A stretch of 64,000 nt of DNA from Lacinutrix sp. 5H-3-7-4. Its GTDB lineage: Bacteria > Bacteroidota > Bacteroidia > Flavobacteriales > Flavobacteriaceae. The DNA lies in assembly GCF_000211855.2 (NCBI RefSeq), contig NC_015638.1, positions 434,001 through 498,000 of the forward strand. Reading direction: 5' to 3'. Positions within the stretch are counted from its first letter, which is position 1; each line of letters starts with the position of its first letter. Of the stretch, positions 1-64,000 are shown in pieces. The position numbers and the translations under genes were made by a program. The notes beneath the pieces are model-generated. The model saw nothing but the letters and a program-made list of their open reading frames with translations. It did no database searches and was not told the origin of the DNA.

Positions 1-104
1 AAACCATAACCTGGTTCTAATGGTCTGAATTCGAACTTACCTTCAAAATCAGTAGAATCAATCATGATTACTTTATCAGGCTTCTGAAAATTAAATACTG
101 CCAT
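1..104 (-). CDS. rpoA: RNA polymerase alpha subunit, N-terminal fragment
   Basis: The ATG at 104 opens a reading frame that runs off the left edge of the window. The 34 visible residues begin [16 protein letters not shown] and continue into [11 protein letters not shown], the typical Bacteroidota RpoA start, with the FxxxPLExGyG segment of the assembly domain. RpoA dimerises to seed core RNA polymerase assembly. It lies 98 bases downstream of rpsD on the same strand, the usual alpha-operon position. Only the beginning is present, so nothing can be said of the C-terminal domain. Confidence 0.93.
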
Positions 105-202
105 ATTGTTGTTCTTCGTTTTAATTGTTATTTAGTTGCGCGATTTAAAAGTTTGAAGAAGGCTAATAAATCCTTTGGCTAAATACCAATGTGATTAATA
201 TA

Positions 203-808
203 TTATTTAGAGTATAATTCTACGATGAATTGCTCGTTGATGTTTTCTGGAATTTGAATTCTAGCAGGCACAGATACATAAGTTCCTTGCTTTGTTTCTG
301 TGTTCCAAGTAATCCACTCAAATACATTACTTGAGTTAGATAATGACCTTTCAATAGCTTCAAGAGATTTAGATTTTTCTCTTACTGCTACAACATCACC
401 AGCTTTTAATTGGTAAGAAGGTACGTTTACCAACTCACCATTTACTGTAATATGTCTATGTGATACTAATTGTCTAGCTGCGCTTCTTGTAGGAGCGATT
501 CCCATTCTAAATACAACGTTGTCTAATCTAGACTCACATAGTTGTAATAAAACTTCACCTGTAATTCCTGGTGCTGCTGTAGCTCTTTTAAACATATTTC
601 TGAATTGCTTTTCTAATATACCATAAGTATATTTAGCTTTTTGCTTTTCCATTAACTGGATTGCATATTCAGATTTTTTTCCACGACGACGGTTATTTCC
701 GTGTTGTCCTGGTGGGTAATTTCTTTTTTCGAAAGCTTTATCATCTCCGAATATAGCTTCGCCAAATTTACGAGCTATTTTAGTTTTAGGACCAGTATAT
801 CTTGCCAT
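203..808 (-). CDS. rpsD: 30S ribosomal protein S4 (uS4)
   Basis: A 201-residue protein of normal uS4 length for this phylum. The N-terminal part ([17 protein letters not shown]) has no zinc cysteines. The S4 RNA-binding domain follows at about residues 92-155 ([25 protein letters not shown]). S4 is a primary 16S rRNA binder that starts assembly of the 30S body. The gene lies between rpsK and rpoA. A long 172-base gap precedes it and holds an intrinsic-terminator-like hairpin, so this gene may be transcribed and controlled separately from the upstream ribosomal genes. S4 represses its own operon in other bacteria; here that is inference. Confidence 0.97.
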
Positions 809-910
809 TTTAAATTGTTTTTTTGAGAGTGATTGTGAATTAAGGTCTAAATCTTATCCTTCGACAATCGTAGTTCCCTCATTAATACTTGATTATTATT
901 TTTCAGTTTG

Positions 911-918
911 CAAATTTA
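911..918 (-). promoter_or_regulatory. candidate -7 box for an rpsD-rpoA transcript
   Basis: On the minus strand this reads TAAATTTG, an exact match to the Bacteroidota -7 consensus TAnnTTTG. It lies 102 bases upstream of the rpsD start, directly after the T-run of the terminator-like hairpin at 922-956. I find no TTTG at the expected -33 distance, so it could be a weak promoter or chance in AT-rich DNA. If active it would give rpsD a leader of about 100 bases. Confidence 0.3.
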
Positions 919-921
919 TAC

Positions 922-956
922 AAAAAAAATAACATCAGCTATGTTATATAGCTGAT
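922..956 (-). terminator. intrinsic-terminator-like hairpin between rpsK and rpsD
   Basis: On the minus strand ATCAGCTAT, a five-base loop and ATAGCTGAT form a nine-base-pair perfect stem (934-956). Four bases later come eight consecutive T (929-922). This is the shape of a rho-independent terminator and sits 25 bases after the rpsK stop. It would end or attenuate transcription coming from the S10-spc block before rpsD-rpoA. It could equally be one arm of an S4-responsive leader. Confidence 0.65.
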
Positions 957-980
957 ATTATTTTTAATAAGTTGTATAAA

Positions 981-1373
981 TTATACTCTTCTACGTTTTG
1001 GAGGACGACATCCATTGTGTGGTAATGGAGTAACATCAATAATTTCTGTTACTTCGATTCCTGCGTTATGGATTGAACGGATAGCAGATTCTCTACCATT
1101 TCCTGGACCTTTAACATAAACTTTTACTTTTTTTAATCCAGCTTCTTTAGCTACTGCAGAAGCATCTTCTGCACATAATTGAGCTGCATAAGGAGTGTTC
1201 TTTTTAGAACCTCTAAATCCCATTTTACCAGCAGAAGACCATGAAATAACGTCTCCTTTTTTGTTTGTTAATGAGATAATGATGTTGTTGAAAGATGCTG
1301 TAATGTGCGCTTCTCCAACTGACTCAACTATAACTTTACGTTTTTTAGTTGATTTTGTATTTGTCTTTGCCAT
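981..1373 (-). CDS. rpsK: 30S ribosomal protein S11 (uS11)
   Basis: A 130-residue protein with a lysine-rich N-terminus ([14 protein letters not shown]) and the conserved core [26 protein letters not shown], then the C-terminal [18 protein letters not shown] signature. S11 forms part of the 30S platform with S6, S18 and S7, lining the mRNA exit. It follows rpsM after 114 bases and is the last gene before the terminator-like hairpin that separates it from rpsD. Length and sequence are ordinary for the family. Confidence 0.97.
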
Positions 1374-1487
1374 ATTTCTATAGTTCTAAGTAATTAGTGT
1401 ATAGTCGCTAGAATCCTAAACTATTATCATTTCAAACAGATTCTTTCCAACGTCTAAATACTAAAGACTAAATAAATAAATTATTTT

Positions 1488-1859
1488 TTAGCTTGCCTTC
1501 TTTTTGTTAGCAACCGTTTTTCTTCTACCTTTTCTAGTTCTAGAGTTGTTTTTAGTACGTTGACCTCTTAAAGGTAAACCAGCTCTATGACGTATACCTC
1601 TGTAACATCCAATATCCATTAATCGCTTAATGTTTAATTGTGTTTCAGAACGTAATTCACCTTCAATTGTAAAAGTTCCAACAGTCTCACGGATTGCTCC
1701 AATTTGATCATCTGTCCAATCTTGTACTTTGATGCTTTCGTCTACTTTAGCCGTTGCTAAAATCTCTTGTGCTCTACTTCTACCTACTCCGTAGATATAA
1801 GTTAATGCAATAACTCCTCTTTTGTTTTTTGGTATGTCTACACCTGCAATTCTTGCCAT
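1488..1859 (-). CDS. rpsM: 30S ribosomal protein S13 (uS13)
   Basis: A 123-residue protein starting [15 protein letters not shown], with the helix-two-turns-helix segment ([17 protein letters not shown]) and the basic C-terminal tail ([23 protein letters not shown]) that reaches the tRNA sites. S13 sits in the 30S head and bridges to the large subunit. It starts two bases after the rpmJ stop, so the two are probably translationally coupled. First gene of the alpha-operon block. Confidence 0.97.
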
Positions 1860-1861
1860 AA

Positions 1862-1978
1862 TTACCCTTGTCTTTGTTTGAATCTAGGATTCTTTTTGTT
1901 AATGACGTAAAGTCTGCCTTTTCTGCGCACGATTTTGCAATCTGCACTTCTTTTTTTAACTGATGCTCTTACTTTCAT
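1862..1978 (-). CDS. rpmJ: 50S ribosomal protein L36 (bL36), zinc-free type
   Basis: A 38-residue protein too short for most gene callers. It begins [21 protein letters not shown] and ends [10 protein letters not shown]36 is the smallest large-subunit protein, buried in 23S rRNA. The classical zinc ribbon (three Cys and one His) is missing: only Cys14 remains, the other positions being Ser, Asn and Phe. It is therefore the zinc-independent C-minus form common in this phylum. It sits between infA (5 bases) and rpsM (2 bases), the standard order. Confidence 0.95.
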
Positions 1979-1983
1979 CTCTG

Positions 1984-2199
1984 TTAGTATCTATAAGTTA
2001 TTCGAGCCTTAGTTAAATCATAAGGACTCATTTCTAATTTTACTTTATCTCCTGGTAGTAACTTAATGTAATGCATACGCATTTTACCAGATATGTGTGC
2101 TGTCACAATGTGACCATTTTCTAGTTCTACACGAAACATAGCATTTGATAATGCTTCTATAATTGTTCCGTCTTGTTCTATTGCTGCTTGTTTTGCCAT
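1984..2199 (-). CDS. infA: translation initiation factor IF-1
   Basis: A 71-residue single S1/OB-fold protein: [29 protein letters not shown], then [37 protein letters not shown], the full family pattern. IF-1 occupies the 30S A site during initiation and works with IF-2 and IF-3. It lies between secY (64 bases upstream) and rpmJ (5 bases downstream), the usual place at the spc/alpha junction. Confidence 0.97.
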
Positions 2200-2263
2200 A
2201 TATATTTTTTTTTAGAAACAGTAGTACAAATACCTTGCCTAACTTATTTTCTAAAGTTTTACA

Positions 2264-3616
2264 TTAAGCTACTGCTTTTCTATTTTTACCAGTTTTCATC
2301 AAGCCATCATAGTGTCTATTTAACAAGTAAGAATTTACTTGTTGCATAGTATCAATTGCAACTCCAACCATAATAAGTAATGATGTACCACCGAAAAATA
2401 ATGCCCATCCAGATTGTACTCCCATTAATTTAAACACAAATGCTGGAAAAACAGCTATTAATGCTAAAAATATTGAACCTGGTAATGTAATTTGAGACAT
2501 TATTTTATCTAGATATTCTGAAGTTTCAGATCCTGGTCTAATTCCAGGAATAAAACCTCCACTACGTTTAAGATCGTCTGCCATTTTATTTGTTGGTACT
2601 GTAATAGCAGTATAAAAATAAGTAAATATTATAATTAATAAACCAAATACTATATTGTACCATAAACCAAACATATCTGAGAAATTAGCTTGCATCCAAA
2701 GTCCTGCTGAAGTATCTTTTAATAAAGATGAACCTCCAATTAATCCAGGAACAAACATAATTGCTTGAGCAAATATAATAGGCATAACTCCAGAAGCATT
2801 AAGCTTTAAAGGAATAAATTGTCTTGCTCCACCAAAAACATTTTTTTCGTATCCACCTGTAGCTGATCTTCTAGCATATTGTACTGCTATTTTTCTAACA
2901 GCCATAACTAACAGAATAGATGCTGCAATAATTGCAAACCAAATTACGATTTCAAATAAAATCATCATTACATTATTTCCTGTATCCAATCTAGATACAG
3001 CATTTTGTAAAAATGATTTAGGCAATGTAGCTATAATACCTACCATAATTAATAATGATATACCATTACCAATACCTTTATCTGTAATCTTTTCTCCTAA
3101 CCACATTGCAAAAATACAACCAGTTACTAAAATCACTATTGATGAGAAATAGAAAACGCCACCTTGACCTAGTAAAAATGCTGAATCAGGAATACCAAAC
3201 ATTGGACCTAAACTTGCCAAATAACCTGGTGCTTGAACTAAACAAATAGCAATAGTTAACCAACGAGTTATTTGAGTAATTTTCTTTTGCCCGCTTGCTC
3301 CTTCTTTTTGTAATTTTTGTAAGTAAGGAATTGCAATACCCATTAATTGTACAACAATTGATGCAGATATGTATGGCATAATACCTAATGCAAAAACTGA
3401 TGCATTAGCAAATGCTCCACCAGTAAATGCATTTAAAACACCTAAGATACCTTGACCTGTTGCATCTTGTAAGTTAGCTAACTGAGTAGCATCTATACCT
3501 GGTAATACAACTTGTGCTCCAAAACGATAAACTAATAATAAACCTAATGTAAATATGATTCGGTTTCTTAGTTCCTCTATTTTCCAAACATTTTTTAACG
3601 TTTCTATAAATTTCAT
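2264..3616 (-). CDS. secY: preprotein translocase subunit SecY
   Basis: A 450-residue inner-membrane protein with ten predicted membrane segments. Its N-terminus is KFIETLKNVWKIEELRNRIIFTLGLLLVYRFG. The plug region follows (GILGVLNAFTGGAF), and the cytosolic loop before TM10 contains the conserved RPG (GFIPGIRPGSETSEYL). SecY forms the protein-conducting channel with SecE and SecG, and SecA drives export through it. It starts 15 bases after the rplO stop, so it is co-expressed with ribosomal proteins as in most bacteria. No oddities seen. Confidence 0.97.
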   Translation of the reverse strand: MKFIETLKNVWKIEELRNRIIFTLGLLLVYRFGAQVVLPGIDATQLANLQDATGQGILGVLNAFTGGAFANASVFALGIMPYISASIVVQLMGIAIPYLQKLQKEGASGQKKITQITRWLTIAICLVQAPGYLASLGPMFGIPDSAFLLGQGGVFYFSSIVILVTGCIFAMWLGEKITDKGIGNGISLLIMVGIIATLPKSFLQNAVSRLDTGNNVMMILFEIVIWFAIIAASILLVMAVRKIAVQYARRSATGGYEKNVFGGARQFIPLKLNASGVMPIIFAQAIMFVPGLIGGSSLLKDTSAGLWMQANFSDMFGLWYNIVFGLLIIIFTYFYTAITVPTNKMADDLKRSGGFIPGIRPGSETSEYLDKIMSQITLPGSIFLALIAVFPAFVFKLMGVQSGWALFFGGTSLLIMVGVAIDTMQQVNSYLLNRHYDGLMKTGKNRKAVA

Positions 3617-3631
3617 ATTCTTTAGTTGGTC

Positions 3632-4084
3632 TTATAAAGTTGCTGCTTCTCCTCCTGCTGCTTCGATAGCGGCTTTTGCAGTAGCAGTAAATTTATGTGC
3701 AGTTACATTTAATTTTGCTTTTAACTCTCCTCTTCCTAAGATTTTAACTAGTTCATTTTTACCAGCTAAACCTAAAGAAACGATAGTTTCTAAATCTAAT
3801 GTATCTTTAATTTTATTATCATCAACTAATTGCTGTATAGTATCCAAGTTAATGCCTTGGTGCTCTTTACGGTTGATGTTTGTAAAACCAAATTTAGGTA
3901 CACGTCTTTGAAGAGGCATTTGTCCACCTTCAAAACCAACTTTTTTAGAATATCCTGAACGAGATTTAGCTCCTTTGTGACCACGAGTTGCAGTACCACC
4001 TTTTCCAGAACCTTGTCCACGTCCAATTCTTTTTCCTTGATTTTTTACTGAACCTTCTGCAGGTTTTAAATTACTTAAATTCAT
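3632..4084 (-). CDS. rplO: 50S ribosomal protein L15 (uL15)
   Basis: A 150-residue protein beginning MNLSNLKPAEGSVKNQGKRIGRGQGSG. The long Gly/Lys/Arg-rich extension (RGHKGAKSRSGYSKKVGFEGGQMPLQRRVPKFGF) threads into 23S rRNA and a globular C-terminal domain follows. L15 is a late-assembling large-subunit protein. It lies between rpmD (14 bases) and secY (15 bases). Ordinary length. Confidence 0.97.
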   Translation of the reverse strand: MNLSNLKPAEGSVKNQGKRIGRGQGSGKGGTATRGHKGAKSRSGYSKKVGFEGGQMPLQRRVPKFGFTNINRKEHQGINLDTIQQLVDDNKIKDTLDLETIVSLGLAGKNELVKILGRGELKAKLNVTAHKFTATAKAAIEAAGGEAATL

Positions 4085-4098
4085 TTTTCAGTATGTTG

Positions 4099-4281
4099 TT
4101 ATTTAGTTTCTTCTACAGAAACTAAGTGATTAACTTTTCTAATCATTCCTAATATATTAGGAGTGTCTTCGTGCTCAATAGTTTGACCAACCTTTTTTAA
4201 TCCTAAAGCTAATAATGTTAACTTTTGTCTTTTTGTACGGTTGATTGCGCTCTTAACTTTTGTTACTTTTATTTTTGCCAT
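4099..4281 (-). CDS. rpmD: 50S ribosomal protein L30 (uL30)
   Basis: A 60-residue protein: MAKIKVTKVKSAINRTKRQKLTLLALGLKKVGQTIEHEDTP, then ILGMIRKVNHLVSVEE. The order of strand, helix and GL(K/R)K(V/I) turn is that of bacterial L30, which is absent from some lineages but kept here. It sits between rpsE (11 bases) and rplO (14 bases) in the spc block. Confidence 0.97.
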   Translation of the reverse strand: MAKIKVTKVKSAINRTKRQKLTLLALGLKKVGQTIEHEDTPNILGMIRKVNHLVSVEETK

Positions 4282-4292
4282 TTCTGTAAATA

Positions 4293-4817
4293 TTAACCGT
4301 TAAAAACTTTCTCTAATGAAATTCCTCTCTCACGAGCAATAGCTTCTGCACTTCTTAATTGCAATAATGCATCAAAAGTTGCTTTAACTACGTTATGTGG
4401 GTTTGATGATCCTTGAGATTTAGATAATACATCATGTACTCCTACTGCTTCTAAAACTGTTCTTACAGCTCCACCAGCAATTACTCCTGTACCAGGAGCT
4501 GCAGGAATGATGTTTACTCTTGCTCCACCAAATTTACCTTTTTGTTCGTGTGGTAAAGTTCCTTTAATGATAGGAATACGAACTAAGTTCTTTTTAGCAT
4601 CTTCAATAGCTTTTGCAATTGCACTAGCTACATCTTTAGATTTTCCTAAACCGTGTCCTACTACACCTGCTTCATCACCAACCACTACGATTGCTGAAAA
4701 ACCAAATGCTCTACCACCTTTTGTTACTTTAGTAACTCTTTGTACACCAACTAAACGATCTTTAAGATCTAATCCACTTGGTTTTACTAACTCTGCGCTT
4801 TTGTATTTTTGATACAT
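4293..4817 (-). CDS. rpsE: 30S ribosomal protein S5 (uS5)
   Basis: A 174-residue protein. The double-stranded-RNA-binding N-domain is at about residues 17-80 ([25 protein letters not shown], then [19 protein letters not shown]). The C-terminal domain carries the conserved [21 protein letters not shown] and [19 protein letters not shown] segments. S5 helps hold decoding fidelity at the S4-S5 interface and contributes to mRNA unwinding. It starts 6 bases after rplR. Confidence 0.97.
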
Positions 4818-4823
4818 AATTTC

Positions 4824-5180
4824 TTAGAATTTAAGTCCTGCTTCTCTAGCTCCTTCAGCTAATGATTTTACTCTACCATGATATAAATATCCACCTCTAT
4901 CAAAAGAAATAGTATCTATTCCAGCTTTAATTGCTTTTTCGGCAACTGACTTACCTACTAATGTAGCTACTTCACTTTTATTACCTTTTGCAGAACTAAT
5001 GTCTTTATCTCTAGAAGAAGCTGCTACTAAAGTTTTACCAGTAACATCATCAACAATTTGAGCATAAATTTCTTTATTACTTCTATAAACAGCTAATCGC
5101 GGTCTTGCTCCTGTACCAGAAACAACCTTACGGATTCTGCTTTTTATTCTTAGTCTTCTTTCGTTTTTTGTTAACGCCAT
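4824..5180 (-). CDS. rplR: 50S ribosomal protein L18 (uL18)
   Basis: A 118-residue protein: basic N-terminus ([20 protein letters not shown]), then [20 protein letters not shown] and the C-terminal [26 protein letters not shown] signature. L18 binds 5S rRNA with L5 and helps dock it on the large subunit. It is followed by rpsE and preceded by rplF with a 10-base gap. Confidence 0.97.
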
Positions 5181-5190
5181 AACTTAATTA

Positions 5191-5733
5191 TTATGCTGAT
5201 TTACCAGCTTTTCTTCTTAGTATTTCACCTACAAACTTGATACCTTTTCCTTTGTAAGGTTCTGGTTTTCTAAATCCACGAATTTTCGCAGCTACTTGTC
5301 CAACTAATTGTTTGTCATGTGATGTTAACTTAATGATTGGATTTTTACCTTTATCTGAAACCGTTTCCACTTTCACTTCTGGTGCAATACTCATAACAAT
5401 GTTATGAGAAAAACCTAAAGCTAACTCTAATTTGTTACCTTGGTTACTTGCTCTATATCCTACTCCTACTAGCTCAAGCTCTTTAGTCCATCCTTTAGAT
5501 ACACCTTCAATCATATTGCTTACAAGTGATCTGTATAAACCGTGCTTTGCTTTACTTTCTTTATTATCTGAAGGACGAGAAACTATTACATTTCCTTCTT
5601 CAACTTTTACATCTACAGTGTCAAAAGGTTGAGTTAATTCTCCTAATTTCCCTTTTGCTGTGATTACGTTATCTTTTACTTCTACAGTAACTCCTTCTGG
5701 AATTGCCACTGGATTATTTCCTATTCTTGACAT
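5191..5733 (-). CDS. rplF: 50S ribosomal protein L6 (uL6)
   Basis: A 180-residue protein made of two repeated alpha/beta domains. It begins MSRIGNNPVAIPEGVTV and its second domain ends with the conserved IRGFRKPEPYKGKGIKF and GEILRRKAGKSA. L6 sits near the factor-binding stalk base by the sarcin-ricin loop. A 19-base gap separates it from rpsH. Normal length. Confidence 0.97.
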   Translation of the reverse strand: MSRIGNNPVAIPEGVTVEVKDNVITAKGKLGELTQPFDTVDVKVEEGNVIVSRPSDNKESKAKHGLYRSLVSNMIEGVSKGWTKELELVGVGYRASNQGNKLELALGFSHNIVMSIAPEVKVETVSDKGKNPIIKLTSHDKQLVGQVAAKIRGFRKPEPYKGKGIKFVGEILRRKAGKSA

Positions 5734-5752
5734 CTCTTTCTTGTTTTATAGA

Positions 5753-6151
5753 TTAGTAAACGTAACATAAAACTTCACCACCAACATTCTCACGTTGAGC
5801 TTGCTTACCAGTCATTACTCCATGTGAAGTAGAAACGATAGCTATACCCAAACCGTTTAAGATTCTTGGTAATTCTGTTGAACTAGAGTATTTACGTAAA
5901 CCAGGTTTACTGATTCGTTGTAATTTTCTAATTACTGGTTCTTTTGTTTCTTTATTGTACTTAAGGGCAATTTTAATTGTTCCCTGTACAGAAGAATCAT
6001 CGAATTTATAACTTAAAATATATCCTTGATCGAATAATATTTTTGTTATATCCTTTTTTAAATTTGATGCAGGTATTTCAACTACTCTGTGATTAGCACG
6101 CACTGCGTTTCTAATTCTAGTAAGAAAATCTGCAATTGGATCTGTATACAT
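5753..6151 (-). CDS. rpsH: 30S ribosomal protein S8 (uS8)
   Basis: A 132-residue protein: [35 protein letters not shown] at the N-terminus. The C-terminal RNA-binding part holds the S8 signature ([22 protein letters not shown]) and ends [10 protein letters not shown]8 binds helix 21 of 16S rRNA and in E. coli represses the spc operon. A small hairpin lies just upstream at 6172-6193, which could be a control site here, though that is unproven. Confidence 0.97.
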
Positions 6152-6171
6152 ATGTATTAATTTGCGGACTT

Positions 6172-6193
6172 GGTTTTCACACTATTGTGAACC
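6172..6193 (-). promoter_or_regulatory. hairpin in the rpsN-rpsH gap
   Basis: On the minus strand TTCACA, loop ATAG, TGTGAA forms a six-base-pair stem. It is extended by GG/CC pairs around a two-base bulge and perhaps by an outer TTGG/CCAA helix. It fills most of the 59-base gap, one of the longer gaps inside the spc block. No T-run follows, so it is not a terminator. It might be a protein-binding or processing site; no function is shown. Confidence 0.3.
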
Positions 6194-6210
6194 TTAGACC
6201 AATTTATAAT

Positions 6211-6480
6211 TTACCAACTTGCTTTTTTAACACCAGGTATTAAACCTTGGTTAGCCATTTCTCTAAACATAACACGAGAAATTCCAAATGTACGCATGTA
6301 ACCTTTTGGTCTTCCTGTTAATTTACATCTATTGTGCTGACGAATTGGAGAGGCATTTTTTGGTAACTTTTGTAATGCTTCATAATCTCCAGCTTCTTTT
6401 AAAGCCTTACGTTTTTCAGCATATTTAGCTACTGTTTTAGCTCTTTTCACCTCGCGGGCTTTCATTGATTCTTTAGCCAT
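6211..6480 (-). CDS. rpsN: 30S ribosomal protein S14 (uS14), long zinc-free form
   Basis: An 89-residue protein of the long S14 type. The basic N-terminal half ([31 protein letters not shown]) is followed by the conserved [26 protein letters not shown] block. The CxxC pairs of the short zinc-binding form are absent (a single Cys), so this is the C-minus version. S14 assembles late into the 30S head near S3 and S10. It begins 3 bases after the rplE stop. Confidence 0.96.
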
Positions 6481-6483
6481 AAC

Positions 6484-7035
6484 TTAGTTTTTTTGAAAAG
6501 GTAATCCTAATTCAGTTAATAATGATTTTGCTTCTTTATCTGTTTCAGCAGAAGTTACAAATGTAATATCCATTCCTGAAATTTTATTGATTTTATCAAT
6601 ATCTATTTCTGGAAAGATAATTTGCTCAGTAATTCCTAAATTGTAATTACCTCTTCCATCAAAACCTTTAGCTTTAATACCACTGAAGTCTCTAACACGT
6701 GGTAATGCTGAAGTTACTAAACGGTCTAAAAATTCGTACATTCTTTCTCCTCTTAACGTAACCATTGCTCCAATTGGCATTCCTTTACGTAATTTGAAAG
6801 TTGCAACATCTTTTTTAGATAACGTTGCTATAGCTTTTTGTCCAGTTATAGTTGTTAATTCGTCTACTGCGTAGTCTACTAACTTTTTATCTGCAACTGC
6901 AGCACCAACACCTCTAGATACAACGATCTTTTTAAGTTTAGGTACTTGCATTACATTACTGTAACCAAATTCTTCTGTAAGAGCTGCAATTACTCTGCTT
7001 TTATACTCTTCTTTAAGTCTAGGTGAATATGCCAT
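6484..7035 (-). CDS. rplE: 50S ribosomal protein L5 (uL5)
   Basis: A 183-residue protein with [42 protein letters not shown] at the N-terminus, the [26 protein letters not shown] centre, and the C-terminal [28 protein letters not shown]5 binds 5S rRNA and contacts P-site tRNA and S13. It starts 2 bases after rplX, within the tight spc cluster. Confidence 0.97.
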
Positions 7036-7037
7036 AA

Positions 7038-7349
7038 CTATATTACTTCGTTTGATTTTTTTGAAAATCTTACTTTCTTTCCATCTTCCATTCTATATCC
7101 AACTCTTGTTGTTTCTCCTTTAGAAGTTAACAATGATAAATTTGATATTTGAATTGGAGCTTCTTTCTCTACGATTCCTCCTTGTGGGCTTTGTGCACTT
7201 GGTTTAGTATGTTTCTTAACCATGTTTACACCCTCAACGATCGCTTTGTTCTTACCAGATAATACTTTTTGTACTTTCCCTTCAGATCCTTTGTGATCTC
7301 CAGCAATTACTTTTACAGTATCTCCAGATTTTATTTTAAGCTTTGTCAT
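7038..7349 (-). CDS. rplX: 50S ribosomal protein L24 (uL24)
   Basis: A 103-residue protein. A KOW motif lies near the N-terminus ([26 protein letters not shown]), then [29 protein letters not shown] and a C-terminal [19 protein letters not shown]24 is an early 50S assembly initiator near the exit tunnel. A 37-base gap separates it from rplN, and it runs nearly directly into rplE. Confidence 0.97.
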
Positions 7350-7386
7350 CTTATTGTTTTTTTTACAATGGAGTAAACCTCCTTTG

Positions 7387-7755
7387 TTATAGCACTTCTG
7401 GTGCTAATGATACAATTTTCATGAATTGTTTATCACGAAGTTCTCTCGCAACCGGTCCAAAAACACGTGTTCCTCTCATTTCTCCTGTTGGATTTAAAAG
7501 TACACATGCGTTATCATCAAATCTTATATAAGATCCATCTGGACGTCTTACTTCTTTTTTAGTACGAACAACAACTGCGGTAGAAACTGCTTTTTTCTTA
7601 ATGTTTCCATTAGGAGTTGCATCTTTAACAGAAACAACAACTTTATCTCCTACAGAAGCGTATCTTCTTTTAGTTCCTCCTAATACACGGATAACTAAAA
7701 CTTCCTTTGCACCAGTATTATCTGCTACTTTTATTCTTGATTCTTGTTGTACCAT
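7387..7755 (-). CDS. rplN: 50S ribosomal protein L14 (uL14)
   Basis: A 122-residue protein beginning [27 protein letters not shown], with the family core VKKAV-type strand ([17 protein letters not shown]) and the C-terminal [29 protein letters not shown]14 forms an intersubunit bridge with 16S helix 14. It starts 2 bases after the rpsQ stop. Confidence 0.97.
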
Positions 7756-7757
7756 AA

Positions 7758-8015
7758 TTACTTCGCTCTTTCAATTATTTCAACTAATCTCCAACATTTT
7801 GATTTAGATAAAGGTCTTGTTTCCATGATCTTTACTGTATCTCCAATGTTACAGTCGTTTGTTTCGTCGTGTGCTACGTATTTTTTCGTTTTTAAAACGA
7901 ATTTTCCGTACATAGGATGTTTAACTTTCTTTACTTCGGCAACAACGATTGATTTCATCATTTTGTTACTAGTAACTACTCCTATACGTTCTTTTCTTAA
8001 GTTTCTTTTTTCCAT
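7758..8015 (-). CDS. rpsQ: 30S ribosomal protein S17 (uS17)
   Basis: An 85-residue OB-fold protein: [46 protein letters not shown], then [35 protein letters not shown]17 is a primary 16S rRNA binder in the 30S body. Gene order rpmC-rpsQ-rplN is standard; it follows rpmC after 12 bases. Confidence 0.97.
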
Positions 8016-8027
8016 CTTTCAGCAGAA

Positions 8028-8219
8028 TTATTGTAATTCTCTTTTAGTTAATTCCGTTGCCAATCTAGCTACATCTCTTCTTACAGATCGTAATTGAATT
8101 GGGTTATCTAAAGGAGATATTGCATGTGCCATTTTTAGGTCTGAATAACTCTTTTTTGTCTCACTAAGTTTCTCTTGTAACTCAGCTACAGATAATTCTT
8201 TAATTTCTGATTGTTTCAT
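8028..8219 (-). CDS. rpmC: 50S ribosomal protein L29 (uL29)
   Basis: A 63-residue two-helix protein: MKQSEIKELSVAELQEKLSETKKSYSDLKMAHAISPLDNPIQLRSVRRDVARLATEL. L29 sits at the tunnel exit with L23 and contributes to the docking site for trigger factor and SRP. It lies between rplP (13 bases) and rpsQ (12 bases). Confidence 0.97.
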   Translation of the reverse strand: MKQSEIKELSVAELQEKLSETKKSYSDLKMAHAISPLDNPIQLRSVRRDVARLATELTKRELQ

Positions 8220-8232
8220 AATATCAAATAAA

Positions 8233-8652
8233 TTATGCTTCGTAATCTCTAGCGATTAAAAACTTAGTTTTTACAGGTAACTTTTGTGCTGCTAAACGTA
8301 ATGCTTCTTTTGCAACGTCTAGAGGTACTCCCCCTATTTCAAAAAGTACTCTACCTGGCTTTACAACTGCTGCCCAATATTCTACGGCACCTTTACCTTT
8401 ACCCATACGTACTTCTAGAGGTTTCTTTGTAATAGGCTTGTCTGGAAATATTTTAATCCAAAGTTGCCCTTCTCTTTTCATGTAACGTGTAGCGGCAATA
8501 CGTGCTGCTTCTATTTGACGCGAAGTTAAAAAGTTCGAGTCTAGTGATTTTATTCCAAAAGTTCCGTTTGAAAGTTGGTGCCCTCTTCCGGCATTTCCTT
8601 TCATACGTCCTTTTTGTTGTTTACGAAATTTTGTTCTTTTAGGCTGTAACAT
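8233..8652 (-). CDS. rplP: 50S ribosomal protein L16 (uL16)
   Basis: A 139-residue protein: [24 protein letters not shown], the conserved central [26 protein letters not shown] and a helical C-terminus ([17 protein letters not shown]). L16 organises the A-site region of the 50S subunit and contacts elbow regions of tRNA. It lies 20 bases after rpsC, in the expected rpsC-rplP-rpmC order. Confidence 0.97.
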
Positions 8653-8672
8653 TTTTCTTGTTCTTTAAAAAA

Positions 8673-9395
8673 TTACTTTCTACGACGAGATTGATTTTTA
8701 TTATCTCTTCCGCCTCTTCCACCTTTTCCTTGCTTCTTAGATAATCCAACAAGCGGAGAAAGTTCTCTTTTACCATATACTTCACCTTTCATGATCCATA
8801 CTTTAACACCTAATCTACCATAAGTAGTATGTGCCTCAACTAAAGCATAGTCAATATCGGCTCTAAAAGTTGATAAAGGAATACGTCCTTCTTTATAGTG
8901 TTCTGAACGTGCCATTTCTGCACCGTTTAAACGACCACTAATTTGGATTTTAATTCCTTCAGCATTCATACGCATTGTTGCAGCAATAGCCATCTTAATT
9001 GCACGTCTATATGAAATTCTATTTTCAATTTGACGAGCGATACTTGTTCCTACTAAAAATGCATCTAATTCAGGTCTCTTTATTTCAAAGATATTGATCT
9101 GAACTTCTTTACCAGTAATTTTCTTAAGCTCTTCTTTTAACTTGTCTACCTCTTGTCCTCCTTTACCAATTATAATACCTGGTCTAGCAGTAGTGATAGT
9201 AACGGTTACAAGCTTTAAAGTTCTTTCGATTATTACTCTACTTACACTAGCTTTAGATAAACGCGCGTGAACGTATTTTCTAATCTTATCGTCTTCGGCA
9301 AGTTTATCACCATAATCGTTTCCTCCGTACCAGTTAGATTCCCATCCTCTGATAATTCCTAAGCGATTCCCGATTGGATTTGTTTTCTGTCCCAT
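8673..9395 (-). CDS. rpsC: 30S ribosomal protein S3 (uS3)
   Basis: A 240-residue protein starting [25 protein letters not shown]. An in-frame ATG twelve codons upstream (9431) would overlap rplV and add residues that no S3 has. The ATG at 9395, seven bases after the rplV stop, is therefore chosen. The KH domain carries GIIIGKGG (GKGG at residues 77-80) and the C-domain has the [16 protein letters not shown] signature. S3 shapes the mRNA entry channel and is part of the ribosomal helicase. The C-terminus is Lys/Arg/Gly-rich. Confidence 0.97.
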
Positions 9396-9402
9396 ATCTA
9401 TC

Positions 9403-9810
9403 TTAGCTTTGTGTATTATTGTTAGCTCCAACTACGATTGTTACGTGGTTAGAACGTTTTCTTATTCTGTGTGCACGACCTTGAGGTGCTGGACGTAATC
9501 TTTTTAACATTGCGCCTCCGTCTACTCTAATCTCTTTAACAAATAATTCTGCTTCTTCAATTGAAGCATCCTCGTTTTTAGCTTGCCAGTTTGCAATTGC
9601 AGATACTAACAATTTCTCTAAACGATTAGAAGCTTCTTTTTGAGAAAACTTTAAAATGTTAAGTGCTTTTTCTACGCGTTCACCTCTTACTAAATCGGCT
9701 ACTAAACGCATTTTTCTTGGTGATGTAGGACAGTTATTAAGTTTAGCAAAAGCAACTTGCTTTTTACCTTCCTTAATAGCGTCTGCCATTTGTTTTTTAC
9801 GACTTCCCAT
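9403..9810 (-). CDS. rplV: 50S ribosomal protein L22 (uL22)
   Basis: A 135-residue protein. The globular part has [41 protein letters not shown]. The beta-hairpin that lines the exit tunnel ([40 protein letters not shown]) follows. L22 contacts nascent chains and the macrolide-binding constriction. No hairpin deletion of the macrolide-resistance kind is seen. Six bases separate it from rpsS. Confidence 0.97.
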
Positions 9811-9816
9811 AGCTTA

Positions 9817-10095
9817 CTACTTTTTACCTTTATTTTTAGCACCAGCGTGTCCACGAAATGAACGTGTTGGTGAAAATTCTCCTAATTTATGTCCTACCAT
9901 GTTTTCTGTAACATATACTGGTACAAATTGGCGGCCATTGTGTACTGCAATAGTTTGCCCAACAAAATCTGGAGTAATCATACTAGCTCTTGACCAAGTT
10001 TTGATTACAGTTTTTTTGTTAGCCTCTACATTAGCAGCAACTTTTCTTTCTAATTTATAATGAACGTAAGGTCCTTTTTTTAATGATCTTGCCAT
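9817..10095 (-). CDS. rpsS: 30S ribosomal protein S19 (uS19)
   Basis: A 92-residue protein: [19 protein letters not shown], then [54 protein letters not shown]19 sits in the 30S head with S13 and contacts tRNA and the large subunit. Three bases separate it from rplB. Confidence 0.97.
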
Positions 10096-10098
10096 GTC

Positions 10099-10923
10099 TT
10101 ATTTTTTTCTACGTTCTACAATATATTTATTACTTGCTTTAGTTTTAGAACGTGTTCTAAATCCTTTAGCCGGTATACCGTTTCTAGAACGCGGATGTCC
10201 ACCTGCAGATTTACCTTCACCACCTCCCATTGGGTGATCAACCGGGTTCATTACTACTGGTCTAGTTCTTGGTCTTCTTCCTAACCATCTTGATCTACCT
10301 GCTTTACCTGAAACTAATAATTGGTGATCTGAATTAGATACCACTCCAATTGTAGCCATACATGTAACCAAGATTAATCTTGTTTCACCTGACGGTAATT
10401 TAACTGTTGCAAATTTACCATCTCTTGCCATTAATTGAGCAAAAGCACCAGCACTACGAGCCATAACAGCTCCTTGACCAGGACGCAACTCTATACAAGA
10501 GATAATTGTTCCTAATGGTATATTTGCTAAAGGCATTGCATTTCCAATTTCTGGAGCTACATTATCACCTGAAACAACAGTTTGTCCAACTTGTAAGCCA
10601 TTTTGAGCAATTACATAAGTTTTCTCACCATCTTGGTAATTTAATAATGCGATGAACGCTGTACGGTTTGGATCGTACTGGATTGAAGCAACTTCTGCAG
10701 GAATCCCTGCTTTAGTTCTTTTAAAATCGATAATACGATACCTTTTCTTATGACCACCACCTTTGTAGCGCATAGTCATACGACCTTGACTGTTTCTACC
10801 ACCTGAACGTTTTTTCGGAGCTAATAAACTTTTCTCCGGCTTATCAGTTGTAATGGCGTCAAATCCATTAACAACTCTAAATCGCTGTCCTGGTGTGATT
10901 GGTTTTAATTTTCTTACTGACAT
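10099..10923 (-). CDS. rplB: 50S ribosomal protein L2 (uL2)
   Basis: A 274-residue protein. It begins [22 protein letters not shown], has the RNA-binding OB/SH3 core ([15 protein letters not shown]), and keeps the C-terminal [26 protein letters not shown] block, including the conserved His needed for peptidyl-transferase function. L2 joins the subunits and supports the peptidyl transferase centre. It is 10 bases downstream of rplW. Confidence 0.97.
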
Positions 10924-10933
10924 TTGTCTTTAA

Positions 10934-11224
10934 TTACATGTTAGTGTATAAATCAATTATCTCACCTTCCGCCAGTTGTACTATCGCTTTTTTTAATGCG
11001 TTAGTTTTACCATGTTGAATACCAGTTTTTGTGTATTTGGTACTTCTATCTGGACGGACATTTATAGTACGAACTTTTTCTACAGAAACTCCATAAGCAG
11101 CTTCAACTGCTTTTTTAATTTCTACCTTGTTCGCCTTAGTGTTCACGAAGAAGCTGAAACAGTTGTTTAATTCGCTGTTTGCAGTTGCTTTTTCTGTGAT
11201 TATAGGTTTAATTAAGATACTCAT
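10934..11224 (-). CDS. rplW: 50S ribosomal protein L23 (uL23)
   Basis: A 96-residue protein: MSILIKPIITEKATANSELNNCFSFFVNTKANKVEIKKAVEAAYGVSVEKVRTINVRPDR. L23 lies at the tunnel exit and is the main docking point for trigger factor and SRP. It is shorter than some orthologs because the tunnel loop is brief. It starts 8 bases after the rplD stop. Confidence 0.96.
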   Translation of the reverse strand: MSILIKPIITEKATANSELNNCFSFFVNTKANKVEIKKAVEAAYGVSVEKVRTINVRPDRSTKYTKTGIQHGKTNALKKAIVQLAEGEIIDLYTNM

Positions 11225-11232
11225 TTTGTTTC

Positions 11233-11862
11233 TTATTTACTTAAATTCGTTACAATTCCTTCTAAAGCTCCTTCTAAAAGCACTACTTGATTTGCATTTA
11301 AAATCTTATAAGTACTTAATTCTGAAGCAGTTACTACTTCAGAGCCTTTTAAATTGCGTGACGACAAATATACATTATTATTTGACGCACCCAACACGAA
11401 GAGTGATTTTTTATTTTGTAAGTCTAAAGCTTTCAAAATATTAGTGAAATTTTTAGTCTTTGGAGAGTCGAAATTGAAGTCTTCTAAAACAACAATTGCT
11501 TTCTCATTTGCCTTAATACTGAAAGCTGATTTACGAGCTAATCTTTTTAAGTTTTTATTAAGTTTGAAACTGTAGTTTCTTGGTCTTGGACCAAACATAC
11601 GTCCACCACCTTTAAAAACACCAGACTTAATAGAACCTGCTCTAGCTGTACCAGTTCCTTTTTGCTTTTTAATCTTACGTGTTGATCCAGTAATCTCAGC
11701 TCTTTCTTTAGCTTTGTGAGTACCTTGTCTTTGGTTTGCTAAATATTGTTTAACATCCAAATACACTGCATGATTATTAGGCTCAATAGCAAAAACATCG
11801 CTAGAAAGGTCTGCCTTTCTGCCTGTTTCTTTTCCGTTTATATCTAAAACTGCTACTTTCAT
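11233..11862 (-). CDS. rplD: 50S ribosomal protein L4 (uL4)
   Basis: A 209-residue protein. The N-terminal [23 protein letters not shown] is followed by the tunnel-lining extended loop with [19 protein letters not shown] and [28 protein letters not shown]4 lines the exit tunnel; in E. coli it also represses the S10 operon by attenuation in the leader. Here a terminator-like hairpin upstream of rplC (12511-12549) could be the counterpart, which is inference. The start overlaps the rplC stop by one base (TAATG). Confidence 0.97.
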
Positions 11863-12479
11863 TATTTTCTAATAATTACATAAGCGTTTTTGTGACCAGG
11901 AACACATCCCTTAACCACAAGTAGATTCTTTTCAGTTACTACTTTTAAAACTCTTAAATTTTGAACTTTAATTGTGTCTCCACCCATTCTTCCTGCCATT
12001 TTCATTCCTTTGAAAACTCTTGCAGGATAAGATGCAGCTCCAATAGATCCTGGCGCTCTTAAACGGTTATGTTGACCGTGAGTAGCTTGACCTACACCAC
12101 CGAAACCATGACGTTTTACAACACCTTGAAATCCTTTACCTTTTGATGTTCCTGAAACATCTACAAATTCGCCTTCTGCGAAGTGCTCTACAGTGATTGC
12201 ATCACCTAACTTGTACTCCTCCTCAAAACCTTGAAATTCGGCGATTTTGCGTTTTACAGAAGTTCCTGCTTTTTTAGCATGACCAAGGTCAGCTTTTGTA
12301 GCACTTTTTTCTGTCGCGTCATCGAAACCTAATTGAACAGCTTTATAGCCATCAACTTCTTCAGTTCTGACTTGGGTAACGATACATGGTCCAGCTTCGA
12401 TTACTGTACATGGAATGTTTTTTCCATTTTCATCGAAAATGCTGGTCATACCGATTTTTTTTCCAATTAACCCAGACAT
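11862..12479 (-). CDS. rplC: 50S ribosomal protein L3 (uL3)
   Basis: A 205-residue protein starting [19 protein letters not shown]. The central tip loop has the L3 signature ([43 protein letters not shown]), which reaches the peptidyl transferase centre. L3 is an early assembly protein. It is preceded by a 125-base gap after rpsJ holding two hairpins, so it may begin its own transcript or be read through from the str block. Confidence 0.97.
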
Positions 12480-12510
12480 AATTATTATTTATTTATTGTT
12501 ATTATTTATT

Positions 12511-12549
12511 AAAAAACATTCAAGGCTGAAAATACGTTTCAGCCTTGAA
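12511..12549 (-). terminator. intrinsic-terminator-like hairpin between rpsJ and rplC
   Basis: On the minus strand TTCAAGGCTGAAA, a five-base loop and TTTCAGCCTTGAA form a perfect 13-base-pair stem (12519-12549). It is followed within two bases by six T (12516-12511). This is a textbook rho-independent terminator placed inside the ribosomal superoperon, 55 bases after the rpsJ stop. I see no consensus promoter after it, so it more likely attenuates or gates rplC and downstream genes than ends them outright. Confidence 0.75.
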
Positions 12550-12569
12550 TTGTATTTTTATCCGTTTTT

Positions 12570-12587
12570 CCTTAACCATCGTTAAGG
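12570..12587 (-). promoter_or_regulatory. second hairpin in the rpsJ-rplC gap
   Basis: On the minus strand CCTTAAC, loop GATG, GTTAAGG is a perfect seven-base-pair hairpin, lying between the rpsJ stop and the terminator-like stem at 12519-12549. It has no T-run of its own. Two successive stem-loops upstream of rplC-rplD resemble the layout of ribosomal-protein leader RNAs, in which one stem binds the regulator and the next is the terminator. The assignment is inference. Confidence 0.45.
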
Positions 12588-12604
12588 ACATGTAAAGTTT
12601 ATAC

Positions 12605-12910
12605 TTAAACTTTGATTTCTACTTCTACTCCACTTGGTAACTCTAACTTCATAAGAGCATCAATTGTTTTTGAAGATGAAGAGTAAATATCTAATAATCT
12701 CTTGTAAGAGCTTAATTGAAATTGTTCTCTTGACTTCTTATTTACGTGTGGTGAACGTAGTACAGTGAAAATTTTCTTGTGTGTTGGTAATGGAATTGGG
12801 CCCGTTACAACAGCTCCAGTACTCTTTACTGTTTTTACAATCTTATCAGCAGACTTGTCAACTAAATTGTGATCGTAAGACTTTAATTTTATTCTAATTT
12901 TTTGACTCAT
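12605..12910 (-). CDS. rpsJ: 30S ribosomal protein S10 (uS10)
   Basis: A 101-residue protein: [64 protein letters not shown], the complete S10 pattern. S10 sits in the 30S head and, as NusE, takes part in antitermination. It follows fusA after 11 bases; no tuf gene lies between them, which is usual in Bacteroidota. Downstream hairpins separate it from rplC. Confidence 0.97.
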
Positions 12911-12921
12911 TTTCTTTAGTT

Positions 12922-15048
12922 TTAAGCTTCTACGCCTTTAGCTGCTTTAATTACTTCTTCAGATATATTTGAAGGTGTTTCAGCATAGTGTGAAAATTCC
13001 ATTGTTGATGTCGCACGTCCAGAAGATAATGTTCTTAATGTTGTTACATATCCAAACATTTCAGATAATGGTACAGTTGCTTTTACAGTTTTTGCACCAG
13101 CTCTATCTCCCATGTCACTTACTTGACCTCTTCTTCTGTTTAAATCACCTACAATATCACCCATATTCTCTTCAGGAGTAATAACTTCTAATTTCATAAT
13201 AGGCTCCATAATAACTGCTTTAGCTGCCTTTGCTGAATTTTTAAATCCTAATTTAGCTGCTAATTCGAAAGATAACTGATCTGAATCTACATCATGGTAA
13301 GATCCATCTTTTAATGTTACTTTCATAGAATCTACTTCATATCCTGCTAATGGACCATTTACCATTGCCATTTTAAATCCTTTTTCAATAGATGGAATGA
13401 ATTCTTTAGGAACGTTACCACCTTTAATAATAGATTCAAACTGAAGTCCTACTACTCCTTCATCTGCTGGCTCAATTGTAAATACAATATCAGCAAATTT
13501 ACCACGACCACCAGACTGCTTCTTATAAGTTTCTCTATGGTCTGCAGCTTGAGTAATAGCTTCTTTGTACTCAACTTGAGGTTGCCCTTGATTTACTTCA
13601 ACTTTAAACTCACGCTTTAAACGATCTACAATAATATCTAAGTGTAACTCACCCATTCCTGATATAATTGTTTGCCCTGAAGACTCGTCTGTTCTAGCTG
13701 TAAATGTTGGATCTTCTTCTGCTAATTTAGCTAAAGCCATACCTAATTTATCAACATCTGCTTTAGTTTTAGGCTCAACCGCAATACCAATTACTGGATC
13801 TGGGAAGTCCATAGATTCTAAAACGATAGGATTCTTCTCATCAGACATAGTATCACCAGTCTTAATGTCTTTAAATCCTACTGCTGCTCCAATATCTCCT
13901 GCTTCAATAAAATCGATAGCATTTTGTTTATTAGAGTGCATTTGATAGATACGTGAAATACGTTCTTTTTTACCAGAACGGTTATTTAAGATGTAAGAAC
14001 CTGCATCTAAACGTCCAGAATAAGCTCTAAAGAATGCTAAACGTCCTACAAAAGGATCTGTAGCAATTTTAAATGCTAATGCTGAAAATGGCTCTTTTAC
14101 ATCTGGCTTACGTAATTCTTCTTCATCTGTCACTGGGTTAATACCTCTAATTCCTTCTTTATCAGTTGGAGAAGGTAAATAACGACAAACAGCGTCTAAT
14201 AAGAATTGTACACCTTTATTTTTGAATGCTGAACCACATATCATTGGAATGATAGCCATATCCATTACAGCAGCTCTAAGTGCAGCATGCACTTCTTCTT
14301 CTGTAATAGAATCTTCATCTTCCATGAATTTTTCTAAAAGGTTTTCATCGTAAGTTGCAACTTCTTCAATTAAAAGTGCACGGTACTTACGAGCTTCTGC
14401 TTTCATATCCTCAGGAATTTCGATAACATCGAAAGTTGCTCCTTGAGTTTCATCATGCCATACAATAGCACGATTTTTTACTAAATCTATAATACCTTTA
14501 AAATCTGCTTCGTCACCAATGTTTAAAACGATTGGCACCGCGTTAGATTTTAACATATCTTTTACTTGTTGACAAACACCTAAAAAGTTAGATCCCTGAC
14601 GGTCCATTTTATTAACGAAACCAATTCTTGGAACTTTGTAGTTATCTGCTAATCTCCAGTTAGTTTCAGATTGTGGCTCAACACCATCTACTGCACTAAA
14701 TAAAAATACTAAACCATCTAATACACGTAAAGACCTATTTACTTCAACAGTAAAATCTACGTGACCAGGAGTATCTATAATATTAAAATGATACCCTTTT
14801 GTTTCTGGAGTTGGTTGCGCATTTTCTAAAGGAAACTGCCATGTACAAGTTGTAGCTGCAGAAGTAATAGTAATACCACGTTCTTGCTCTTGCTCCATCC
14901 AGTCCATTGTTGCAGCACCATCATGTACTTCACCAATTTTATGTGAAACTCCTGTATAATAAAGAATACGCTCTGTTGTAGTTGTTTTACCAGCATCAAT
15001 ATGAGCTGCAATTCCTATGTTTCTTGTGAATTTTAAATCTCTTGCCAT
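12922..15048 (-). CDS. fusA: translation elongation factor G
   Basis: A 708-residue GTPase of standard EF-G length. The GTPase domain has [22 protein letters not shown] (P-loop), the switch segment [19 protein letters not shown] and NKMDR. Domains II-V follow, with domain IV carrying the [11 protein letters not shown] region and the C-terminus holding the [15 protein letters not shown] segment. EF-G drives translocation of tRNA and mRNA and, with RRF, splits ribosomes. Gene order rpsL-rpsG-fusA is the str operon; it starts 6 bases after rpsG. Confidence 0.97.
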
Positions 15049-15054
15049 TTTTTC

Positions 15055-15531
15055 TTAAAATCTAAAGTGAGAGAATGCTTTATTTGCTTCAGCCATTTTA
15101 TGAGTATCTACTCTTTTCTTAACCGCTGCACCTTCTTCTTTAGCTGCCGCTAAAACTTCTGCTGCTAAACGCTGAGCCATAGATTTTTCGTTTCTCTTTC
15201 TAGAAAAGCTAATTAGCCACTTCATAGCTGTAGAAACCTTACGGTCTGCACGTATTGGGTTAGGAATTTGAAATGTCGCTCCACCAACTCTACGACTACG
15301 TACTTCTACGTGAGGCATAACGTTAGATAAAGCATCTTTCCATACTTCTAATGCTGTTTTTTCTTCGTCTGTTTTCTTAGACTCTACGATATCAATTGCA
15401 TCGTAAAATACTTTAAAAGCTACTGACTTTTTTCCATCCCACATCATCATGTTAACAAAACGAGTTACTAACTGATCGTTAAAACGTGGATCTGGTAAAA
15501 GCGGTCTTTTTTTCGCTGCTCTTTTTCTCAT
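15055..15531 (-). CDS. rpsG: 30S ribosomal protein S7 (uS7)
   Basis: A 158-residue protein: [49 protein letters not shown], then the central [20 protein letters not shown] signature and helical C-terminus with [22 protein letters not shown]7 nucleates the 30S head and touches the E site. In E. coli it regulates the str operon. It follows rpsL after 23 bases. Confidence 0.97.
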
Positions 15532-15554
15532 GTCTTCTTCTTAAAGTTTTAAAA

Positions 15555-15929
15555 TTACTTTTTAGGGCGTTTAGCACCATACTTAGATCTACGTTGCGTA
15601 CGACCATCAACACCTGCGGTATCTAATGCTCCACGTACAATGTGGTATCTAACTCCTGGTAAATCTTTTACCCTTCCACCTCTAACCAATACTATCGAGT
15701 GCTCTTGTAGATTGTGACCTTCTCCACCAATGTATGCGTTTACTTCGTTACCATTTGTTAAACGAACCCTTGCTACCTTACGCATTGCTGAGTTTGGTTT
15801 TTTAGGTGTCGTTGTATACACACGAGTACACACACCACGTCTTTGCGGACAAGAATCTAAAGCAGCCGATTTACTCTTCTTGGTTATTTTGGCTCTTCCT
15901 TTTCTTACTAATTGTGAAATTGTTGGCAT
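15555..15929 (-). CDS. rpsL: 30S ribosomal protein S12 (uS12)
   Basis: A 124-residue protein: [57 protein letters not shown]. The streptomycin-relevant lysines are wild type (PKKPNSA and GGRVKDLPG), and the Asp in KDLPG is the residue methylthiolated by RimO in other bacteria. S12 monitors codon-anticodon pairing. It is the first gene of the superoperon, 44 bases downstream of the -7 box. Confidence 0.97.
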
Positions 15930-15973
15930 ATATATTTATATATAAATTTAATTGACCTCTTCTAAGAGGGCTG

Positions 15974-16004
15974 CAAAGGTAGAAATTAATTTTTGAAATT
16001 CAAA
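15974..16004 (-). promoter_or_regulatory. promoter of the ribosomal superoperon
   Basis: On the minus strand TTTG (16004-16001), 19 bases, then TACCTTTG (15981-15974): an exact match to the Bacteroidota -33/-7 consensus. Transcription should begin a few bases later, near 15970. That gives an rpsL leader of about 40 bases that can fold into a short CCTCTT/AAGAGG hairpin at about 15956-15969. This is the best-formed promoter in the window and suits the most highly expressed operon. Confidence 0.88.
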
Positions 16005-16108
16005 CCGTAAAAGATTAATTTTCAATAGTTTTTTAAATTTATCTTACAGTCTATATTAAATGGAAAGTTTTTGCGTTAGATTTACATCTCTATATAGAAC
16101 AAAAATTC

Positions 16109-17803
16109 GTGCACAAATATATACCTATTTTAATAATTAGTCTTTTAATATTCTCTTCAGAATTAATTGCTCAAAATTTAAATTTAGAAATTATCGGATC
16201 TAACGATAAAGAGACCGAAGTAATTAAAGATTTAAATTACAATAAAACTCATATAGATTTTAATAGTATATTAAAGGAAATAGATTCTCTACAAAATAGA
16301 GTAGCAAAATCTGGCTATATAGAAAATAACATCTTTGCTTTAACCAAATTAAATGACAGCACTCATCTTTCAAAAATACATTTAGGAAATAAGTACAAGG
16401 TCATTCATATTTATTTTGAAAAAAACCAGATAACATCTCAATCAATCAAACGAATTACAGATAATATTTTTGATTCTTTTTTTGTTATTCCTTTTGAAGA
16501 AGTCGAAAATACCTTATCCTTTTTAAATAAAGAAATCGCAAACCAAGGTTTTCCATTTAATAGGTTAAGATTATCTGATATAAAAATTAATAATGAAAAT
16601 ATAATTTCTGCAAGATTAATAATTAATAATGGAGAGCCTAAAAGAGGTTTAGACAAAATAATTGTTAAGGGCTATGAAAAATTTCCTAAGTCTTATTTAA
16701 AAAGATTTTTAAAAATTAAACCGTCCAAGACTTTTAATATAGACGATATTAAAAACAAAGTAAATTCATTAAATAATTTACGTTTTGCTAACCAAATAAA
16801 ACCACCAGAAGTTTTATTTACTAAAGACTCCACACAACTTTATCTATATATTGAAAAAGCAAACAGCAATACTTTTGATGGCTATTTAGGTTTTAGCACG
16901 AATGAAAATACAAACAAGTTAGAGTTTAACGGGTATTTAGATTTACAACTTAACAATAATTTTAACTATGGAGAATCTTTAAAATTTCTGTATAAAGCAG
17001 ACGAACTAGAACAAAAAACGTTTAATGCAAACATTAACCTACCATATATACTTGGATCCCCAATTGGTACTGAGTTAGAATTAAATATATTTAAACAAGA
17101 TAGTAGCTTTAACACCGTTAATCAAAAAATAAAGTTTTTTTACCAGATAAATTCTAAAACAAGATTTTTTTTAGGCCTAGATACCGTGGAGTCTAACAAT
17201 CTTTTAGAAAGCACTAACATAACTCAATTTAACGATTACTCTTCTAATTTTTATACGGCTATATATAATTATGAAGATAGAAAAAACTTCAACAACAGAT
17301 ACCAACTTAAAACTTTAGCTAATATAGAAATAGGAACCGGATCTAGAAATTATCTAGAAACTAATGAAACACAAAACAGAATTATAGGCGAAACACATCA
17401 TATATTAAACTTAAACAACAAAAATAGCTTGTTTATTAGATTAGAAGGAGCTTTATTAATATCTAAAAATTATTTAGAAAATGAACTATTTAGATTTGGC
17501 GGTATAAATTCAATTCGAGGTTTTCAAGAAAACAGCTTATTAGCAACAAAATACGGCGTTTTAAATACAGAATACAGATATCAACTTAGCCGCAATATCT
17601 ACACTCATACAATAATAGATTTCGCAAATTTGAATAACGAAGTCAATAGCATAAAGCAAAACTTATATAGTTTCGGTTTAGGCTTTGGCATTTTAACTAA
17701 AGCAGGATTATTAAAATTTAATTACGCAAACGGTAAAAGCGACAATCAAAAATTCAAGCTAAACAACTCTAAAATACACCTAAGCTTAACCTCAGTATTT
17801 TAG
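16109..17803 (+). CDS. Omp85/BamA-type outer membrane protein
   Basis: A 564-residue protein with an N-terminal signal peptide (about residues 1-21, ending LIAQ). A POTRA-like periplasmic region follows (about 60-270, including the segment FPKSYLKRFLKIKPSKTFNIDDI). The C-terminal 16-strand-type barrel holds the diagnostic loop-6 motif FRFGGINSIRGF (RGF at about 470-472). Omp85 proteins insert or translocate proteins at the outer membrane; this one is shorter than BamA and closer to two-partner or TamA-like members. The start is GTG: no in-frame ATG lies nearby and this start gives a clean signal peptide. It is a single gene divergent from rpsL. Its exact substrate is unknown. Confidence 0.8.
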   Translation: MHKYIPILIISLLIFSSELIAQNLNLEIIGSNDKETEVIKDLNYNKTHIDFNSILKEIDSLQNRVAKSGYIENNIFALTKLNDSTHLSKIHLGNKYKVIHIYFEKNQITSQSIKRITDNIFDSFFVIPFEEVENTLSFLNKEIANQGFPFNRLRLSDIKINNENIISARLIINNGEPKRGLDKIIVKGYEKFPKSYLKRFLKIKPSKTFNIDDIKNKVNSLNNLRFANQIKPPEVLFTKDSTQLYLYIEKANSNTFDGYLGFSTNENTNKLEFNGYLDLQLNNNFNYGESLKFLYKADELEQKTFNANINLPYILGSPIGTELELNIFKQDSSFNTVNQKIKFFYQINSKTRFFLGLDTVESNNLLESTNITQFNDYSSNFYTAIYNYEDRKNFNNRYQLKTLANIEIGTGSRNYLETNETQNRIIGETHHILNLNNKNSLFIRLEGALLISKNYLENELFRFGGINSIRGFQENSLLATKYGVLNTEYRYQLSRNIYTHTIIDFANLNNEVNSIKQNLYSFGLGFGILTKAGLLKFNYANGKSDNQKFKLNNSKIHLSLTSVF

Positions 17804-17890
17804 TTTTTTTAAGAACAAATCATAATAAAGTATTAAAATTTAACTATTAAACTATAGGTTTTGTCCTTATTTATTAAGAAATTTATCATT

Positions 17891-18096
17891 AGACTAATTC
17901 AAACAAAATAAACATGAAAACAAAGTTTAATGGAATTTTAACGCTATTTCTAGCGTTTATTGTGCAATTTTCGTTTGCTCAAGAAAAAACAATTTCCGGA
18001 ACAATTACAGATGAAACCGGATTACCAATGCCTGGTGTAAATATTGTTTTAAAAGGAACAAGCAATGGTACACAAACAGATTTTGATGGTAATTAT
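17891..18096 (+). repeat. duplicated susC 5' leader and N-terminal region, copy 1
   Basis: The 23 bases before the ATG (AGACTAATTCAAA then A-rich) and the first 61 codons of this susC are closely matched by the second susC at 24687-24893. A hand count gives 21 differences in the first 183 coding bases. After that the two genes diverge strongly. The duplicated part covers the leader, signal peptide and most of the CarboxypepD_reg-like domain. Confidence 0.85.
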
Positions 18097-21024
18097 AATA
18101 TTGATGCTAGTAATGGTGATGTATTAGAATTTACATTCATTGGTTATCTCTCAAAAGAAGTTACAATTACAAACAATAACACAGTTAGTTTCTCTATGGA
18201 GCCAGACGTAGCAGCATTAGAAGAAGTTATTGTCACTGCAGTTGGTATTAAAAGAAAACCAGATGAAATTACCACTGCTTATGAAAACTTAAAATCTGAT
18301 GAAATTGTAGCTGCAAATAACCCAGATGCAGTACAAGCTTTAGCTGGTAAAGTTTCAGGATTACAAATAAACACTGTTAATACAGGTGTTAATCCTGATA
18401 CACAAATACTACTTCGTGGTACCAGATCTCTTTCTGGAGACAACTCTGCATTAGTTGTAATCGATAATGTGATTTCAACCGCTGGTATATTATCTGATTT
18501 AGATCCTGAAATTATAGAATCTATAAACATTTTAAAAGGCCCAAATGGTGCAGCTCTTTACGGTTCTCGAGGTGGTAATGGTGTTGTTGTGGTTACAACA
18601 AAAAAAGGATCTAAAGAAAAAGGAAAGTTAAATATTAGCCTATCTTCTACAGTAACTTTAGAAGAAGTCGCTTTTTTACCGCAATTACAAGATCGATATG
18701 GTAAAGGCTATTGGGGAGAAATAGATGCTTTCGACCAAGGTTCTTGGGGACCAGAATACGATGGCTCTATACAACCAACAGGATTGCCTTATCCTACAAT
18801 TACAGATTTTAGATACAACACATATGAATTTAAAGAAGACAATATTAAAGACTTTTTTAACACAGGTGTAACATTACAAAACACATTATCACTTTCTGGA
18901 GGAGATAGCGAAGGTTTCTTTTCTTTATCTGCTAATAAAAGAAAAACTGAAGGTTTAATTCCAGAAGATGAATTTAAAAAAGACTTTTTTGCTTTAAGCG
19001 CAGGAAAAACATTTGGAAAATGGTCTATTTCTGGAAATGCTAGATTTACAAATGAAGATACAGAAGTAACGTCTGCAATTTTTGATAGTGATGGCACTAC
19101 ATTATTTGGAGGTGCATATAGCCAACTCTCTCAAGTACCAAGTGATATAGATGTTACACAGTTTAGTTCTGGCAGCAATAGTGATCACTGGACTGCCTTT
19201 GGAAACAGCCCATATTGGGTAGCACAAAATCAAAGATCAAATACAGAAAACTTTAGATCTGATCTTTCTGGAGAATTATCTTACAAGTTTAATGATAACA
19301 TTAGCACATTAATTAGAACCAATATTGTTACTAATAGCTCAAAAGGTATCAGGTATAATAATGATTATACTTCACCTTACACAGTTACTGGAGACGGTAG
19401 AGACATTCAATCATCTTTAAGAGTTACAAGTTCTAGAGACAGAAGACTATATACAGATTTAATTACAAATTTTAATTATCAATTAACTGAAGATATAGAA
19501 TTAAAATCTTTAATTGGTTTTAATGCTACAGATTATGAGTTTTCATCTCAAACTGCATTTGGAAGACAATTAACTTTACCAGGTCTTTATACTGTTGAAA
19601 ACATATCTGGAGGTACAGTTGATACAGATTTTACTACAAAACAAAGACAACAAGCAATATTTGCAAATGTAGATTTAGGTTATAAAGATTATTTATTTTT
19701 AAACTTAACAGGTCGTCAAGAATGGGATAGTAGATTACAATCTCCAGGAAGAGAAATTGGTGACATTGGCTTCTTTTACTGGTCTGCCGGTACAGCATTT
19801 ATAGCTACAAAAGCATTTCCTGAATTAAAAAGTAAAGCTTTAAATAAATTAAAAATTTCTGGTGGTTATGTAAAAGTAGCAAACATTTCTGCTTTAGATG
19901 CTCACGATTTATATGATACAGGTTTTAGACCATCAGCATTTCCTTACCCAAGTGGTGTAAATTCATTTTTAATACCTTCATCTACATTTGATAGTAATAT
20001 TGAACCAGAGTTTATTAACACCTACGAAGCAAATATAAATTTAGAGTTCTTAAAAAAAGGAGGTATTCCTAGAATCACTTTAGATGGTAGTTATTCTTTT
20101 TACACTAATGAAAATCAAATTCTTAGTGCTTCTGTATCTAGTGCAACAAGTGTATTTAGCGCAGGAGTTAATGTTGGTGAAACAGAAACTAACGCCTACG
20201 AAGTTGATTTAGGTTTAGTACCAATTAAAACAGATGATTTTAGATGGAATGTTAACTTTGGTTATGCATCACAAAAAACTATAGCAAATAAAATCACAGA
20301 AGATTCTGATATTTTAGGATCTGGTTCTCCAGGCATATACGCTGTACAAGGCGAAGAATTCCCTCTAATTAGAGGTAGCGCATATGAAAGAGACGAGCAA
20401 GGTCGAGTTATACTAAATGCTAATGGACAACCACAAGTAGCATCAGGATTAAAAGTTTTAGGCAAAACAACTCCAGATTATATTTTAAATTTCGGAACAG
20501 AATTTACATACAAAGGCTTCAAGCTTAGTGCTGTTGCAGATTTTAGAACAGGTCACGTATTCTATTCAAACATCTACAATAATCTTACAGGTCAAGGCCG
20601 TAGTTTTATTACTGCAGAAAATGGAAGAGGTCACTTTGTTTTCCCTAACTCAACAGTAGAAGGTTCTGGTGTAACTAACACAAACGTTTTAACAGGACCA
20701 TCATATGGAGGACCAAGCGAGTATGCACAATACCAATCTTTCGTACAAAGTGATGCTTTCATCGGTGTAGACGAAAACTTTATCTTAGACGCTACAGCAT
20801 TTAAACTTAGAGAGGTAGCACTAAGTTACACTTTACCAAGCAAATTTTTAGATAACACATTTATAAATGGTTTAGCTATAGGCCTGAGTGGTAGAAACCT
20901 ACTAACTGTTCTACCTAAAGAGAATAGAGGTTATAACGATCCTGAAATTGGTTCTGGTATAGGTGGATACGCACAGACTCCTCCAACACGATTTTATTCA
21001 ATGAATGTAAAACTTAACTTTTAA
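17914..21024 (+). CDS. SusC/RagA-family TonB-dependent outer membrane transporter
   Basis: A 1036-residue protein. A signal peptide (1-23, ending SFAQ) precedes a CarboxypepD_reg-like domain (about 25-95: ISGTITDETGLPMPGVNIVLKGT, then FDGNYNI). Next are the plug domain (about 115-230: DAVQALAGKVSGLQI, LLRGTRSLSG, ALYGSRGGNGVVVVTTKKG) and a long beta-barrel ending in a Phe (NVKLNF). With its SusD partner it should import an oligomer across the outer membrane, powered by TonB-ExbBD. The susD start is 3 bases after the stop. No glycoside hydrolase, sulfatase or regulator is nearby, so the substrate cannot be named. Confidence 0.95.
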   Translation: MKTKFNGILTLFLAFIVQFSFAQEKTISGTITDETGLPMPGVNIVLKGTSNGTQTDFDGNYNIDASNGDVLEFTFIGYLSKEVTITNNNTVSFSMEPDVAALEEVIVTAVGIKRKPDEITTAYENLKSDEIVAANNPDAVQALAGKVSGLQINTVNTGVNPDTQILLRGTRSLSGDNSALVVIDNVISTAGILSDLDPEIIESINILKGPNGAALYGSRGGNGVVVVTTKKGSKEKGKLNISLSSTVTLEEVAFLPQLQDRYGKGYWGEIDAFDQGSWGPEYDGSIQPTGLPYPTITDFRYNTYEFKEDNIKDFFNTGVTLQNTLSLSGGDSEGFFSLSANKRKTEGLIPEDEFKKDFFALSAGKTFGKWSISGNARFTNEDTEVTSAIFDSDGTTLFGGAYSQLSQVPSDIDVTQFSSGSNSDHWTAFGNSPYWVAQNQRSNTENFRSDLSGELSYKFNDNISTLIRTNIVTNSSKGIRYNNDYTSPYTVTGDGRDIQSSLRVTSSRDRRLYTDLITNFNYQLTEDIELKSLIGFNATDYEFSSQTAFGRQLTLPGLYTVENISGGTVDTDFTTKQRQQAIFANVDLGYKDYLFLNLTGRQEWDSRLQSPGREIGDIGFFYWSAGTAFIATKAFPELKSKALNKLKISGGYVKVANISALDAHDLYDTGFRPSAFPYPSGVNSFLIPSSTFDSNIEPEFINTYEANINLEFLKKGGIPRITLDGSYSFYTNENQILSASVSSATSVFSAGVNVGETETNAYEVDLGLVPIKTDDFRWNVNFGYASQKTIANKITEDSDILGSGSPGIYAVQGEEFPLIRGSAYERDEQGRVILNANGQPQVASGLKVLGKTTPDYILNFGTEFTYKGFKLSAVADFRTGHVFYSNIYNNLTGQGRSFITAENGRGHFVFPNSTVEGSGVTNTNVLTGPSYGGPSEYAQYQSFVQSDAFIGVDENFILDATAFKLREVALSYTLPSKFLDNTFINGLAIGLSGRNLLTVLPKENRGYNDPEIGSGIGGYAQTPPTRFYSMNVKLNF

Positions 21025-21027
21025 AAA

Positions 21028-22551
21028 ATGAAAAAGATAAATATAATAACCAAGTTACTTTCATTAGCAATAGTCATTTTTGCATTCTCATGTGACGATG
21101 TATTAGTTAATGAAGACCCAAATGGAGTTGTAATAGACGAGCTTCCTCCTGAAGTTATACTTCCAGGAGCACAAACGGTTCCTGCAGCAACATTAATGAC
21201 AACAATGAACGAGCTAGGAAATACCATGATTGCAACTTGGTCTGGAAATGCACAACAAGTTCAATCACCTTATTTTGAAGAATTTCAATATCAACTTTCA
21301 ACAGATTTTTATAGTGGTGTTTGGGATAATTTAATGGCTAGAACAGGAAACTTAACGCAAATAATAAATAGTGAAAATCCTGGCAATTACGATTATTTTA
21401 AAGGCGCATCTAAAATTTATAGAGCGTTTTATTTTCAGTATCTAGTAGATCTTTATGGAGATATTCCATTTTCTGAAATCCATCAACGTGGTGACAACCT
21501 GTTCCCTTCTTACGACAGCCAAGAAGAGGTTTACATGGGCCTTATTACTCAAGTTAATAATGCTATAGAGCAAATTAACAATACAAATGAAGACACTGTT
21601 ATTTCAATGGGCACCAATGATGTTATGTTAGGTGGCAATATGACTCAATGGATAAAGTTTGCTAACTCATTAAAATTAAGAATGCTTTTAAGGGTTAATG
21701 ATTATGCACAAACCAATCCAGATATGCAAACCTTTGTAAACAATGAGTTTGCATTGCTAAATCAAACCAATGCAGAATTTTTGGGTGCTGGAGATAATAT
21801 AAGCATTAATCCAGGTTATACAGACCAAAGCAATAGAATGAATCCTTTTGCAGAAACCTTTGGTTATGACCCTAATGAGTTTGGTAATTCTGGAAGTCAA
21901 ACGTTTTCAAATTTAAGAACAGGTCCAACAACTTTTTTAGTAGAGTTTTTAAACGGTACAACTACTGGAGTTACAGATTCACGACTAGAAAGACTATATG
22001 CTACTAGAGGAAGTCAACCAGCAATTCAAGGAAACACTCAAGGCGGAGAAGAGCAACCTTCTAGAATTGGTCCTGGTCTATTAATGTCTCCAGATCAAGA
22101 CGGATATATAATGACAGCATCAGAATCTTTATTTCTTCAGTCTGAAGCCGTATTTAAAGGACTTCTAACATCTGGAAATGCTAAAAGCCTCTTTGAAAGC
22201 GCAATTGAGTCATCATTTGCAAGACTAGGCGCTAATTTAGGGACCTATTTAAGCGATATTAATATGGTCAACCGTATTGGCTGGGATGGCAGCACAAATA
22301 AATTAGAAGCTATTATAACACAAAAATGGATAGACTTAGGCGGTACGAATGGTGCTGAAACTTGGATTGAATATACAAGAACCGGTTTTCCAAGCAATAT
22401 GCCATTACCAGATACTGCAAATAGACCAAATAGACCTTTACGTCTACTTTATCCAACCTCAGAATATTCAGGAAATTCAGCAAATGTTAACCCATACAAC
22501 CAAACCGTAGATACAGCATTTAACGAAAATATTTTTTGGGACGTCAACTAA
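21028..22551 (+). CDS. SusD/RagB-family outer membrane lipoprotein (SusD-like_2 type)
   Basis: A 507-residue lipoprotein. The signal peptide ends in the lipobox AFSC with Cys22, followed by acidic DD, consistent with a surface-export signal. TPR-like helices include YDYFKGASKIYRAFYFQYLVDLYGDIPFSEI and WIKFANSLKLRMLLRVNDYA, patterns of the SusD-like_2 branch rather than classic SusD. It should form the lid over the upstream SusC and bind the ligand at the cell surface. The same operon continues into two small lipoproteins. Confidence 0.92.
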   Translation: MKKINIITKLLSLAIVIFAFSCDDVLVNEDPNGVVIDELPPEVILPGAQTVPAATLMTTMNELGNTMIATWSGNAQQVQSPYFEEFQYQLSTDFYSGVWDNLMARTGNLTQIINSENPGNYDYFKGASKIYRAFYFQYLVDLYGDIPFSEIHQRGDNLFPSYDSQEEVYMGLITQVNNAIEQINNTNEDTVISMGTNDVMLGGNMTQWIKFANSLKLRMLLRVNDYAQTNPDMQTFVNNEFALLNQTNAEFLGAGDNISINPGYTDQSNRMNPFAETFGYDPNEFGNSGSQTFSNLRTGPTTFLVEFLNGTTTGVTDSRLERLYATRGSQPAIQGNTQGGEEQPSRIGPGLLMSPDQDGYIMTASESLFLQSEAVFKGLLTSGNAKSLFESAIESSFARLGANLGTYLSDINMVNRIGWDGSTNKLEAIITQKWIDLGGTNGAETWIEYTRTGFPSNMPLPDTANRPNRPLRLLYPTSEYSGNSANVNPYNQTVDTAFNENIFWDVN

Positions 22552-22566
22552 TAAAAAAACAAAAAA

Positions 22567-23439
22567 ATGAAAACATTTAAAATATTATGCCTAAGCCTTA
22601 TTAGTGCGTTTTTACTAAACTCTTGTTTAGTTGATGATGACGTACAACAATTAGAGGGCGATTTTACAAACACACCATATGTTGTTGGATTTAGAAACGC
22701 AACATCAACAACTGCCTTTTTAACAGATGGAAGCACACAAATTTTCAAACAACCTGTAGACCTTTTAACAGGAGCAAATTTTTCATCAACACCTGAAATT
22801 ACAGTTACTTTTGAAGTCGACCCGTCAAGCACAGCTGTAGCTGGCTCAGATTATGATTTTATAACAAGTAATTCTTCAGCAACAATAGATGCAAATAGAG
22901 ATTTTGGAACCATTGACATTAATGTTTACACAGATAATATTGATGTCTTAAACCCAAAGACTATTATTTTAAAATTAACAAATACAAATATTGGAGTAAT
23001 TGGTCAAAATGGAGTTGAAGGTTTTCAAGAACAGTTTGAAACTGTAACAATAAATTTAGGAGGCGTTTGTTTTTCTGATGCAGGCGGAAGTTTTGATATT
23101 GTAGTAACAAGGCAATCAAACGGTCAAGTCTACAACTTTTTTAACGAAACAATTACACAAACTAATGAAGCTACATACTTAACAGAATCTACGGGTAGAT
23201 TTAGTGCTCAACCAGGTGGAATTGATTTAACAGGACCACCAAATAATGCTACAAGAAATGGTTTTGTATTTACAGAAAATTGTGGTGTAATTACAATAGA
23301 ATCGCAACCATTAGGTGCTACTTTTGGAGGCAATCCAGTTAGTGGTTCTGGAACAGTTGATGATGCTACAGGAAATTTATCTATGACTGTAGTTGTAGGA
23401 TCGGATGATACTTACGATGTAGAATATATTAAGCTTTAA
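22567..23439 (+). CDS. SusD-linked surface lipoprotein, Calx-beta-like
   Basis: A 290-residue lipoprotein: signal peptide with lipobox LNSC (Cys20) and an acidic stretch (LVDDDV) right after it. Residues about 60-150 look like a Calx-beta-type immunoglobulin-like domain (ITVTFEVDPSSTAVAGSDYDF, then ATIDANRDFGTIDINVYTDN, then KTIILKLTNTN). The C-terminal half is beta-rich and unrecognised. It lies 15 bases after susD, the position of SusE/SusF-type surface binders, so an accessory binding role is likely but inferred from context. Confidence 0.75.
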   Translation: MKTFKILCLSLISAFLLNSCLVDDDVQQLEGDFTNTPYVVGFRNATSTTAFLTDGSTQIFKQPVDLLTGANFSSTPEITVTFEVDPSSTAVAGSDYDFITSNSSATIDANRDFGTIDINVYTDNIDVLNPKTIILKLTNTNIGVIGQNGVEGFQEQFETVTINLGGVCFSDAGGSFDIVVTRQSNGQVYNFFNETITQTNEATYLTESTGRFSAQPGGIDLTGPPNNATRNGFVFTENCGVITIESQPLGATFGGNPVSGSGTVDDATGNLSMTVVVGSDDTYDVEYIKL

Positions 23440-23447
23440 AAAACAAC

Positions 23448-24473
23448 ATGATGAAAAATATAAAATATATAATAATACTCTTGTTCGTAGCAGCTTTTAA
23501 TTATGCCTGTGAAAATGATGATTCAATTGAACGTAGAGGAAAACCAGCAATAACTGTATTAAATAAAACAGTAACAGTAACAGAAGGAGAAACAGCAACA
23601 TTTGATTTAGAAGTTGACTACGCTGTAGCAAACCCAATTAACATAAGAATAGATGTACTTGATGACCAAGGAAACCCATTAGTAGTAACCTTACCATCTG
23701 GAGCTCCAGACTCTGGAAATGGACTATATGATTTAGTTACGTTAGAAGACGTATTTGTACCATATAACACTTGGTTTGAATCTGGTTACTTTCAATATGG
23801 ATACACTGGAGGAACTGGCTACATAGCTAATTTCCCTGCTGGTCAAACTAGCTTACAAATAAATATTGAAACACTACAAGATTTTATTCCTAACGATACT
23901 AAGATTGTTAATTTAAAATTTACTTCTACTAATTTATTAGAAGCAACAATTGATGAAGTTGTTTCAATAAATATAGAAAACTTTGTTAGCAATAGTTTAA
24001 TTACCCGTTTAGATTGGTCGGGAGATTACCTAGACAACGGTATTAATCCATGTGATGGAGACACAGCATTAGATTTAGATTTAGAATTATACTACAACGG
24101 AGCTTTTACAGACTTTAGTTATTCTGAATGCCCTGAAGAGTTAACAATTTTAGACACTGATCCTGACGGAACCTATGAAATTGATGCAAGTTTCTGGACT
24201 AGTAATGGGAATACATCCTCTACGGTTACTAATGTTCCAACAACAATTATCTTTACAAAACCAGGAATATTTTATCAAGAAGTAGATATTTCTAGCGTAT
24301 TTCCTTTAGCAGATGGTGGACTTTCAGATGGAAACTCTTCTGCCATAACAACTTTTACTGTTACAAAAACCGGAACGACATACACAGTAACAGACAGTAA
24401 TAATACACAAATAGCACAAGGAAGAAATTCTAATTATAGAATAACTAAAACACAAAAAAAACAATTTAAATAA
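23448..24473 (+). CDS. SusD-linked lipoprotein, unknown function
   Basis: A 341-residue lipoprotein with lipobox NYAC (Cys21) followed by ENDDS. An N-terminal Calx-beta-like or Ig-like domain (VTVTEGETATFDLEVDYAVANPINIRIDVLDDQGNP) precedes a less clear beta-rich C-terminal region with the acidic LDLDLELYYNG. The start ATGATG is ambiguous by one codon. It is the last gene of the first susCD operon, 8 bases after the previous gene and just before a terminator. It may bind a surface ligand; no enzyme motif is seen. Confidence 0.72.
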   Translation: MMKNIKYIIILLFVAAFNYACENDDSIERRGKPAITVLNKTVTVTEGETATFDLEVDYAVANPINIRIDVLDDQGNPLVVTLPSGAPDSGNGLYDLVTLEDVFVPYNTWFESGYFQYGYTGGTGYIANFPAGQTSLQINIETLQDFIPNDTKIVNLKFTSTNLLEATIDEVVSINIENFVSNSLITRLDWSGDYLDNGINPCDGDTALDLDLELYYNGAFTDFSYSECPEELTILDTDPDGTYEIDASFWTSNGNTSSTVTNVPTTIIFTKPGIFYQEVDISSVFPLADGGLSDGNSSAITTFTVTKTGTTYTVTDSNNTQIAQGRNSNYRITKTQKKQFK

Positions 24474-24498
24474 GAAACTACAAAATTGATAACTAAGA

Positions 24499-24528
24499 AG
24501 CTAGAGTTAAAACTCTAGCTTTTTTTTA
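24499..24528 (+). terminator. intrinsic terminator of first susCD operon
   Basis: AGCTAGAG, a TTAAAA loop and CTCTAGCT form an eight-base-pair stem (potentially extended into the loop), followed by a run of eight T. It begins 25 bases after the stop of the last lipoprotein gene and separates the first susCD locus from the second. Confidence 0.85.
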
Positions 24529-24651
24529 TTTAATATAAAGTTTAAATTAAATTAATAATTCCTTAACAAGTGTAAAATTCAAATATTAAAATAAAATGAG
24601 CTGTAAACGTGCATATATTGTATAACAATTGAAATATTTATGACAAAAAAG

Positions 24652-24682
24652 TTGGTTAATTAACTTTTTATTATGATTTTTG
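24652..24682 (+). promoter_or_regulatory. promoter of second susCD operon
   Basis: TTGG (24652-24655), 19 bases, GATTTTTG (24675-24682): a near-consensus -33/-7 pair (first -7 base G instead of T). Transcription would start about 24686, at the head of the conserved AGACTAATTCAAA leader shared with the first susC. A short palindrome, ATTGT-ATA-ACAAT at 24617-24629, lies upstream and could be an operator, but this is unsupported beyond its symmetry. Confidence 0.7.
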
Positions 24683-24686
24683 GCAC

Positions 24687-24893
24687 AGACTAATTCAAAT
24701 AAAATATAAAATGAAAACAAAGTTTAGTGGAATTTTAACGCTATTACTAGCGTTTGTTGTGCAACTATCGTTCGCACAAGAAAAAACAATTTCAGGAACA
24801 ATTTCCGATGAAACCGGATTGCCGTTACCTGGAGTAAATATTGTAGTTAAAGGTACAAGTAATGGTACTCAAACAGATTTTGATGGTAATTAT
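24687..24893 (+). repeat. duplicated susC 5' leader and N-terminal region, copy 2
   Basis: Second copy of the region described at 17891-18096. It starts at the likely transcription start and includes the 24-base leader, signal peptide and most of the CarboxypepD_reg-like domain. Synonymous and conservative changes dominate the 21 differences in 183 coding bases. The downstream barrels are unrelated at a glance. Confidence 0.85.
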
Positions 24894-27719
24894 TCCATTT
24901 CTACAAGTACTGGCTCTGTATTAACTTACACATTTGTTGGTTACAAAACTGTTACGAAAACAGTAGGATCTGCTAGCGCTATCAGTTTTGGAATGGAGAT
25001 TGATGCTCAAGCTATTGAAGAAGTTGTAATCGAAGGTGCTTATGATATTAAGCGAACTAAACCTACTACTACTACTGCAATCCAAACCGTATCTGCAGAA
25101 ACTATCGATACTAGACCTAACGCTTCTTTAGTACAAACTTTACAAGGGCAAGCAGCTGGTTTAAATATCACAACTAACTCAGGTCAGCCAGGTGGAGACA
25201 GTGAAATCAACCTAAGAGGTGTTGGTTCTATTACTGGTAAAACAGAACCTTTATTTATTATGGATGGTATTCCAATTGACGAAGATAACTTTAGAAGTTT
25301 AAATCCTTCAGAAATTGCTTCGGTATCTGTACTTAAAGATGCAGGTGCAACTGCCATTTACGGTAACAGAGGTGCCAATGGTGTAATTATTATTACAACT
25401 AAAAGAGGTAAATATAACTCTAACTTTGAAGTTAACTATACTGGTATAACAAGTGTAGCAAACTTACAGGGTAATGACTATGACTTAATGAACTCAACGG
25501 AGCAATTACAGTTAGAAAGAAATTTCGGTACTGGTAGAGGTGTTGGTTTATCTGATGCGGAAATTGCTGCAATTGCAAACTATGCTGATACAGAGTGGGA
25601 AGATGTTTTCTTTAGAGAAGCATTAACTCAAAATCATACATTAAGCATAACAGCTGGTGGAGAAAATGTAAATTCTTTTACTTCTTTTGGATATTTTGAT
25701 CAAAAAGGTGTTCTTGTACAAAGTTCTTTAAAGAGATTTAACATAAGAAATAATACCAATGGTAAATCTAAAAATGATAAATTTAACTATAGTACTTCTT
25801 TATCTTTAAACTTCTCTAAAAACGAAGAGCCAAATAACATCGGTTCAGGCGCTGTTAACCGTAACTATATTCTTGGTGCATATCAATCATTACCTTACAT
25901 CTCTCCAGATGAGTATGTTGTTGGTGAAGGTGGATCATTACCACCATCATTTGTGTTAACGCCATTATTATTATTAGATAGATTAGCTACTTATGAGCGT
26001 TCTGAAAATGAAATTAAAATTTTAGGAAGCGTTAGTGCTAACTATAAATTAACTCCAAACCTTACTATAGGAACAAGAATTGGTGCTGATTTTACAGAAG
26101 AACAAAGATTAGCTGCTGAAGGACCTAATTCTTTTAACTCTGTGTTTTTTGCAGGTGTAGGAGAAACTTTACCTGGTACAGTTGATCAACAAATGACTAG
26201 AACTATTAGTATTGATGTTGTAAACTCTCTTACATACAGTAAAACTTTTGCTGAAAAACATACATTAGATGCTGGTATATATATGGAATACTATAAATCT
26301 CATTTAAGAGCTTTTGGTTTTAGACAATTAGGTTTAGATCCTAAAACATACTACGCAGGAGATGGAAGTGGATTTGTACCAGATAATGGAAACAATGATT
26401 TTTATGTAGATACAGCAAACGCAGCATATAACAACGCTGGTTTATTTTCTTACTTTGCAAACGCAGATTATGATTATAACAAAAAATATGGTTTAGGTGT
26501 TACTTTTAGACGTGATGCATCTTATAGATTTAGCGATACTAACAGATGGGGAACATTCTACGCTGTTTCTGGTCGTTGGAATATAGATCAAGAATCATTT
26601 ATGGAAAATTCAGGATTTTCATTATTAAAGTTACGTGCATCTTATGGTACAACTGGTAACCAAGATATTAACGCTGTAAATGGTCAATTTGCAGATTTTA
26701 GTGCTAATTCATTAGGCTTAAACTTATATGCTTCAGGTAATGGTTATGCTAACATAAACTCTATTACTCAAGCACAAATAGCAAACCCTGATTTAAAATG
26801 GGAAACTACTGCTCAGACTAACATCGGTTTAGATTGGGAAGTAATAAACAGAAGATTTAGAGGTTCTTTAGATGTATACCATAGAAAAGCAACAGATGTT
26901 TTTCAATTCCAACCAACAGCTTCATATACTGGAACTACAGGATTATTTGTTAACTCTGGTGAGTTAATTAACAAAGGGGTTGATTTACAATTAAATTACG
27001 ACTTACTTAAAAATCCAGAAGGATTAAACGCTACAGTTAATTTTGTAGGAAACTACAATAAATCTGAACGTTATGGAGCACAAGATTCTACAATTGAAGA
27101 AGGTGGTAAAATTGGACAGTACTATACAATTAGATATGCTGGAGTTAACCCTGCAAATGGTAACTTATTATTCTTAGATAAAGATGGTAATCTTACAGAA
27201 AATCCAGATGCTAATGATGACCGTGTATTTACAGACAAGAATAGATATGCAGATTTTCAAGGTAGTTTTGGTTTTGAGTTAGATTATAAAGGTTTTTACT
27301 TATCTACTCAGTTTAACTATGTTGTAGGTGCAGATAGATATGATTTTGATTATTCTGGTTTTATTGACCCAACTAGTATAGGTAATTTCAGATCATCTAG
27401 AGATATTTTAAGAGCTTGGACTCCAGATAATAGAGTTACAGATATTCCATCATTAAATGCATCTAATTTAGATGTTGATAGTGATAGATTCATACAAAGC
27501 GCAGATTATTTAAGGTTAAGATTTGTTAGTTTTGGTTATAACTTCTCTAGAGAGACTTTAGAATCTCTTAAAATTAGTAAGTTACGTTTGTTTGCAAATG
27601 CAGAAAACATGGTAACATTTACTGGATGGAGAGGTAATGATGCTGAAGGTTTTGGTTCAACACAAAACAACTACCCAACACCAAGAATTGTTTCTGTTGG
27701 ATTAGAATTAGGACTTTAA
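24711..27719 (+). CDS. SusC/RagA-family TonB-dependent outer membrane transporter
   Basis: A 1002-residue protein. The signal peptide (1-23, ending SFAQ) and CarboxypepD_reg-like domain nearly duplicate those of the first susC. The plug domain follows (SLVQTLQGQAAGLNI, LRGVGSITGKTEPLFIMDG, ATAIYGNRGANGVIIITTKRG), then the barrel. It carries the classic SusC pattern and is paired with a classic SusD 18 bases downstream. As a TonB-driven importer its substrate is unknown, since no enzymes accompany it. It has its own promoter at 24652-24682. Confidence 0.95.
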   Translation: MKTKFSGILTLLLAFVVQLSFAQEKTISGTISDETGLPLPGVNIVVKGTSNGTQTDFDGNYSISTSTGSVLTYTFVGYKTVTKTVGSASAISFGMEIDAQAIEEVVIEGAYDIKRTKPTTTTAIQTVSAETIDTRPNASLVQTLQGQAAGLNITTNSGQPGGDSEINLRGVGSITGKTEPLFIMDGIPIDEDNFRSLNPSEIASVSVLKDAGATAIYGNRGANGVIIITTKRGKYNSNFEVNYTGITSVANLQGNDYDLMNSTEQLQLERNFGTGRGVGLSDAEIAAIANYADTEWEDVFFREALTQNHTLSITAGGENVNSFTSFGYFDQKGVLVQSSLKRFNIRNNTNGKSKNDKFNYSTSLSLNFSKNEEPNNIGSGAVNRNYILGAYQSLPYISPDEYVVGEGGSLPPSFVLTPLLLLDRLATYERSENEIKILGSVSANYKLTPNLTIGTRIGADFTEEQRLAAEGPNSFNSVFFAGVGETLPGTVDQQMTRTISIDVVNSLTYSKTFAEKHTLDAGIYMEYYKSHLRAFGFRQLGLDPKTYYAGDGSGFVPDNGNNDFYVDTANAAYNNAGLFSYFANADYDYNKKYGLGVTFRRDASYRFSDTNRWGTFYAVSGRWNIDQESFMENSGFSLLKLRASYGTTGNQDINAVNGQFADFSANSLGLNLYASGNGYANINSITQAQIANPDLKWETTAQTNIGLDWEVINRRFRGSLDVYHRKATDVFQFQPTASYTGTTGLFVNSGELINKGVDLQLNYDLLKNPEGLNATVNFVGNYNKSERYGAQDSTIEEGGKIGQYYTIRYAGVNPANGNLLFLDKDGNLTENPDANDDRVFTDKNRYADFQGSFGFELDYKGFYLSTQFNYVVGADRYDFDYSGFIDPTSIGNFRSSRDILRAWTPDNRVTDIPSLNASNLDVDSDRFIQSADYLRLRFVSFGYNFSRETLESLKISKLRLFANAENMVTFTGWRGNDAEGFGSTQNNYPTPRIVSVGLELGL

Positions 27720-27737
27720 TTAAAAAATAAAAATAAA

Positions 27738-29240
27738 ATGAAAAAAATAAATAATATAGTTGCGATTTTATTGATGGCATTTGCAATCTCATCATGTAAT
27801 GACGCAATAGACATAGAACAGCCAGGTTTACTATTAGCTGAAAATGCTTTTCAAAGTGTGGATGATGTAGAAGCTGGACTATATGGAGCTTACAATAGCT
27901 TTGATATAACAGACGAAATTAGATTTAACGCTAATTATACAGATGAATGGACACCTGGATTAGTAAATGGAGGTCAAAATAGAGCAGAATATTCACTTAT
28001 TTTAACTCCAGCCAGTAATGGAGATCGTCCAGCATCTTTAATTATATGGCAAAAGTATTACTTAGCACTTGCTAACGTAAATAACTTAATTTCAGCAGCC
28101 AACACAATTACACCAGATCCTGATGTAGATAATGAAGTAGAAAATTATAATGATTTTGTTGGTCAAGCTTATGCTTTAAGAGCTTATGCTCATTTCCAGT
28201 TACAAACATATTACACTACAGATTATACAGATGATTCTGCTTTAGGTGCAATTGCTTTAGATTATGTTCCTGCAGTTGGAGAACAATTACCAAGAAATAC
28301 TAATGGAGAAGTGTTTACTCTAATAGAAAATGATTTAACATTAGCTAACTCATTATTATCAGACTCTAACTCTAATCCAACATTAATTAACAAAGATTTT
28401 GTTAAAGCATTAAGAGCTAGAATGGCTGCTTATAGAGGTGATTATGCTACTGCTGGTCCATTAGCTAATCAATTATTAGCAGATTATCCAATTGCTTCTC
28501 AAGCAGATTTTTTCAATATTTGGGAAGATACTTCTAATGCAGAAATTATCTTTAAATTAGAACGTACTCAAAACGATAATTATGAAGCGCAAGCAACAGC
28601 TGGAGGAGGAACTGCAGGTAGTTTATTCGCATTTGGTAATAGTACAATAGACGGTACACCTTTCATGGAAATGGATAGAGAATTATTTAACTCTTTTGAT
28701 GATGCTGATATTAGAAAAGAAAGATATATCGATCCTACTTCTATTATTTCACCAGATTATCAAAATGAAGCAAATTACAAAGAAGGTGATGTTTTAGTAG
28801 TTAGAAAATATCCTGGCTCTGAAACTGTTAACTTAATGAATGATTTAAAAGTATTTAGATCTGCTGAGATGTTATTTATTGCTGCTGAAGCAGCTGCTGA
28901 CAATAATGATTTTGGTACAGTAGCACAATTAATTAAGCAATTAAGAGAAGCACGTTTAGGTTCTACACAACCTACTCCTTCTTACACATCTCAAACTGAA
29001 GCTTTCGGAGCAATTTTAGATGAAAGAAGATTAGAGTTAGCCTATGAAGGTCACCGTTGGGTAGATATTAAAAGATTAGGTGCAAAAGGAAACAGAACTT
29101 TAGATCGTGAGCCTTTAGACTGTGCTACAGCTAATGCAACTGCATGTACAATGCCAAATACAGATACTAGATTTACTATGCCTATTCCTTTAGATGAAAT
29201 TGATGTTAATCCAGCATTATCTCAAAATCCAGGATACTAA
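27738..29240 (+). CDS. RagB/SusD-family nutrient uptake outer membrane lipoprotein
   Basis: A 500-residue lipoprotein with lipobox AISSC (Cys20) followed by NDAIDIEQ. It has the classic SusD layout: an N-terminal helical part (FQSVDDVEAGLYGAYNSF, LRAYAHFQLQTYY) and the C-terminal RagB signature (DERRLELAYEGHRWVDIKRLG), near the end TRFTMPIPLDEID. It belongs to a different SusD branch from the protein at 21028-22551, so the two loci are not simple duplicates. Partner of the upstream SusC. Confidence 0.94.
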   Translation: MKKINNIVAILLMAFAISSCNDAIDIEQPGLLLAENAFQSVDDVEAGLYGAYNSFDITDEIRFNANYTDEWTPGLVNGGQNRAEYSLILTPASNGDRPASLIIWQKYYLALANVNNLISAANTITPDPDVDNEVENYNDFVGQAYALRAYAHFQLQTYYTTDYTDDSALGAIALDYVPAVGEQLPRNTNGEVFTLIENDLTLANSLLSDSNSNPTLINKDFVKALRARMAAYRGDYATAGPLANQLLADYPIASQADFFNIWEDTSNAEIIFKLERTQNDNYEAQATAGGGTAGSLFAFGNSTIDGTPFMEMDRELFNSFDDADIRKERYIDPTSIISPDYQNEANYKEGDVLVVRKYPGSETVNLMNDLKVFRSAEMLFIAAEAAADNNDFGTVAQLIKQLREARLGSTQPTPSYTSQTEAFGAILDERRLELAYEGHRWVDIKRLGAKGNRTLDREPLDCATANATACTMPNTDTRFTMPIPLDEIDVNPALSQNPGY

Positions 29241-29266
29241 TAAAAAAATTGTAAAAAATTAAAATT

Positions 29267-30085
29267 ATGAAAAAAATATTAACATTAATGATTGCAGTTA
29301 TTGCAATTAGTTTCACTTCATGTGAAGAAAATGAAAATGAAGTTTTCGATAATGTAAATGGTCAAACATTGGCGTTCTTTGGAAACTCAGCATCTAGCTT
29401 ACAAGTTGTTGTTGACGGAACTGGTACATTAGATGTACAAATTGGTGTAACAACAGTATCATCTTCAGAAAGAACTGTCGTTGTTTCTTTAGATGAAGAA
29501 GCATCAACAGCTAACACAGAAAATTATACAATATCTAATTATAATGTTACAATTCCAGCAAACGAATACTTTGGAACTCTAACTATTGAAGGTGTAGATA
29601 ACAGTGTAGAAATAGCTGCAGAAACTATTGTTTTAAATTTAGAATCTGTAAGCGGAGGTATTGTTGATGAAGCTCAACATGTTGTAAGTGTATTTCAAAT
29701 TTGTCCTGTTGAAGAAACTTTATTCACAGGTTCTTATTTAATTACTCAAACAACTCCTTTTGTTGACGGTCCTAGTTTATCTGATGGTACAGTTGTAGAA
29801 TTAACTGCAGATGGTTTAAACAGAACATTTGATACATTTAATTATCCAAATTATTGTTCAACAACAAATTCTTTTACTTTTACTTTAGTATGTAATGAGA
29901 TATTTGTGCCTACTCAAGATTCTAACTGTGTTTGTAATAGTGGTGCTGGATGGTTTTCTGCTGCAGCAACTCCAGGAACTTATGATATTTCAGATGATAC
30001 TTCATTTGAGTTAACATTTACAGATGATACAGAAAGTGATTGTTCGTCTCCTGCACAAACGACTTATTTATTTACTAAACAATAA
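29267..30085 (+). CDS. SusD-linked lipoprotein, unknown function
   Basis: A 272-residue lipoprotein with lipobox FTSC (Cys19) followed by the acidic EENENEVFD, consistent with surface export. Residues about 45-145 form a Calx-beta-like or Ig-like beta domain (VVSLDEEASTANTENYTISNYNVTIPANEYFGTLTIEGVDN). The C-terminal part has several Cys (FEYPNYCSTTN-like region, DSNCVCNSGAGWF) that may form disulfides. It lies 26 bases after susD. Probably an accessory ligand binder; no enzymatic motif. Confidence 0.72.
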   Translation: MKKILTLMIAVIAISFTSCEENENEVFDNVNGQTLAFFGNSASSLQVVVDGTGTLDVQIGVTTVSSSERTVVVSLDEEASTANTENYTISNYNVTIPANEYFGTLTIEGVDNSVEIAAETIVLNLESVSGGIVDEAQHVVSVFQICPVEETLFTGSYLITQTTPFVDGPSLSDGTVVELTADGLNRTFDTFNYPNYCSTTNSFTFTLVCNEIFVPTQDSNCVCNSGAGWFSAAATPGTYDISDDTSFELTFTDDTESDCSSPAQTTYLFTKQ

Positions 30086-30096
30086 ACTAATTAATT

Positions 30097-30903
30097 ATGA
30101 AGAAAATAAATTTAATTTTAACGTCATTATTACTAAGCTTATTTTTAGTAGGATGTGACAGTAATGAGAATGGCTTAAACGGAGGAAATTCAGATTCTGG
30201 ATGGATTCAGTTTGATGCTAGTGCGTCTAATGCTTTTTCAACAGATGCTAATGTAGCAATTCCGTTTTCTTTACCATACGGAACTAATGCTCAAGGACAA
30301 ACAATAACATATTCAATTGATGCTGTATCTGGAAATGTTCCTAGTGATCAATTAGGGACTTTTACTACTATATTAGAAGCTACTGATCAAGATGGTACTA
30401 TTAATTTTACACCTATAGCTACAGGTGAAAATTATACATTAAGATTTACGTTATTATCGACATCTAATACTGATTATCAAATTGGTTTATCTGATGGCAG
30501 TAAGCAAATCACTTATGACTTAACTGTATGTAATTTTGCAGTTTCAGCTTCATACACTGGAGATGCTTATTCAAATGATTTAGATATTGCACCTGGTACT
30601 TTTGGACCATACACATCTACATTTACACCTGTAGATGGAGAAGACAACACATGGACATTAGATACCACTTGGGGACCTGATTTTGTTTTTAATTTAACAG
30701 GTGGAGGAGTTCCTCAAGGATCTTTTCCTTACGAATCTACTGTTGTATTAAATAGTGACAACACGGTAACTGTAACTGCCGAAGCTCCTTACTCAGGAGG
30801 AACAGGAAGTTATGATCCATGTACAGATACCTTTACTTTAAATCTTGGTCAAGCTTTATTTACAGGTACTTTTACTGTAGATGTAGTGCTTACAGGAAAC
30901 TAG
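30097..30903 (+). CDS. SusD-linked lipoprotein, unknown function
   Basis: A 268-residue lipoprotein with lipobox LVGC (Cys20) followed by DSNENG. The mature part is beta-rich, Gly/Ser/Thr-rich and of low charge, with a central Cys pair region (DLTVCNFAVSASY, YDPCTDTFTLNLG). It is the final gene of the second susCD operon, 11 bases after the previous gene. I recognise no family with confidence; position suggests a surface-exposed accessory protein of the uptake system. Confidence 0.7.
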   Translation: MKKINLILTSLLLSLFLVGCDSNENGLNGGNSDSGWIQFDASASNAFSTDANVAIPFSLPYGTNAQGQTITYSIDAVSGNVPSDQLGTFTTILEATDQDGTINFTPIATGENYTLRFTLLSTSNTDYQIGLSDGSKQITYDLTVCNFAVSASYTGDAYSNDLDIAPGTFGPYTSTFTPVDGEDNTWTLDTTWGPDFVFNLTGGGVPQGSFPYESTVVLNSDNTVTVTAEAPYSGGTGSYDPCTDTFTLNLGQALFTGTFTVDVVLTGN

Positions 30904-30927
30904 TATAGTAAAATATATTATATTTTT

Positions 30928-30964
30928 AGAGTCTGAATAATAGTATTATTCAGACTCTTTTTTT
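30928..30964 (+). terminator. intrinsic terminator of second susCD operon
   Basis: AGAGTCTGAATAA, loop TAGTA, TTATTCAGACTCT: a perfect 13-base-pair stem followed by a T-run. It begins 25 bases after the last lipoprotein stop and ends shortly before rlmB, thus insulating rlmB from the susCD operon. Confidence 0.9.
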
Positions 30965-30979
30965 ATACCATTATTTTTA

Positions 30980-30987
30980 TAACTTTG
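30980..30987 (+). promoter_or_regulatory. -7 box directly before rlmB
   Basis: TAACTTTG, an exact TAnnTTTG match ending only four bases before the rlmB ATG. No TTTG is found at the -33 position. If this is the active box, the transcript would start at or almost at the ATG, that is, a leaderless mRNA. Confidence 0.5.
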
Positions 30988-30991
30988 ACAC

Positions 30992-31726
30992 ATGGAAAAT
31001 AACACACAAGTATTTGGACTTAGAGCAATAATTGAAGCAATAAGTTCAAATAAATCTATTGATAAAGTTTTTTTACAAAAAGAACTCAAAGGCGAATTAT
31101 TTAATGAACTAGTGCAGCTTATTAAAAAAAACAGCATAAATTCATCTTATGTTCCAGTAGAGAAACTTAATAGGTTAACTAAAGGAAATCACCAAGGCGC
31201 TGTTGCGCAAATATCACCTATAGCTTTTCATGATTTTGAAACACTAGTAGATAATACTATTGCTAGTGGTGTTACTCCCCTATTTTTATTACTTGACCAA
31301 TTAAGTGATGTAAGAAATTTTGGTGCTATTATTAGAACTGCAGAATGTACAGGTGTACATGGTATAGTAATACAAAAAAAAGGAGGAGCTCCTGTTAATG
31401 GAGATACTATTAAAACTAGTGCTGGTGCTGTATTTAAGGTTCCTATTTGCAAAGTTGACCATATAAAAGATGCAATGTTTCATTTACAAGCTTCAGGAGT
31501 AAAGGTTATAGCCGCAACAGAAAAAACTAATGATACTGTTTTTGATGTTTCTTTTAAACAACCATGTGCAATTGTAATGGGTAGTGAAGGTCGAGGTATA
31601 AATCCATCTGTACTAAAATTAGCAGATGCAAGAGCAAAACTACCGTTATTAGGAGATATAGAATCTTTAAATGTATCTGTTGCTTGTGGTGCTTTTTTAT
31701 ATGAAGCTATAAGGCAAAGATTATAA
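30992..31726 (+). CDS. rlmB: 23S rRNA (guanosine-2'-O-)-methyltransferase RlmB
   Basis: A 244-residue SPOUT (TrmH/SpoU) methyltransferase. The N-terminal substrate-binding domain (VFGLRAIIEAISSNKSIDKVFLQKEL, then NRLTKGNHQGAVAQI) is followed by the knotted catalytic domain. That domain has motif 1 LLDQLSDVRNFGAIIRTAECTG, motif 2 IVMGSEGRGI and motif 3 PLLGDIESLNVSVACGAFLYEA. It methylates the 2'-OH of the guanosine equivalent to G2251 in the P-loop of 23S rRNA using SAM. It overlaps the convergent rhomboid gene by 6 bases. Confidence 0.93.
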   Translation: MENNTQVFGLRAIIEAISSNKSIDKVFLQKELKGELFNELVQLIKKNSINSSYVPVEKLNRLTKGNHQGAVAQISPIAFHDFETLVDNTIASGVTPLFLLLDQLSDVRNFGAIIRTAECTGVHGIVIQKKGGAPVNGDTIKTSAGAVFKVPICKVDHIKDAMFHLQASGVKVIAATEKTNDTVFDVSFKQPCAIVMGSEGRGINPSVLKLADARAKLPLLGDIESLNVSVACGAFLYEAIRQRL

Positions 31727-32485
31727 ATCGGTTTTACTTTTATAAATATAGTTCACTTCTTGTGGAGCATTAGATTCATCATTGTTATTAATAGAGTGTT
31801 CATCTATTGTATCTTCCTCTAAATTTTCAATAAAGTTTCCATTTTCGTCAAAATGACGTAAAAATTCATCATCCTCCTCATTATACGAAGGTTCTTCCCA
31901 AACATATTTTTTAGGTTTAGCTATATGTTTTCTAAACAATAAAGCAAATAGAAACCCTGTTAATAAACCAGCTGTATGTCCTTCCCATGAAATTTTCTCA
32001 TCTATAGGAAAAGCATACATAAACATGCTACCATATATAAAAATAACAACAAGAGATAGAGCTATAAGTCTATAGTGTTTTGCAAAAATACCCTTAAAAA
32101 AATTAAAACTAAAAAGCACATATATTAAACCACTGGCACCAATATGATAGGATGGCCTCCCAATTAACCAAGTTATAAAACCAGACAATAAAATACCATA
32201 AAATATAATTTTAAAAGCTATTGGCCTATAAAAATAAAAAAGTGCTGATGACAAAATAAATAAAGGAATGGTATTTGAGTATAAATGCGAAATACCCGAA
32301 TGTATAAACGGGCTAAAAATTATACCTTTTAAACCACTTAATTTTAGTGGGAAAATACCAAACTTATTAAACCTATACCCAAACCTGATTTCTATAGCAA
32401 ATACTAACCATATTAGTAAAACAAATAATACAGGATAAAGTATAACATCTATTGAAAATTTGAACGAATCTGATGTGTCTTTCAT
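31721..32485 (-). CDS. rhomboid-family intramembrane serine protease
   Basis: A 254-residue protein with about six membrane segments. The catalytic pair is visible: Ser118 in GASGLIY and His170 in WEGHTAG, with the supporting HLYSNTIPLF segment before them. A hydrophilic acidic C-terminal tail (residues about 190-254) follows the membrane core. Rhomboids cleave membrane proteins within or next to the bilayer; the substrate here is unknown. Convergent with rlmB. Confidence 0.9.
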   Translation of the reverse strand: MKDTSDSFKFSIDVILYPVLFVLLIWLVFAIEIRFGYRFNKFGIFPLKLSGLKGIIFSPFIHSGISHLYSNTIPLFILSSALFYFYRPIAFKIIFYGILLSGFITWLIGRPSYHIGASGLIYVLFSFNFFKGIFAKHYRLIALSLVVIFIYGSMFMYAFPIDEKISWEGHTAGLLTGFLFALLFRKHIAKPKKYVWEEPSYNEEDDEFLRHFDENGNFIENLEEDTIDEHSINNNDESNAPQEVNYIYKSKTDL

Positions 32486-32596
32486 TTTATAAGTATAACA
32501 AATAACTTTCCAAATAGTTATATTAGAAAGAATGTCAGTAAAAAAAATAAAAATTTTTCAACTGTAGTTTGAAATAAATTTAATTAATTTTATAAT

Positions 32597-33874
32597 ATGA
32601 ATACACCTTTAGCTGAAAGATTAAGACCCAAAACACTTGAAGATTACGTTAGTCAATCGCAATTAGTAGGTAAACAAGGTGCACTTACAAAACAAATACA
32701 GCAAGGTCTTATTCCTTCTATAATACTTTGGGGACCACCAGGAATTGGTAAAACTACATTAGCCAATATTATTGCTAATGAATCTAAGCGACCTTTTTAT
32801 ACTTTAAGTGCAATTAGCTCTGGAGTAAAAGATGTTAGAGAAGTAATAGAAAAAGCAAAACAAAGCGGTGGACTATTTACTACTAAAAACCCTATTCTTT
32901 TTATAGACGAAATACATAGATTTAGCAAATCTCAACAGGATTCACTTTTGCAAGCAGTAGAAAAAGGTTGGGTAACTTTAATTGGTGCTACTACTGAAAA
33001 TCCAAGCTTTGAAGTAATACCGGCATTATTGTCACGATGTCAGGTATATATACTAAATGCATTTGAAAAAAAAGATTTAGAGTTGCTTTTACAGCGTGCT
33101 ATAGAAAAAGATGAGTATTTAGTCAACAAAAAAATAAACATTAAAGAAACTGAGGCTTTAATTAGAATTTCTGGCGGTGATGCCAGAAAGTTACTTAATA
33201 TTTTTGAATTAGTTATTAATGCTCAAAACAGTGATAATATAACTATTACAAATAAAGATGTTCTAGACAAGGTTCAAAATAATACTGTTAGGTATGATAA
33301 AACTGGAGAACAGCATTATGATATAGTTTCGGCTTTTATAAAATCTATAAGAGGAAGTGATCCCAATGCTGCTGTTTATTATTTAGCAAGAATGGTTGAA
33401 GGTGGTGAAGATGTAAAATTTATTGCTCGTAGAATGCTTATTTTAGCTAGTGAAGATATTGGTAATGCAAATCCAACAGCCTTAGTTATGGCTAATACAA
33501 CTTTTCAAGCAGTTTCTACTATTGGCTATCCAGAATCTCGTATAATATTAAGTCAATGTGCCACTTATTTAGCATGTTCTCCTAAAAGTAATGCAGCGTA
33601 TATGGCTATTGGTAATGCTCAACAACTGGTTAAGCAAACAGGAGATTTATCTATACCATTAGCTATTAGAAATGCACCAACAAAACTAATGAAAGAGATT
33701 GGTTATGGTGAAGATTATAAATATTCTCACAATTATGAAAATAACTTTATTGCTCAAGAGTTTTTACCAAAAGAAATAAGTAATACTACATTATATAATC
33801 CTGGTAAAAACAGTAGAGAGCAAGCTCAACGTGATTTTTTAAAGGCACGATGGAAAGAAAAATATGGTTATTAA
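32597..33874 (+). CDS. rarA: replication-associated recombination protein RarA (MgsA)
   Basis: A 425-residue AAA+ ATPase: N-terminus [22 protein letters not shown], Walker [12 protein letters not shown], Walker [10 protein letters not shown], sensor [22 protein letters not shown]. The C-terminal MgsA tetramerisation domain follows, with [27 protein letters not shown]. RarA acts at stalled replication forks with clamp-loader-like mechanics. It is monocistronic and ends at a bidirectional terminator. Confidence 0.95.
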
Positions 33875-33878
33875 AAAA

Positions 33879-33908
33879 AGCCTAGATTTTAAAATCTAGG
33901 CTTTTTTT
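33879..33908. terminator. bidirectional terminator between rarA and the metalloprotease gene
   Basis: A perfect 24-base palindrome (AGCCTAGATTTT and its complement, 33879-33902) is flanked by T on the right and A on the left. It therefore acts as an intrinsic terminator in both directions. It serves the plus-strand rarA and the convergent minus-strand gene at 33925-35901. Confidence 0.9.
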
Positions 33909-33924
33909 ATTTATAGACGCTCTA

Positions 33925-35901
33925 TTATTTTTTTATAAAAGATAATACTTTTACAGCATCGTCTTTGTAAATTTTTATAAAATGAACACCAGTACTAAAC
34001 GCGCTTGTATTTATACGTAAATCAAAATCATTGTTTATATCTCTTTTTAATAAGTTTTGGCCAAGTACATTATAAATAATAAATGAATCTGGTAAATTGC
34101 TTGAATCTGAAACTGATATATTAAGCTCATTTTCAGTAGGATTAGGGTAAAGACTAAGTGAATTATTTAAAAAGAAATCTTTAGTAGATAATGTATTCTC
34201 TAATAAAATACTTGTTTTTTCTTGAGCACCATAACTAGCACCTTCTTTTATTGTTGTTCCTCCTGATGTTTCCAAAGTATAATATCCATTTCCAAAATCA
34301 CAGCATATACCATCAGAATTACTATCAAAAATAGTAAATGAATAACAGCCACTGTTAGTTACATCAAATGTTTCTGTTATTATTGCTGCATTATTATCTG
34401 TATATGGACCTCCAGAGTATAATATATTATCATCCTCATCTTTAAATTCCCAAGTAATTTGACTTCCAAAACCATCTGGTTTTAAAGTAAACTCGATTGT
34501 CTCTTCATCATATGAATCTATATTAAAAATTTTAAATTCATTATCATTTCCTGTCTCTTCATCAATTCCCATATTTGGAGATTGTACTTCTACATTTATT
34601 GAATGAAAACCTCCTGATAATACTTCTTGAGGAATTAGTATTATTTCAGATTCATTAGTTAATAAATTTCCAGTCCAATTTATAGTTTCAACAGATGAAA
34701 AATCAATACTATATTCAATAGTAGCCTGACTTAAAGTAGATGTTCCTAAATTTGTCAACCTCAATATTGGTTCTACAGTTGTAGTACATTCTATCACATT
34801 AACATCTACTAACTCTAAACCTGCATCTAGATTATAAACTGGTGCTAAATTACATACATCTGAATTAACGACTAAAGACATTCTTCTTGGAGAAGAGTCT
34901 AAAACTGTATTCATTCTACTAGACTGATCTGCTGTAAATGTATCTTTGCAAGAATCAGATGTATAGTCCATGTAATTCTCTATCATATCCGGAGACCCAC
35001 AAGAAAATACTCCTGCTGCAGGACAACCAAAATTTGAACTTTCGGATTCTGGAGTATCTGCACAAAAATCATCTGTTCCACAAGGTCCATCTCCCCAAGT
35101 ATGCCTTAACCCTAAGTAGTGTCCAATCTCATGAGTTAAAGTTAATCCTGACCCATAAGTTCCGCTTGCTGGGTTTGGATTTGCTTTAGATCCAACAGTA
35201 AATGAAGTTATTACAACTCCATCTGTTGTTGCTCCTCCATTTCCAGTACCAATCCCATTTAAAGTTGGTGCTTCTGGAAATTGTGCATAACCAAGTAATG
35301 ATCCTGATAAAGGCCCAACCCATATATTTAAATATTTTTCTGGATCCCATTGTGTTACTGGTTTAATAGAATTTTGAAATTCCGTCCTACCAAAAGGACC
35401 ATCTCCATAATCTGAAATTCTATTTATACCATATTCAGCTAAATTTTGACCTATTGGACTTTGTCTTGCTGCACAAAATTGAATTTCTGTATCTGAAGCA
35501 ACAGCAATTGAACTTCCTGATAAATTTGCAAAATCAAGATTTAACTGATCTATTTGAGCATTTACTAAAGCTTGACTAACATTATCTACACCTATTCCAT
35601 CACTTAAAATATGGAATACTACAGGTATTGTTCTAACAACTTTAGATTGTTTATTGTCTTTTGATGCTTGTTTCTTTTTTTGAATTTCTTTTCCAATCCA
35701 ATTTTCAAAATCTTCTTTAGTACCACGATCGGGAAATTTTATATTTAATTGCTCTTCCATCTCTGTAGTATAACATCTAATTACACCATCATATTCAATT
35801 GATTCTTTGTTAGCATCACTAAGGTTATTAGTTATCTCTTGAGAAAAACTAATATTTAAGGCGAAACCTAATAATACTATGCTTAGTAGTTTTTTTTTCA
35901 T
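33925..35901 (-). CDS. secreted zinc metalloprotease (M43 pappalysin-like) with T9SS sorting domain
   Basis: A 658-residue secreted protein. Signal peptide 1-20 (ending ISFS-Q) and a short pro-region are followed by a catalytic domain at about 90-345. It has the extended zinc motif HEIGHYLGLRH (257-267; the third ligand His267 is followed by TWGD) and a Met-turn ENYMDYTSD (Met311). Multiple Cys suggest disulfides. Beta-rich adhesive domains come next. A C-terminal type A T9SS domain closes the protein (LYPNPTENELNISVSD through FIKIYKDDAVKVLSFIKK). It should be exported by the Por system and degrade extracellular protein. A TATATTTG -7 box at 35922-35915 lies 14 bases before the ATG. Confidence 0.93.
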   Translation of the reverse strand: MKKKLLSIVLLGFALNISFSQEITNNLSDANKESIEYDGVIRCYTTEMEEQLNIKFPDRGTKEDFENWIGKEIQKKKQASKDNKQSKVVRTIPVVFHILSDGIGVDNVSQALVNAQIDQLNLDFANLSGSSIAVASDTEIQFCAARQSPIGQNLAEYGINRISDYGDGPFGRTEFQNSIKPVTQWDPEKYLNIWVGPLSGSLLGYAQFPEAPTLNGIGTGNGGATTDGVVITSFTVGSKANPNPASGTYGSGLTLTHEIGHYLGLRHTWGDGPCGTDDFCADTPESESSNFGCPAAGVFSCGSPDMIENYMDYTSDSCKDTFTADQSSRMNTVLDSSPRRMSLVVNSDVCNLAPVYNLDAGLELVDVNVIECTTTVEPILRLTNLGTSTLSQATIEYSIDFSSVETINWTGNLLTNESEIILIPQEVLSGGFHSINVEVQSPNMGIDEETGNDNEFKIFNIDSYDEETIEFTLKPDGFGSQITWEFKDEDDNILYSGGPYTDNNAAIITETFDVTNSGCYSFTIFDSNSDGICCDFGNGYYTLETSGGTTIKEGASYGAQEKTSILLENTLSTKDFFLNNSLSLYPNPTENELNISVSDSSNLPDSFIIYNVLGQNLLKRDINNDFDLRINTSAFSTGVHFIKIYKDDAVKVLSFIKK

Positions 35902-35914
35902 TACATCTTTTTTT

Positions 35915-35922
35915 CAAATATA
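35915..35922 (-). promoter_or_regulatory. -7 box before the metalloprotease gene
   Basis: TATATTTG on the minus strand matches the -7 consensus exactly and ends 14 bases upstream of the ATG at 35901. No TTTG is found 19 bases further upstream, so this is half a promoter by sequence. Confidence 0.45.
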
Positions 35923-35953
35923 GTAAAAAATGATATTAGAATTATTTTTTGAT

Positions 35954-36775
35954 TTAAAACTTAATATTAATAACTTTTACTTGTGTTTTATTATTAATAA
36001 ATTCAGCTAATACCCAATTTCCTTCTAATTTATAAATTATAGCATCATGGTTTTTTACTATATAGATATCTTCTTTTCCTGAATAGTAAATAGTATATAC
36101 TAAATTAGGTGTGCTATCTACTAATTGAAACCCATTATTAATTGATTGAGCATATAAAGTATTGATTGCGGGTTTTGGACTAAGATCTTCATTTACATGT
36201 TCTGAAATATTGTCTTGAATTATAGATTTATCTTTTTTTAAATCTTTTATTTCTTTTTTTAGTTTTTCTATTTCTTTTTCTTTTTTGCTATTCTCCTGTA
36301 CACTTAACTCAGTTAAAGTATTTGTTTCATTATATCTATAATTAATTTTATTTAATTCGCTAAGAGCATTACGTAGAGCTTCACTATAAGATGATTTATA
36401 CTCTTTTCTTCTAGACTCTCCTTCTTGAGTGGTATAAACTACTTGTCCGTTACAATTAATTAGTTGTACTTTTAGTTTTGTTTTAAACATAGTTTTATTT
36501 TCAACAGTATTTACCATTAATGCCAAGCATCTATTTTCTAATAAATCTTCAGGTAATTCTTTATCTTCTAAAAATGCTGTAAACTTATATTTATTGAAGA
36601 GAAACTCTGTTAGTGAATTTAATTGATATTTATCTGCTTCTTCAAAAAATTCATATTGTAATGGGACCAAAATGTACTTGTAATTATTTAGTTTATTTTG
36701 AGCAAAACTTTGTGCTGTAAAACAAACTACTAGTATTACAATTATTTTTTTTAACATAATTCTATTTATTTTCAT
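35954..36775 (-). CDS. unrecognised exported protein with coiled coil
   Basis: A 273-residue protein. An N-terminal signal peptide (ending QSFAQ at about residue 26) is followed by a domain with KYILVPLQYEFFEEADKYQLNSLTEFLF and KVQLINCNGQVVYTTQEGESR. A Lys/Glu-rich coiled coil lies at about 165-190 (KKEKEIEKLKKEIKDLKKDK), with a small C-terminal beta region after it. The start overlaps the stop of the upstream HAD gene in ATGA, so translation is likely coupled. This supports the ATG at 36775 over the in-frame ATG six codons on. Function unknown; periplasmic or outer-membrane location likely. Confidence 0.75.
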   Translation of the reverse strand: MKINRIMLKKIIVILVVCFTAQSFAQNKLNNYKYILVPLQYEFFEEADKYQLNSLTEFLFNKYKFTAFLEDKELPEDLLENRCLALMVNTVENKTMFKTKLKVQLINCNGQVVYTTQEGESRRKEYKSSYSEALRNALSELNKINYRYNETNTLTELSVQENSKKEKEIEKLKKEIKDLKKDKSIIQDNISEHVNEDLSPKPAINTLYAQSINNGFQLVDSTPNLVYTIYYSGKEDIYIVKNHDAIIYKLEGNWVLAEFINNKTQVKVINIKF

Positions 36776-37458
36776 AAAAAGTTTTTTAATTCTAATAAGT
36801 GATTAACGTGCTTTATACTACTATCTAAAGCTTCTTTATGATAATTAAAACATATAGCATCTAAGCCTATATTTAAAGCTCCTAAAATATCTGCATCATA
36901 ATTATCTCCTATCATAATTCCATTTTCAACTCTAACTTTTGCTTGCTTTAAAGCATAGTCAAATATTTTTCTGTTTGGTTTTTTTACTCCAACCATTTCA
37001 GAGTTTGTTACAGTTTCAAAGTAATGTGATATTTTAGACTTATTTAATTTATGTTGCTGCACTTCTTCAAAACCATTAGTTATAATGTGCAATTTATATT
37101 TTGTTTTTAAATAGTCTAAAATTTCTATTGTACCATCAAAAATATAATTATAGGTAGTAAGATACAAAATGTAATCGTTAGAAAGTGATTCTATCACACT
37201 GTCTTCCACTTTAACTTGTAATGCATCAAATGTATCTTTCAACCTTCCGTATCTTAATTTGTTTTTATCGACTTTTTCCTGCGTGTATAATTTCCAATAA
37301 TTTAAATTAATTGGTAAATAATATTTTAAAAAATCATCTAAATCTACACTTAAATTATTTTTTTTAAATATTAAGGCAAATGTTAGTGCAGAATTTTTAT
37401 CAAAATCCCAAAGTGTGTGATCTAAATCAAAAAAAATATCTGTTATTTTATTTTTCAT
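36772..37458 (-). CDS. HAD-family hydrolase, YjjG-like nucleotidase
   Basis: A 228-residue HAD-superfamily phosphatase. Motif I is IFFDLDHTLWDF (nucleophile Asp11, acid Asp13), motif II IITNGF, motif III around VGVKKPNRKIF (Lys), and motif IV GDNYDADILGA. The pattern and the VDxTLWDF-type start fit the YjjG branch, pyrimidine nucleoside 5'-monophosphatases thought to clear non-canonical nucleotides. The exact substrate is inferred. It overlaps the preceding gene by 11 bases and the next by 4, forming a tight three-gene unit. Confidence 0.85.
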   Translation of the reverse strand: MKNKITDIFFDLDHTLWDFDKNSALTFALIFKKNNLSVDLDDFLKYYLPINLNYWKLYTQEKVDKNKLRYGRLKDTFDALQVKVEDSVIESLSNDYILYLTTYNYIFDGTIEILDYLKTKYKLHIITNGFEEVQQHKLNKSKISHYFETVTNSEMVGVKKPNRKIFDYALKQAKVRVENGIMIGDNYDADILGALNIGLDAICFNYHKEALDSSIKHVNHLLELKNFL

Positions 37459-38749
37459 TATCGATATTTAATATAGTATTAAAAAGTTCTTTATAATGTT
37501 TCCAGGTGCTTATTTTACTAAAAGTATAATTATGAAAAACTGGTACAAAAGTACCGTTAACCTTTTTTACTTCGGCAGTAATTTGTTGTAACATCATTTT
37601 TTTATCTAGTAGTGATTGGTGTTTTAATAGCGCATGATCTAATACATGATAACTATTAATTTTTAATGGTGTTTGTATTTCGTAATCTAAATCGTAGAAA
37701 AAAAATGGTGTACAGGTTCCTGCTCTAAATCCTATTTCGTTTATATAACCCATTGTATAGTCTTCTAATATTTCTAACTCTACTAGGTTTCTGTAAGATT
37801 CTGGTAAATTTAATTTGGAAAACGAATGTCTTGAAGCTAATAAAGAGGTATTAATTATACTTTCCATTCTATGCTTTTCTGTTTTTAAGATTTTATTATT
37901 CTCTAAAGCAAAGTATGATGTTTTTAACCCTATATCGCAATAGTCACTCACTCGTTTTATTAAAGATATAAAGGGTTGTTTTTGAAAATTTATATTCTTA
38001 TCGTAAGTAGATAAATCTCCTACTAAAAAGAAAAATATAAACTTAAATTTTCGGTTTTTCTGTCTGTTTATTATGTATTTAAATGTATCGTATGGATCTT
38101 TTTTGAGCCCGAATATTACCGAGTATCTAACGTATAACTGTTTTAGTTTTAAACTAAATAAGTCTTTAAAAGTACCACCTACTGTTCGCATTAACCCTTT
38201 ATATTTAAATAAATAGGCGCTTGGTACATCTATTATAGGTTTTACGCTGTATTTACGTTCATTAAAATTAAAGTCTGGATAGTGAGACACTAATAATCTT
38301 TTAAATTTATATGCCCAAATATCTACTACCGGTTGTTTTAAAAATTTATTTTTATAGGCTATACTTTCGGCAGCTGTAAATCGTCCAAAATCATCTTTTA
38401 CATGTGGTAAGTATTCTTCATAACGACTTAATAAGTAAAAAGTAGCTGCAAAAATATCAAACGGTAATGCACTTTGTTCTCCATTTGCAAAAAAGCATTT
38501 GGTATCTTCCCAATCTGTTACATTTATATCTAGATCATTTATACCTTGTTCAAACAAAAGTTCTTGAGACCTAATAAATAACTCGTTACTAAGCGGTTGT
38601 CTTGTATAAGATATTTTTAAACTATCATGCGCAATAAAATCTTCTACTTTAGTTGTAAAATCTACAGGCACACCAATAATTCTCGTACAAATTTGTTTAA
38701 ATGTATAACGTAGTCTTGGTGTGATTTTATGTGTGTAAACAAGTAACAT
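37448..38749 (-). CDS. polysaccharide deacetylase-family-like protein (DUF7033-type)
   Basis: A 433-residue protein. The ATG at 38749 (MLLVYTHKITPRLRYTFK) is preferred over an in-frame TTG four codons earlier because family members begin here. An N-terminal DUF7033-like domain (about 1-150, with LPFDIFAATFYLLSRYEEYLPH) precedes a region resembling the NodB/deacetylase barrel (SRHSFSKLNLPESYRNLVELEILEDYTMGY, then GFRAGTCTPFFFYDL). The metal-binding His pair of active deacetylases is not evident, so catalytic activity is doubtful. Role perhaps in surface polysaccharide metabolism; inference only. Confidence 0.7.
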   Translation of the reverse strand: MLLVYTHKITPRLRYTFKQICTRIIGVPVDFTTKVEDFIAHDSLKISYTRQPLSNELFIRSQELLFEQGINDLDINVTDWEDTKCFFANGEQSALPFDIFAATFYLLSRYEEYLPHVKDDFGRFTAAESIAYKNKFLKQPVVDIWAYKFKRLLVSHYPDFNFNERKYSVKPIIDVPSAYLFKYKGLMRTVGGTFKDLFSLKLKQLYVRYSVIFGLKKDPYDTFKYIINRQKNRKFKFIFFFLVGDLSTYDKNINFQKQPFISLIKRVSDYCDIGLKTSYFALENNKILKTEKHRMESIINTSLLASRHSFSKLNLPESYRNLVELEILEDYTMGYINEIGFRAGTCTPFFFYDLDYEIQTPLKINSYHVLDHALLKHQSLLDKKMMLQQITAEVKKVNGTFVPVFHNYTFSKISTWKHYKELFNTILNIDNEK

Positions 38750-38784
38750 ATATTGTTGCAAAATACAAACTTTAAAAATAGAAA

Positions 38785-38805
38785 TTACTATTGTAATAAT
38801 AGTAA
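38785..38805 (-). terminator. weak stem-loop between radC and the deacetylase-like gene
   Basis: On the minus strand TTACTATT, a five-base loop and AATAGTAA form an eight-base-pair AT-rich stem followed by a short, interrupted T-rich tail. It lies in the 75-base gap between radC (upstream, minus) and the next minus-strand gene (38749). Actually ending transcription here is doubtful. Confidence 0.25.
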
Positions 38806-38824
38806 AGGCATAAAGTTTTCTTCT

Positions 38825-39523
38825 TTAAAGTATACTTTCATCTGCAAAACTAAAATAGGCTTTCTCTGTTATAATTAAATGGTCTAAAACTTTTATATCT
38901 AGACTTTGAGCTGCAGTTTTGAGTTTTTGTGTTAAATTTTTATCTGCAAGACTTGGGTTTAAAGTTCCCGATGGATGATTATGAGCTAGAATTATACCTA
39001 CTGCTCCAACTTCTAATGCTATTTTTAATGCCAACCGTACATCTACCAATGTACCAGTAATTCCACCTTTACTTAATTGATTTTTTTGTATAACTTTATT
39101 AGAGTTATTTAAATAAATAATCCAAAATTCCTCGTGTGGCAACTCTCCTATTTCTGGTTGCATTAACTCAAAAACAGATTTACTTGAAGTAATTTTTTTA
39201 CGTTCTAAAGCTTCACTTCCGCGACGCCTTCTACCTAGCTCTAGTGCAGCAATAATAGAAATTGCTTTAGCTTCACCAATACCTTTAAATGCTGTAAGTT
39301 GTTTTATTGTTAATTTACCTAATTCGCTTAAGTTATTATCTGTACTTGCTAAAATTCGTTTACATAATGCAACTGCGCTTTCCTCTCTGTTTCCAGAACC
39401 TATAAGTATGGCTACTAACTCTGCATCACTTAAAGCTGCTTTACCTTTATATAATAGTTTTTCTCTTGGCTGGTCGTCTTGCGACCAGTTTTTAATTGAA
39501 AAAGAAGTGGGTTTATTACTCAT
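38825..39523 (-). CDS. radC: RadC/UPF0758 family JAB-domain protein
   Basis: A 232-residue protein. An N-terminal helix-hairpin-helix-like part (KQLTAFKGIGEAKAISIIAALELGRR) precedes a JAB/MPN domain with the metal motif HNHPSG (VGIILAHNHPSGTLNPSLADKNLT). RadC was once called a DNA repair protein, but its biochemical role is not established. It is a single gene, divergent from the gene at 39638. Normal length. Confidence 0.92.
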   Translation of the reverse strand: MSNKPTSFSIKNWSQDDQPREKLLYKGKAALSDAELVAILIGSGNREESAVALCKRILASTDNNLSELGKLTIKQLTAFKGIGEAKAISIIAALELGRRRRGSEALERKKITSSKSVFELMQPEIGELPHEEFWIIYLNNSNKVIQKNQLSKGGITGTLVDVRLALKIALEVGAVGIILAHNHPSGTLNPSLADKNLTQKLKTAAQSLDIKVLDHLIITEKAYFSFADESIL

Positions 39524-39637
39524 GTTATAAATCTACATCTTTTTTTTTGTTTCTACTTTTTTATACCAAAAGTCTCACATAAATCACACTTTAACTGTTA
39601 GAAAAATTGTAACTTTAAATTCAATTTTTTAACAACT

Positions 39638-40081
39638 ATGGAATCTATTTTTAATACTCAAACTGTAAATTCAATTTTTGATAGAATTGAAAAATTAGAC
39701 AAAAACACACCTGCTATTTGGGGTAAAATGGATGCAGCGCAAATGCTTAATCACTGTCAAGCTCCAATAAACGTCATGCTTCAAAAAAAAGATTATGGCC
39801 TTAAATCTAATTGGTTTATGAAGCTTTTAATAAAAAAATCACTGTATAGCGATAAACCATACCGAAAAAACCTACCAACGGTTCCTGCTTTTAAAGTTCA
39901 AACATCTAAAAGTTTTAAAACCGAAAAAAAAGAACTTATTGAGTTAATACAAGAACTTTACAGCCAAAAATCTAAAAACACATGGCAACCTCATCCCGTT
40001 TTTGGGCATTATACTAACGAGCAATGGGCAATGTTACAATACAAACATCTTGACCACCATTTAAAACAATTTGGAGTTTAA
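39638..40081 (+). CDS. DUF1569 domain protein (DinB-like fold)
   Basis: A 147-residue protein. The pattern IEKLDKNTPAIWGKMDAAQMLNHCQAPINVML, with a metal-ligand-like His in NHC and a later QYKHLDHHLKQFG, is that of DUF1569, a four-helix DinB/YfiT-like metal-binding fold. No enzymatic function is known for the family. It is 18 bases upstream of the paiB-like gene and probably co-transcribed. Confidence 0.85.
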   Translation: MESIFNTQTVNSIFDRIEKLDKNTPAIWGKMDAAQMLNHCQAPINVMLQKKDYGLKSNWFMKLLIKKSLYSDKPYRKNLPTVPAFKVQTSKSFKTEKKELIELIQELYSQKSKNTWQPHPVFGHYTNEQWAMLQYKHLDHHLKQFGV

Positions 40082-40099
40082 AAAAGAAGAAATAATTAA

Positions 40100-40696
40100 A
40101 TGAATTATCCTCCACAAAAACATCAAGATAATAATATAAATAACCTAATTACGGTTATAAAAACCTATCCGTTAGCAACAGTAATTTCGGTTAAAGATAA
40201 TACACCTTTAATTTCTCATTTACCATTAATTTATAATAGTAATGGTAAACTAGTTGGGCATATAGACATATACAATCCTCAAATAAATTTACTAAAAGAC
40301 AATAACGAGGTTACTATTATTTTTTCTGGGCCAGAATGTTATATCTCACCAAGTATTTATACCACTACCCAATTACCAACCTGGAACTATATAAAAGTAC
40401 ATGTAAAAGGAAAAGTAAAAGCAATAGAGAGTAAAGCCCAGTTAAAAAACTCATTAATAGAAATGACTGCTTTTTTAGAGCAACCAGACCATAAATATGT
40501 TTTAGAGCCAGATAATCCTAGATTAGATAAAAACCTGGATTATATTAAAATGTTCGAAATTGAAATAACCAATTGGGAAGGAAAATTTAAGCTCTCGCAA
40601 GACAAAAAACCAAAAGATATTGCCAATGCAAGAGCTCAACTTATACAAGCTAACCAAGAAAGTATTAAAGTTTTTCTTGACAAGGTCTTTGCTTAA
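40100..40696 (+). CDS. PaiB-like FMN-binding protein
   Basis: A 198-residue protein matching the PaiB family: MNYPPQKHQDNNINNLITVIKTYPLATVIS, ISHLPLIYNSNGKLVGHI, then the flavin-site segment GPECYISPSIYTTTQLPTWNYIKVHVKGK. The C-terminal helix is also kept. In Bacillus PaiB is described as a negative transcriptional regulator, but the fold is that of a flavin reductase-like split barrel, so an enzymatic or ligand-binding role is equally possible. Its stop abuts the convergent gldC stop. Confidence 0.87.
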   Translation: MNYPPQKHQDNNINNLITVIKTYPLATVISVKDNTPLISHLPLIYNSNGKLVGHIDIYNPQINLLKDNNEVTIIFSGPECYISPSIYTTTQLPTWNYIKVHVKGKVKAIESKAQLKNSLIEMTAFLEQPDHKYVLEPDNPRLDKNLDYIKMFEIEITNWEGKFKLSQDKKPKDIANARAQLIQANQESIKVFLDKVFA

Positions 40697-41032
40697 TTAT
40701 TTTTTATTTAACTCTAATTTTTCAGCAAAATAATCACAAAAATCCTTCATTGTAGCTGTCATTTTTTCGTCTTGAGTTGCACGGTTAAACGTATTACTCA
40801 TTGCTACTAATGTTTGGTGAAAAAACACTTTCATTTCATCTACAGGCATATCTTTAGTCCATAAATCTATACGTAAAGATTCTTGTGCAGCGCTATCCCA
40901 TACAGACAACATCATAGCTTTAGCTTCTGCATTTGTAATACCTCCATCTTGAGCCGTCCAGTTTAATTTTTCTGGTACACGGTTTTCATCTAATTCTACA
41001 TTTAATTGTATTTGCGATTTTATATTAGCCAT
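40697..41032 (-). CDS. gldC: gliding motility protein GldC
   Basis: A 111-residue cytoplasmic-looking protein: MANIKSQIQLNVELDENRVPEKLNWTAQDGGI, then AKAMMLSVWDSAAQESLRIDLWTKDMPVDEMKVFFHQTL. It matches GldC of gliding flavobacteria, which enhances gliding and is always paired with gldB. Its start shares one base with the gldB stop (TAATG), so translation is coupled. Confidence 0.92.
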   Translation of the reverse strand: MANIKSQIQLNVELDENRVPEKLNWTAQDGGITNAEAKAMMLSVWDSAAQESLRIDLWTKDMPVDEMKVFFHQTLVAMSNTFNRATQDEKMTATMKDFCDYFAEKLELNKK

Positions 41033-41994
41033 TATCTACGTGGTTTAAATTTTGCGTTATCAAATATTTCTTTTGTGCTTTTAGTAAGCATTTGTTTAAA
41101 GGTTACATTGTTATTTTCCATGTAAGCTCTTACAATTTGCCAACCTATATACTGCCCTATTCTTCCAGGCGATTCGTTATCTATTTCTTCTAAATAAAAT
41201 TTAGAAAATGGCGCATCGTTAATAAAGCGTGATGGTAGTTTAGAATTGGTGCTAAATAGTAATTCTTTATCTACAAAATAGCGCCATATATTTTCTTCAT
41301 TTGCTTTTGCCCAATCTATTTGTTCTTGAGAATAACCTATTTTTTCTGCATCTGTTTTAAAAGGAATAACCATATCTTTAAAATACAATTGCTTACCTGC
41401 ATAAATAAGTTCGTCTAAAAGTGTTTTACGTTGCTGCTGGAACATAAAACCTTTAGCATAGCTTTCGGCGAGATCTACAACCATTTGCTCTGCTTTTAGG
41501 TTTTTTCTAATATAATCCTGTATGCCTTGATAAAAGTAATGCGTATCACCTAAATAATTAGCTAAAGGCAAAACCACAATAGTATCTGTAACTACAACTT
41601 TATTTCTATAATCCACATTAGATGCAACAGTTACTACTCTTGGTGTATTAAATTCTGGAAAATAATATTTTAAGTGTTTAAAGAGAGAAACAATGTCTTG
41701 AGTTTCATTTGTAAAACTTTTAAAAGCTTTTTGTGTTTCGGTTTGAATTTCCTGTTGTAAAGTATCTTGCATTTGTGCTACCCAAAAATCGTCTTCATAT
41801 TTAGATGAAAACATAAACGGAAACGCTTGCTTTAATTTTGGTAAATCTTGCGGTGATGCATTAGCAAAAGCCAAATCAAAACGTTCTATAGAGACATCTA
41901 ACGGCAGTTTTGCTATTTCAGATTCTACTTTATCATCATTTCCGCAGGAAAGCACAGTAAAAATTAACAAAAGGACAAAAAAACATTTATTCAT
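41032..41994 (-). CDS. gldB: gliding motility lipoprotein GldB
   Basis: A 320-residue lipoprotein with lipobox VLSC (Cys17) followed by GNDDKVE. The mature protein has LPLDVSIERFDLAFANASPQDLPKLKQAFPFMFS and, near the C-terminus, GRIGQYIGWQIVRAYMENN. GldB is required for gliding and for type IX secretion, which agrees with the T9SS cargo proteins elsewhere in this window. A TACCTTTG -7 box lies upstream at 42057-42050. It is divergent from nadE. Confidence 0.93.
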   Translation of the reverse strand: MNKCFFVLLLIFTVLSCGNDDKVESEIAKLPLDVSIERFDLAFANASPQDLPKLKQAFPFMFSSKYEDDFWVAQMQDTLQQEIQTETQKAFKSFTNETQDIVSLFKHLKYYFPEFNTPRVVTVASNVDYRNKVVVTDTIVVLPLANYLGDTHYFYQGIQDYIRKNLKAEQMVVDLAESYAKGFMFQQQRKTLLDELIYAGKQLYFKDMVIPFKTDAEKIGYSQEQIDWAKANEENIWRYFVDKELLFSTNSKLPSRFINDAPFSKFYLEEIDNESPGRIGQYIGWQIVRAYMENNNVTFKQMLTKSTKEIFDNAKFKPRR

Positions 41995-42049
41995 ATAATC
42001 TAAAGGCGTTTTATTTTTATTTAGAATACGTTTGGGTTATTTTTGTTTG

Positions 42050-42057
42050 CAAAGGTA
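42050..42057 (-). promoter_or_regulatory. -7 box of gldB-gldC
   Basis: On the minus strand TACCTTTG, followed by CAAA: an exact -7 consensus with the TACCTTTGC context shared with the rpsL promoter. It is 55 bases upstream of the gldB ATG. The -33 TTTG is not at the expected place, so the promoter may need help. The 91-base gap also serves the divergent nadE. Confidence 0.6.
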
Positions 42058-42085
42058 CTATTCTTTGACTTAAATCTCTTTAAAA

Positions 42086-42874
42086 ATGCAAACAGAAAAA
42101 GTAGCAAAACATATAATTAATTGGTTAAAAGACTATGCTGTTAACGCAAAAGTTAATGGTTTTGTTGTAGGCATATCTGGCGGAATTGACTCTGCCGTTA
42201 CGTCAACCTTATGTGCAGAAACAGGTTTAGATGTGCTTTGTATAGAAATGCCTATACATCAAGCTGCTAGTCATGTTTCTAGAGCTCAAGAGCATATTAA
42301 GCAATTAAAGGAAAGATATCCTAATGTAAAAGATACAAGAACAGATTTAACTCCTGTTTTTGAAGAATTTAAAACCGAAGTCTCTCTTGATGGCGAACAA
42401 GCCACTGTAGATATGGCTTTAGCTAACACGCGTGCACGTTTACGCATGACTACTTTATATTACCATGCCGGCCTTTTGGGCCTTTTAGTTGCTGGAACAG
42501 GAAATAAGGTTGAAGATTTTGGTGTTGGCTTTTATACTAAATATGGCGATGGTGGCGTTGACTTAAGTCCTATAGCAGATTTGCTTAAAAGCGAAGTATA
42601 CAAAATAGGAGAATATTTAAAAGTTCCTGCATCTATTATGGCGGCAGCTCCTAGTGATGGATTATTTGGAGATAGCAGAAGTGATGAAGACCAAATTGGA
42701 GCCTCTTATCCAGAATTAGAATGGGCGATGGAAAAAAGTGAGAATGGTATGACAGAAAAAGACTTCAGCGGAAGAGAAAAAGAAGTTTTCAAAATCTACA
42801 AACGTTTCAATAACTCCAACAAACACAAGATGGTAGCAATACCAATTTGTGAAATTCCTAATAATTTAAAGTAA
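42086..42874 (+). CDS. nadE: NAD+ synthase
   Basis: A 262-residue enzyme with the PP-loop FVVGISGGIDSAVTSTLC. Then come the NTRARLRMTTLYYHAG and LLVAGTGNKVEDFGVGFYTKYGDGGVDLSPIADLLKSEVY segments and KMVAIPICEIP. It converts nicotinate adenine dinucleotide to NAD+ using ATP and ammonia. The nitrilase-like glutaminase domain of the larger type is absent, so free ammonia is the likely nitrogen donor. Next to gldB, as in other flavobacteria. Confidence 0.95.
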   Translation: MQTEKVAKHIINWLKDYAVNAKVNGFVVGISGGIDSAVTSTLCAETGLDVLCIEMPIHQAASHVSRAQEHIKQLKERYPNVKDTRTDLTPVFEEFKTEVSLDGEQATVDMALANTRARLRMTTLYYHAGLLGLLVAGTGNKVEDFGVGFYTKYGDGGVDLSPIADLLKSEVYKIGEYLKVPASIMAAAPSDGLFGDSRSDEDQIGASYPELEWAMEKSENGMTEKDFSGREKEVFKIYKRFNNSNKHKMVAIPICEIPNNLK

Positions 42875-42899
42875 TAGCTACTACTATTTTAAAAATTCT

Positions 42900-42907
42900 T
42901 ACCTTTG
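42900..42907 (+). promoter_or_regulatory. -7 box of the response regulator gene
   Basis: TACCTTTG, an exact -7 consensus, 89 bases before the ATG at 42997. It would give a leader of about 85 bases. There is no clear TTTG 19 bases upstream. Confidence 0.55.
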
Positions 42908-42996
42908 TACTGCTATATAATTTTTCAAAAAAGATACTGCTAACTCGTTATAGGGAAACACGTTAGCTATATTTTAAAACAAACAAACAAAAAACA

Positions 42997-43623
42997 ATGG
43001 TCAAGCTATTAGTAGTTGACCCATATCCTATTGTTAGTAAAGGTCTCGAACTTGTTTTTGAAACAACAAGAGATGTCTCCTTTATTGGTACACTTAGTGA
43101 TGGTGAGGCAATTTTCGATTTTCTTAAGCACAACAAAGTAGACGTTATACTTTGTGAAATAGACCTGCCAAAACTTAATGGTATTACTGCACTTAGAAAA
43201 ATTAGAAAAGAATATCCCGACGTTAGAGTTATTATTTTTAGTACACAACCTGAAGAAGTTTATGCATTAAATGCCATTAAGCTTGGTGCTGCAGGTTACC
43301 TTTCTAAAACCACAGATATTATTACCATAAAAGATGCTATTATAAAAGCATACATGGGAAATACATATTTAAGTGAAGCCATGACTAAGCGTTTAATGCA
43401 AAGTAAAAAAAGTAGCGAAGGACAATCGTTTTTTAAAAAATTATCAAATCGTGAAATTGAGGTTTTAAAACTATTAACCTCTGGTAAACGTAATAAAGAA
43501 ATTGCGCAAGAGCTTGATATTAATGAGAAAACAGTAAGTACTTATAGAGCGCGATTAATGAAAAAACTAAACGTTACAAATCTTGTAGACTTAGTTAACC
43601 AAGCTAAGCAACTCGCTTTATAA
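42997..43623 (+). CDS. NarL/FixJ-type response regulator with altered receiver
   Basis: A 208-residue regulator: receiver domain (about 1-120) plus LuxR-type helix-turn-helix (about 145-205: LSNREIEVLKLLTSGKRNKEIAQELDINEKTVSTYRARLMKKL). The phospho-acceptor position holds Glu54 (VILCEIDLP), where the family has Asp. The acidic pair at the start reads DP instead of DD. The switch Ser/Thr and Lys (GYLSK) are kept. The receiver is thus probably not phosphorylated at the usual site and may behave as a locked-on form. No histidine kinase is nearby. It overlaps the convergent dnaG by 6 bases. Confidence 0.9.
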   Translation: MVKLLVVDPYPIVSKGLELVFETTRDVSFIGTLSDGEAIFDFLKHNKVDVILCEIDLPKLNGITALRKIRKEYPDVRVIIFSTQPEEVYALNAIKLGAAGYLSKTTDIITIKDAIIKAYMGNTYLSEAMTKRLMQSKKSSEGQSFFKKLSNREIEVLKLLTSGKRNKEIAQELDINEKTVSTYRARLMKKLNVTNLVDLVNQAKQLAL

Positions 43624-45576
43624 AACACGGTTTAGCTTTCTGGATAAAAGCATTTTTAGTCCAGAATAATCTTTTACTTCTTCTAAAACAGAAATATTTA
43701 CCTCGTTTATATTAGCCATGGTTTGCTGTTGAAACCCAATAACCTTTTGGTCTATTAAATGACATCTTAAACTTAAAATAGTTTCACTTACCAATTGCGA
43801 TACACTATCTGTTTTATGCTTTGGAAAAATATTATTACGTTCCCAATCAGATAATTCGTAACGCTCATCTTCCATTAAAATAGTTGTAATCTGGTTACCT
43901 ATTTCGGCATCTACAGTATTTATCATGTGCTCTGTAGCCACATCTGGATTTTGGTTTAAAGTTTCTATAATACGGTAGTATAAATCTTTAAACTGTGGGT
44001 TTGAAAACTCCATTTCATCTTCCTGCAAATCTAAAAACACCTTTTCAAAAACTTTAGATTGCTGTACTACTGGCTCTAAAACCAGCTCGCCTTCTTCGTT
44101 TTCTTTAAGTACTAAATCTTCAAAATCTTCGGTTCTATTACCATAAAGCAATAGTACTTCAATAATTTTTCGCTCTAAAACATACTGTACATCAACTTTT
44201 TTAACTGGTTGCTGGTGTTTTATAACATCAAACGCTTTTGGTGCGCTTGGTGCTTGTTTTGTAGCATTTTGATTGTCTTTTTTATCTATTTGTGCCAAAG
44301 TACTAAAAAGCACTTCTTCACTAATATCCATAATACGTGCACATTCTTGTATGTACACTTCCTTTTTAATACGGTCTGGAATTTTAGCAATACTATTCAT
44401 TATATCTCTAATAGTATCGGCTTTTTTTATTGGGTCGTTTTTAGAGTCTTCGTATAAAACCGAAGCTTTAAACTGTATAAAATCTTTAGCATTTTCGTTT
44501 AAATAATGCTTTAACTCATCTAAAGTATTGGTTTTAGCAAAACTGTCTGGATCTTCACCTTCTGGAAAAGTACAAACCCTAACATTCATACCTTGCTCAA
44601 GTATTAAATCTATACCACGAAGCGAGGCACGCATACCAGCTGCATCACCATCAAAAAGTACCGTTATGTTTTTAGTTAAACGGTTTATAAGTCTAATTTG
44701 TTCGCTTGTTAAAGCCGTACCAGAAGACGATACAACATTTGTAACTCCCGTTTGGTGTAGTTGTATAACATCTGTATAACCTTCTACTAAATAACAGTTA
44801 TCTTCTTTTGCTATACTTTGTTTTGCATGGTAAATACCGTAAAGCACTTTACTTTTATGGTAAATATCACTCTCTGGAGAGTTTAAATATTTTGCTGCTT
44901 TTTTATCGCTAGTTAAAATACGACCACCAAAACCCAAAACACGACCACTCATACTTTGTATAGGGAACATAACACGACCTTTAAACCTATCAAACTGTTT
45001 ATCGCCTTTGTCTATAGTTAATCCCGTTTCTGCTAAAAACTCTAGCTTATAGCCTTTTTTAATGGCATGGTCTGTAAATGCGCTCCACTCGTCTGGCGAA
45101 TACCCTAAATTAAAGTTTTTAATAGTTTCTTCTGTAAAACCACGTTCTTTAAAATAGCTTAAACCAATGGCTTTACCTTGGTTGGTTTTATGCAGGATAT
45201 CTTGAAAATAATTATTTGCAAACTCACTTACCAAGTATAAACTTTCACGTTTGTTTTGCGCTTCTTTTTGTTCGTTAGATTGCTCTGTTTCTTCAATTTC
45301 TATATTGTATTTTTTAGCCAAATACTTTATAGCTTCTGGATAGGTAAAATGCTCATGCTCCATTAAAAAAGCGACCACATTACCACCTTTACCACTAGAA
45401 AAATCTTTCCAGATTTGTTTAACTGGAGATACCATAAAACTTGGCGAACGCTCGTCGCTAAATGGGCTTAAACCTTTAAAGCTACTACCAGATTTTTTTA
45501 ATTGCACAAAATCGCCAATAACTTCTTCTAGTCTGGCGGTTTCGTATACTTGGTCTATGGTAGATTTAGATATCAA
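43618..45576 (-). CDS. dnaG: DNA primase DnaG, zinc ligands replaced
   Basis: A 652-residue primase. It starts at TTG, because the family N-terminus MISKxTIDxVYE begins there and no better ATG exists. The N-terminal CHC2-type domain (1-90) keeps its fold pattern (GLSPFSDERSPSFMVSPVKQIWKDFSSGKGGNVVAFLMEH). All four usual zinc-ligand positions are replaced: Ser37, Ser40, Asp58, Ser61. The catalytic TOPRIM domain follows (YLVEGYTDVIQLHQTG, then LFDGDAAGMRAS), then a helical C-terminal domain that contacts DnaB. It makes RNA primers at replication forks. The zinc loss appears to be shared with related flavobacteria, as I recall it. Confidence 0.95.
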   Translation of the reverse strand: MISKSTIDQVYETARLEEVIGDFVQLKKSGSSFKGLSPFSDERSPSFMVSPVKQIWKDFSSGKGGNVVAFLMEHEHFTYPEAIKYLAKKYNIEIEETEQSNEQKEAQNKRESLYLVSEFANNYFQDILHKTNQGKAIGLSYFKERGFTEETIKNFNLGYSPDEWSAFTDHAIKKGYKLEFLAETGLTIDKGDKQFDRFKGRVMFPIQSMSGRVLGFGGRILTSDKKAAKYLNSPESDIYHKSKVLYGIYHAKQSIAKEDNCYLVEGYTDVIQLHQTGVTNVVSSSGTALTSEQIRLINRLTKNITVLFDGDAAGMRASLRGIDLILEQGMNVRVCTFPEGEDPDSFAKTNTLDELKHYLNENAKDFIQFKASVLYEDSKNDPIKKADTIRDIMNSIAKIPDRIKKEVYIQECARIMDISEEVLFSTLAQIDKKDNQNATKQAPSAPKAFDVIKHQQPVKKVDVQYVLERKIIEVLLLYGNRTEDFEDLVLKENEEGELVLEPVVQQSKVFEKVFLDLQEDEMEFSNPQFKDLYYRIIETLNQNPDVATEHMINTVDAEIGNQITTILMEDERYELSDWERNNIFPKHKTDSVSQLVSETILSLRCHLIDQKVIGFQQQTMANINEVNISVLEEVKDYSGLKMLLSRKLNRVL

Positions 45577-45769
45577 TTATTAATAAGATTTTAGTGTAAA
45601 AATATGAGTTTGTAAAGGTACTATATTTACAAGCCTTTTAAAAACATCTATACTTACAAACTTGATTTTGTGAAATAAAAACGCTTACTTCGTTAGGCGT
45701 TTGATATAAAATATACCAATGTTAATATTAGAATGCATTGTACCCAATTAAAACCGAACTCAAATCTGA

Positions 45770-46402
45770 ATGTATAGTGTCGAGGAAATAAGAGAAAACT
45801 ACAAAAGATTTTCCGATTCACAAATCGAGAATATTTCCCGAAACGAATCAAAAGGTTTAAGAAAAGAAATACTCGGAATTTTAAAAGCGGAAATTGAAAA
45901 ACGCAATTTGGACGAAAGACTCATTACTTGGGTCGATGCAGAAACCAATACTCTGACGGATTTTGAAAAGCAATCTCTGATAAGGAAAATCGAAAATCTG
46001 AATTGTCCAAACTGTGGACAAAAAAGGAGTAAGCTAATCGGACAAGAGTTCAATACGATTATTTCTGTAATTCTTTGGTGTAACGACATAACTGAAAACA
46101 GAATTCTCTGCTATTATTGTGGGAGAAATAAAAAATTCAAATCTTATCTGATTACTGGCTTTGCTGGCTGGTGGTCGAGACGTGGAATATTATTGACACC
46201 TTACACATTGATAAAAGACATAATTAACATCTTTTTCCAAAAGAAAATAAATGACAGAATAATCACAGAATTCATTGAACAAAATAATGGAATGTTTAGA
46301 TTACACGGAACAGACGATAAAAACTTATATAATTTAATTTCGTGGCATAATAATGATTACGAAATTCAGGAAACGGATGAAGAATCAGAAACTGAAAAAT
46401 AA
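45770..46402 (+). CDS. unrecognised two-zinc-ribbon protein
   Basis: A 210-residue protein with no signal peptide. The N-terminal half is helical and charged. Two zinc-ribbon half-sites follow (LNCPNCGQKRSKL about residue 87 and LCYYCGRNKK about residue 125), then a hydrophobic helix (YLITGFAGWWSRRGILLTPYTLIKDII) and a C-terminal acidic tail. Its bases include more C- and G-ending codons (cga, gac, ggc) than its neighbours, suggesting recent transfer. It opens the accessory patch. Function unknown. Confidence 0.6.
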   Translation: MYSVEEIRENYKRFSDSQIENISRNESKGLRKEILGILKAEIEKRNLDERLITWVDAETNTLTDFEKQSLIRKIENLNCPNCGQKRSKLIGQEFNTIISVILWCNDITENRILCYYCGRNKKFKSYLITGFAGWWSRRGILLTPYTLIKDIINIFFQKKINDRIITEFIEQNNGMFRLHGTDDKNLYNLISWHNNDYEIQETDEESETEK

Positions 46403-46407
46403 CTAGG

Positions 46408-46417
46408 TACAACAACC
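46408..46417 (+). repeat. short post-stop motif TACAACAACC
   Basis: Five bases after the stop codon of the two-zinc-ribbon gene. Near-identical motifs TACAACACCG follow the stops of the next two genes (46873-46882 and 47622-47631), so three successive accessory genes end with the same short motif. Confidence 0.5.
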
Positions 46418-46418
46418 T

Positions 46419-46551
46419 ATAAAATTAATTGCTTGGTACGAGCCTACTCACAAAAATCCAAACAGAATTTATTGTAAGCTTCTGTTGGTTATTTTAATTT
46501 AAAAATACTTATATAGCTTAATGTTTAATTAAAACCTCACTAACATTTAAT
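46419..46551 (+). repeat. 133-base direct repeat, copy A
   Basis: Starts at ATAAAATTAATT and ends at TTAAT. From 46447 to 46551 it aligns without gaps to copy B (offset 464) with four differences in 105 bases by hand count; the first 30 bases are looser with a one-base shift. It sits immediately before the small membrane-protein gene at 46573. It contains a weak inverted segment (GGTT..TTTAATT with AATTAAA..ACC) but no reading frame. Confidence 0.85.
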
Positions 46552-46572
46552 GTTAAACAGATTGTAAACATT

Positions 46573-46848
46573 ATGAAGCACCGGCTATTTAAATTATTTT
46601 ATATTTTTTCTATTGTAGTGTCTTTAATAATTTTGATTTTTCCATCAAATTATAAAACAGCTGTTTATACACCAAATGTACTAGGATATATTTGGCTTCT
46701 ATTTTTTCCGGTTATTATAACTTCTTATATTTATTTGATGATTAAGGATAAAAAAAGCCGAATGAAAAATAGCATAATTATATTGCTGTTTATACTTACA
46801 ACTATATCTATCTGGCTCTATAAAAGTTATGCTAATGGAAACCTTTAA
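46573..46848 (+). CDS. small unrecognised membrane protein
   Basis: A 91-residue protein with about three membrane segments (IFSIVVSLIILIFP, VLGYIWLLFFPVIITSYIYLMI, IIILLFILTTISIWLY) and a short polar C-terminus. There is no lipobox. It is preceded by repeat copy A and followed by the TACAACACCG motif and copy B. No family is recognised and function is unknown. A protein this short in AT-rich DNA could be spurious, but the hydrophobic pattern and flanking repeats argue for a real gene. Confidence 0.5.
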   Translation: MKHRLFKLFYIFSIVVSLIILIFPSNYKTAVYTPNVLGYIWLLFFPVIITSYIYLMIKDKKSRMKNSIIILLFILTTISIWLYKSYANGNL

Positions 46849-46872
46849 TTGTAAACTATAATAAAAACTGCC

Positions 46873-46882
46873 TACAACACCG
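46873..46882 (+). repeat. short post-stop motif TACAACACCG, second copy
   Basis: Twenty-four bases after the stop of the 91-residue membrane-protein gene and directly before repeat copy B. Same motif as after the other accessory genes. Confidence 0.5.
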
Positions 46883-46883
46883 C

Positions 46884-47015
46884 ATAAAATTAATTACTAG
46901 TAAAAGTCTACTCACAAAAATCTAAACAGAATTTATTTTAAGCTTCTGTTGGTTATTTTAATTTAAAAATACTTATTTAGCTTAATGTTTAATTAAAACC
47001 TCACTAACCTTTAAT
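46884..47015 (+). repeat. 133-base direct repeat, copy B
   Basis: Second copy of the repeat at 46419-46551, in the same orientation and again placed just upstream of a short accessory gene (start 47053). Copy B lies 464-465 bases after copy A, so repeat plus gene forms a unit of about 465 bases. Confidence 0.85.
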
Positions 47016-47052
47016 ATCAATACGCATTAAAACCAAATCACTTCTAAAATTA

Positions 47053-47616
47053 ATGGACAATATTCTATTCTTTAAATTAATTACTACAATTATCCCTCTA
47101 ATTTTTATTATTGGTGGAATATATTTAGCAATAACTGAATGGAAAAATAAAATTTATGTAATAATATGTTGTATTGTAATTTTAATTGGTGGAATTAATT
47201 TAAAGGATTCTCTTTTTGATTCGCCTAACTTAACTGAATCTAAAATATATCATAATAAATTTAAAGAATTAATTGCTTCAGATATTGAAAAGATAATTGT
47301 GAAAAGTGAATTTATTTCTAGAGAATATGAAATAAAATCTAAAGAGATAACTGATAAAAATCATATTAAAAAAATATTGGAATTTATGAAGTTTAATCAA
47401 TCAAAAACTTTTGAGTTTAAAGATTGGAGTCCTGAAAGTTGTTATAATTTGGAATGTATTACTTATAAAAATGAAATATTTAAATTTCATATTTGTGAAT
47501 CTGAAGATAATAGAAGTTATATAGATATTCTTTATTCTAAAAATGAAAATTTTATAAAAATCGGACAATACAGAAATGACTTTATTAAGGAATTAAAAAT
47601 ATTGGATTTTAAATAA
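47053..47616 (+). CDS. unrecognised membrane-anchored protein
   Basis: A 187-residue protein with two N-terminal membrane segments (LITTIIPLIFIIGGIYLAI and IYVIICCIVILIGGIN), then a soluble domain of about 130 residues (EKIIVKSEFISREYEIKSKEI and KDWSPESCYNLECITYKNE). I recognise no family. It begins 38 bases after repeat copy B and ends before the TACAACACCG motif, so it is another gene of the same accessory array. Confidence 0.6.
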   Translation: MDNILFFKLITTIIPLIFIIGGIYLAITEWKNKIYVIICCIVILIGGINLKDSLFDSPNLTESKIYHNKFKELIASDIEKIIVKSEFISREYEIKSKEITDKNHIKKILEFMKFNQSKTFEFKDWSPESCYNLECITYKNEIFKFHICESEDNRSYIDILYSKNENFIKIGQYRNDFIKELKILDFK

Positions 47617-47621
47617 CATGT

Positions 47622-47631
47622 TACAACACCG
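47622..47631 (+). repeat. short post-stop motif TACAACACCG, third copy
   Basis: Five bases after the stop codon of the 187-residue gene. Unlike copies A and B, only this short core is conserved here; the bases that follow do not resemble the 133-base repeat. Confidence 0.5.
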
Positions 47632-47716
47632 TTAAACAAACCTACCAATTCCTTATTCAATTTTTAATGAGGATTTTAATTTTATTAATACATTTAAATC
47701 ACATTTATAATAACAT

Positions 47717-48040
47717 ATGGAAAACACATTTCAAGTAATCATTGTTTTTTTAGTCATTGCAACATTTGTTTTTTTCTTATGGGTTTTACCTATTTGGTTG
47801 GGTTTAAAATGGGCAAAAATTAAAAACGTCTCTAAATTATGGATGCTTTTTGGTTTTCATCCTGTTGCTGGTTGGATTACTTTTTTAATTATTAGGTATG
47901 GTATAGACCCTAAAAAGCAATGCGAACAATGCAAAGAGCATATTAAACTTGAAGCTAGAATTTGTCGTTATTGTGGTAACCAAATAAGCGAGCAAGACCT
48001 AAAATTAGCCATTACTGCTTACCAAAACAGAAAAAATTAA
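47717..48040 (+). CDS. small membrane protein with zinc ribbon
   Basis: A 107-residue protein. One long or two short membrane segments (VIIVFLVIATFVFFLWVLPIWLGL, then LWMLFGFHPVAGWITFLIIRYG) come before a four-Cys zinc ribbon (KQCEQCKEHIKLEARICRYCGNQI). Similar membrane-plus-ribbon proteins are common and uncharacterised. It is the last gene of the accessory patch and is not preceded by the long repeat. Confidence 0.65.
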   Translation: MENTFQVIIVFLVIATFVFFLWVLPIWLGLKWAKIKNVSKLWMLFGFHPVAGWITFLIIRYGIDPKKQCEQCKEHIKLEARICRYCGNQISEQDLKLAITAYQNRKN

Positions 48041-48153
48041 AGCAAACTTTAAGCTTAGCAATATTCTACTTTAAAATCATAAAAAAAAGCTAAAACACAC
48101 AGGTTATAAACTAAAACCTTTATCTTAAATTCTTTAAAATATTAAAATATAGA

Positions 48154-48801
48154 ATGGGAAAATTAAAAGATAAAACAGACGCTAAAATTGCAGCAGGTCG
48201 CGCGGCAAAACCTGAATTTATGCAAGGTGTTGATACAATTATAAATAAAGCAAAAGCTTTTGAAGAAGGTAAAAACGCTATTAAAGTTGGAGAAAAAGCA
48301 CCAGATTTTGAGTTACCTAATGCTAATAATAATATAACATCTTTGGCTACTTTTTTAGAAAAAGGTCCTGTAGTTGTTACATTTTACAGAGGCAGTTGGT
48401 GCCCATATTGTAACTTACAACTTAGAGCTTTACAAGATAAACTAGAGGTTATAAATAATTTAGGCGCTACACTAATTGCCATAAGCCCAGAAGTTCCTGA
48501 TGGATCTTTATCTAAAAATGAAATTAACGACATGGATTTTATTGTACTAAGCGATCAAGATGCTAAAGTAGCTTCGCAATATGGTGTTGCATGGCAAGTA
48601 CCAGAATTTTTAATGGAACACATGAAAGTTGATAGAGGTCTAGATTTAAAGAAAATAAATAATGGTAATGCTAATGTATTACCAATTCCTGGCACATTTA
48701 TTATAGGTAGTGATGGCATTGTAAAATGGAACTACGTTAATGTAGATTACAGAACACGATCTGAGCCCGACGAAATTATTGAGGTTTTAAAAAATATTTA
48801 A
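48154..48801 (+). CDS. peroxiredoxin-like AhpC/TSA family protein
   Basis: A 215-residue thioredoxin-fold protein. After a charged N-terminal helix it shows GEKAPDFELPNANN, then the active site TFYRGSWCPYCNLQLRAL with Cys-Pro-Tyr-Cys, the peroxiredoxin-like PVVVTFYRG context and a C-terminal GTFIIGSDGIVKWNYVNVDYRTR. It probably reduces peroxides or disulfides in the cytoplasm. It is monocistronic and ends in a strong bidirectional terminator. Confidence 0.88.
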   Translation: MGKLKDKTDAKIAAGRAAKPEFMQGVDTIINKAKAFEEGKNAIKVGEKAPDFELPNANNNITSLATFLEKGPVVVTFYRGSWCPYCNLQLRALQDKLEVINNLGATLIAISPEVPDGSLSKNEINDMDFIVLSDQDAKVASQYGVAWQVPEFLMEHMKVDRGLDLKKINNGNANVLPIPGTFIIGSDGIVKWNYVNVDYRTRSEPDEIIEVLKNI

Positions 48802-48805
48802 AACT

Positions 48806-48842
48806 AAAAAATCCTCTTCTTGAAACAGAAGAGGATTTTTTT
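48806..48842. terminator. bidirectional terminator between peroxiredoxin and outer membrane protein genes
   Basis: ATCCTCTTCT, loop TGAAAC, AGAAGAGGAT: a ten-base-pair stem flanked by A on the left and T on the right, thus functional on both strands. It ends the plus-strand peroxiredoxin gene and the convergent minus-strand gene. Confidence 0.9.
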
Positions 48843-48864
48843 AACTAATTCACTTAAAATTATT

Positions 48865-49941
48865 TTAATCTAAATCTACTCTTAATCCCAAAGAGATATT
48901 GTTTTGTTTTAAAGCATCGTTTTTAAAAGTTTCAGATAAATCGTACTTAGCATACAAACTTAAATCGCCAAAACCTACATACGCTCCAACACCATAAATA
49001 AATGGGTTAACATCAAAGTTTCCGTTTTGTTTTACTTTTACATTATCATCATCTTCTTCGTATTTTATTTTTTGTCTTGAGCCAATATTTACACCTGCAT
49101 AACCACCAATTCCTATTTTAAATTTATCCCAAGTATGAAATCTCACGCGGTCTTTTTTCTCTACTTTAGTATATGGACCAAATTCAAAATAAATTGGCAC
49201 TACTAGATTTGTTGTTCTAAATTTTATTTTTTTAGCATCTATACCAAAAGTATCTATTATTGTATTGCTACCTTCTTGTGTAAAGTACTGGTTGTCTTTT
49301 AAATTATATTTATTAAACTGAAAAGAGAAACCGTATTTAAGTCTTGCAAAATTAGAGTTTTTTGCTAATCGTGTTTTCCAGTTCCAGCCTAGCTCTACAA
49401 AGCCAGAACCTCCCAATTTGTATGGCGAATCGCTTAAGGATACTCCATCAATAATTGCATTATTAAACCCAATAGCAAATACCATATCGTTAGATGTGCG
49501 AATATCGTATTTTACTGGTTTACTCTCTGAATCTGAAATTTTTAATCCTGCAAGATTAGCATCGTTATCTCCAAAAGAGATGGAAACTTTGCGTTGATCT
49601 TTTACACGTTTACTATAAGGAAATGGTAAATTATTACGTTTATTAAAAGCGATACGCTTTTCTAGAATATCTATACGGTTTTCTATATTTAAAGCTCTTT
49701 TTTTAGCAACTTCCTGTTTTAAATTTTCGCCTTGCTCGTAAGTAATATCTTTACTACTAACGCGTTTGTTAATAGATTCTACTTCAATTTTAAGCGCTTC
49801 TTTCTCGTAAGCTCTAATGTTTTCTCTTAATGCTTCAATTTCTTCTGGAGTTGCTTCAAGCTCGTCGTTTTCTTGTGCAACTGCATTAGTTAAATACAAA
49901 CTAAAGAGTAAAAAAATTGTAATTTTTGTAATTGTGTTCAT
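48865..49941 (-). CDS. outer membrane beta-barrel protein with coiled-coil N-terminus
   Basis: A 358-residue exported protein. The signal peptide (1-22, ending NAVAQ) is followed by a charged coiled-coil region (about 25-105: ATPEEIEALRENIRAYEKEALKIEVESINKR) and then a beta-barrel-like domain to the C-terminus (FVELGWNWKTRLAKNSNFARLKYGFSFQF, then GIGGYAGVNIGS, and GLRVDLD at the end). It is the last gene of an operon with an ECF sigma factor and a membrane protein, and so is a likely output of that system. Function unknown. Confidence 0.75.
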   Translation of the reverse strand: MNTITKITIFLLFSLYLTNAVAQENDELEATPEEIEALRENIRAYEKEALKIEVESINKRVSSKDITYEQGENLKQEVAKKRALNIENRIDILEKRIAFNKRNNLPFPYSKRVKDQRKVSISFGDNDANLAGLKISDSESKPVKYDIRTSNDMVFAIGFNNAIIDGVSLSDSPYKLGGSGFVELGWNWKTRLAKNSNFARLKYGFSFQFNKYNLKDNQYFTQEGSNTIIDTFGIDAKKIKFRTTNLVVPIYFEFGPYTKVEKKDRVRFHTWDKFKIGIGGYAGVNIGSRQKIKYEEDDDNVKVKQNGNFDVNPFIYGVGAYVGFGDLSLYAKYDLSETFKNDALKQNNISLGLRVDLD

Positions 49942-49977
49942 GCTGTTCGTTTTTTAATTTGATTTTAATTGATGTTA

Positions 49978-50757
49978 TTATTGTTCTTGTGTATTTGTTA
50001 TGCGTTCTGCCATGACATCTTTTGCACTATAAAAGCCGTCTTTTACTACGGTAAGAAGTTTATCTCTAAAAGTACGTTCTAAATCGTCTTCTACTTCGTT
50101 TAAAATGCTATTATGGTCTAACACTACTGTTGTTTGTGTTGCTGTTTTAGAGACTTTGCTTTGTGCTGCTTTTAGCAATTGTTCTATTTCATCATCTAAA
50201 ACTACTGGCTTTTCAACGGTTTGCGTTTGCGCTACAGTTTCTATATTTATTGTTGCTTTGTTAACCTTTAAACCAGAACCTGCAATACTTGTTACAGTTT
50301 TAATTTTATTGGTTTTTGTTTCAGTTTTAACTAATGTTGTATTGTATTTTTTAGCCTTTTCTTTACTGTTATTGTTTTGTGTTTGTACACTTTTTAATTG
50401 CTTTCCTGTTGTTACAGTTTGATTTTGTGTATTAACCTGGGCTGCACGTGGTTCAACTTTTGTAGCTTTTTCAATAGTATTATTAGCATTATTAATTTCT
50501 TTTAAATACTCTGTATTTATTTCTACAACATTTTGGTTTGGTATTGTTTGACTAGTGTTATTAAACATGATATTATAAACTAATAACATACCAATAAAAC
50601 TTGCTGCAATTGTTAACCACCAAAATTTATTTTTAGATTGGGTTTGTGGTGTGTTCTCTAAATTTTTAGACAAGGTTTCCCAAGCATTAGCTGAAGGATT
50701 TATTGTTCTATTTTCGAGCTTTTCTTTTATGTTTTCTTCAAATTTAATTGGTGCCAT
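49978..50757 (-). CDS. single-pass membrane protein, candidate anti-sigma factor
   Basis: A 259-residue protein. A cytoplasmic N-terminal segment (1-43: FEENIKEKLENRTINPSANAWETLSKNLEN) precedes one membrane helix (about 44-62: KFWWLTIAASFIGMLLVYNIM) and a long Thr/Gln/Lys-rich periplasmic part. It overlaps the upstream ECF sigma gene by 14 bases, the classic arrangement of a sigma factor with its membrane-bound antagonist. It lacks a recognisable zinc anti-sigma motif, so that role is inferred from position. Confidence 0.7.
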   Translation of the reverse strand: MAPIKFEENIKEKLENRTINPSANAWETLSKNLENTPQTQSKNKFWWLTIAASFIGMLLVYNIMFNNTSQTIPNQNVVEINTEYLKEINNANNTIEKATKVEPRAAQVNTQNQTVTTGKQLKSVQTQNNNSKEKAKKYNTTLVKTETKTNKIKTVTSIAGSGLKVNKATINIETVAQTQTVEKPVVLDDEIEQLLKAAQSKVSKTATQTTVVLDHNSILNEVEDDLERTFRDKLLTVVKDGFYSAKDVMAERITNTQEQ

Positions 50758-51307
50758 AACTCGATGTATTAATGGTTTTTATTTGCTCTTGTAATAATTG
50801 TCTCGCTTTAAATAATTGCGATTTTGATGTGCCTTCGTTTATGCCTAACATATTTGCAATTTCTTTGTGCTTGTATCCTTCTATTGCATACATTACAAAT
50901 ACTATTTTATAACCTTCTGGCAATGCATCTATAAGTTTTTGAATGTGCTCTACATCTAAATCTGTTTGACTGGAATCGTAAGTTGTATTATGAGATTCTA
51001 TAGTATCTGAACTAAATTCAATTTGCTTTTTTTTCCTTAAAAAAGAAATAGATTCTCTTACCATAATACGCCTAATCCAACCTTCAAAACTACCTTGAGA
51101 TTTAAAGCTTTTTAAATTAGAAAATACTTTCAAAAAACCATTTAACATTGCTTCTTCAGCATGTTGCATATCTTTTATATAATAACGACATACACTTAGC
51201 ATTTTTGGCGCATGCAACTCATACAACACACGTTGTGCTTCACGATTATTATCGATTGCCTTTTTTATAAGCTTTGCTTCGTTTTTGTAGAGTTGAATGA
51301 CTTTCAA
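50744..51307 (-). CDS. ECF-type RNA polymerase sigma factor
   Basis: A 187-residue sigma-70 family protein with region 2 (LYELHAPKMLSVCRYYIKDMQHAEEAMLNGFLKVFSNLKSFKSQGSFEGWIRRIMVRESISFLRKKK) and region 4 (LIDALPEGYKIVFVMYAIEGYKHKEIANMLGINEGTSKSQLFKARQLL). It starts at TTG; the N-terminus KVIQLYKNEAKLIKKAI is the family start and the next ATG is inside region 2. It would direct polymerase to a small regulon, probably held in check by the downstream membrane protein. Confidence 0.92.
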   Translation of the reverse strand: MKVIQLYKNEAKLIKKAIDNNREAQRVLYELHAPKMLSVCRYYIKDMQHAEEAMLNGFLKVFSNLKSFKSQGSFEGWIRRIMVRESISFLRKKKQIEFSSDTIESHNTTYDSSQTDLDVEHIQKLIDALPEGYKIVFVMYAIEGYKHKEIANMLGINEGTSKSQLFKARQLLQEQIKTINTSSYGTN

Positions 51308-51395
51308 AAAACTGTTAGTTTAGTGGTTCTATTTATAAAGACGCAAATGGTTTACAAATGGTTGCCTCTTATTAAAAAATATTTTAATATTAATT

Positions 51396-51424
51396 TATAA
51401 AGCTAACAATTACAAGGCTTTATA
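51396..51424 (-). terminator. stem-loop downstream of the prenyl synthase gene
   Basis: On the minus strand TATAAAGC, a 13-base loop and GCTTTATA form an eight-base-pair stem in the 129-base gap between the prenyl synthase (51437) and the sigma factor (51307). The tail after it is AT-rich without a clean T-run, so it is at best a weak terminator. Confidence 0.3.
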
Positions 51425-51436
51425 GATTATAAAAAA

Positions 51437-52414
51437 TTATTTTTTTCGTTCTATAACGTAATTTACCATGAGTTCTAATGATGCTCGATACTCAGATTCA
51501 GGAAAGTTTTTTAATATATCGAGTGCTTCATTTTGAAAAGCTTTCATTTTTTTTACAGCATAATCAAGTCCACCATTATCTTTAACAAAGGTAATAACTT
51601 GATCAACTCGCTTTTTATCTTTATTGTGGTTTTTAATTGAATTAATTAACCAGCGTTTATCTTGTTTTGAACTGTTGTTTAATACATATATTAAAGGTAA
51701 AGTCATTTTTTGTTCTTTAATATCTATACCTACAGGTTTACCAATACTTTTAGAACCATAATCAAACAAATCATCTTTAATTTGAAAAGCCATACCTATT
51801 AACTCACCAAACTTCCTCATAGTTTCAACCTCTAGAGTATTTGGTTTTACAGATGCCGCACCTAAACTACAACATGCTGCAATTAGTGTCGCTGTTTTTT
51901 GCCTAATAATTTCGTAATAAATAGTTTCTGTGATATCAAGTTTTCGGGCTTTTTCTATTTGAAGTAATTCGCCTTCACTCATTTCTCTAACTGCAACAGA
52001 AATTATTTTAAGCAAATCGAAATCTTCATTATCTATAGATAAAAGTAAACCTTTAGAAAGTAAATAATCACCTATAAGTACAGCGATTTTATTTTTCCAA
52101 AGTGCATTTATAGAAAAGAAACCACGACGTTTATTACTATCATCTACAACATCATCATGAACCAAAGTTGCTGTGTGAATAAGCTCTATAACTGATGCAC
52201 CACGATATGTGCGCTCTTTAACCTCACCATTACTTACCATTTTTGCGACTAAAAACACAAACATTGGTCGCATTTGCTTTCCTTTTCTATTTACAATATA
52301 ATGTGTAATACGGTTTAAAAGTGCCACTTTTGAAGACATCGCCAAACGGAACTTTTTTTCAAAAAGATCCATTTCGAAAGCTATAGGCTGTTTTATTTGT
52401 TCTGTTATCTTCAA
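51437..52414 (-). CDS. polyprenyl (long-chain isoprenyl) diphosphate synthase
   Basis: A 325-residue trans-prenyltransferase. The first Asp-rich motif is LVHDDVVDDSNKRRG, the second FQIKDDLFDYG, with GKQMRP and the chain-length region before the first motif typical of long-chain enzymes. It extends farnesyl diphosphate with isopentenyl diphosphate to make the menaquinone side chain. Exact chain length is not readable. It begins at TTG, which fits the family N-terminus KITEQIKQPIAFEMDLFEKKF. It is a single gene, divergent from the T9SS protein. Confidence 0.92.
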   Translation of the reverse strand: MKITEQIKQPIAFEMDLFEKKFRLAMSSKVALLNRITHYIVNRKGKQMRPMFVFLVAKMVSNGEVKERTYRGASVIELIHTATLVHDDVVDDSNKRRGFFSINALWKNKIAVLIGDYLLSKGLLLSIDNEDFDLLKIISVAVREMSEGELLQIEKARKLDITETIYYEIIRQKTATLIAACCSLGAASVKPNTLEVETMRKFGELIGMAFQIKDDLFDYGSKSIGKPVGIDIKEQKMTLPLIYVLNNSSKQDKRWLINSIKNHNKDKKRVDQVITFVKDNGGLDYAVKKMKAFQNEALDILKNFPESEYRASLELMVNYVIERKK

Positions 52415-52540
52415 GTCTAAAAATAATGGTTTGCTAAATTAATAATAAAGTTATTGTCTAGCTACTAATCTTAGCACATTCATTTAATTAACATTAAACA
52501 TTTCGCTTTAACGGTAAAAAACGCATTTAGTCTATTAGAA

Positions 52541-52571
52541 TTTGAATTTCCCTAAGAATTTTCTACTTTTA
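52541..52571 (+). promoter_or_regulatory. promoter of the T9SS-sorted protein gene
   Basis: TTTG (52541-52544), 19 bases, TACTTTTA (52564-52571): a good -33/-7 pair with one mismatch at the last -7 base. It lies 26 bases before the ATG at 52598. Confidence 0.72.
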
Positions 52572-52597
52572 TTAGTCAACTATTTAAATCTTTTTTT

Positions 52598-53539
52598 ATG
52601 AAAAAAATTACTCTTTTATTTTTATTACTGCTAACGATTACGTTTAGTAACGCTCAAGAAACAATTTCGTTTGAAGCACCAACCTATTCTCTTGGAGATA
52701 TATACGGCCAAAACGGCTGGGTCACTACTGGCGATGGTGCTGGTGGATTTATTACTAACCAAGTTGTTAGTGACGAGCAAGCATCAGACGGATCATACTC
52801 TGTTAAAATTGTACCTGAAGCTGCTTTTGGAGGTCAACAAAATCCAATTGTAGGTGCTTTTTATGATTATGCCACTCCGGTATCTTATGTTGATGCTGTT
52901 TTTTCTGCAGATTTATATTTAGATACATTTGATTCTTCTACAACTTCAGATTTTATTTTTGGATTTGTAAATTTAACTGATGGTGCATTTGTTACTTATG
53001 TAAGGTTTACTTACACTGGAGATATAAGTATTTTAGCAGATGATGGTACTGGTACAAGTACTATAATTCTAGACGATACTTTAGTAGATTGGACACCATT
53101 AACTTGGTTTAATTTACGTGTAGAATTCACTACTGGTGGAGGTATTGAAGTATTTATTGATGACACTTCAATATATACAGGATTGGTTGCTACACCAAAT
53201 ACAGATATTGAACAATTTAGATTTTCTCATGATAACTATGGTGGTTTTGCACACATGGATAATTTTAGAACTAATGATGAAGCACTATCGGTTGATGAAT
53301 TTGCATTAAATTCTTTTTCTCATTTTTACGATAATGATACTAAAGAATTAAAATTAAATTCGCCACAAAACAACTTAAACAACTTAGAGATTTATGATGT
53401 TTTAGGAAAGCTTGTTGTAAACAATAAAATTAGTGGAAACGAAAACACTACAGAATTATCGACGTTAAATGATGGTGTATACTTAGCTAAAGTAATTACC
53501 GAAAAAGGTACTAAAACTTTTAAATTTATAAAAAGTTAA
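52598..53539 (+). CDS. T9SS-sorted secreted protein, LamG-like
   Basis: A 313-residue protein. A signal peptide (ending FSNAQ at about 20) precedes a single beta-jelly-roll domain resembling LamG/concanavalin folds (about 25-225: FFYDYATPVSYVDAVFSADLYL-type core, WFNLRVEFTTGGGIEVFIDD). A type A T9SS sorting domain follows (DNDTKELKLNSPQNNLNNLEIYDVLGKLVVN ... FKFIKS). Export by the Por system and attachment to or release from the surface is expected. Ligand unknown. Confidence 0.88.
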   Translation: MKKITLLFLLLLTITFSNAQETISFEAPTYSLGDIYGQNGWVTTGDGAGGFITNQVVSDEQASDGSYSVKIVPEAAFGGQQNPIVGAFYDYATPVSYVDAVFSADLYLDTFDSSTTSDFIFGFVNLTDGAFVTYVRFTYTGDISILADDGTGTSTIILDDTLVDWTPLTWFNLRVEFTTGGGIEVFIDDTSIYTGLVATPNTDIEQFRFSHDNYGGFAHMDNFRTNDEALSVDEFALNSFSHFYDNDTKELKLNSPQNNLNNLEIYDVLGKLVVNNKISGNENTTELSTLNDGVYLAKVITEKGTKTFKFIKS

Positions 53540-53553
53540 AAATTACCGATTAT

Positions 53554-53585
53554 AAAAAAAAGCGACCAATTGGTCGCTTTTTTTT
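53554..53585. terminator. bidirectional terminator between T9SS gene and rlmN
   Basis: GCGACCAATTGGTCGC, a perfect 16-base palindrome framed by runs of A on the left and T on the right, so effective on both strands. The rlmN stop codon lies in its right-hand T/A tail. Confidence 0.9.
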
Positions 53586-54624
53586 ATGATTTATTTGCTA
53601 ATTGCCCGCAAGCTGCATCGATATCTTTACCGCGACTGCGTCTAACATTAACTACAATATTATTACTTTCTAAAGCTTGTATATAGTTATCTATTGCTTT
53701 ACTTGACGCTTGTTGAAATTGTCCATCGTCTATAGGGTTATATTCTATAATGTTTATTTTACATGGCACATACTTACAGAATTTCACCAAGGCATTAATA
53801 TCTTCTCTTCTATCGTTTATACCATCCCAAACAACATATTCGTAAGTAATTTTACGTTGTGTTTTCTCATACCAATATTCTAACGCTTCTTTTAAATCGT
53901 TAAGCGGAAAGGTTTTATTGAAAGGCATAATTTCTGTTCTCACCTCATCTATTGCAGAATGTAATGATACTGCAAGATTAAATTTAACAGCATCATCTGC
54001 CATTTTTTTTATCATTTTTGGCACTCCAGATGTTGATACTACAATACGCTTTGGAGACATACCTAATCCTTCTGGAGAAGTAATTTTATCTATAGCTTTA
54101 ATAACATTATTATAATTCATGAGTGGTTCTCCCATACCCATAAACACAATATTACTTAAAGGTCTATTAAAATATAATTTACTTTCTTTATCTATAGCAA
54201 CTACTTGGTCGTATATTTCATCTGGATTTAAATTACGCATACGTTTTAAGCGTGATGTTGCACAAAACTTACAATCTAAACTACACCCAACTTGGCTAGA
54301 TACGCATGCTGTGGTTCTAGTTTCGGTTGGTATTAATACCGACTCTACAATTAAACCATCGTGTAATTTTACAGCATTTTTTACTGTACCATCACTACTA
54401 CGTTGCATGGTATCTACACTTATGTGGTTTATTACAAAGTTATCCTGAAGCATTTGGCGCGTTTCTTTAGAGATATTTGTCATATCTTCAAAAGTATGAG
54501 CGCCTTTTCCCCAAAGCCACTCGTACACTTGATTGCCTCTAAAGGCTTTATCTCCTTCTTTTACAAAAAATTCGCGCAGTTGCTCTTTTGATAATGCTCT
54601 TATGTCCTTTTTTTTATCTGCCAT
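53584..54624 (-). CDS. rlmN: 23S rRNA/tRNA (adenine-C2)-methyltransferase RlmN
   Basis: A 346-residue radical-SAM enzyme. The cluster motif CSLDCKFCATS (CxxxCxxC) is followed by GMGEPLMNYNNV and STSGVPKMIKKMADD, then FNLAVSLHSA. A C-terminal ACGQL Cys is used in the methyl-transfer mechanism. It methylates A2503 of 23S rRNA and A37 of some tRNAs. A TACTTTTG -7 box sits only 7 bases before the ATG. Convergent with the T9SS gene. Confidence 0.95.
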   Translation of the reverse strand: MADKKKDIRALSKEQLREFFVKEGDKAFRGNQVYEWLWGKGAHTFEDMTNISKETRQMLQDNFVINHISVDTMQRSSDGTVKNAVKLHDGLIVESVLIPTETRTTACVSSQVGCSLDCKFCATSRLKRMRNLNPDEIYDQVVAIDKESKLYFNRPLSNIVFMGMGEPLMNYNNVIKAIDKITSPEGLGMSPKRIVVSTSGVPKMIKKMADDAVKFNLAVSLHSAIDEVRTEIMPFNKTFPLNDLKEALEYWYEKTQRKITYEYVVWDGINDRREDINALVKFCKYVPCKINIIEYNPIDDGQFQQASSKAIDNYIQALESNNIVVNVRRSRGKDIDAACGQLANKS

Positions 54625-54631
54625 TATGTTA

Positions 54632-54639
54632 CAAAAGTA
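54632..54639 (-). promoter_or_regulatory. -7 box just before rlmN
   Basis: On the minus strand TACTTTTG, an exact TAnnTTTG match whose end is 7 bases upstream of the ATG at 54624. As with rlmB, a transcript from it would have almost no leader. The -33 region is not convincing. Confidence 0.4.
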
Positions 54640-54687
54640 GTGAAAGCATTGAGTATTTTCACTTTAAGTAATTATAAATAATATAAA

Positions 54688-54718
54688 AGGCCTTATCAAG
54701 ATGTTCTTAATAAGGCCT
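54688..54718 (-). terminator. terminator downstream of queA
   Basis: On the minus strand AGGCCTTAT, a 13-base loop and ATAAGGCCT form a nine-base-pair stem followed by TTTTATATT. It starts 22 bases after the queA stop and probably ends its transcript before the rlmN promoter. Confidence 0.7.
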
Positions 54719-54740
54719 AGGTTTGTTTAGTTTGGAAATG

Positions 54741-55790
54741 TTATATAATTAACATTGCATCTCCATAACTATAAAATTTGTATTTTTCTTTTACAGCCTC
54801 TTCGTATGCTCTTTTAATAAAATCATGACCTGCAAATGCAGAAGCCATCATTAACAACGTAGATTTTGGTGTATGAAAGTTAGTAATCATACAGTTTGCT
54901 ATACTAAAATCGTATGGAGGGAAAATAAATTTATTTGTCCATCCATCAATTTCATTTAATGTATTGCTAGAAGATACTGCACTTTCTACTGCACGCATTG
55001 CTGTAGTTCCTACTGCACAAATACGCTTTTTATCTTTTAAAGCTCTATTAATACGCTCTACAGTTTTAGGTCCAATTGTTACCTCTTCACTATCCATTTT
55101 GTGCTTAGATAAATCTTCTACCTCAACTGGATTAAATGTACCTAAACCAACATGTAAGGTTACCTCTGCGAAATCAATACCTTTAATTTCTAAACGCTTT
55201 AATAAATGTTTAGAAAAGTGCATACCTGCTGTTGGTGCTGCTACTGCTCCTTCATTTTTAGCGAAAATTGTTTGGTAACGGTCTTCGTCTTCTGGCTCTA
55301 CATCTCTTTTAATGTATTTTGGTAAAGGTGTTTCACCTAATTCTTTAAGTTTATTTCTAAACTCTTTATAAGAACCATCATATAAAAAACGTAATGTTCT
55401 ACCTCTAGAGGTTGTATTATCTATAACTTCTGCTACTAAAGACTCATCGTCTCCAAAGTATAATTTATTTCCTATTCTAATTTTTCTTGCTGGATCTACT
55501 AATACATCCCAAAGACGTTGCTCCTCGTTTAATTCACGTAATAAAAACACTTCGATTCTTGCTCCTGTTTTTTCTTTGTTTCCAAATAAACGTGCAGGAA
55601 AAACCTTAGTATTGTTTAAGATCATTACATCTTCTTCATCAAAATAATCAATAAGATCTTTAAACTGCTTGTGTTCTATTGTTTGTTCTTTTCTGTTAAG
55701 TACCATTAAACGAGACTCGTCTCTGTTTTCTGATGGGTATTCAGCTAAAAGCTCTTCAGGTAAATCGAAGTTGAAGTGTGATAATTTCAT
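54741..55790 (-). CDS. queA: S-adenosylmethionine:tRNA ribosyltransferase-isomerase QueA
   Basis: A 349-residue enzyme starting [19 protein letters not shown]; an ATG five codons upstream is also possible but the family begins here. Conserved blocks: [54 protein letters not shown], and [12 protein letters not shown]. It transfers the ribosyl group of SAM to preQ1 in tRNA to make epoxyqueuosine at position 34. Its promoter (55826-55858) separates it from the aromatic operon upstream. SAM serves as both substrate and ribosyl donor. Confidence 0.95.
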
Positions 55791-55825
55791 TTTTACGTCA
55801 ATCATATTTATTTTTTAGAATGTTG

Positions 55826-55858
55826 CAAATATACAATCTCAACATAGGCGTTGTCAAG
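55826..55858 (-). promoter_or_regulatory. promoter of queA
   Basis: On the minus strand CTTG (55858-55855), 21 bases, TATATTTG (55833-55826). The -7 box is an exact consensus match and the -33 triplet TTG lies within the tolerated range. It is about 36 bases upstream of the queA start and suggests queA is not simply the tail of the aromatic operon. Confidence 0.6.
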
Positions 55859-55914
55859 TAAATAGCCAATTATTATTTAGTATTGGCAATAATCTTTTAA
55901 CCTATTGATTGTTT

Positions 55915-57147
55915 TTATGCTTTATTTTGAAAACCTAAGCTTTTTAAGTCTTCCCAAAACGTAGGATAAGATTTAGAAACTACCATATAGTCTTCTATTT
56001 CTATTGGTACTTTTAATGCCAAAGGTGCAAATGCCATTGCCATTCTATGGTCGTTATATGTACTAATAGAAATGTCGTTTTTTATGCTTGTTGCAGCTGT
56101 AAGATGTAAACTATTGTTTGTAACATTTACTGTACCTCCAAGTTTTTCTATTTCTGTTTTTAATGCTTCTAACCTATCTGTTTCTTTAATTTTTAATGTG
56201 TGTAATCCTGTTAAATCACATTTTAAACCTAATGCAAAAGCTGAAACTGCAATGGTTTGAGCTATATCTGGTGCATTTGCTAAATCGAAATTTATTATGG
56301 CATTTTTTGATATAACTTTGGTTTTTTCTAAAATTATAGTTGTGTTTTTAAATGTTGTTGTCACTCCAAAACTTTCATATAATTTTGCTAATGCCGAATC
56401 GCCTTGTAGACTATTTTCTTTATACGAAGCTAGCTCTATTATTGTACCAACGTTAGATAATGCTACTATACTATAAAAATAGGATGCTGATGACCAGTCT
56501 GACTCTACAGTTAAACTCTTTTTAACAGTTTGTGTTTCGTTTTTTGGTTTAACTGTTATTTTGTTATTTTCAAACTGTGTTTCAATGCCTATTTGGTTTA
56601 ATAAGCTTAAAGTCATCTTTATATATGGCACCGAAGTTATTTTCCCTTTTAAGGCTAACTCTATACCATTTTCTAATTTTGATGCTATTAACAGTAATGC
56701 CGAAATATATTGACTACTAACGTCTGCACTTAAAGCAACTTGATGTTTTGTTAGTTTTTTTCCTTTTATTAAAATGGGTGGATAGCCTTCGTTTTCTTGG
56801 TATGTTATTTTAGCTCCTAATTGATTTAAGGCATCAACTAAAATTTTAATTGGCCTTTCTTTCATACGTTTAGAACCGGTTAAAATGGTTTCTCTATCTT
56901 GTTTTAAAGCAAAGAAAGCGGTTAGAAATCGCATTGCGGTTCCTGCATGATGAATATCGACAACCTTATTTTTTGAAGCTAATGCTTTGGTCATTAATTG
57001 CGAGTCGTCACTATTTGAAATATTTTTAATTTCAATGTTAGGATATAATGCCTGTAAAAGTAATAAACGATTAGTCTCACTTTTAGATCCAGTGACTTGG
57101 ATAGCTGTTTGCTTTTTTATGCTTGATTTTTCAAGTTGTAAATTCAT
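55915..57147 (-). CDS. aroA: 3-phosphoshikimate 1-carboxyvinyltransferase (EPSP synthase)
   Basis: A 410-residue enzyme. Conserved parts are TGSKSETNRLLLLQAL, HAGTAMRFLTAFFAL, KERPIKILVDALNQLGA, SSQYISALLLIA, ESDWSSASYFY and the C-terminal KETDRLEALKTEIEKLG and YNDHRMAMAFAPLAL. It joins shikimate 3-phosphate and phosphoenolpyruvate, the sixth step to chorismate. The sequence is a divergent branch seen in Bacteroidota, shorter than the typical enzyme at the N-terminus. It is the last gene of the aromatic operon and so is subject to the pheA leader if readthrough occurs. Confidence 0.92.
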   Translation of the reverse strand: MNLQLEKSSIKKQTAIQVTGSKSETNRLLLLQALYPNIEIKNISNSDDSQLMTKALASKNKVVDIHHAGTAMRFLTAFFALKQDRETILTGSKRMKERPIKILVDALNQLGAKITYQENEGYPPILIKGKKLTKHQVALSADVSSQYISALLLIASKLENGIELALKGKITSVPYIKMTLSLLNQIGIETQFENNKITVKPKNETQTVKKSLTVESDWSSASYFYSIVALSNVGTIIELASYKENSLQGDSALAKLYESFGVTTTFKNTTIILEKTKVISKNAIINFDLANAPDIAQTIAVSAFALGLKCDLTGLHTLKIKETDRLEALKTEIEKLGGTVNVTNNSLHLTAATSIKNDISISTYNDHRMAMAFAPLALKVPIEIEDYMVVSKSYPTFWEDLKSLGFQNKA

Positions 57148-57191
57148 GGAATGTAGTAATGTATTTCTTCCGTATTAAAATAACAAAATTG

Positions 57192-57518
57192 CTATTTAAG
57201 TTTTTTGTTATTATGGTGCCTATCGTGGTCTCGTTTTGTTTTTATATCTAGTTTTTTATCGAAAGCTTCCTGCAAGTTTATTCCGGTTTGGTTTGCTAAA
57301 CATAACACTACAAACATAACATCTGCTAATTCTTCGCCTAAATCTTTATTTTTATCGCTTTCTTTTTCACTTTGCTCTCCATAACGTCTAGCAATTATTC
57401 TTGCTACTTCTCCAACTTCTTCTGTTAATTGAGCCATGTTTGTAAGCTCATTAAAATAGCGAACGCCATGATTTTTAATCCAATTATCTACTTCTATTTG
57501 TGCGTTTTTAATATCCAT
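57192..57518 (-). CDS. MazG-like nucleotide pyrophosphohydrolase
   Basis: A 108-residue all-helical protein. The MazG signature is visible: MAQLTEEVGEVARIIARRYG with Glu-rich metal ligands, followed by KDLGEELADVMFVVLCLANQTGINL. It should hydrolyse nucleoside triphosphates, perhaps damaged or non-canonical ones, to monophosphates and pyrophosphate. Its partner may be a house-cleaning role with the dtd gene 1 base upstream. It precedes aroA by 44 bases. Confidence 0.85.
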   Translation of the reverse strand: MDIKNAQIEVDNWIKNHGVRYFNELTNMAQLTEEVGEVARIIARRYGEQSEKESDKNKDLGEELADVMFVVLCLANQTGINLQEAFDKKLDIKTKRDHDRHHNNKKLK

Positions 57519-57519
57519 T

Positions 57520-57972
57520 TTACTCTCTATTTTTAGAATCTATTATTATTGTAACAGGTCCATCATTTAGTAATTCTACTTTCATATCTGCTCCAAACTC
57601 GCCTGTTTGAACAGGTTTGTTTAATGTGGTTTCTAAAGTTTTATTAAATGCTTGGTATAAAGGTATCGCTACTTCTGGCTTGGCTGCTTTTATATAACTT
57701 GGCCTGTTGCCTTTTTTTGTACTAGCAAAAAGAGTAAACTGACTAACAACAATTACTTCGCCATTACTGTTTAGTAGTGATTTGTTCATCACTCCATTTT
57801 CATCATTAAAAATACGAAGATTTGCTATTTTATTTGTTAGCCAATTAATATCATCCTGAGTATCTTCTGGTATAATACCTAATAAAATTAAAAGTCCGTT
57901 TTCAATATTGGCAACTTTATTACCACTAATAGTAACACTAGCTTGTGAAACTCTTTGTATAACAATTTTCAT
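57520..57972 (-). CDS. dtd: D-aminoacyl-tRNA deacylase
   Basis: A 150-residue DTD-family protein: MKIVIQRVSQASVTISGNKVANIENGLLILLGI, then LTNKIANLRIFNDENGVMNKSL, VVSQFTLFASTKKGNRPSYIKAAKPE, and TGEFGADMKVELLNDGPVTIIID. It carries the SQFTLF and GPVT motifs that shape the D-specific pocket. It frees tRNA from D-amino acids such as D-tyrosine, and also glycine mischarged on tRNA-Ala. Its place inside an aromatic amino acid operon is striking. Confidence 0.95.
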   Translation of the reverse strand: MKIVIQRVSQASVTISGNKVANIENGLLILLGIIPEDTQDDINWLTNKIANLRIFNDENGVMNKSLLNSNGEVIVVSQFTLFASTKKGNRPSYIKAAKPEVAIPLYQAFNKTLETTLNKPVQTGEFGADMKVELLNDGPVTIIIDSKNRE

Positions 57973-57998
57973 AATGTAGTTTTATAAAAAAGAATATT

Positions 57999-58949
57999 TT
58001 ATTCCTGGTTCCAGATATCTGTTCTATAATGCTGCTCATCTCCTTCTATTATTTGAAGATAACTTGTATAGCGTGAAGCTGCTATTTCATCTCGTTCTAA
58101 TGCATCTTTTACAGCGCATTTAGGCTCTTCGATATGCATGCAGTTATTAAATTTGCAATCTTGTTTTAAGGCAAAAAATTCTGGAAAATAATCTCCAATT
58201 TCTTCTTTTTCCATATCTACAACACCAAAGCCTTTAATGCCTGGTGTATCTATTATTTTAGCATCAAAACTTAAGTCAAACATTTCTGCAAATGTTGTGG
58301 TATGTTGGCCTTGCATGTGTTGTGTAGAAATTGCTTTTGTTTTAAGATCTAAGCTTGGTTCTATTGCATTTACCAAAGTTGATTTACCAACACCTGAATG
58401 TCCTGTAAACATACTAACCTTACCTTGCATTAAAGCTTTTACCTTATCTATATTTTTACCTGTTTTTGCAGATATTTCAACACTTTCGTAACCTATTTGC
58501 TTGTAAATATGTGCTAAGTATTTTACATCTAAAATAGTATCTTCATTATAAGTATCTATTTTATTAAACAGTAAAATGGTTTTAATATCATAAGCTTCTG
58601 CTGTAACTAAAAAACGATCTATAAAGCTGGTAAATGTTGGTGGGTTATTAATAGTTACTAATAAAAATACCTGATCGATATTTGAAGCTATTATATGTGT
58701 TTGTTTAGAAAGATTAACAGATTTTCTAACAATATAATTTTCACGATCGTGAATGTTTTTAATCACTCCTGTTTCCTGATCACTTTTGGTATCTAAATCA
58801 AAATCTACATAATCTCCAACCGCTATTGGGTTGGTACTTTTTATACCTTTTAATCTAAATTTACCTTTTATACGGCATTCGTATGTATCACCGTTTTGGG
58901 TTTTTACGGTATACCAACTTCCTGTAGATTTATAAACTAGTCCTGTCAT
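57999..58949 (-). CDS. rsgA: ribosome small-subunit-dependent GTPase RsgA
   Basis: A 316-residue circularly permuted GTPase, taken to start at MTGLVYKSTGSWYTVKTQNG, the family start, rather than at an ATG six codons earlier. An OB domain comes first. The GTPase motifs appear in the order G4 (LFNKIDTY), G5 (ISAKTGKN), G1 (FTGHSGVGKSTLVNAI), G2 (TTTFAEMF) and G3 (DTPGIKGFG). A C-terminal zinc finger follows with CKFNNCMHIEEPKCAVK. It checks late 30S maturation near the decoding site. Confidence 0.94.
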   Translation of the reverse strand: MTGLVYKSTGSWYTVKTQNGDTYECRIKGKFRLKGIKSTNPIAVGDYVDFDLDTKSDQETGVIKNIHDRENYIVRKSVNLSKQTHIIASNIDQVFLLVTINNPPTFTSFIDRFLVTAEAYDIKTILLFNKIDTYNEDTILDVKYLAHIYKQIGYESVEISAKTGKNIDKVKALMQGKVSMFTGHSGVGKSTLVNAIEPSLDLKTKAISTQHMQGQHTTTFAEMFDLSFDAKIIDTPGIKGFGVVDMEKEEIGDYFPEFFALKQDCKFNNCMHIEEPKCAVKDALERDEIAASRYTSYLQIIEGDEQHYRTDIWNQE

Positions 58950-59030
58950 GTAATACAAAGATGCCATTATTAATTAAATTTTGAAAGTATTAACTAATAA
59001 TGGCTCAATTAATAAGCTAATATTAATGTT

Positions 59031-60113
59031 TTATCCTTTAATAATTTTCTCTTGGTGATTTATAGACTCTTGGTGAACGGCTTTAAAAACTTTTAAAATA
59101 AATTCTTCACTAAGGTTCTTTTCATCTCCTTGAAGTATCATTTTACCTAAAATCTCATTCCAGCGTTTGCTTTGTAAAACTGCAACATTTTTTTGTTTTT
59201 TAAGCTTACCAATACTATCTGCCACTTCCATTCTTTTTCCCATTAAATCTATAAGTTGATTATCTACAACATCTATTTGGGCTCTTAAATTTGCTAATTC
59301 TTGATTGTACTCTGCTTCTGGATCTGTTTCTTTTCTAATTTTTAAATCCTGCATCATTTGTATTAATGCTTTTGGTGTTACTTGTTGTGCAGCATCACTC
59401 CAAGCATTGTCTGGATCAAAATGAGTTTCAATCATTAAACCATCGAAATTTAAATCTAGTGCGGTTTGAGACACATCAAAAACCATATCTCTTTTTCCTG
59501 TAATGTGAGATGGATCGTTTATTAATGGTAAATCTGGAAATCTATTTTGAAACTCGATTGCTAGTTGCCATTCTGGGATATTTCTATATTTTGTTTTTTC
59601 GTATGTTGAAAAACCTCTATGTATTGCACCTAAATTTTTAATTCCTGCAGTGTATAATCGCTCTATACCGCCTAACCATAGAGCTAAATCTGGATTAACT
59701 GGGTTTTTTACTAAAACAATTTTATCTGTTCCTGCTAAAGCATCTGCCAATTCCTGCATTATAAATGGACTTACTGTAGATCGTGCACCAATCCATAATA
59801 AATCTACATCGTTTTCTAAAGCTAGTTTTACATGCGTTGCATTAGCAACTTCTGTACAGGTTTTCATACCTGTTTCTTCTTTTACTTTTTTAAGCCATTT
59901 TAAACCTAAAGCTCCAACACCTTCAAAATTTCCTGGACGCGTTCTTGGCTTCCAAATTCCAGCTCTATAGTAACTAACATCTGTATCTTTAAGCTCATGA
60001 GCTATTTTTAAAACTTGCTCTTCAGTCTCTGCACTACAAGGTCCAGCAATTACTAATGGATGATCTAACTGCATGTCATTCAACCAATTTCTCATTTCTT
60101 TTTTATTTTCCAT
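59031..60113 (-). CDS. bifunctional DAHP synthase/chorismate mutase
   Basis: A 360-residue fusion. The N-terminal part (about 1-265) is a KDO8P/DAHP-synthase family barrel (PLVIAGPCSAETEEQVLKIA, YRAGIWKPRTRPGNFEGVGALGL, LVKNPVNPDLALWLGGIERL, NDPSHITGKR). It condenses phosphoenolpyruvate and erythrose 4-phosphate. The C-terminal part (about 270-355) is an AroQ-type chorismate mutase (LRAQIDVVDNQLIDLMGKRMEVADSIGKLKKQKNVAVLQSKRW). Combining the first committed step with the Phe/Tyr branch point fits its place between tyrA and rsgA. Feedback inhibition is likely through the mutase domain, by analogy. Confidence 0.93.
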   Translation of the reverse strand: MENKKEMRNWLNDMQLDHPLVIAGPCSAETEEQVLKIAHELKDTDVSYYRAGIWKPRTRPGNFEGVGALGLKWLKKVKEETGMKTCTEVANATHVKLALENDVDLLWIGARSTVSPFIMQELADALAGTDKIVLVKNPVNPDLALWLGGIERLYTAGIKNLGAIHRGFSTYEKTKYRNIPEWQLAIEFQNRFPDLPLINDPSHITGKRDMVFDVSQTALDLNFDGLMIETHFDPDNAWSDAAQQVTPKALIQMMQDLKIRKETDPEAEYNQELANLRAQIDVVDNQLIDLMGKRMEVADSIGKLKKQKNVAVLQSKRWNEILGKMILQGDEKNLSEEFILKVFKAVHQESINHQEKIIKG

Positions 60114-60171
60114 AATTCTTTAATTGTCTCGTTTTTATTCTATTTTCAGGTCTTATTAAATAGCGTATATT

Positions 60172-61026
60172 TTACTGTATTCCGTTTAATATTTGTTTAA
60201 TATAATTGGTGTCTTGCATTTCGTTATAAACACCATCATAATTATCGTCTTCTATTAATTTTTTAAATTGTGAAAGGTTTGCGATATAGTCGTTTAATGT
60301 TTCTATTACATTACTTTTATTATGTTTAAAAATTGGTGCCCACATAGCTGGACTACTTTTTGCTAACCGCACTGTGCTTTCAAAGCCAGAGCCAGCCATA
60401 TCGAATATATCTCTTTCATTTTTTTCTTTTTCAATTACTGTTTTTCCCAACATAAATGCACTAATATGTGATAAATGAGACATGTATGCTATATGTTTAT
60501 CATGAGATTCGGGATTCATATAACGCATGCGCATTCCAATATCTGTAAATAAATTAAGCGCTTTTTCTTGGAGCTTAAATGCTGTTTTTTCTACTTCACA
60601 AACAATATTTGTTTTGTGCTGAAATAGGTTTTTTATTGCTGCTTTTGGTCCAGAAAATTCTGTTCCTGCAATTGGATGCATGGCTAAAAAATTTCTTCTC
60701 TTATTATGATTTTTAATAGCTTCACATATTGTTAGTTTAGTAGAACCTACATCTACTACTAACCCAAAATCTGAAACTTTATCTAATACCTCTGGTAAAA
60801 TGGCAATAGTTGCATCTACAGGAATTGCTATAATTACTAAGTCTGCTTTATCTAAATCTGTAAGTGTTGCTTTTTTATTTATTATATTTAATTCTAAAGC
60901 TAAATCTAAATTTTCTGGTTTTGTATCTATACCAAAAATTGTAGCATTTGGTCTAGCTTCTTTAATATCTAAAGCCAAACTACCACCTATTAAACCAATA
61001 CCAATTATATATATATTATTTATCAT
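60172..61026 (-). CDS. tyrA: prephenate dehydrogenase
   Basis: A 284-residue NAD(P)-binding enzyme. The Rossmann glycine motif is IYIIGIGLIGGSLALDI. The prephenate-binding block has FLAMHPIAGTEFSGPKAA and HIAYMSHLSHISAFMLG, then GSGFESTVRLAKSSPAMWAPIF. It oxidises prephenate to 4-hydroxyphenylpyruvate for tyrosine. It overlaps the upstream aminotransferase by 4 bases (ATGA), so translation is coupled. Confidence 0.93.
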   Translation of the reverse strand: MINNIYIIGIGLIGGSLALDIKEARPNATIFGIDTKPENLDLALELNIINKKATLTDLDKADLVIIAIPVDATIAILPEVLDKVSDFGLVVDVGSTKLTICEAIKNHNKRRNFLAMHPIAGTEFSGPKAAIKNLFQHKTNIVCEVEKTAFKLQEKALNLFTDIGMRMRYMNPESHDKHIAYMSHLSHISAFMLGKTVIEKEKNERDIFDMAGSGFESTVRLAKSSPAMWAPIFKHNKSNVIETLNDYIANLSQFKKLIEDDNYDGVYNEMQDTNYIKQILNGIQ

Positions 61027-62162
61027 ACTCTTGCAATCGCTTCTTCTATATCTTCACTATTTGCACATAAAGAAAAACGCACATATCCTTCTCCAGCAGA
61101 ACCAAAAACAGTTCCTGGTGCAATAAAAATAAAATGATTATTTAATAAAGTATCTGTAAATTCTTCTGCTTTAATTCCTGAAGGTAATTTAGCCCAAACA
61201 AACAGTCCTATATTTTCTTTTTTAAATGTACAGTTTAGTTTTGTTGCTAATTCCCAAACTAATTTTCGTCTTTGTCTGTATACATTATTTAAACTTTGAT
61301 ACCACAATTCTGAACAATTTAAAGCTTCTATTGCACCTTTTTGAATACCGAAAAACATACCAGAATCCATATTGCTTTTCACTTTTAACACTGCATTTAT
61401 AAATGTTTGGTTACCAACCAGCATACCTACACGCCAACCAGCCATATTAAAGGTTTTACTTAAGGAGTTTAACTCTAAACATACATCTTTTGCTCCTTTT
61501 ATGCTTAATATACTTAATGGCTTATCATTTAAAATAAAGCTGTATGGATTATCGTTAACTAATAAAATATTATGCCTTTTTGCAAAGGCTACTAATTTTT
61601 TAAACTGCTCTTCGTTTCCTTTTGCTCCCGTTGGCATATGGGGATAATTTATCCACATAATTTTAACTTGAGATAGGTTTGTAGTTTCTAAAAGTTCTAA
61701 ATCTGGAAACCAGTTATTATCATCTTTTAAATCGTAAAAAACAGGTTCTGCTTCTAGTAATTTAGTTACAGAAGCATACGTTGGATAGCCTGGGTTTGGA
61801 ATTAAAACTTTATCTCTTGGATTTAAAAACGCCATAGAAATATGCATAATACCTTCTTTACTTCCCATTAACGGTAAAACTTCTGTATTTGTATCTAAGA
61901 AAACATTAAAATGTTCACGGTAAAAACCTGTAATTGCACTTCTTAATTCTGGTAAGCCTTGATAACTTTGGTATTTATGTGCATTAGCATCTTTTAAACT
62001 ATTAACTATAGCTTTTACTACCTGACTTGGTGGCTGCAAATCTGGACTACCAATACCTAAATTAATTATTGGCTTACCTGTATCTTTAAGAAGTCTTACT
62101 TCTTTTAGTTTTTTTGAAAAGTAGTACTCTTCAACAGTTTGTAATCTTTTAGCTAATTCCAT
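61023..62162 (-). CDS. PLP-dependent aminotransferase, class I (aromatic/aspartate type)
   Basis: A 379-residue fold-type I aminotransferase. Conserved segments: LGIGSPDLQPP, YPTYASVTKLLEAEPVFYDL, NYPHMPTGAKGNEEQFKKL and NDNPYSFIL. The PLP lysine is in LNSLSKTFNMAGWRVGMLVG (SKT...GWR). The position between pheA and tyrA suggests transamination of phenylpyruvate and 4-hydroxyphenylpyruvate to Phe and Tyr, though a LL-DAP-like or aspartate specificity is not excluded by sequence. It overlaps pheA by one base. Confidence 0.9.
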   Translation of the reverse strand: MELAKRLQTVEEYYFSKKLKEVRLLKDTGKPIINLGIGSPDLQPPSQVVKAIVNSLKDANAHKYQSYQGLPELRSAITGFYREHFNVFLDTNTEVLPLMGSKEGIMHISMAFLNPRDKVLIPNPGYPTYASVTKLLEAEPVFYDLKDDNNWFPDLELLETTNLSQVKIMWINYPHMPTGAKGNEEQFKKLVAFAKRHNILLVNDNPYSFILNDKPLSILSIKGAKDVCLELNSLSKTFNMAGWRVGMLVGNQTFINAVLKVKSNMDSGMFFGIQKGAIEALNCSELWYQSLNNVYRQRRKLVWELATKLNCTFKKENIGLFVWAKLPSGIKAEEFTDTLLNNHFIFIAPGTVFGSAGEGYVRFSLCANSEDIEEAIARV

Positions 62163-62986
62163 TACACTTTAGCGTTTTTATATTCTCCTAATATTTTAAA
62201 ATGTGTGGCCATTATTTTTATTATTGCTTTCGCTTTTTCAAAATCTTTATAGTCTTGAAAAGTCACATCTACAAAAAATGAATAGAGCCATGGTGTTTCA
62301 ACAACAGGTAATGACTGGATTTTTGTTAAACTTAGTTTACAATCACTCATTACATTTAATAAAGCAGCTAAACTTCCTCGTTTATGGTCTAATTGAAATT
62401 TAATTGAAGCTTTATTTATGTTTTTTAAATGACGCTCTGCTTTTAATTTTACTATTACAAAACGTGTTTCATTATGTTTTATACTCTGAATGCTTTTGGC
62501 TATAATATCTAGTTTAAAAATTTTAGCTGCCAATGTACTTGCTATTGCTGCTGTCTCTTTTGTATTATTTGTGGCTATTCGCTTTGCTACATCTGCAGTA
62601 TCCTTATCTTCTATTAGTTTTATATGCGGATAATTTTTAAAAAAAGCTTTACACTGCAACAATGCCATTGGGTGCGAGTAAACCTCTTTTATATCTTTAA
62701 TGGTTTGACCAGGCAATACCATTAATTGGTGTTGAATATCTAAATAATACTCTCCAACTATTTGCAAGTTGTGATTATCTATTAAAGCATAATTTGGAAT
62801 TATAGAACCTGCTATTGAATTCTCGAGCGCCATAATTGCGGCATCGGTTTTACCACTTAATAAGGCGTTTACCGTTTCATCAAAAGACAAACACTCTTCA
62901 ACAACTGTTGCTTCACCAAAATATTCTTGTGATACTATATGATGAAAAGACCCTTGTATTCCTTGTATTGCTACTGCTTTATTCAA
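62162..62986 (-). CDS. pheA: prephenate dehydratase
   Basis: A 274-residue enzyme, without an attached mutase (which is fused to the DAHP synthase here). The catalytic domain has AIQGIQGSFHHIVSQEYFGEA, DAAIMALENSIAGSIIPNYALI, YSHPMALLQCKAFFK and KHNETRFVIVKL. A C-terminal ACT domain (about 195-270: KASIKFQLDHKRGSLAALLNVMSDCKLSLTKIQSLPV, WLYSFFVDV) binds Phe for feedback control. The start is TTG at 62986, matching the family N-terminus MNKAVAIQG. A three-codon ORF ATG-GCA-AGT-TGA overlaps it. It is the first gene after the attenuator. Confidence 0.94.
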   Translation of the reverse strand: MNKAVAIQGIQGSFHHIVSQEYFGEATVVEECLSFDETVNALLSGKTDAAIMALENSIAGSIIPNYALIDNHNLQIVGEYYLDIQHQLMVLPGQTIKDIKEVYSHPMALLQCKAFFKNYPHIKLIEDKDTADVAKRIATNNTKETAAIASTLAAKIFKLDIIAKSIQSIKHNETRFVIVKLKAERHLKNINKASIKFQLDHKRGSLAALLNVMSDCKLSLTKIQSLPVVETPWLYSFFVDVTFQDYKDFEKAKAIIKIMATHFKILGEYKNAKV

Positions 62987-62994
62987 CTTGCCAT
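62983..62994 (-). other. three-codon ORF overlapping the pheA start
   Basis: On the minus strand ATGGCAAGTTGA encodes Met-Ala-Ser-stop. Its TGA overlaps the pheA TTG initiator in TTGA. It could load ribosomes that then reinitiate at the weak TTG, or could simply be chance. It lies 16 bases after the T-run of the attenuator terminator. Confidence 0.35.
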
Positions 62995-63010
62995 GTTTTA
63001 ATTATATTCC

Positions 63011-63042
63011 AAAAAAAAAGTCCCGATAAAAAATCGAGACTT
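63011..63042 (-). terminator. attenuator terminator of the aromatic operon
   Basis: In the minus-strand RNA, AAGUCUCGAU, a short U-rich loop and AUCGGGACUU form a ten-base-pair stem (one G-U pair) followed by at least seven U. The pair that is G-U on this strand is a C-A mismatch on the other, so the element is a terminator in this direction only. It begins 30 bases after the stop of the leader peptide ORF. Its left arm GUCUCG can alternatively pair with CGAGAC inside that ORF. Confidence 0.88.
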
Positions 63043-63071
63043 AAGTTTAAATATATGTTTTTAATCAAAAA

Positions 63072-63149
63072 TTACACATACAGCGTCTCGTTCTTTTTGC
63101 TAAAAAAGAAGTAAAACCAGCTATAATATGTATTTTGTATTGTTCTCAT
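63072..63149 (-). CDS. aromatic amino acid operon leader peptide
   Basis: A 25-residue ORF starting at ATG 63149. Residues 7-16 read TYYSWFYFFF: eight aromatic codons among residues 8-16, including Tyr, Trp and Phe. It ends ETLYV-stop at 63072. A stretch of codons for the operon's own end products before a terminator is the hallmark of a transcription attenuation leader. Codons 20-22 (aaC GAG ACg) contain CGAGAC, which can pair with the left arm of the downstream terminator. A ribosome that reaches the stop masks this segment; one stalled at the aromatic codons frees it. It has a promoter about 40 bases upstream. Confidence 0.85.
   Translation of the reverse strand: MRTIQNTYYSWFYFFFSKKNETLYV
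63085..63090 (-). promoter_or_regulatory. antiterminator strand within the leader ORF
   Basis: CGAGAC in the minus-strand RNA is complementary to GUCUCG at 63040-63035, the left arm of the terminator. Upstream AAAAA can further pair with the U-stretch of the terminator loop, giving six plus five base pairs around a small internal loop. Formation excludes the terminator. No separate anti-antiterminator hairpin is obvious; the translating ribosome itself would cover this segment. Confidence 0.7.
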
Positions 63150-63186
63150 CTATAATTTTCGCGTGAGCGATAATTTATTTATAGTG

Positions 63187-63216
63187 CTAAAGTAAATAAT
63201 TATTTCACAAATCAAA
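63187..63216 (-). promoter_or_regulatory. promoter of the aromatic operon leader
   Basis: On the minus strand TTTG (63216-63213), 18 bases, TACTTTAG (63194-63187), one mismatch from TAnnTTTG. Transcription would start near 63180, about 30 bases before the leader ATG, and run about 195 bases to the pheA start. The 62987-63319 gap thus holds the attenuator on this strand and the gldA promoter on the other. Confidence 0.65.
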
Positions 63217-63274
63217 ATACTAATTGGTGAATTTTAGTGTTTTACTGAAAGAATTAAAGATTTACAAACAAACC

Positions 63275-63304
63275 TTTGTTTAATTTACAGAATGTTTATT
63301 TTTG
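63275..63304 (+). promoter_or_regulatory. promoter of gldA
   Basis: TTTG (63275-63278), 18 bases, TATTTTTG (63297-63304): an exact -7 consensus with a -33 TTTG at an accepted distance. It is 15 bases before the gldA ATG and is divergent from the aromatic operon promoter about 60 bases away. Confidence 0.78.
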
Positions 63305-63319
63305 AGAAAAGAAATTTAG

Positions 63320-64000
63320 ATGTCTATAAAAGTTGAAAATATATCGAAAGTTTACGGTGAGCAAAAAGCCTTAAACAATGTTAGTTTTGAAATTCAAAAA
63401 CCTGAAATTGTTGGGTTTCTTGGACCTAATGGCGCTGGAAAATCTACAATGATGAAGATTTTAACCACTTTTATAAACCCTACACAAGGCGAAGCTACTG
63501 TAAATAACCATTCTATTTTAACAAATTCGAAATTAGTACAGCAAAGTGTTGGTTACCTACCAGAACATAATCCCTTATATCTTGAATTATATGTTAGAGA
63601 ATATTTAGCTTTTAATGCTAACGTACATAAAGTGAGTAAAAATAGAATTGAAGAAGTTATAGCGTTAACAGGTTTGCAACCAGAATCTCATAAAAAAATA
63701 CAGCAACTCTCTAAAGGCTACAGGCAACGTGTTGGTCTTGCCAATGCTTTATTACATAATCCAGATGTTTTAATTTTAGATGAACCTACAACTGGTTTAG
63801 ACCCTAATCAACTAGTTGATATTAGAAACTTAATTAAATCTATTGGAAAAGAAAAAACAGTGTTTTTATCTACACATATTATGCAAGAAGTTGAAGCTAT
63901 GTGTGATCGTGTTATTATTATAAATAAAGGTGAAATAGTAGCCAATAAAAAATTAAGTGAACTTAGAGAAGGACAAGAACAAGTTGTGATTGTTGAATTT
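63320..64000 (+). CDS. gldA: gliding motility ABC transporter ATP-binding protein GldA, partial
   Basis: The first 227 residues of an ABC ATPase; it runs off the right edge. Walker A GPNGAGKSTMMKIL, the Q-loop region VGYLPEHNPLYLELYV, the signature LSKGYRQRVGLANALLHNP, Walker B VLILDEPTTGLDPNQ and the H-loop STHIMQEVEAMCDRV are all complete. The GldA family assignment rests on the N-terminus MSIKVENISKVYGEQKALNNVSFEIQKPEIVGFLGPNG and the gliding context. GldA works with GldF and GldG. Its C-terminus and partner genes are outside the window. Confidence 0.85.
   Translation, partial: MSIKVENISKVYGEQKALNNVSFEIQKPEIVGFLGPNGAGKSTMMKILTTFINPTQGEATVNNHSILTNSKLVQQSVGYLPEHNPLYLELYVREYLAFNANVHKVSKNRIEEVIALTGLQPESHKKIQQLSKGYRQRVGLANALLHNPDVLILDEPTTGLDPNQLVDIRNLIKSIGKEKTVFLSTHIMQEVEAMCDRVIIINKGEIVANKKLSELREGQEQVVIVEF

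Follow-up and report, generated by a model that had tools for sequence, protein, structure and literature searches.

The window, the whole 64,000-nucleotide stretch of Lacinutrix sp. 5H-3-7-4 DNA that was analysed, carries on its minus strand an aromatic operon preceded by a short open reading frame (ORF) and a terminator hairpin. Identification of the genes and their domains bore out an earlier, sequence-only reading of this DNA, which had placed a leader 5' of pheA, an aminotransferase gene, tyrA and a DAHP synthase/chorismate mutase gene. The features of the locus are as follows.

59031..60113, minus strand: DAHP synthase-chorismate mutase fusion
60172..61026, minus strand: tyrA, prephenate dehydrogenase
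61023..62162, minus strand: class I/II aminotransferase
62162..62986, minus strand: pheA, prephenate dehydratase (Pfam PF00800), TTG start
63011..63017, minus strand: U-tail of the terminator
63018..63042, minus strand: intrinsic terminator hairpin, arms 3 and 4 (from the sequence and the alignment of relatives)
63051..63058, minus strand: ACAUAUAU, which extends the predicted antiterminator in the Lacinutrix genome (from folding)
63074..63081, minus strand: arm 2b, GUAUGUGU, pairing with arm 1 or, in the antiterminator, with 63058-63051
63085..63090, minus strand: arm 2, CGAGAC, within codons 20-22, the complement of arm 3
63102..63128, minus strand: putative sensing codons 8-16, Tyr Tyr Ser Trp Phe Tyr Phe Phe Phe
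63126..63133, minus strand: arm 1, AUACAUAU, pairing with 63081-63074 (from covariation and the geometry in other elements)
63149-63072, minus strand: leader ORF, MRTIQNTYYSWFYFFFSKKNETLYV, 25 codons from ATG to TAA (from the sequence; kept in relatives, with third-position changes mostly synonymous)
63187..63215, minus strand: putative promoter, TTG (63215-63213), an 18-nt spacer and TACTTTAG (63194-63187)

The start of pheA lies 31 nt 3' of the terminator hairpin. It is overlapped by a three-codon ORF (ATG GCA AGT TGA, window positions 62983-62994, minus strand), whose ATG is ACG in locus L002 and so is not conserved there. Before position 54718 only weak terminator-like sites were found on the minus strand (61589, 60353 and 54842), and from the sequence it is possible that leader control reaches aroA further downstream.

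The 25-codon ORF with eight aromatic codons at residues 8-16, as first described, is present and begins with the ATG at 63149 (minus strand). Of the window's 871 ORFs that start with ATG and span 8-45 codons, it was the only one with eight aromatic residues out of nine, and two others had seven. When the best ORF was scored in each of 3060 dinucleotide shuffles of 300-nt upstream regions, a score of 8 was obtained in none, 7 in 2, 6 in 27 and 5 in 183, the last of these being a low estimate of the chance rate because the elements themselves were sought in up to 700 nt. Among the 153 distinct elements described below, 149 had a score of at least 6 aromatic residues out of 9. The fold energy of the leader RNA was 4 s.d. 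below that of its own shuffles.

The proposed promoter 5' of the ORF fared less well. A candidate box is there, fitting at five of six positions the TAnnTTTG consensus given in the accessible portion of PMC9723704, and in 9/10 of the same-genus rows listed the box chosen, 13-37 nt 5' of the ATG, was TACTTTAG or differed from it by one letter. The fit is weak taken alone, as a best match of 5/6 was also obtained in 64% of shuffled stretches. The leader was also said to operate without a Shine-Dalgarno sequence, and the comparison agreed with this, an SD-like 4-mer (GGAG, AGGA or GAGG) being found near 0/153 leader ATGs.

As had been noted, arm 2 of the leader (CGAGAC, 63090-63085) is fully complementary to GUCUCG (63040-63035), which belongs to the terminator's left arm. 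The claim that the terminator acts in the minus direction was upheld by the G-U pair in its stem and by many G-U cells over 63 aligned relatives, which indicate selection on the minus-direction RNA because they would be mismatches on the opposite strand. The terminator cannot serve the upstream gene, gldA, because that gene is divergent. Folding of the window RNA up to arm 3 with a ribosome at Trp11, codon 14 or Phe16 gave the antiterminator (-12.3 to -13.6 kcal/mol), and with the ribosome at the stop codon it gave no structure. Once arm 4 was present the terminator was the minimum-energy fold in all ribosome states, the stalled ones included, so the choice between the two structures must be kinetic. 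In the 63-sequence alignment the ACAUAUAU extension did not show up as generally present.

Conservation in related genomes, which had been named as a check, was found by alignment and by reading upstream of pheA: the ORF, its aromatic codons and the alternative pairings are kept. We counted as a leader an ORF with at least 5 aromatic residues out of 9 together with a terminator. A PheA match was present in 46/60 genomes of the relatives sample, and the upstream DNA, read for all 46, had such an ORF and terminator in 42 (absent in G035, G047, G040 and G053). The named loci, the best 80 of at least 582 and mostly from Flavobacteriaceae, had both in 79/80, L108 being the exception; among those listed, the best PheA matches were Lacinutrix records.

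In a sample of the class Bacteroidia, 42/149 genomes had a PheA match and 41 of these loci were read, a 44-residue match in G080 being left out. An ORF with at least 5/9 aromatic residues lay within 700 nt in 29/41 loci; a terminator by our criterion was not found in five of these 29 (L146, L149, L176, L178 and L180), and weak cases among the 29 include L138, L139 and L179. Re-examination of 13 loci that lacked a near leader, up to 5-8 kb upstream, gained one for two of them and for 11 did not. In the two class-sample genomes G147 and G176 the leader unit lies about 3.5 kb upstream of pheA, and in 10/41 class-sample loci no leader was found in the stretch examined.

The phylum sample, which overlaps the class sample, had a PheA match in 128/148 genomes, and the remainder was read in part. 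All of sixteen further loci had the ORF and terminator, including three in genomes listed outside the class. In a reading of 20 more loci, the ORF was present in one of two from the class and in 0/18 PheA loci from outside it; the AIQG start of the Bacteroidia-type PheA is missing in 17 of those 18, L205 being the one that has it. The loci L166, L167 and L168, in genomes listed outside the class, have a Bacteroidia-type PheA together with an aromatic leader and may represent transfer of the gene plus its switch.

A covariance model found a single site in each of 24/40 relatives. Every one was the pheA leader, and no other site reached E<=0.001 in this search, which scored just the best candidates from a first look. 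The model misses real leaders, such as those of G016, G019, G038, G044 and G050, where a leader was found by direct reading. The pattern TTYTAYTTYTWYTTY was rejected as a leader finder as its counts were near those of a reversed control, yet it pointed to the leaders of G147 and G176.

Several loci had unusual arrangements. Upstream of pheA in L044 (G059) are tandem leader-terminator units, both Phe-rich (MNNLVSTFRFFGFFFFRKEGAMS and MNQNTQQNFSFFGFFFFKWKSEAVD), which suggest two-step attenuation. In L018 and L064 the leader and terminator are 521 nt and 411 nt from pheA, respectively, much farther than in most relatives, and L018 has near-repeated short ORFs between leader and pheA.

With 35 that lacked the ORF and five that lacked a terminator set aside, and duplicates removed, the 202 upstream regions collected gave 153 distinct elements. 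When the whole leader was counted, Phe was found in 153/153, Tyr in 152/153 and Trp in 84/153; within the aromatic cluster the numbers were 153, 152 and 71. Trp occurs in 12/13 leaders of the Lacinutrix genus, L005 having Arg, and in 1/21 loci titled Flavobacterium (L097). On these counts of codons, the constant signal is taken to be Phe plus Tyr, with Trp varying by lineage. The aromatic codons are kept across relatives while the rest of the leader peptide drifts. Among 115 distinct 27-nt clusters, codon differences confined to the third position were synonymous in 7522/7693 pairwise cells, which are not independent events; such synonymy would not be expected of merely U-rich RNA.

The sequence-only reading had one leader sensing Phe, Tyr and Trp. 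Its Phe and Tyr parts stood, both being near-universal, and Trp did not stand as a general signal. A sensor that reads all three amino acids seems to us possible but somewhat doubtful. DAHP synthase catalyzes the first step toward all three aromatic amino acids and is encoded in this operon, the Lacinutrix leader has TGG at codon 11, and the frequency of Trp in the genus and in just over half of all elements is in keeping with such a sensor. Against it, Trp is missing from 69/153 elements, from 20/21 Flavobacterium-titled loci and from L005 of the same genus, and trpE in this genome has a Trp leader of its own, which matches the Rfam family Bacteroid-trp.

The pairings were examined across species in two ways. 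In the alignment-free comparison, an element's own arm 3 paired better with its arm 2 than foreign arms did on average (up to 40 per element) in 149/153 elements and in 48/51 arm-3 classes. Individual foreign arms often pair well too: those as good as the element's own made up at most 5% in 47/153 elements and at most 20% in 114/153. Examples of the matched arms 2 and 3 are CGAGAC/GTCTCG, AGGATT/AATCCT, AGCGGGA/TCCCGCT and GAGCGGTC/GACCGCTC.

In the second comparison, the helices of 63 aligned sequences were set against 500 shuffles on five measures. Covariation, which the sequence-only reading had suggested looking for in the terminator stem, was strongest there, with standard pairs in 99.7% of helix 3:4 cells and all 500 shuffles beaten on all five measures. 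Helix 2:3 had 83.9% of cells paired and 28 double-change cells, and helix 1:2 had 83.3% and 48. Both exceeded all 500 shuffles in cells paired, double-change cells and covariation score, three measures that kinship of the sequences can inflate. In the two sturdier measures neither helix beat the shuffles: for pairs with a double change, 153 (2:3) and 25 (1:2) of the 500 were as high, and for pair types, 153 and 217. The column-wise counts for 2:3 were lowered because some rows have arm 2 shifted in the alignment. Helix 1:2 slid by +2 still had 69% of its cells paired, and a helix of differing sequence occupies roughly its place in Flavobacterium and other groups. The CGAGAC/GUCUCG pairing that had been proposed is supported across relatives by three measures and the own-arm test, and not by the other two measures.

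The spacing of these parts was also regular. The distance from the last aromatic codon to the start of an arm 2 of at least 5 nt is 7-14 nt in 124/135 elements. For folding, the edge of the ribosome was taken as 8 nt beyond the A-site codon, which is an approximation; at a stop codon, the ribosome covers up to 12 nt after the stop, according to the available text of PMC4833913. In nascent RNA ending at arm 3, when the ribosome was held at the final aromatic codon, arm 3 was predicted to be sequestered (P>0.5) in 151/153 elements, with a median of 0.96. With the ribosome at the stop, sequestration was below 0.5 in 147/153 (median 0.06), a result that is partly trivial because little RNA remains. 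The shift from stalled to stop was toward a freer arm 3 in 153/153 elements, and among early-stop elements the ribosome at the stop failed to free arm 3 in 5/30. Of 1530 spacer-shuffled controls, 43% were above 0.5 (median 0.46). Helix 1:2 is present and partly covaries; without a ribosome, arm 3 was predicted to be free (sequestration below 0.5) in just 38/153 elements, and as the ribosome-free median was 0.75, default termination is not predicted for most elements.

Computation on the window and its relatives has established the ORF, the terminator and the alternative pairings, along with their covariation and spacing. The leader has a cluster of end-product codons, a terminator between the ORF and the first structural gene, and a mutually exclusive helix 2:3. 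From the sequences, the pheA leader is very probably a transcription attenuator of the peptide-leader (trp/his/phe) type, the mechanism first suggested for it; the ORF, terminator, alternative pairings and conservation in relatives all support this assignment. We infer that the leader is translated and that stalling, termination and the regulatory response would proceed in the following manner. The attenuator would read the supply of charged tRNA-Phe and tRNA-Tyr, and perhaps tRNA-Trp in the Lacinutrix lineage, and would control the operon from pheA through the aminotransferase gene and tyrA to DAHP synthase/chorismate mutase. When the aromatic tRNAs are charged, the ribosome would reach the leader stop and cover arm 2, arm 3 would be free to pair with arm 4, and RNA polymerase would terminate at the U-tail (63017-63011). 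If Phe or Tyr were short, the ribosome would stall in codons 8-16, and arm 2, just past its footprint, would pair with arm 3 while arm 4 is still to be transcribed, so that the polymerase would read on into the operon.

Two other explanations of the conserved leader were weighed. The first is a nascent-peptide arrest sensor of the type known from TnaC, in which the peptide itself senses free Phe or Tyr and stalls the ribosome. A conserved short peptide 5' of the operon is what such a sensor would have, but the order and identity of the aromatic residues drift and the C-terminal residues track the RNA pairing (NET with CGAGAC, QDC with AGGATT, SRD with CCGGGAC), indicating that composition and RNA are kept and not one peptide motif; we regard it as very unlikely. 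Least credible of all is a constitutive terminator in U-rich RNA with the ORF as a by-product, since, for all that the region is AT-rich, UUU and UAU codons are cheap there and five-of-nine ORFs arose in 183/3060 shuffles, eight of nine arose in 0/3060, third-position changes are nearly all synonymous, arm 2 keeps a near-fixed distance from the codons, and the upstream gene is divergent so that the terminator serves no other transcript.

Peptide-leader attenuation has precedents. In E. coli, pheA has a Phe-rich leader and a terminator upstream, and the flavobacterial leader resembles it, and the corresponding Rfam family Phe_leader (RF01859), in that respect. Unlike the E. coli leader, it has Tyr codons as constant as Phe codons, its operon includes tyrA and DAHP synthase, and it has no SD-like sites. 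Six of 15 pheA leaders searched gave weak, sub-threshold matches to RF01859, the best being 38.8 bits in L096 against a gathering cut-off of 55. Membership of that family was rejected: 37/60 relatives had weak matches, 0/60 genomes had one over the cut-off, and among the places listed one was recognised at a pheA leader (G037:C70:12572-12700). The Bacteroid-trp family RF01692 (Weinberg 2010, PMC2864571, available portion) is likewise a peptide-leader element of Bacteroidetes and differs in having Trp codons and the trp operon. The pheA leader had no match to it, in the window at the gathering cut-off or in L001 at E<=1, and no match to any Rfam family at gathering.

The supposition that the arrangement was new to flavobacteria was not borne out. 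The available portion of PMC9723704 (2021), which mapped the transcriptome of F. psychrophilum, already reports "strong clues" for leader-peptide attenuation 5' of amino-acid operons, and structured 5' elements at pheA and hisG, which are also conserved in further genera and have no counterpart in Rfam. The pheA element there is named by gene, and its likeness to the Lacinutrix leader is one of description: the same gene, the same family of bacteria, a structured RNA and no Rfam hit. The accessible part of PMC7366714 describes leader-peptide-like ORFs in Bacteroides, and in that of Naville and Gautheret 2010 (PMC2965389) the authors say that they knew of no earlier demonstration of leader-peptide systems outside Proteobacteria and Actinobacteria. 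Beyond PMC9723704, no description of the pheA leader was found in the open-access literature. This is a classical mechanism at a locus that had already been flagged; what is added here are the codons, the three helices, the Phe plus Tyr signal, the wide spread and the movement with the operon. Lyubetsky et al. 2007 reportedly mentions Bacteroidetes, and that work or Lopatovskaya et al. 2010 (PubMed 20198868) may contain an earlier prediction.

The gene order behind the leader varies. Within 1.5 kb flanks, the aminotransferase gene adjoins pheA in 29/30 relatives loci, 80/80 named loci (the best 80 of at least 582) and 23/30 class loci. The G147 leader and its terminator stand first in a series of genes on one strand that encode DAHP synthase-chorismate mutase, DHQ synthase and EPSP synthase and are followed by pheA; in G176 those three genes stand in the same order (aroG/CM-aroB-aroA) behind a leader unit. 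Because the unit heads aroG-aroB-aroA-pheA in both genomes, the switch apparently keeps its link to the aromatic operon through changes in gene order. In L220 (G176) a second DAHP synthase-like gene (4112-5131), with 45% identity to the operon copy, lies just 5' of the relocated leader.

On balance we favour a broader reading, with less assurance than the assignment of the mechanism itself, in which aromatic biosynthesis in the class Bacteroidia was ancestrally regulated by a joint Phe plus Tyr attenuator that reads two amino acids (three in some lineages), stays at the head of the aromatic operon whichever gene comes first there as the order changes, and times the ribosome against the polymerase in bacteria that initiate translation without Shine-Dalgarno pairing. 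The attenuator offers a definite model, open to experiment, of how a large phylum controls its synthesis of aromatic amino acids. It also suggests that classical attenuation, dependent as it is on prompt translation of the leader, works without Shine-Dalgarno initiation.

Other leaders were found in the Lacinutrix genome. A His leader (MTFIQLHHHHFHTCTQAS) followed by a terminator precedes hisG (locus L171), and a Trp leader (MNSILNHTWWWTSRKTIRE) followed by a terminator precedes trpE (locus L172), the latter matching RF01692 at 55.5 bits against a cut-off of 49. Neither ilvD (L174) nor the second TrpE-family search match (L173) was seen to have a leader with a terminator in front of it. As the his and trp leaders look alike, attenuation may be a standard control of amino-acid operons there. 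Elsewhere in the window, positions 831-869 (minus strand) scored over the cut-off of RF03141, the S4-Flavobacteria ribosomal protein leader of Rfam.
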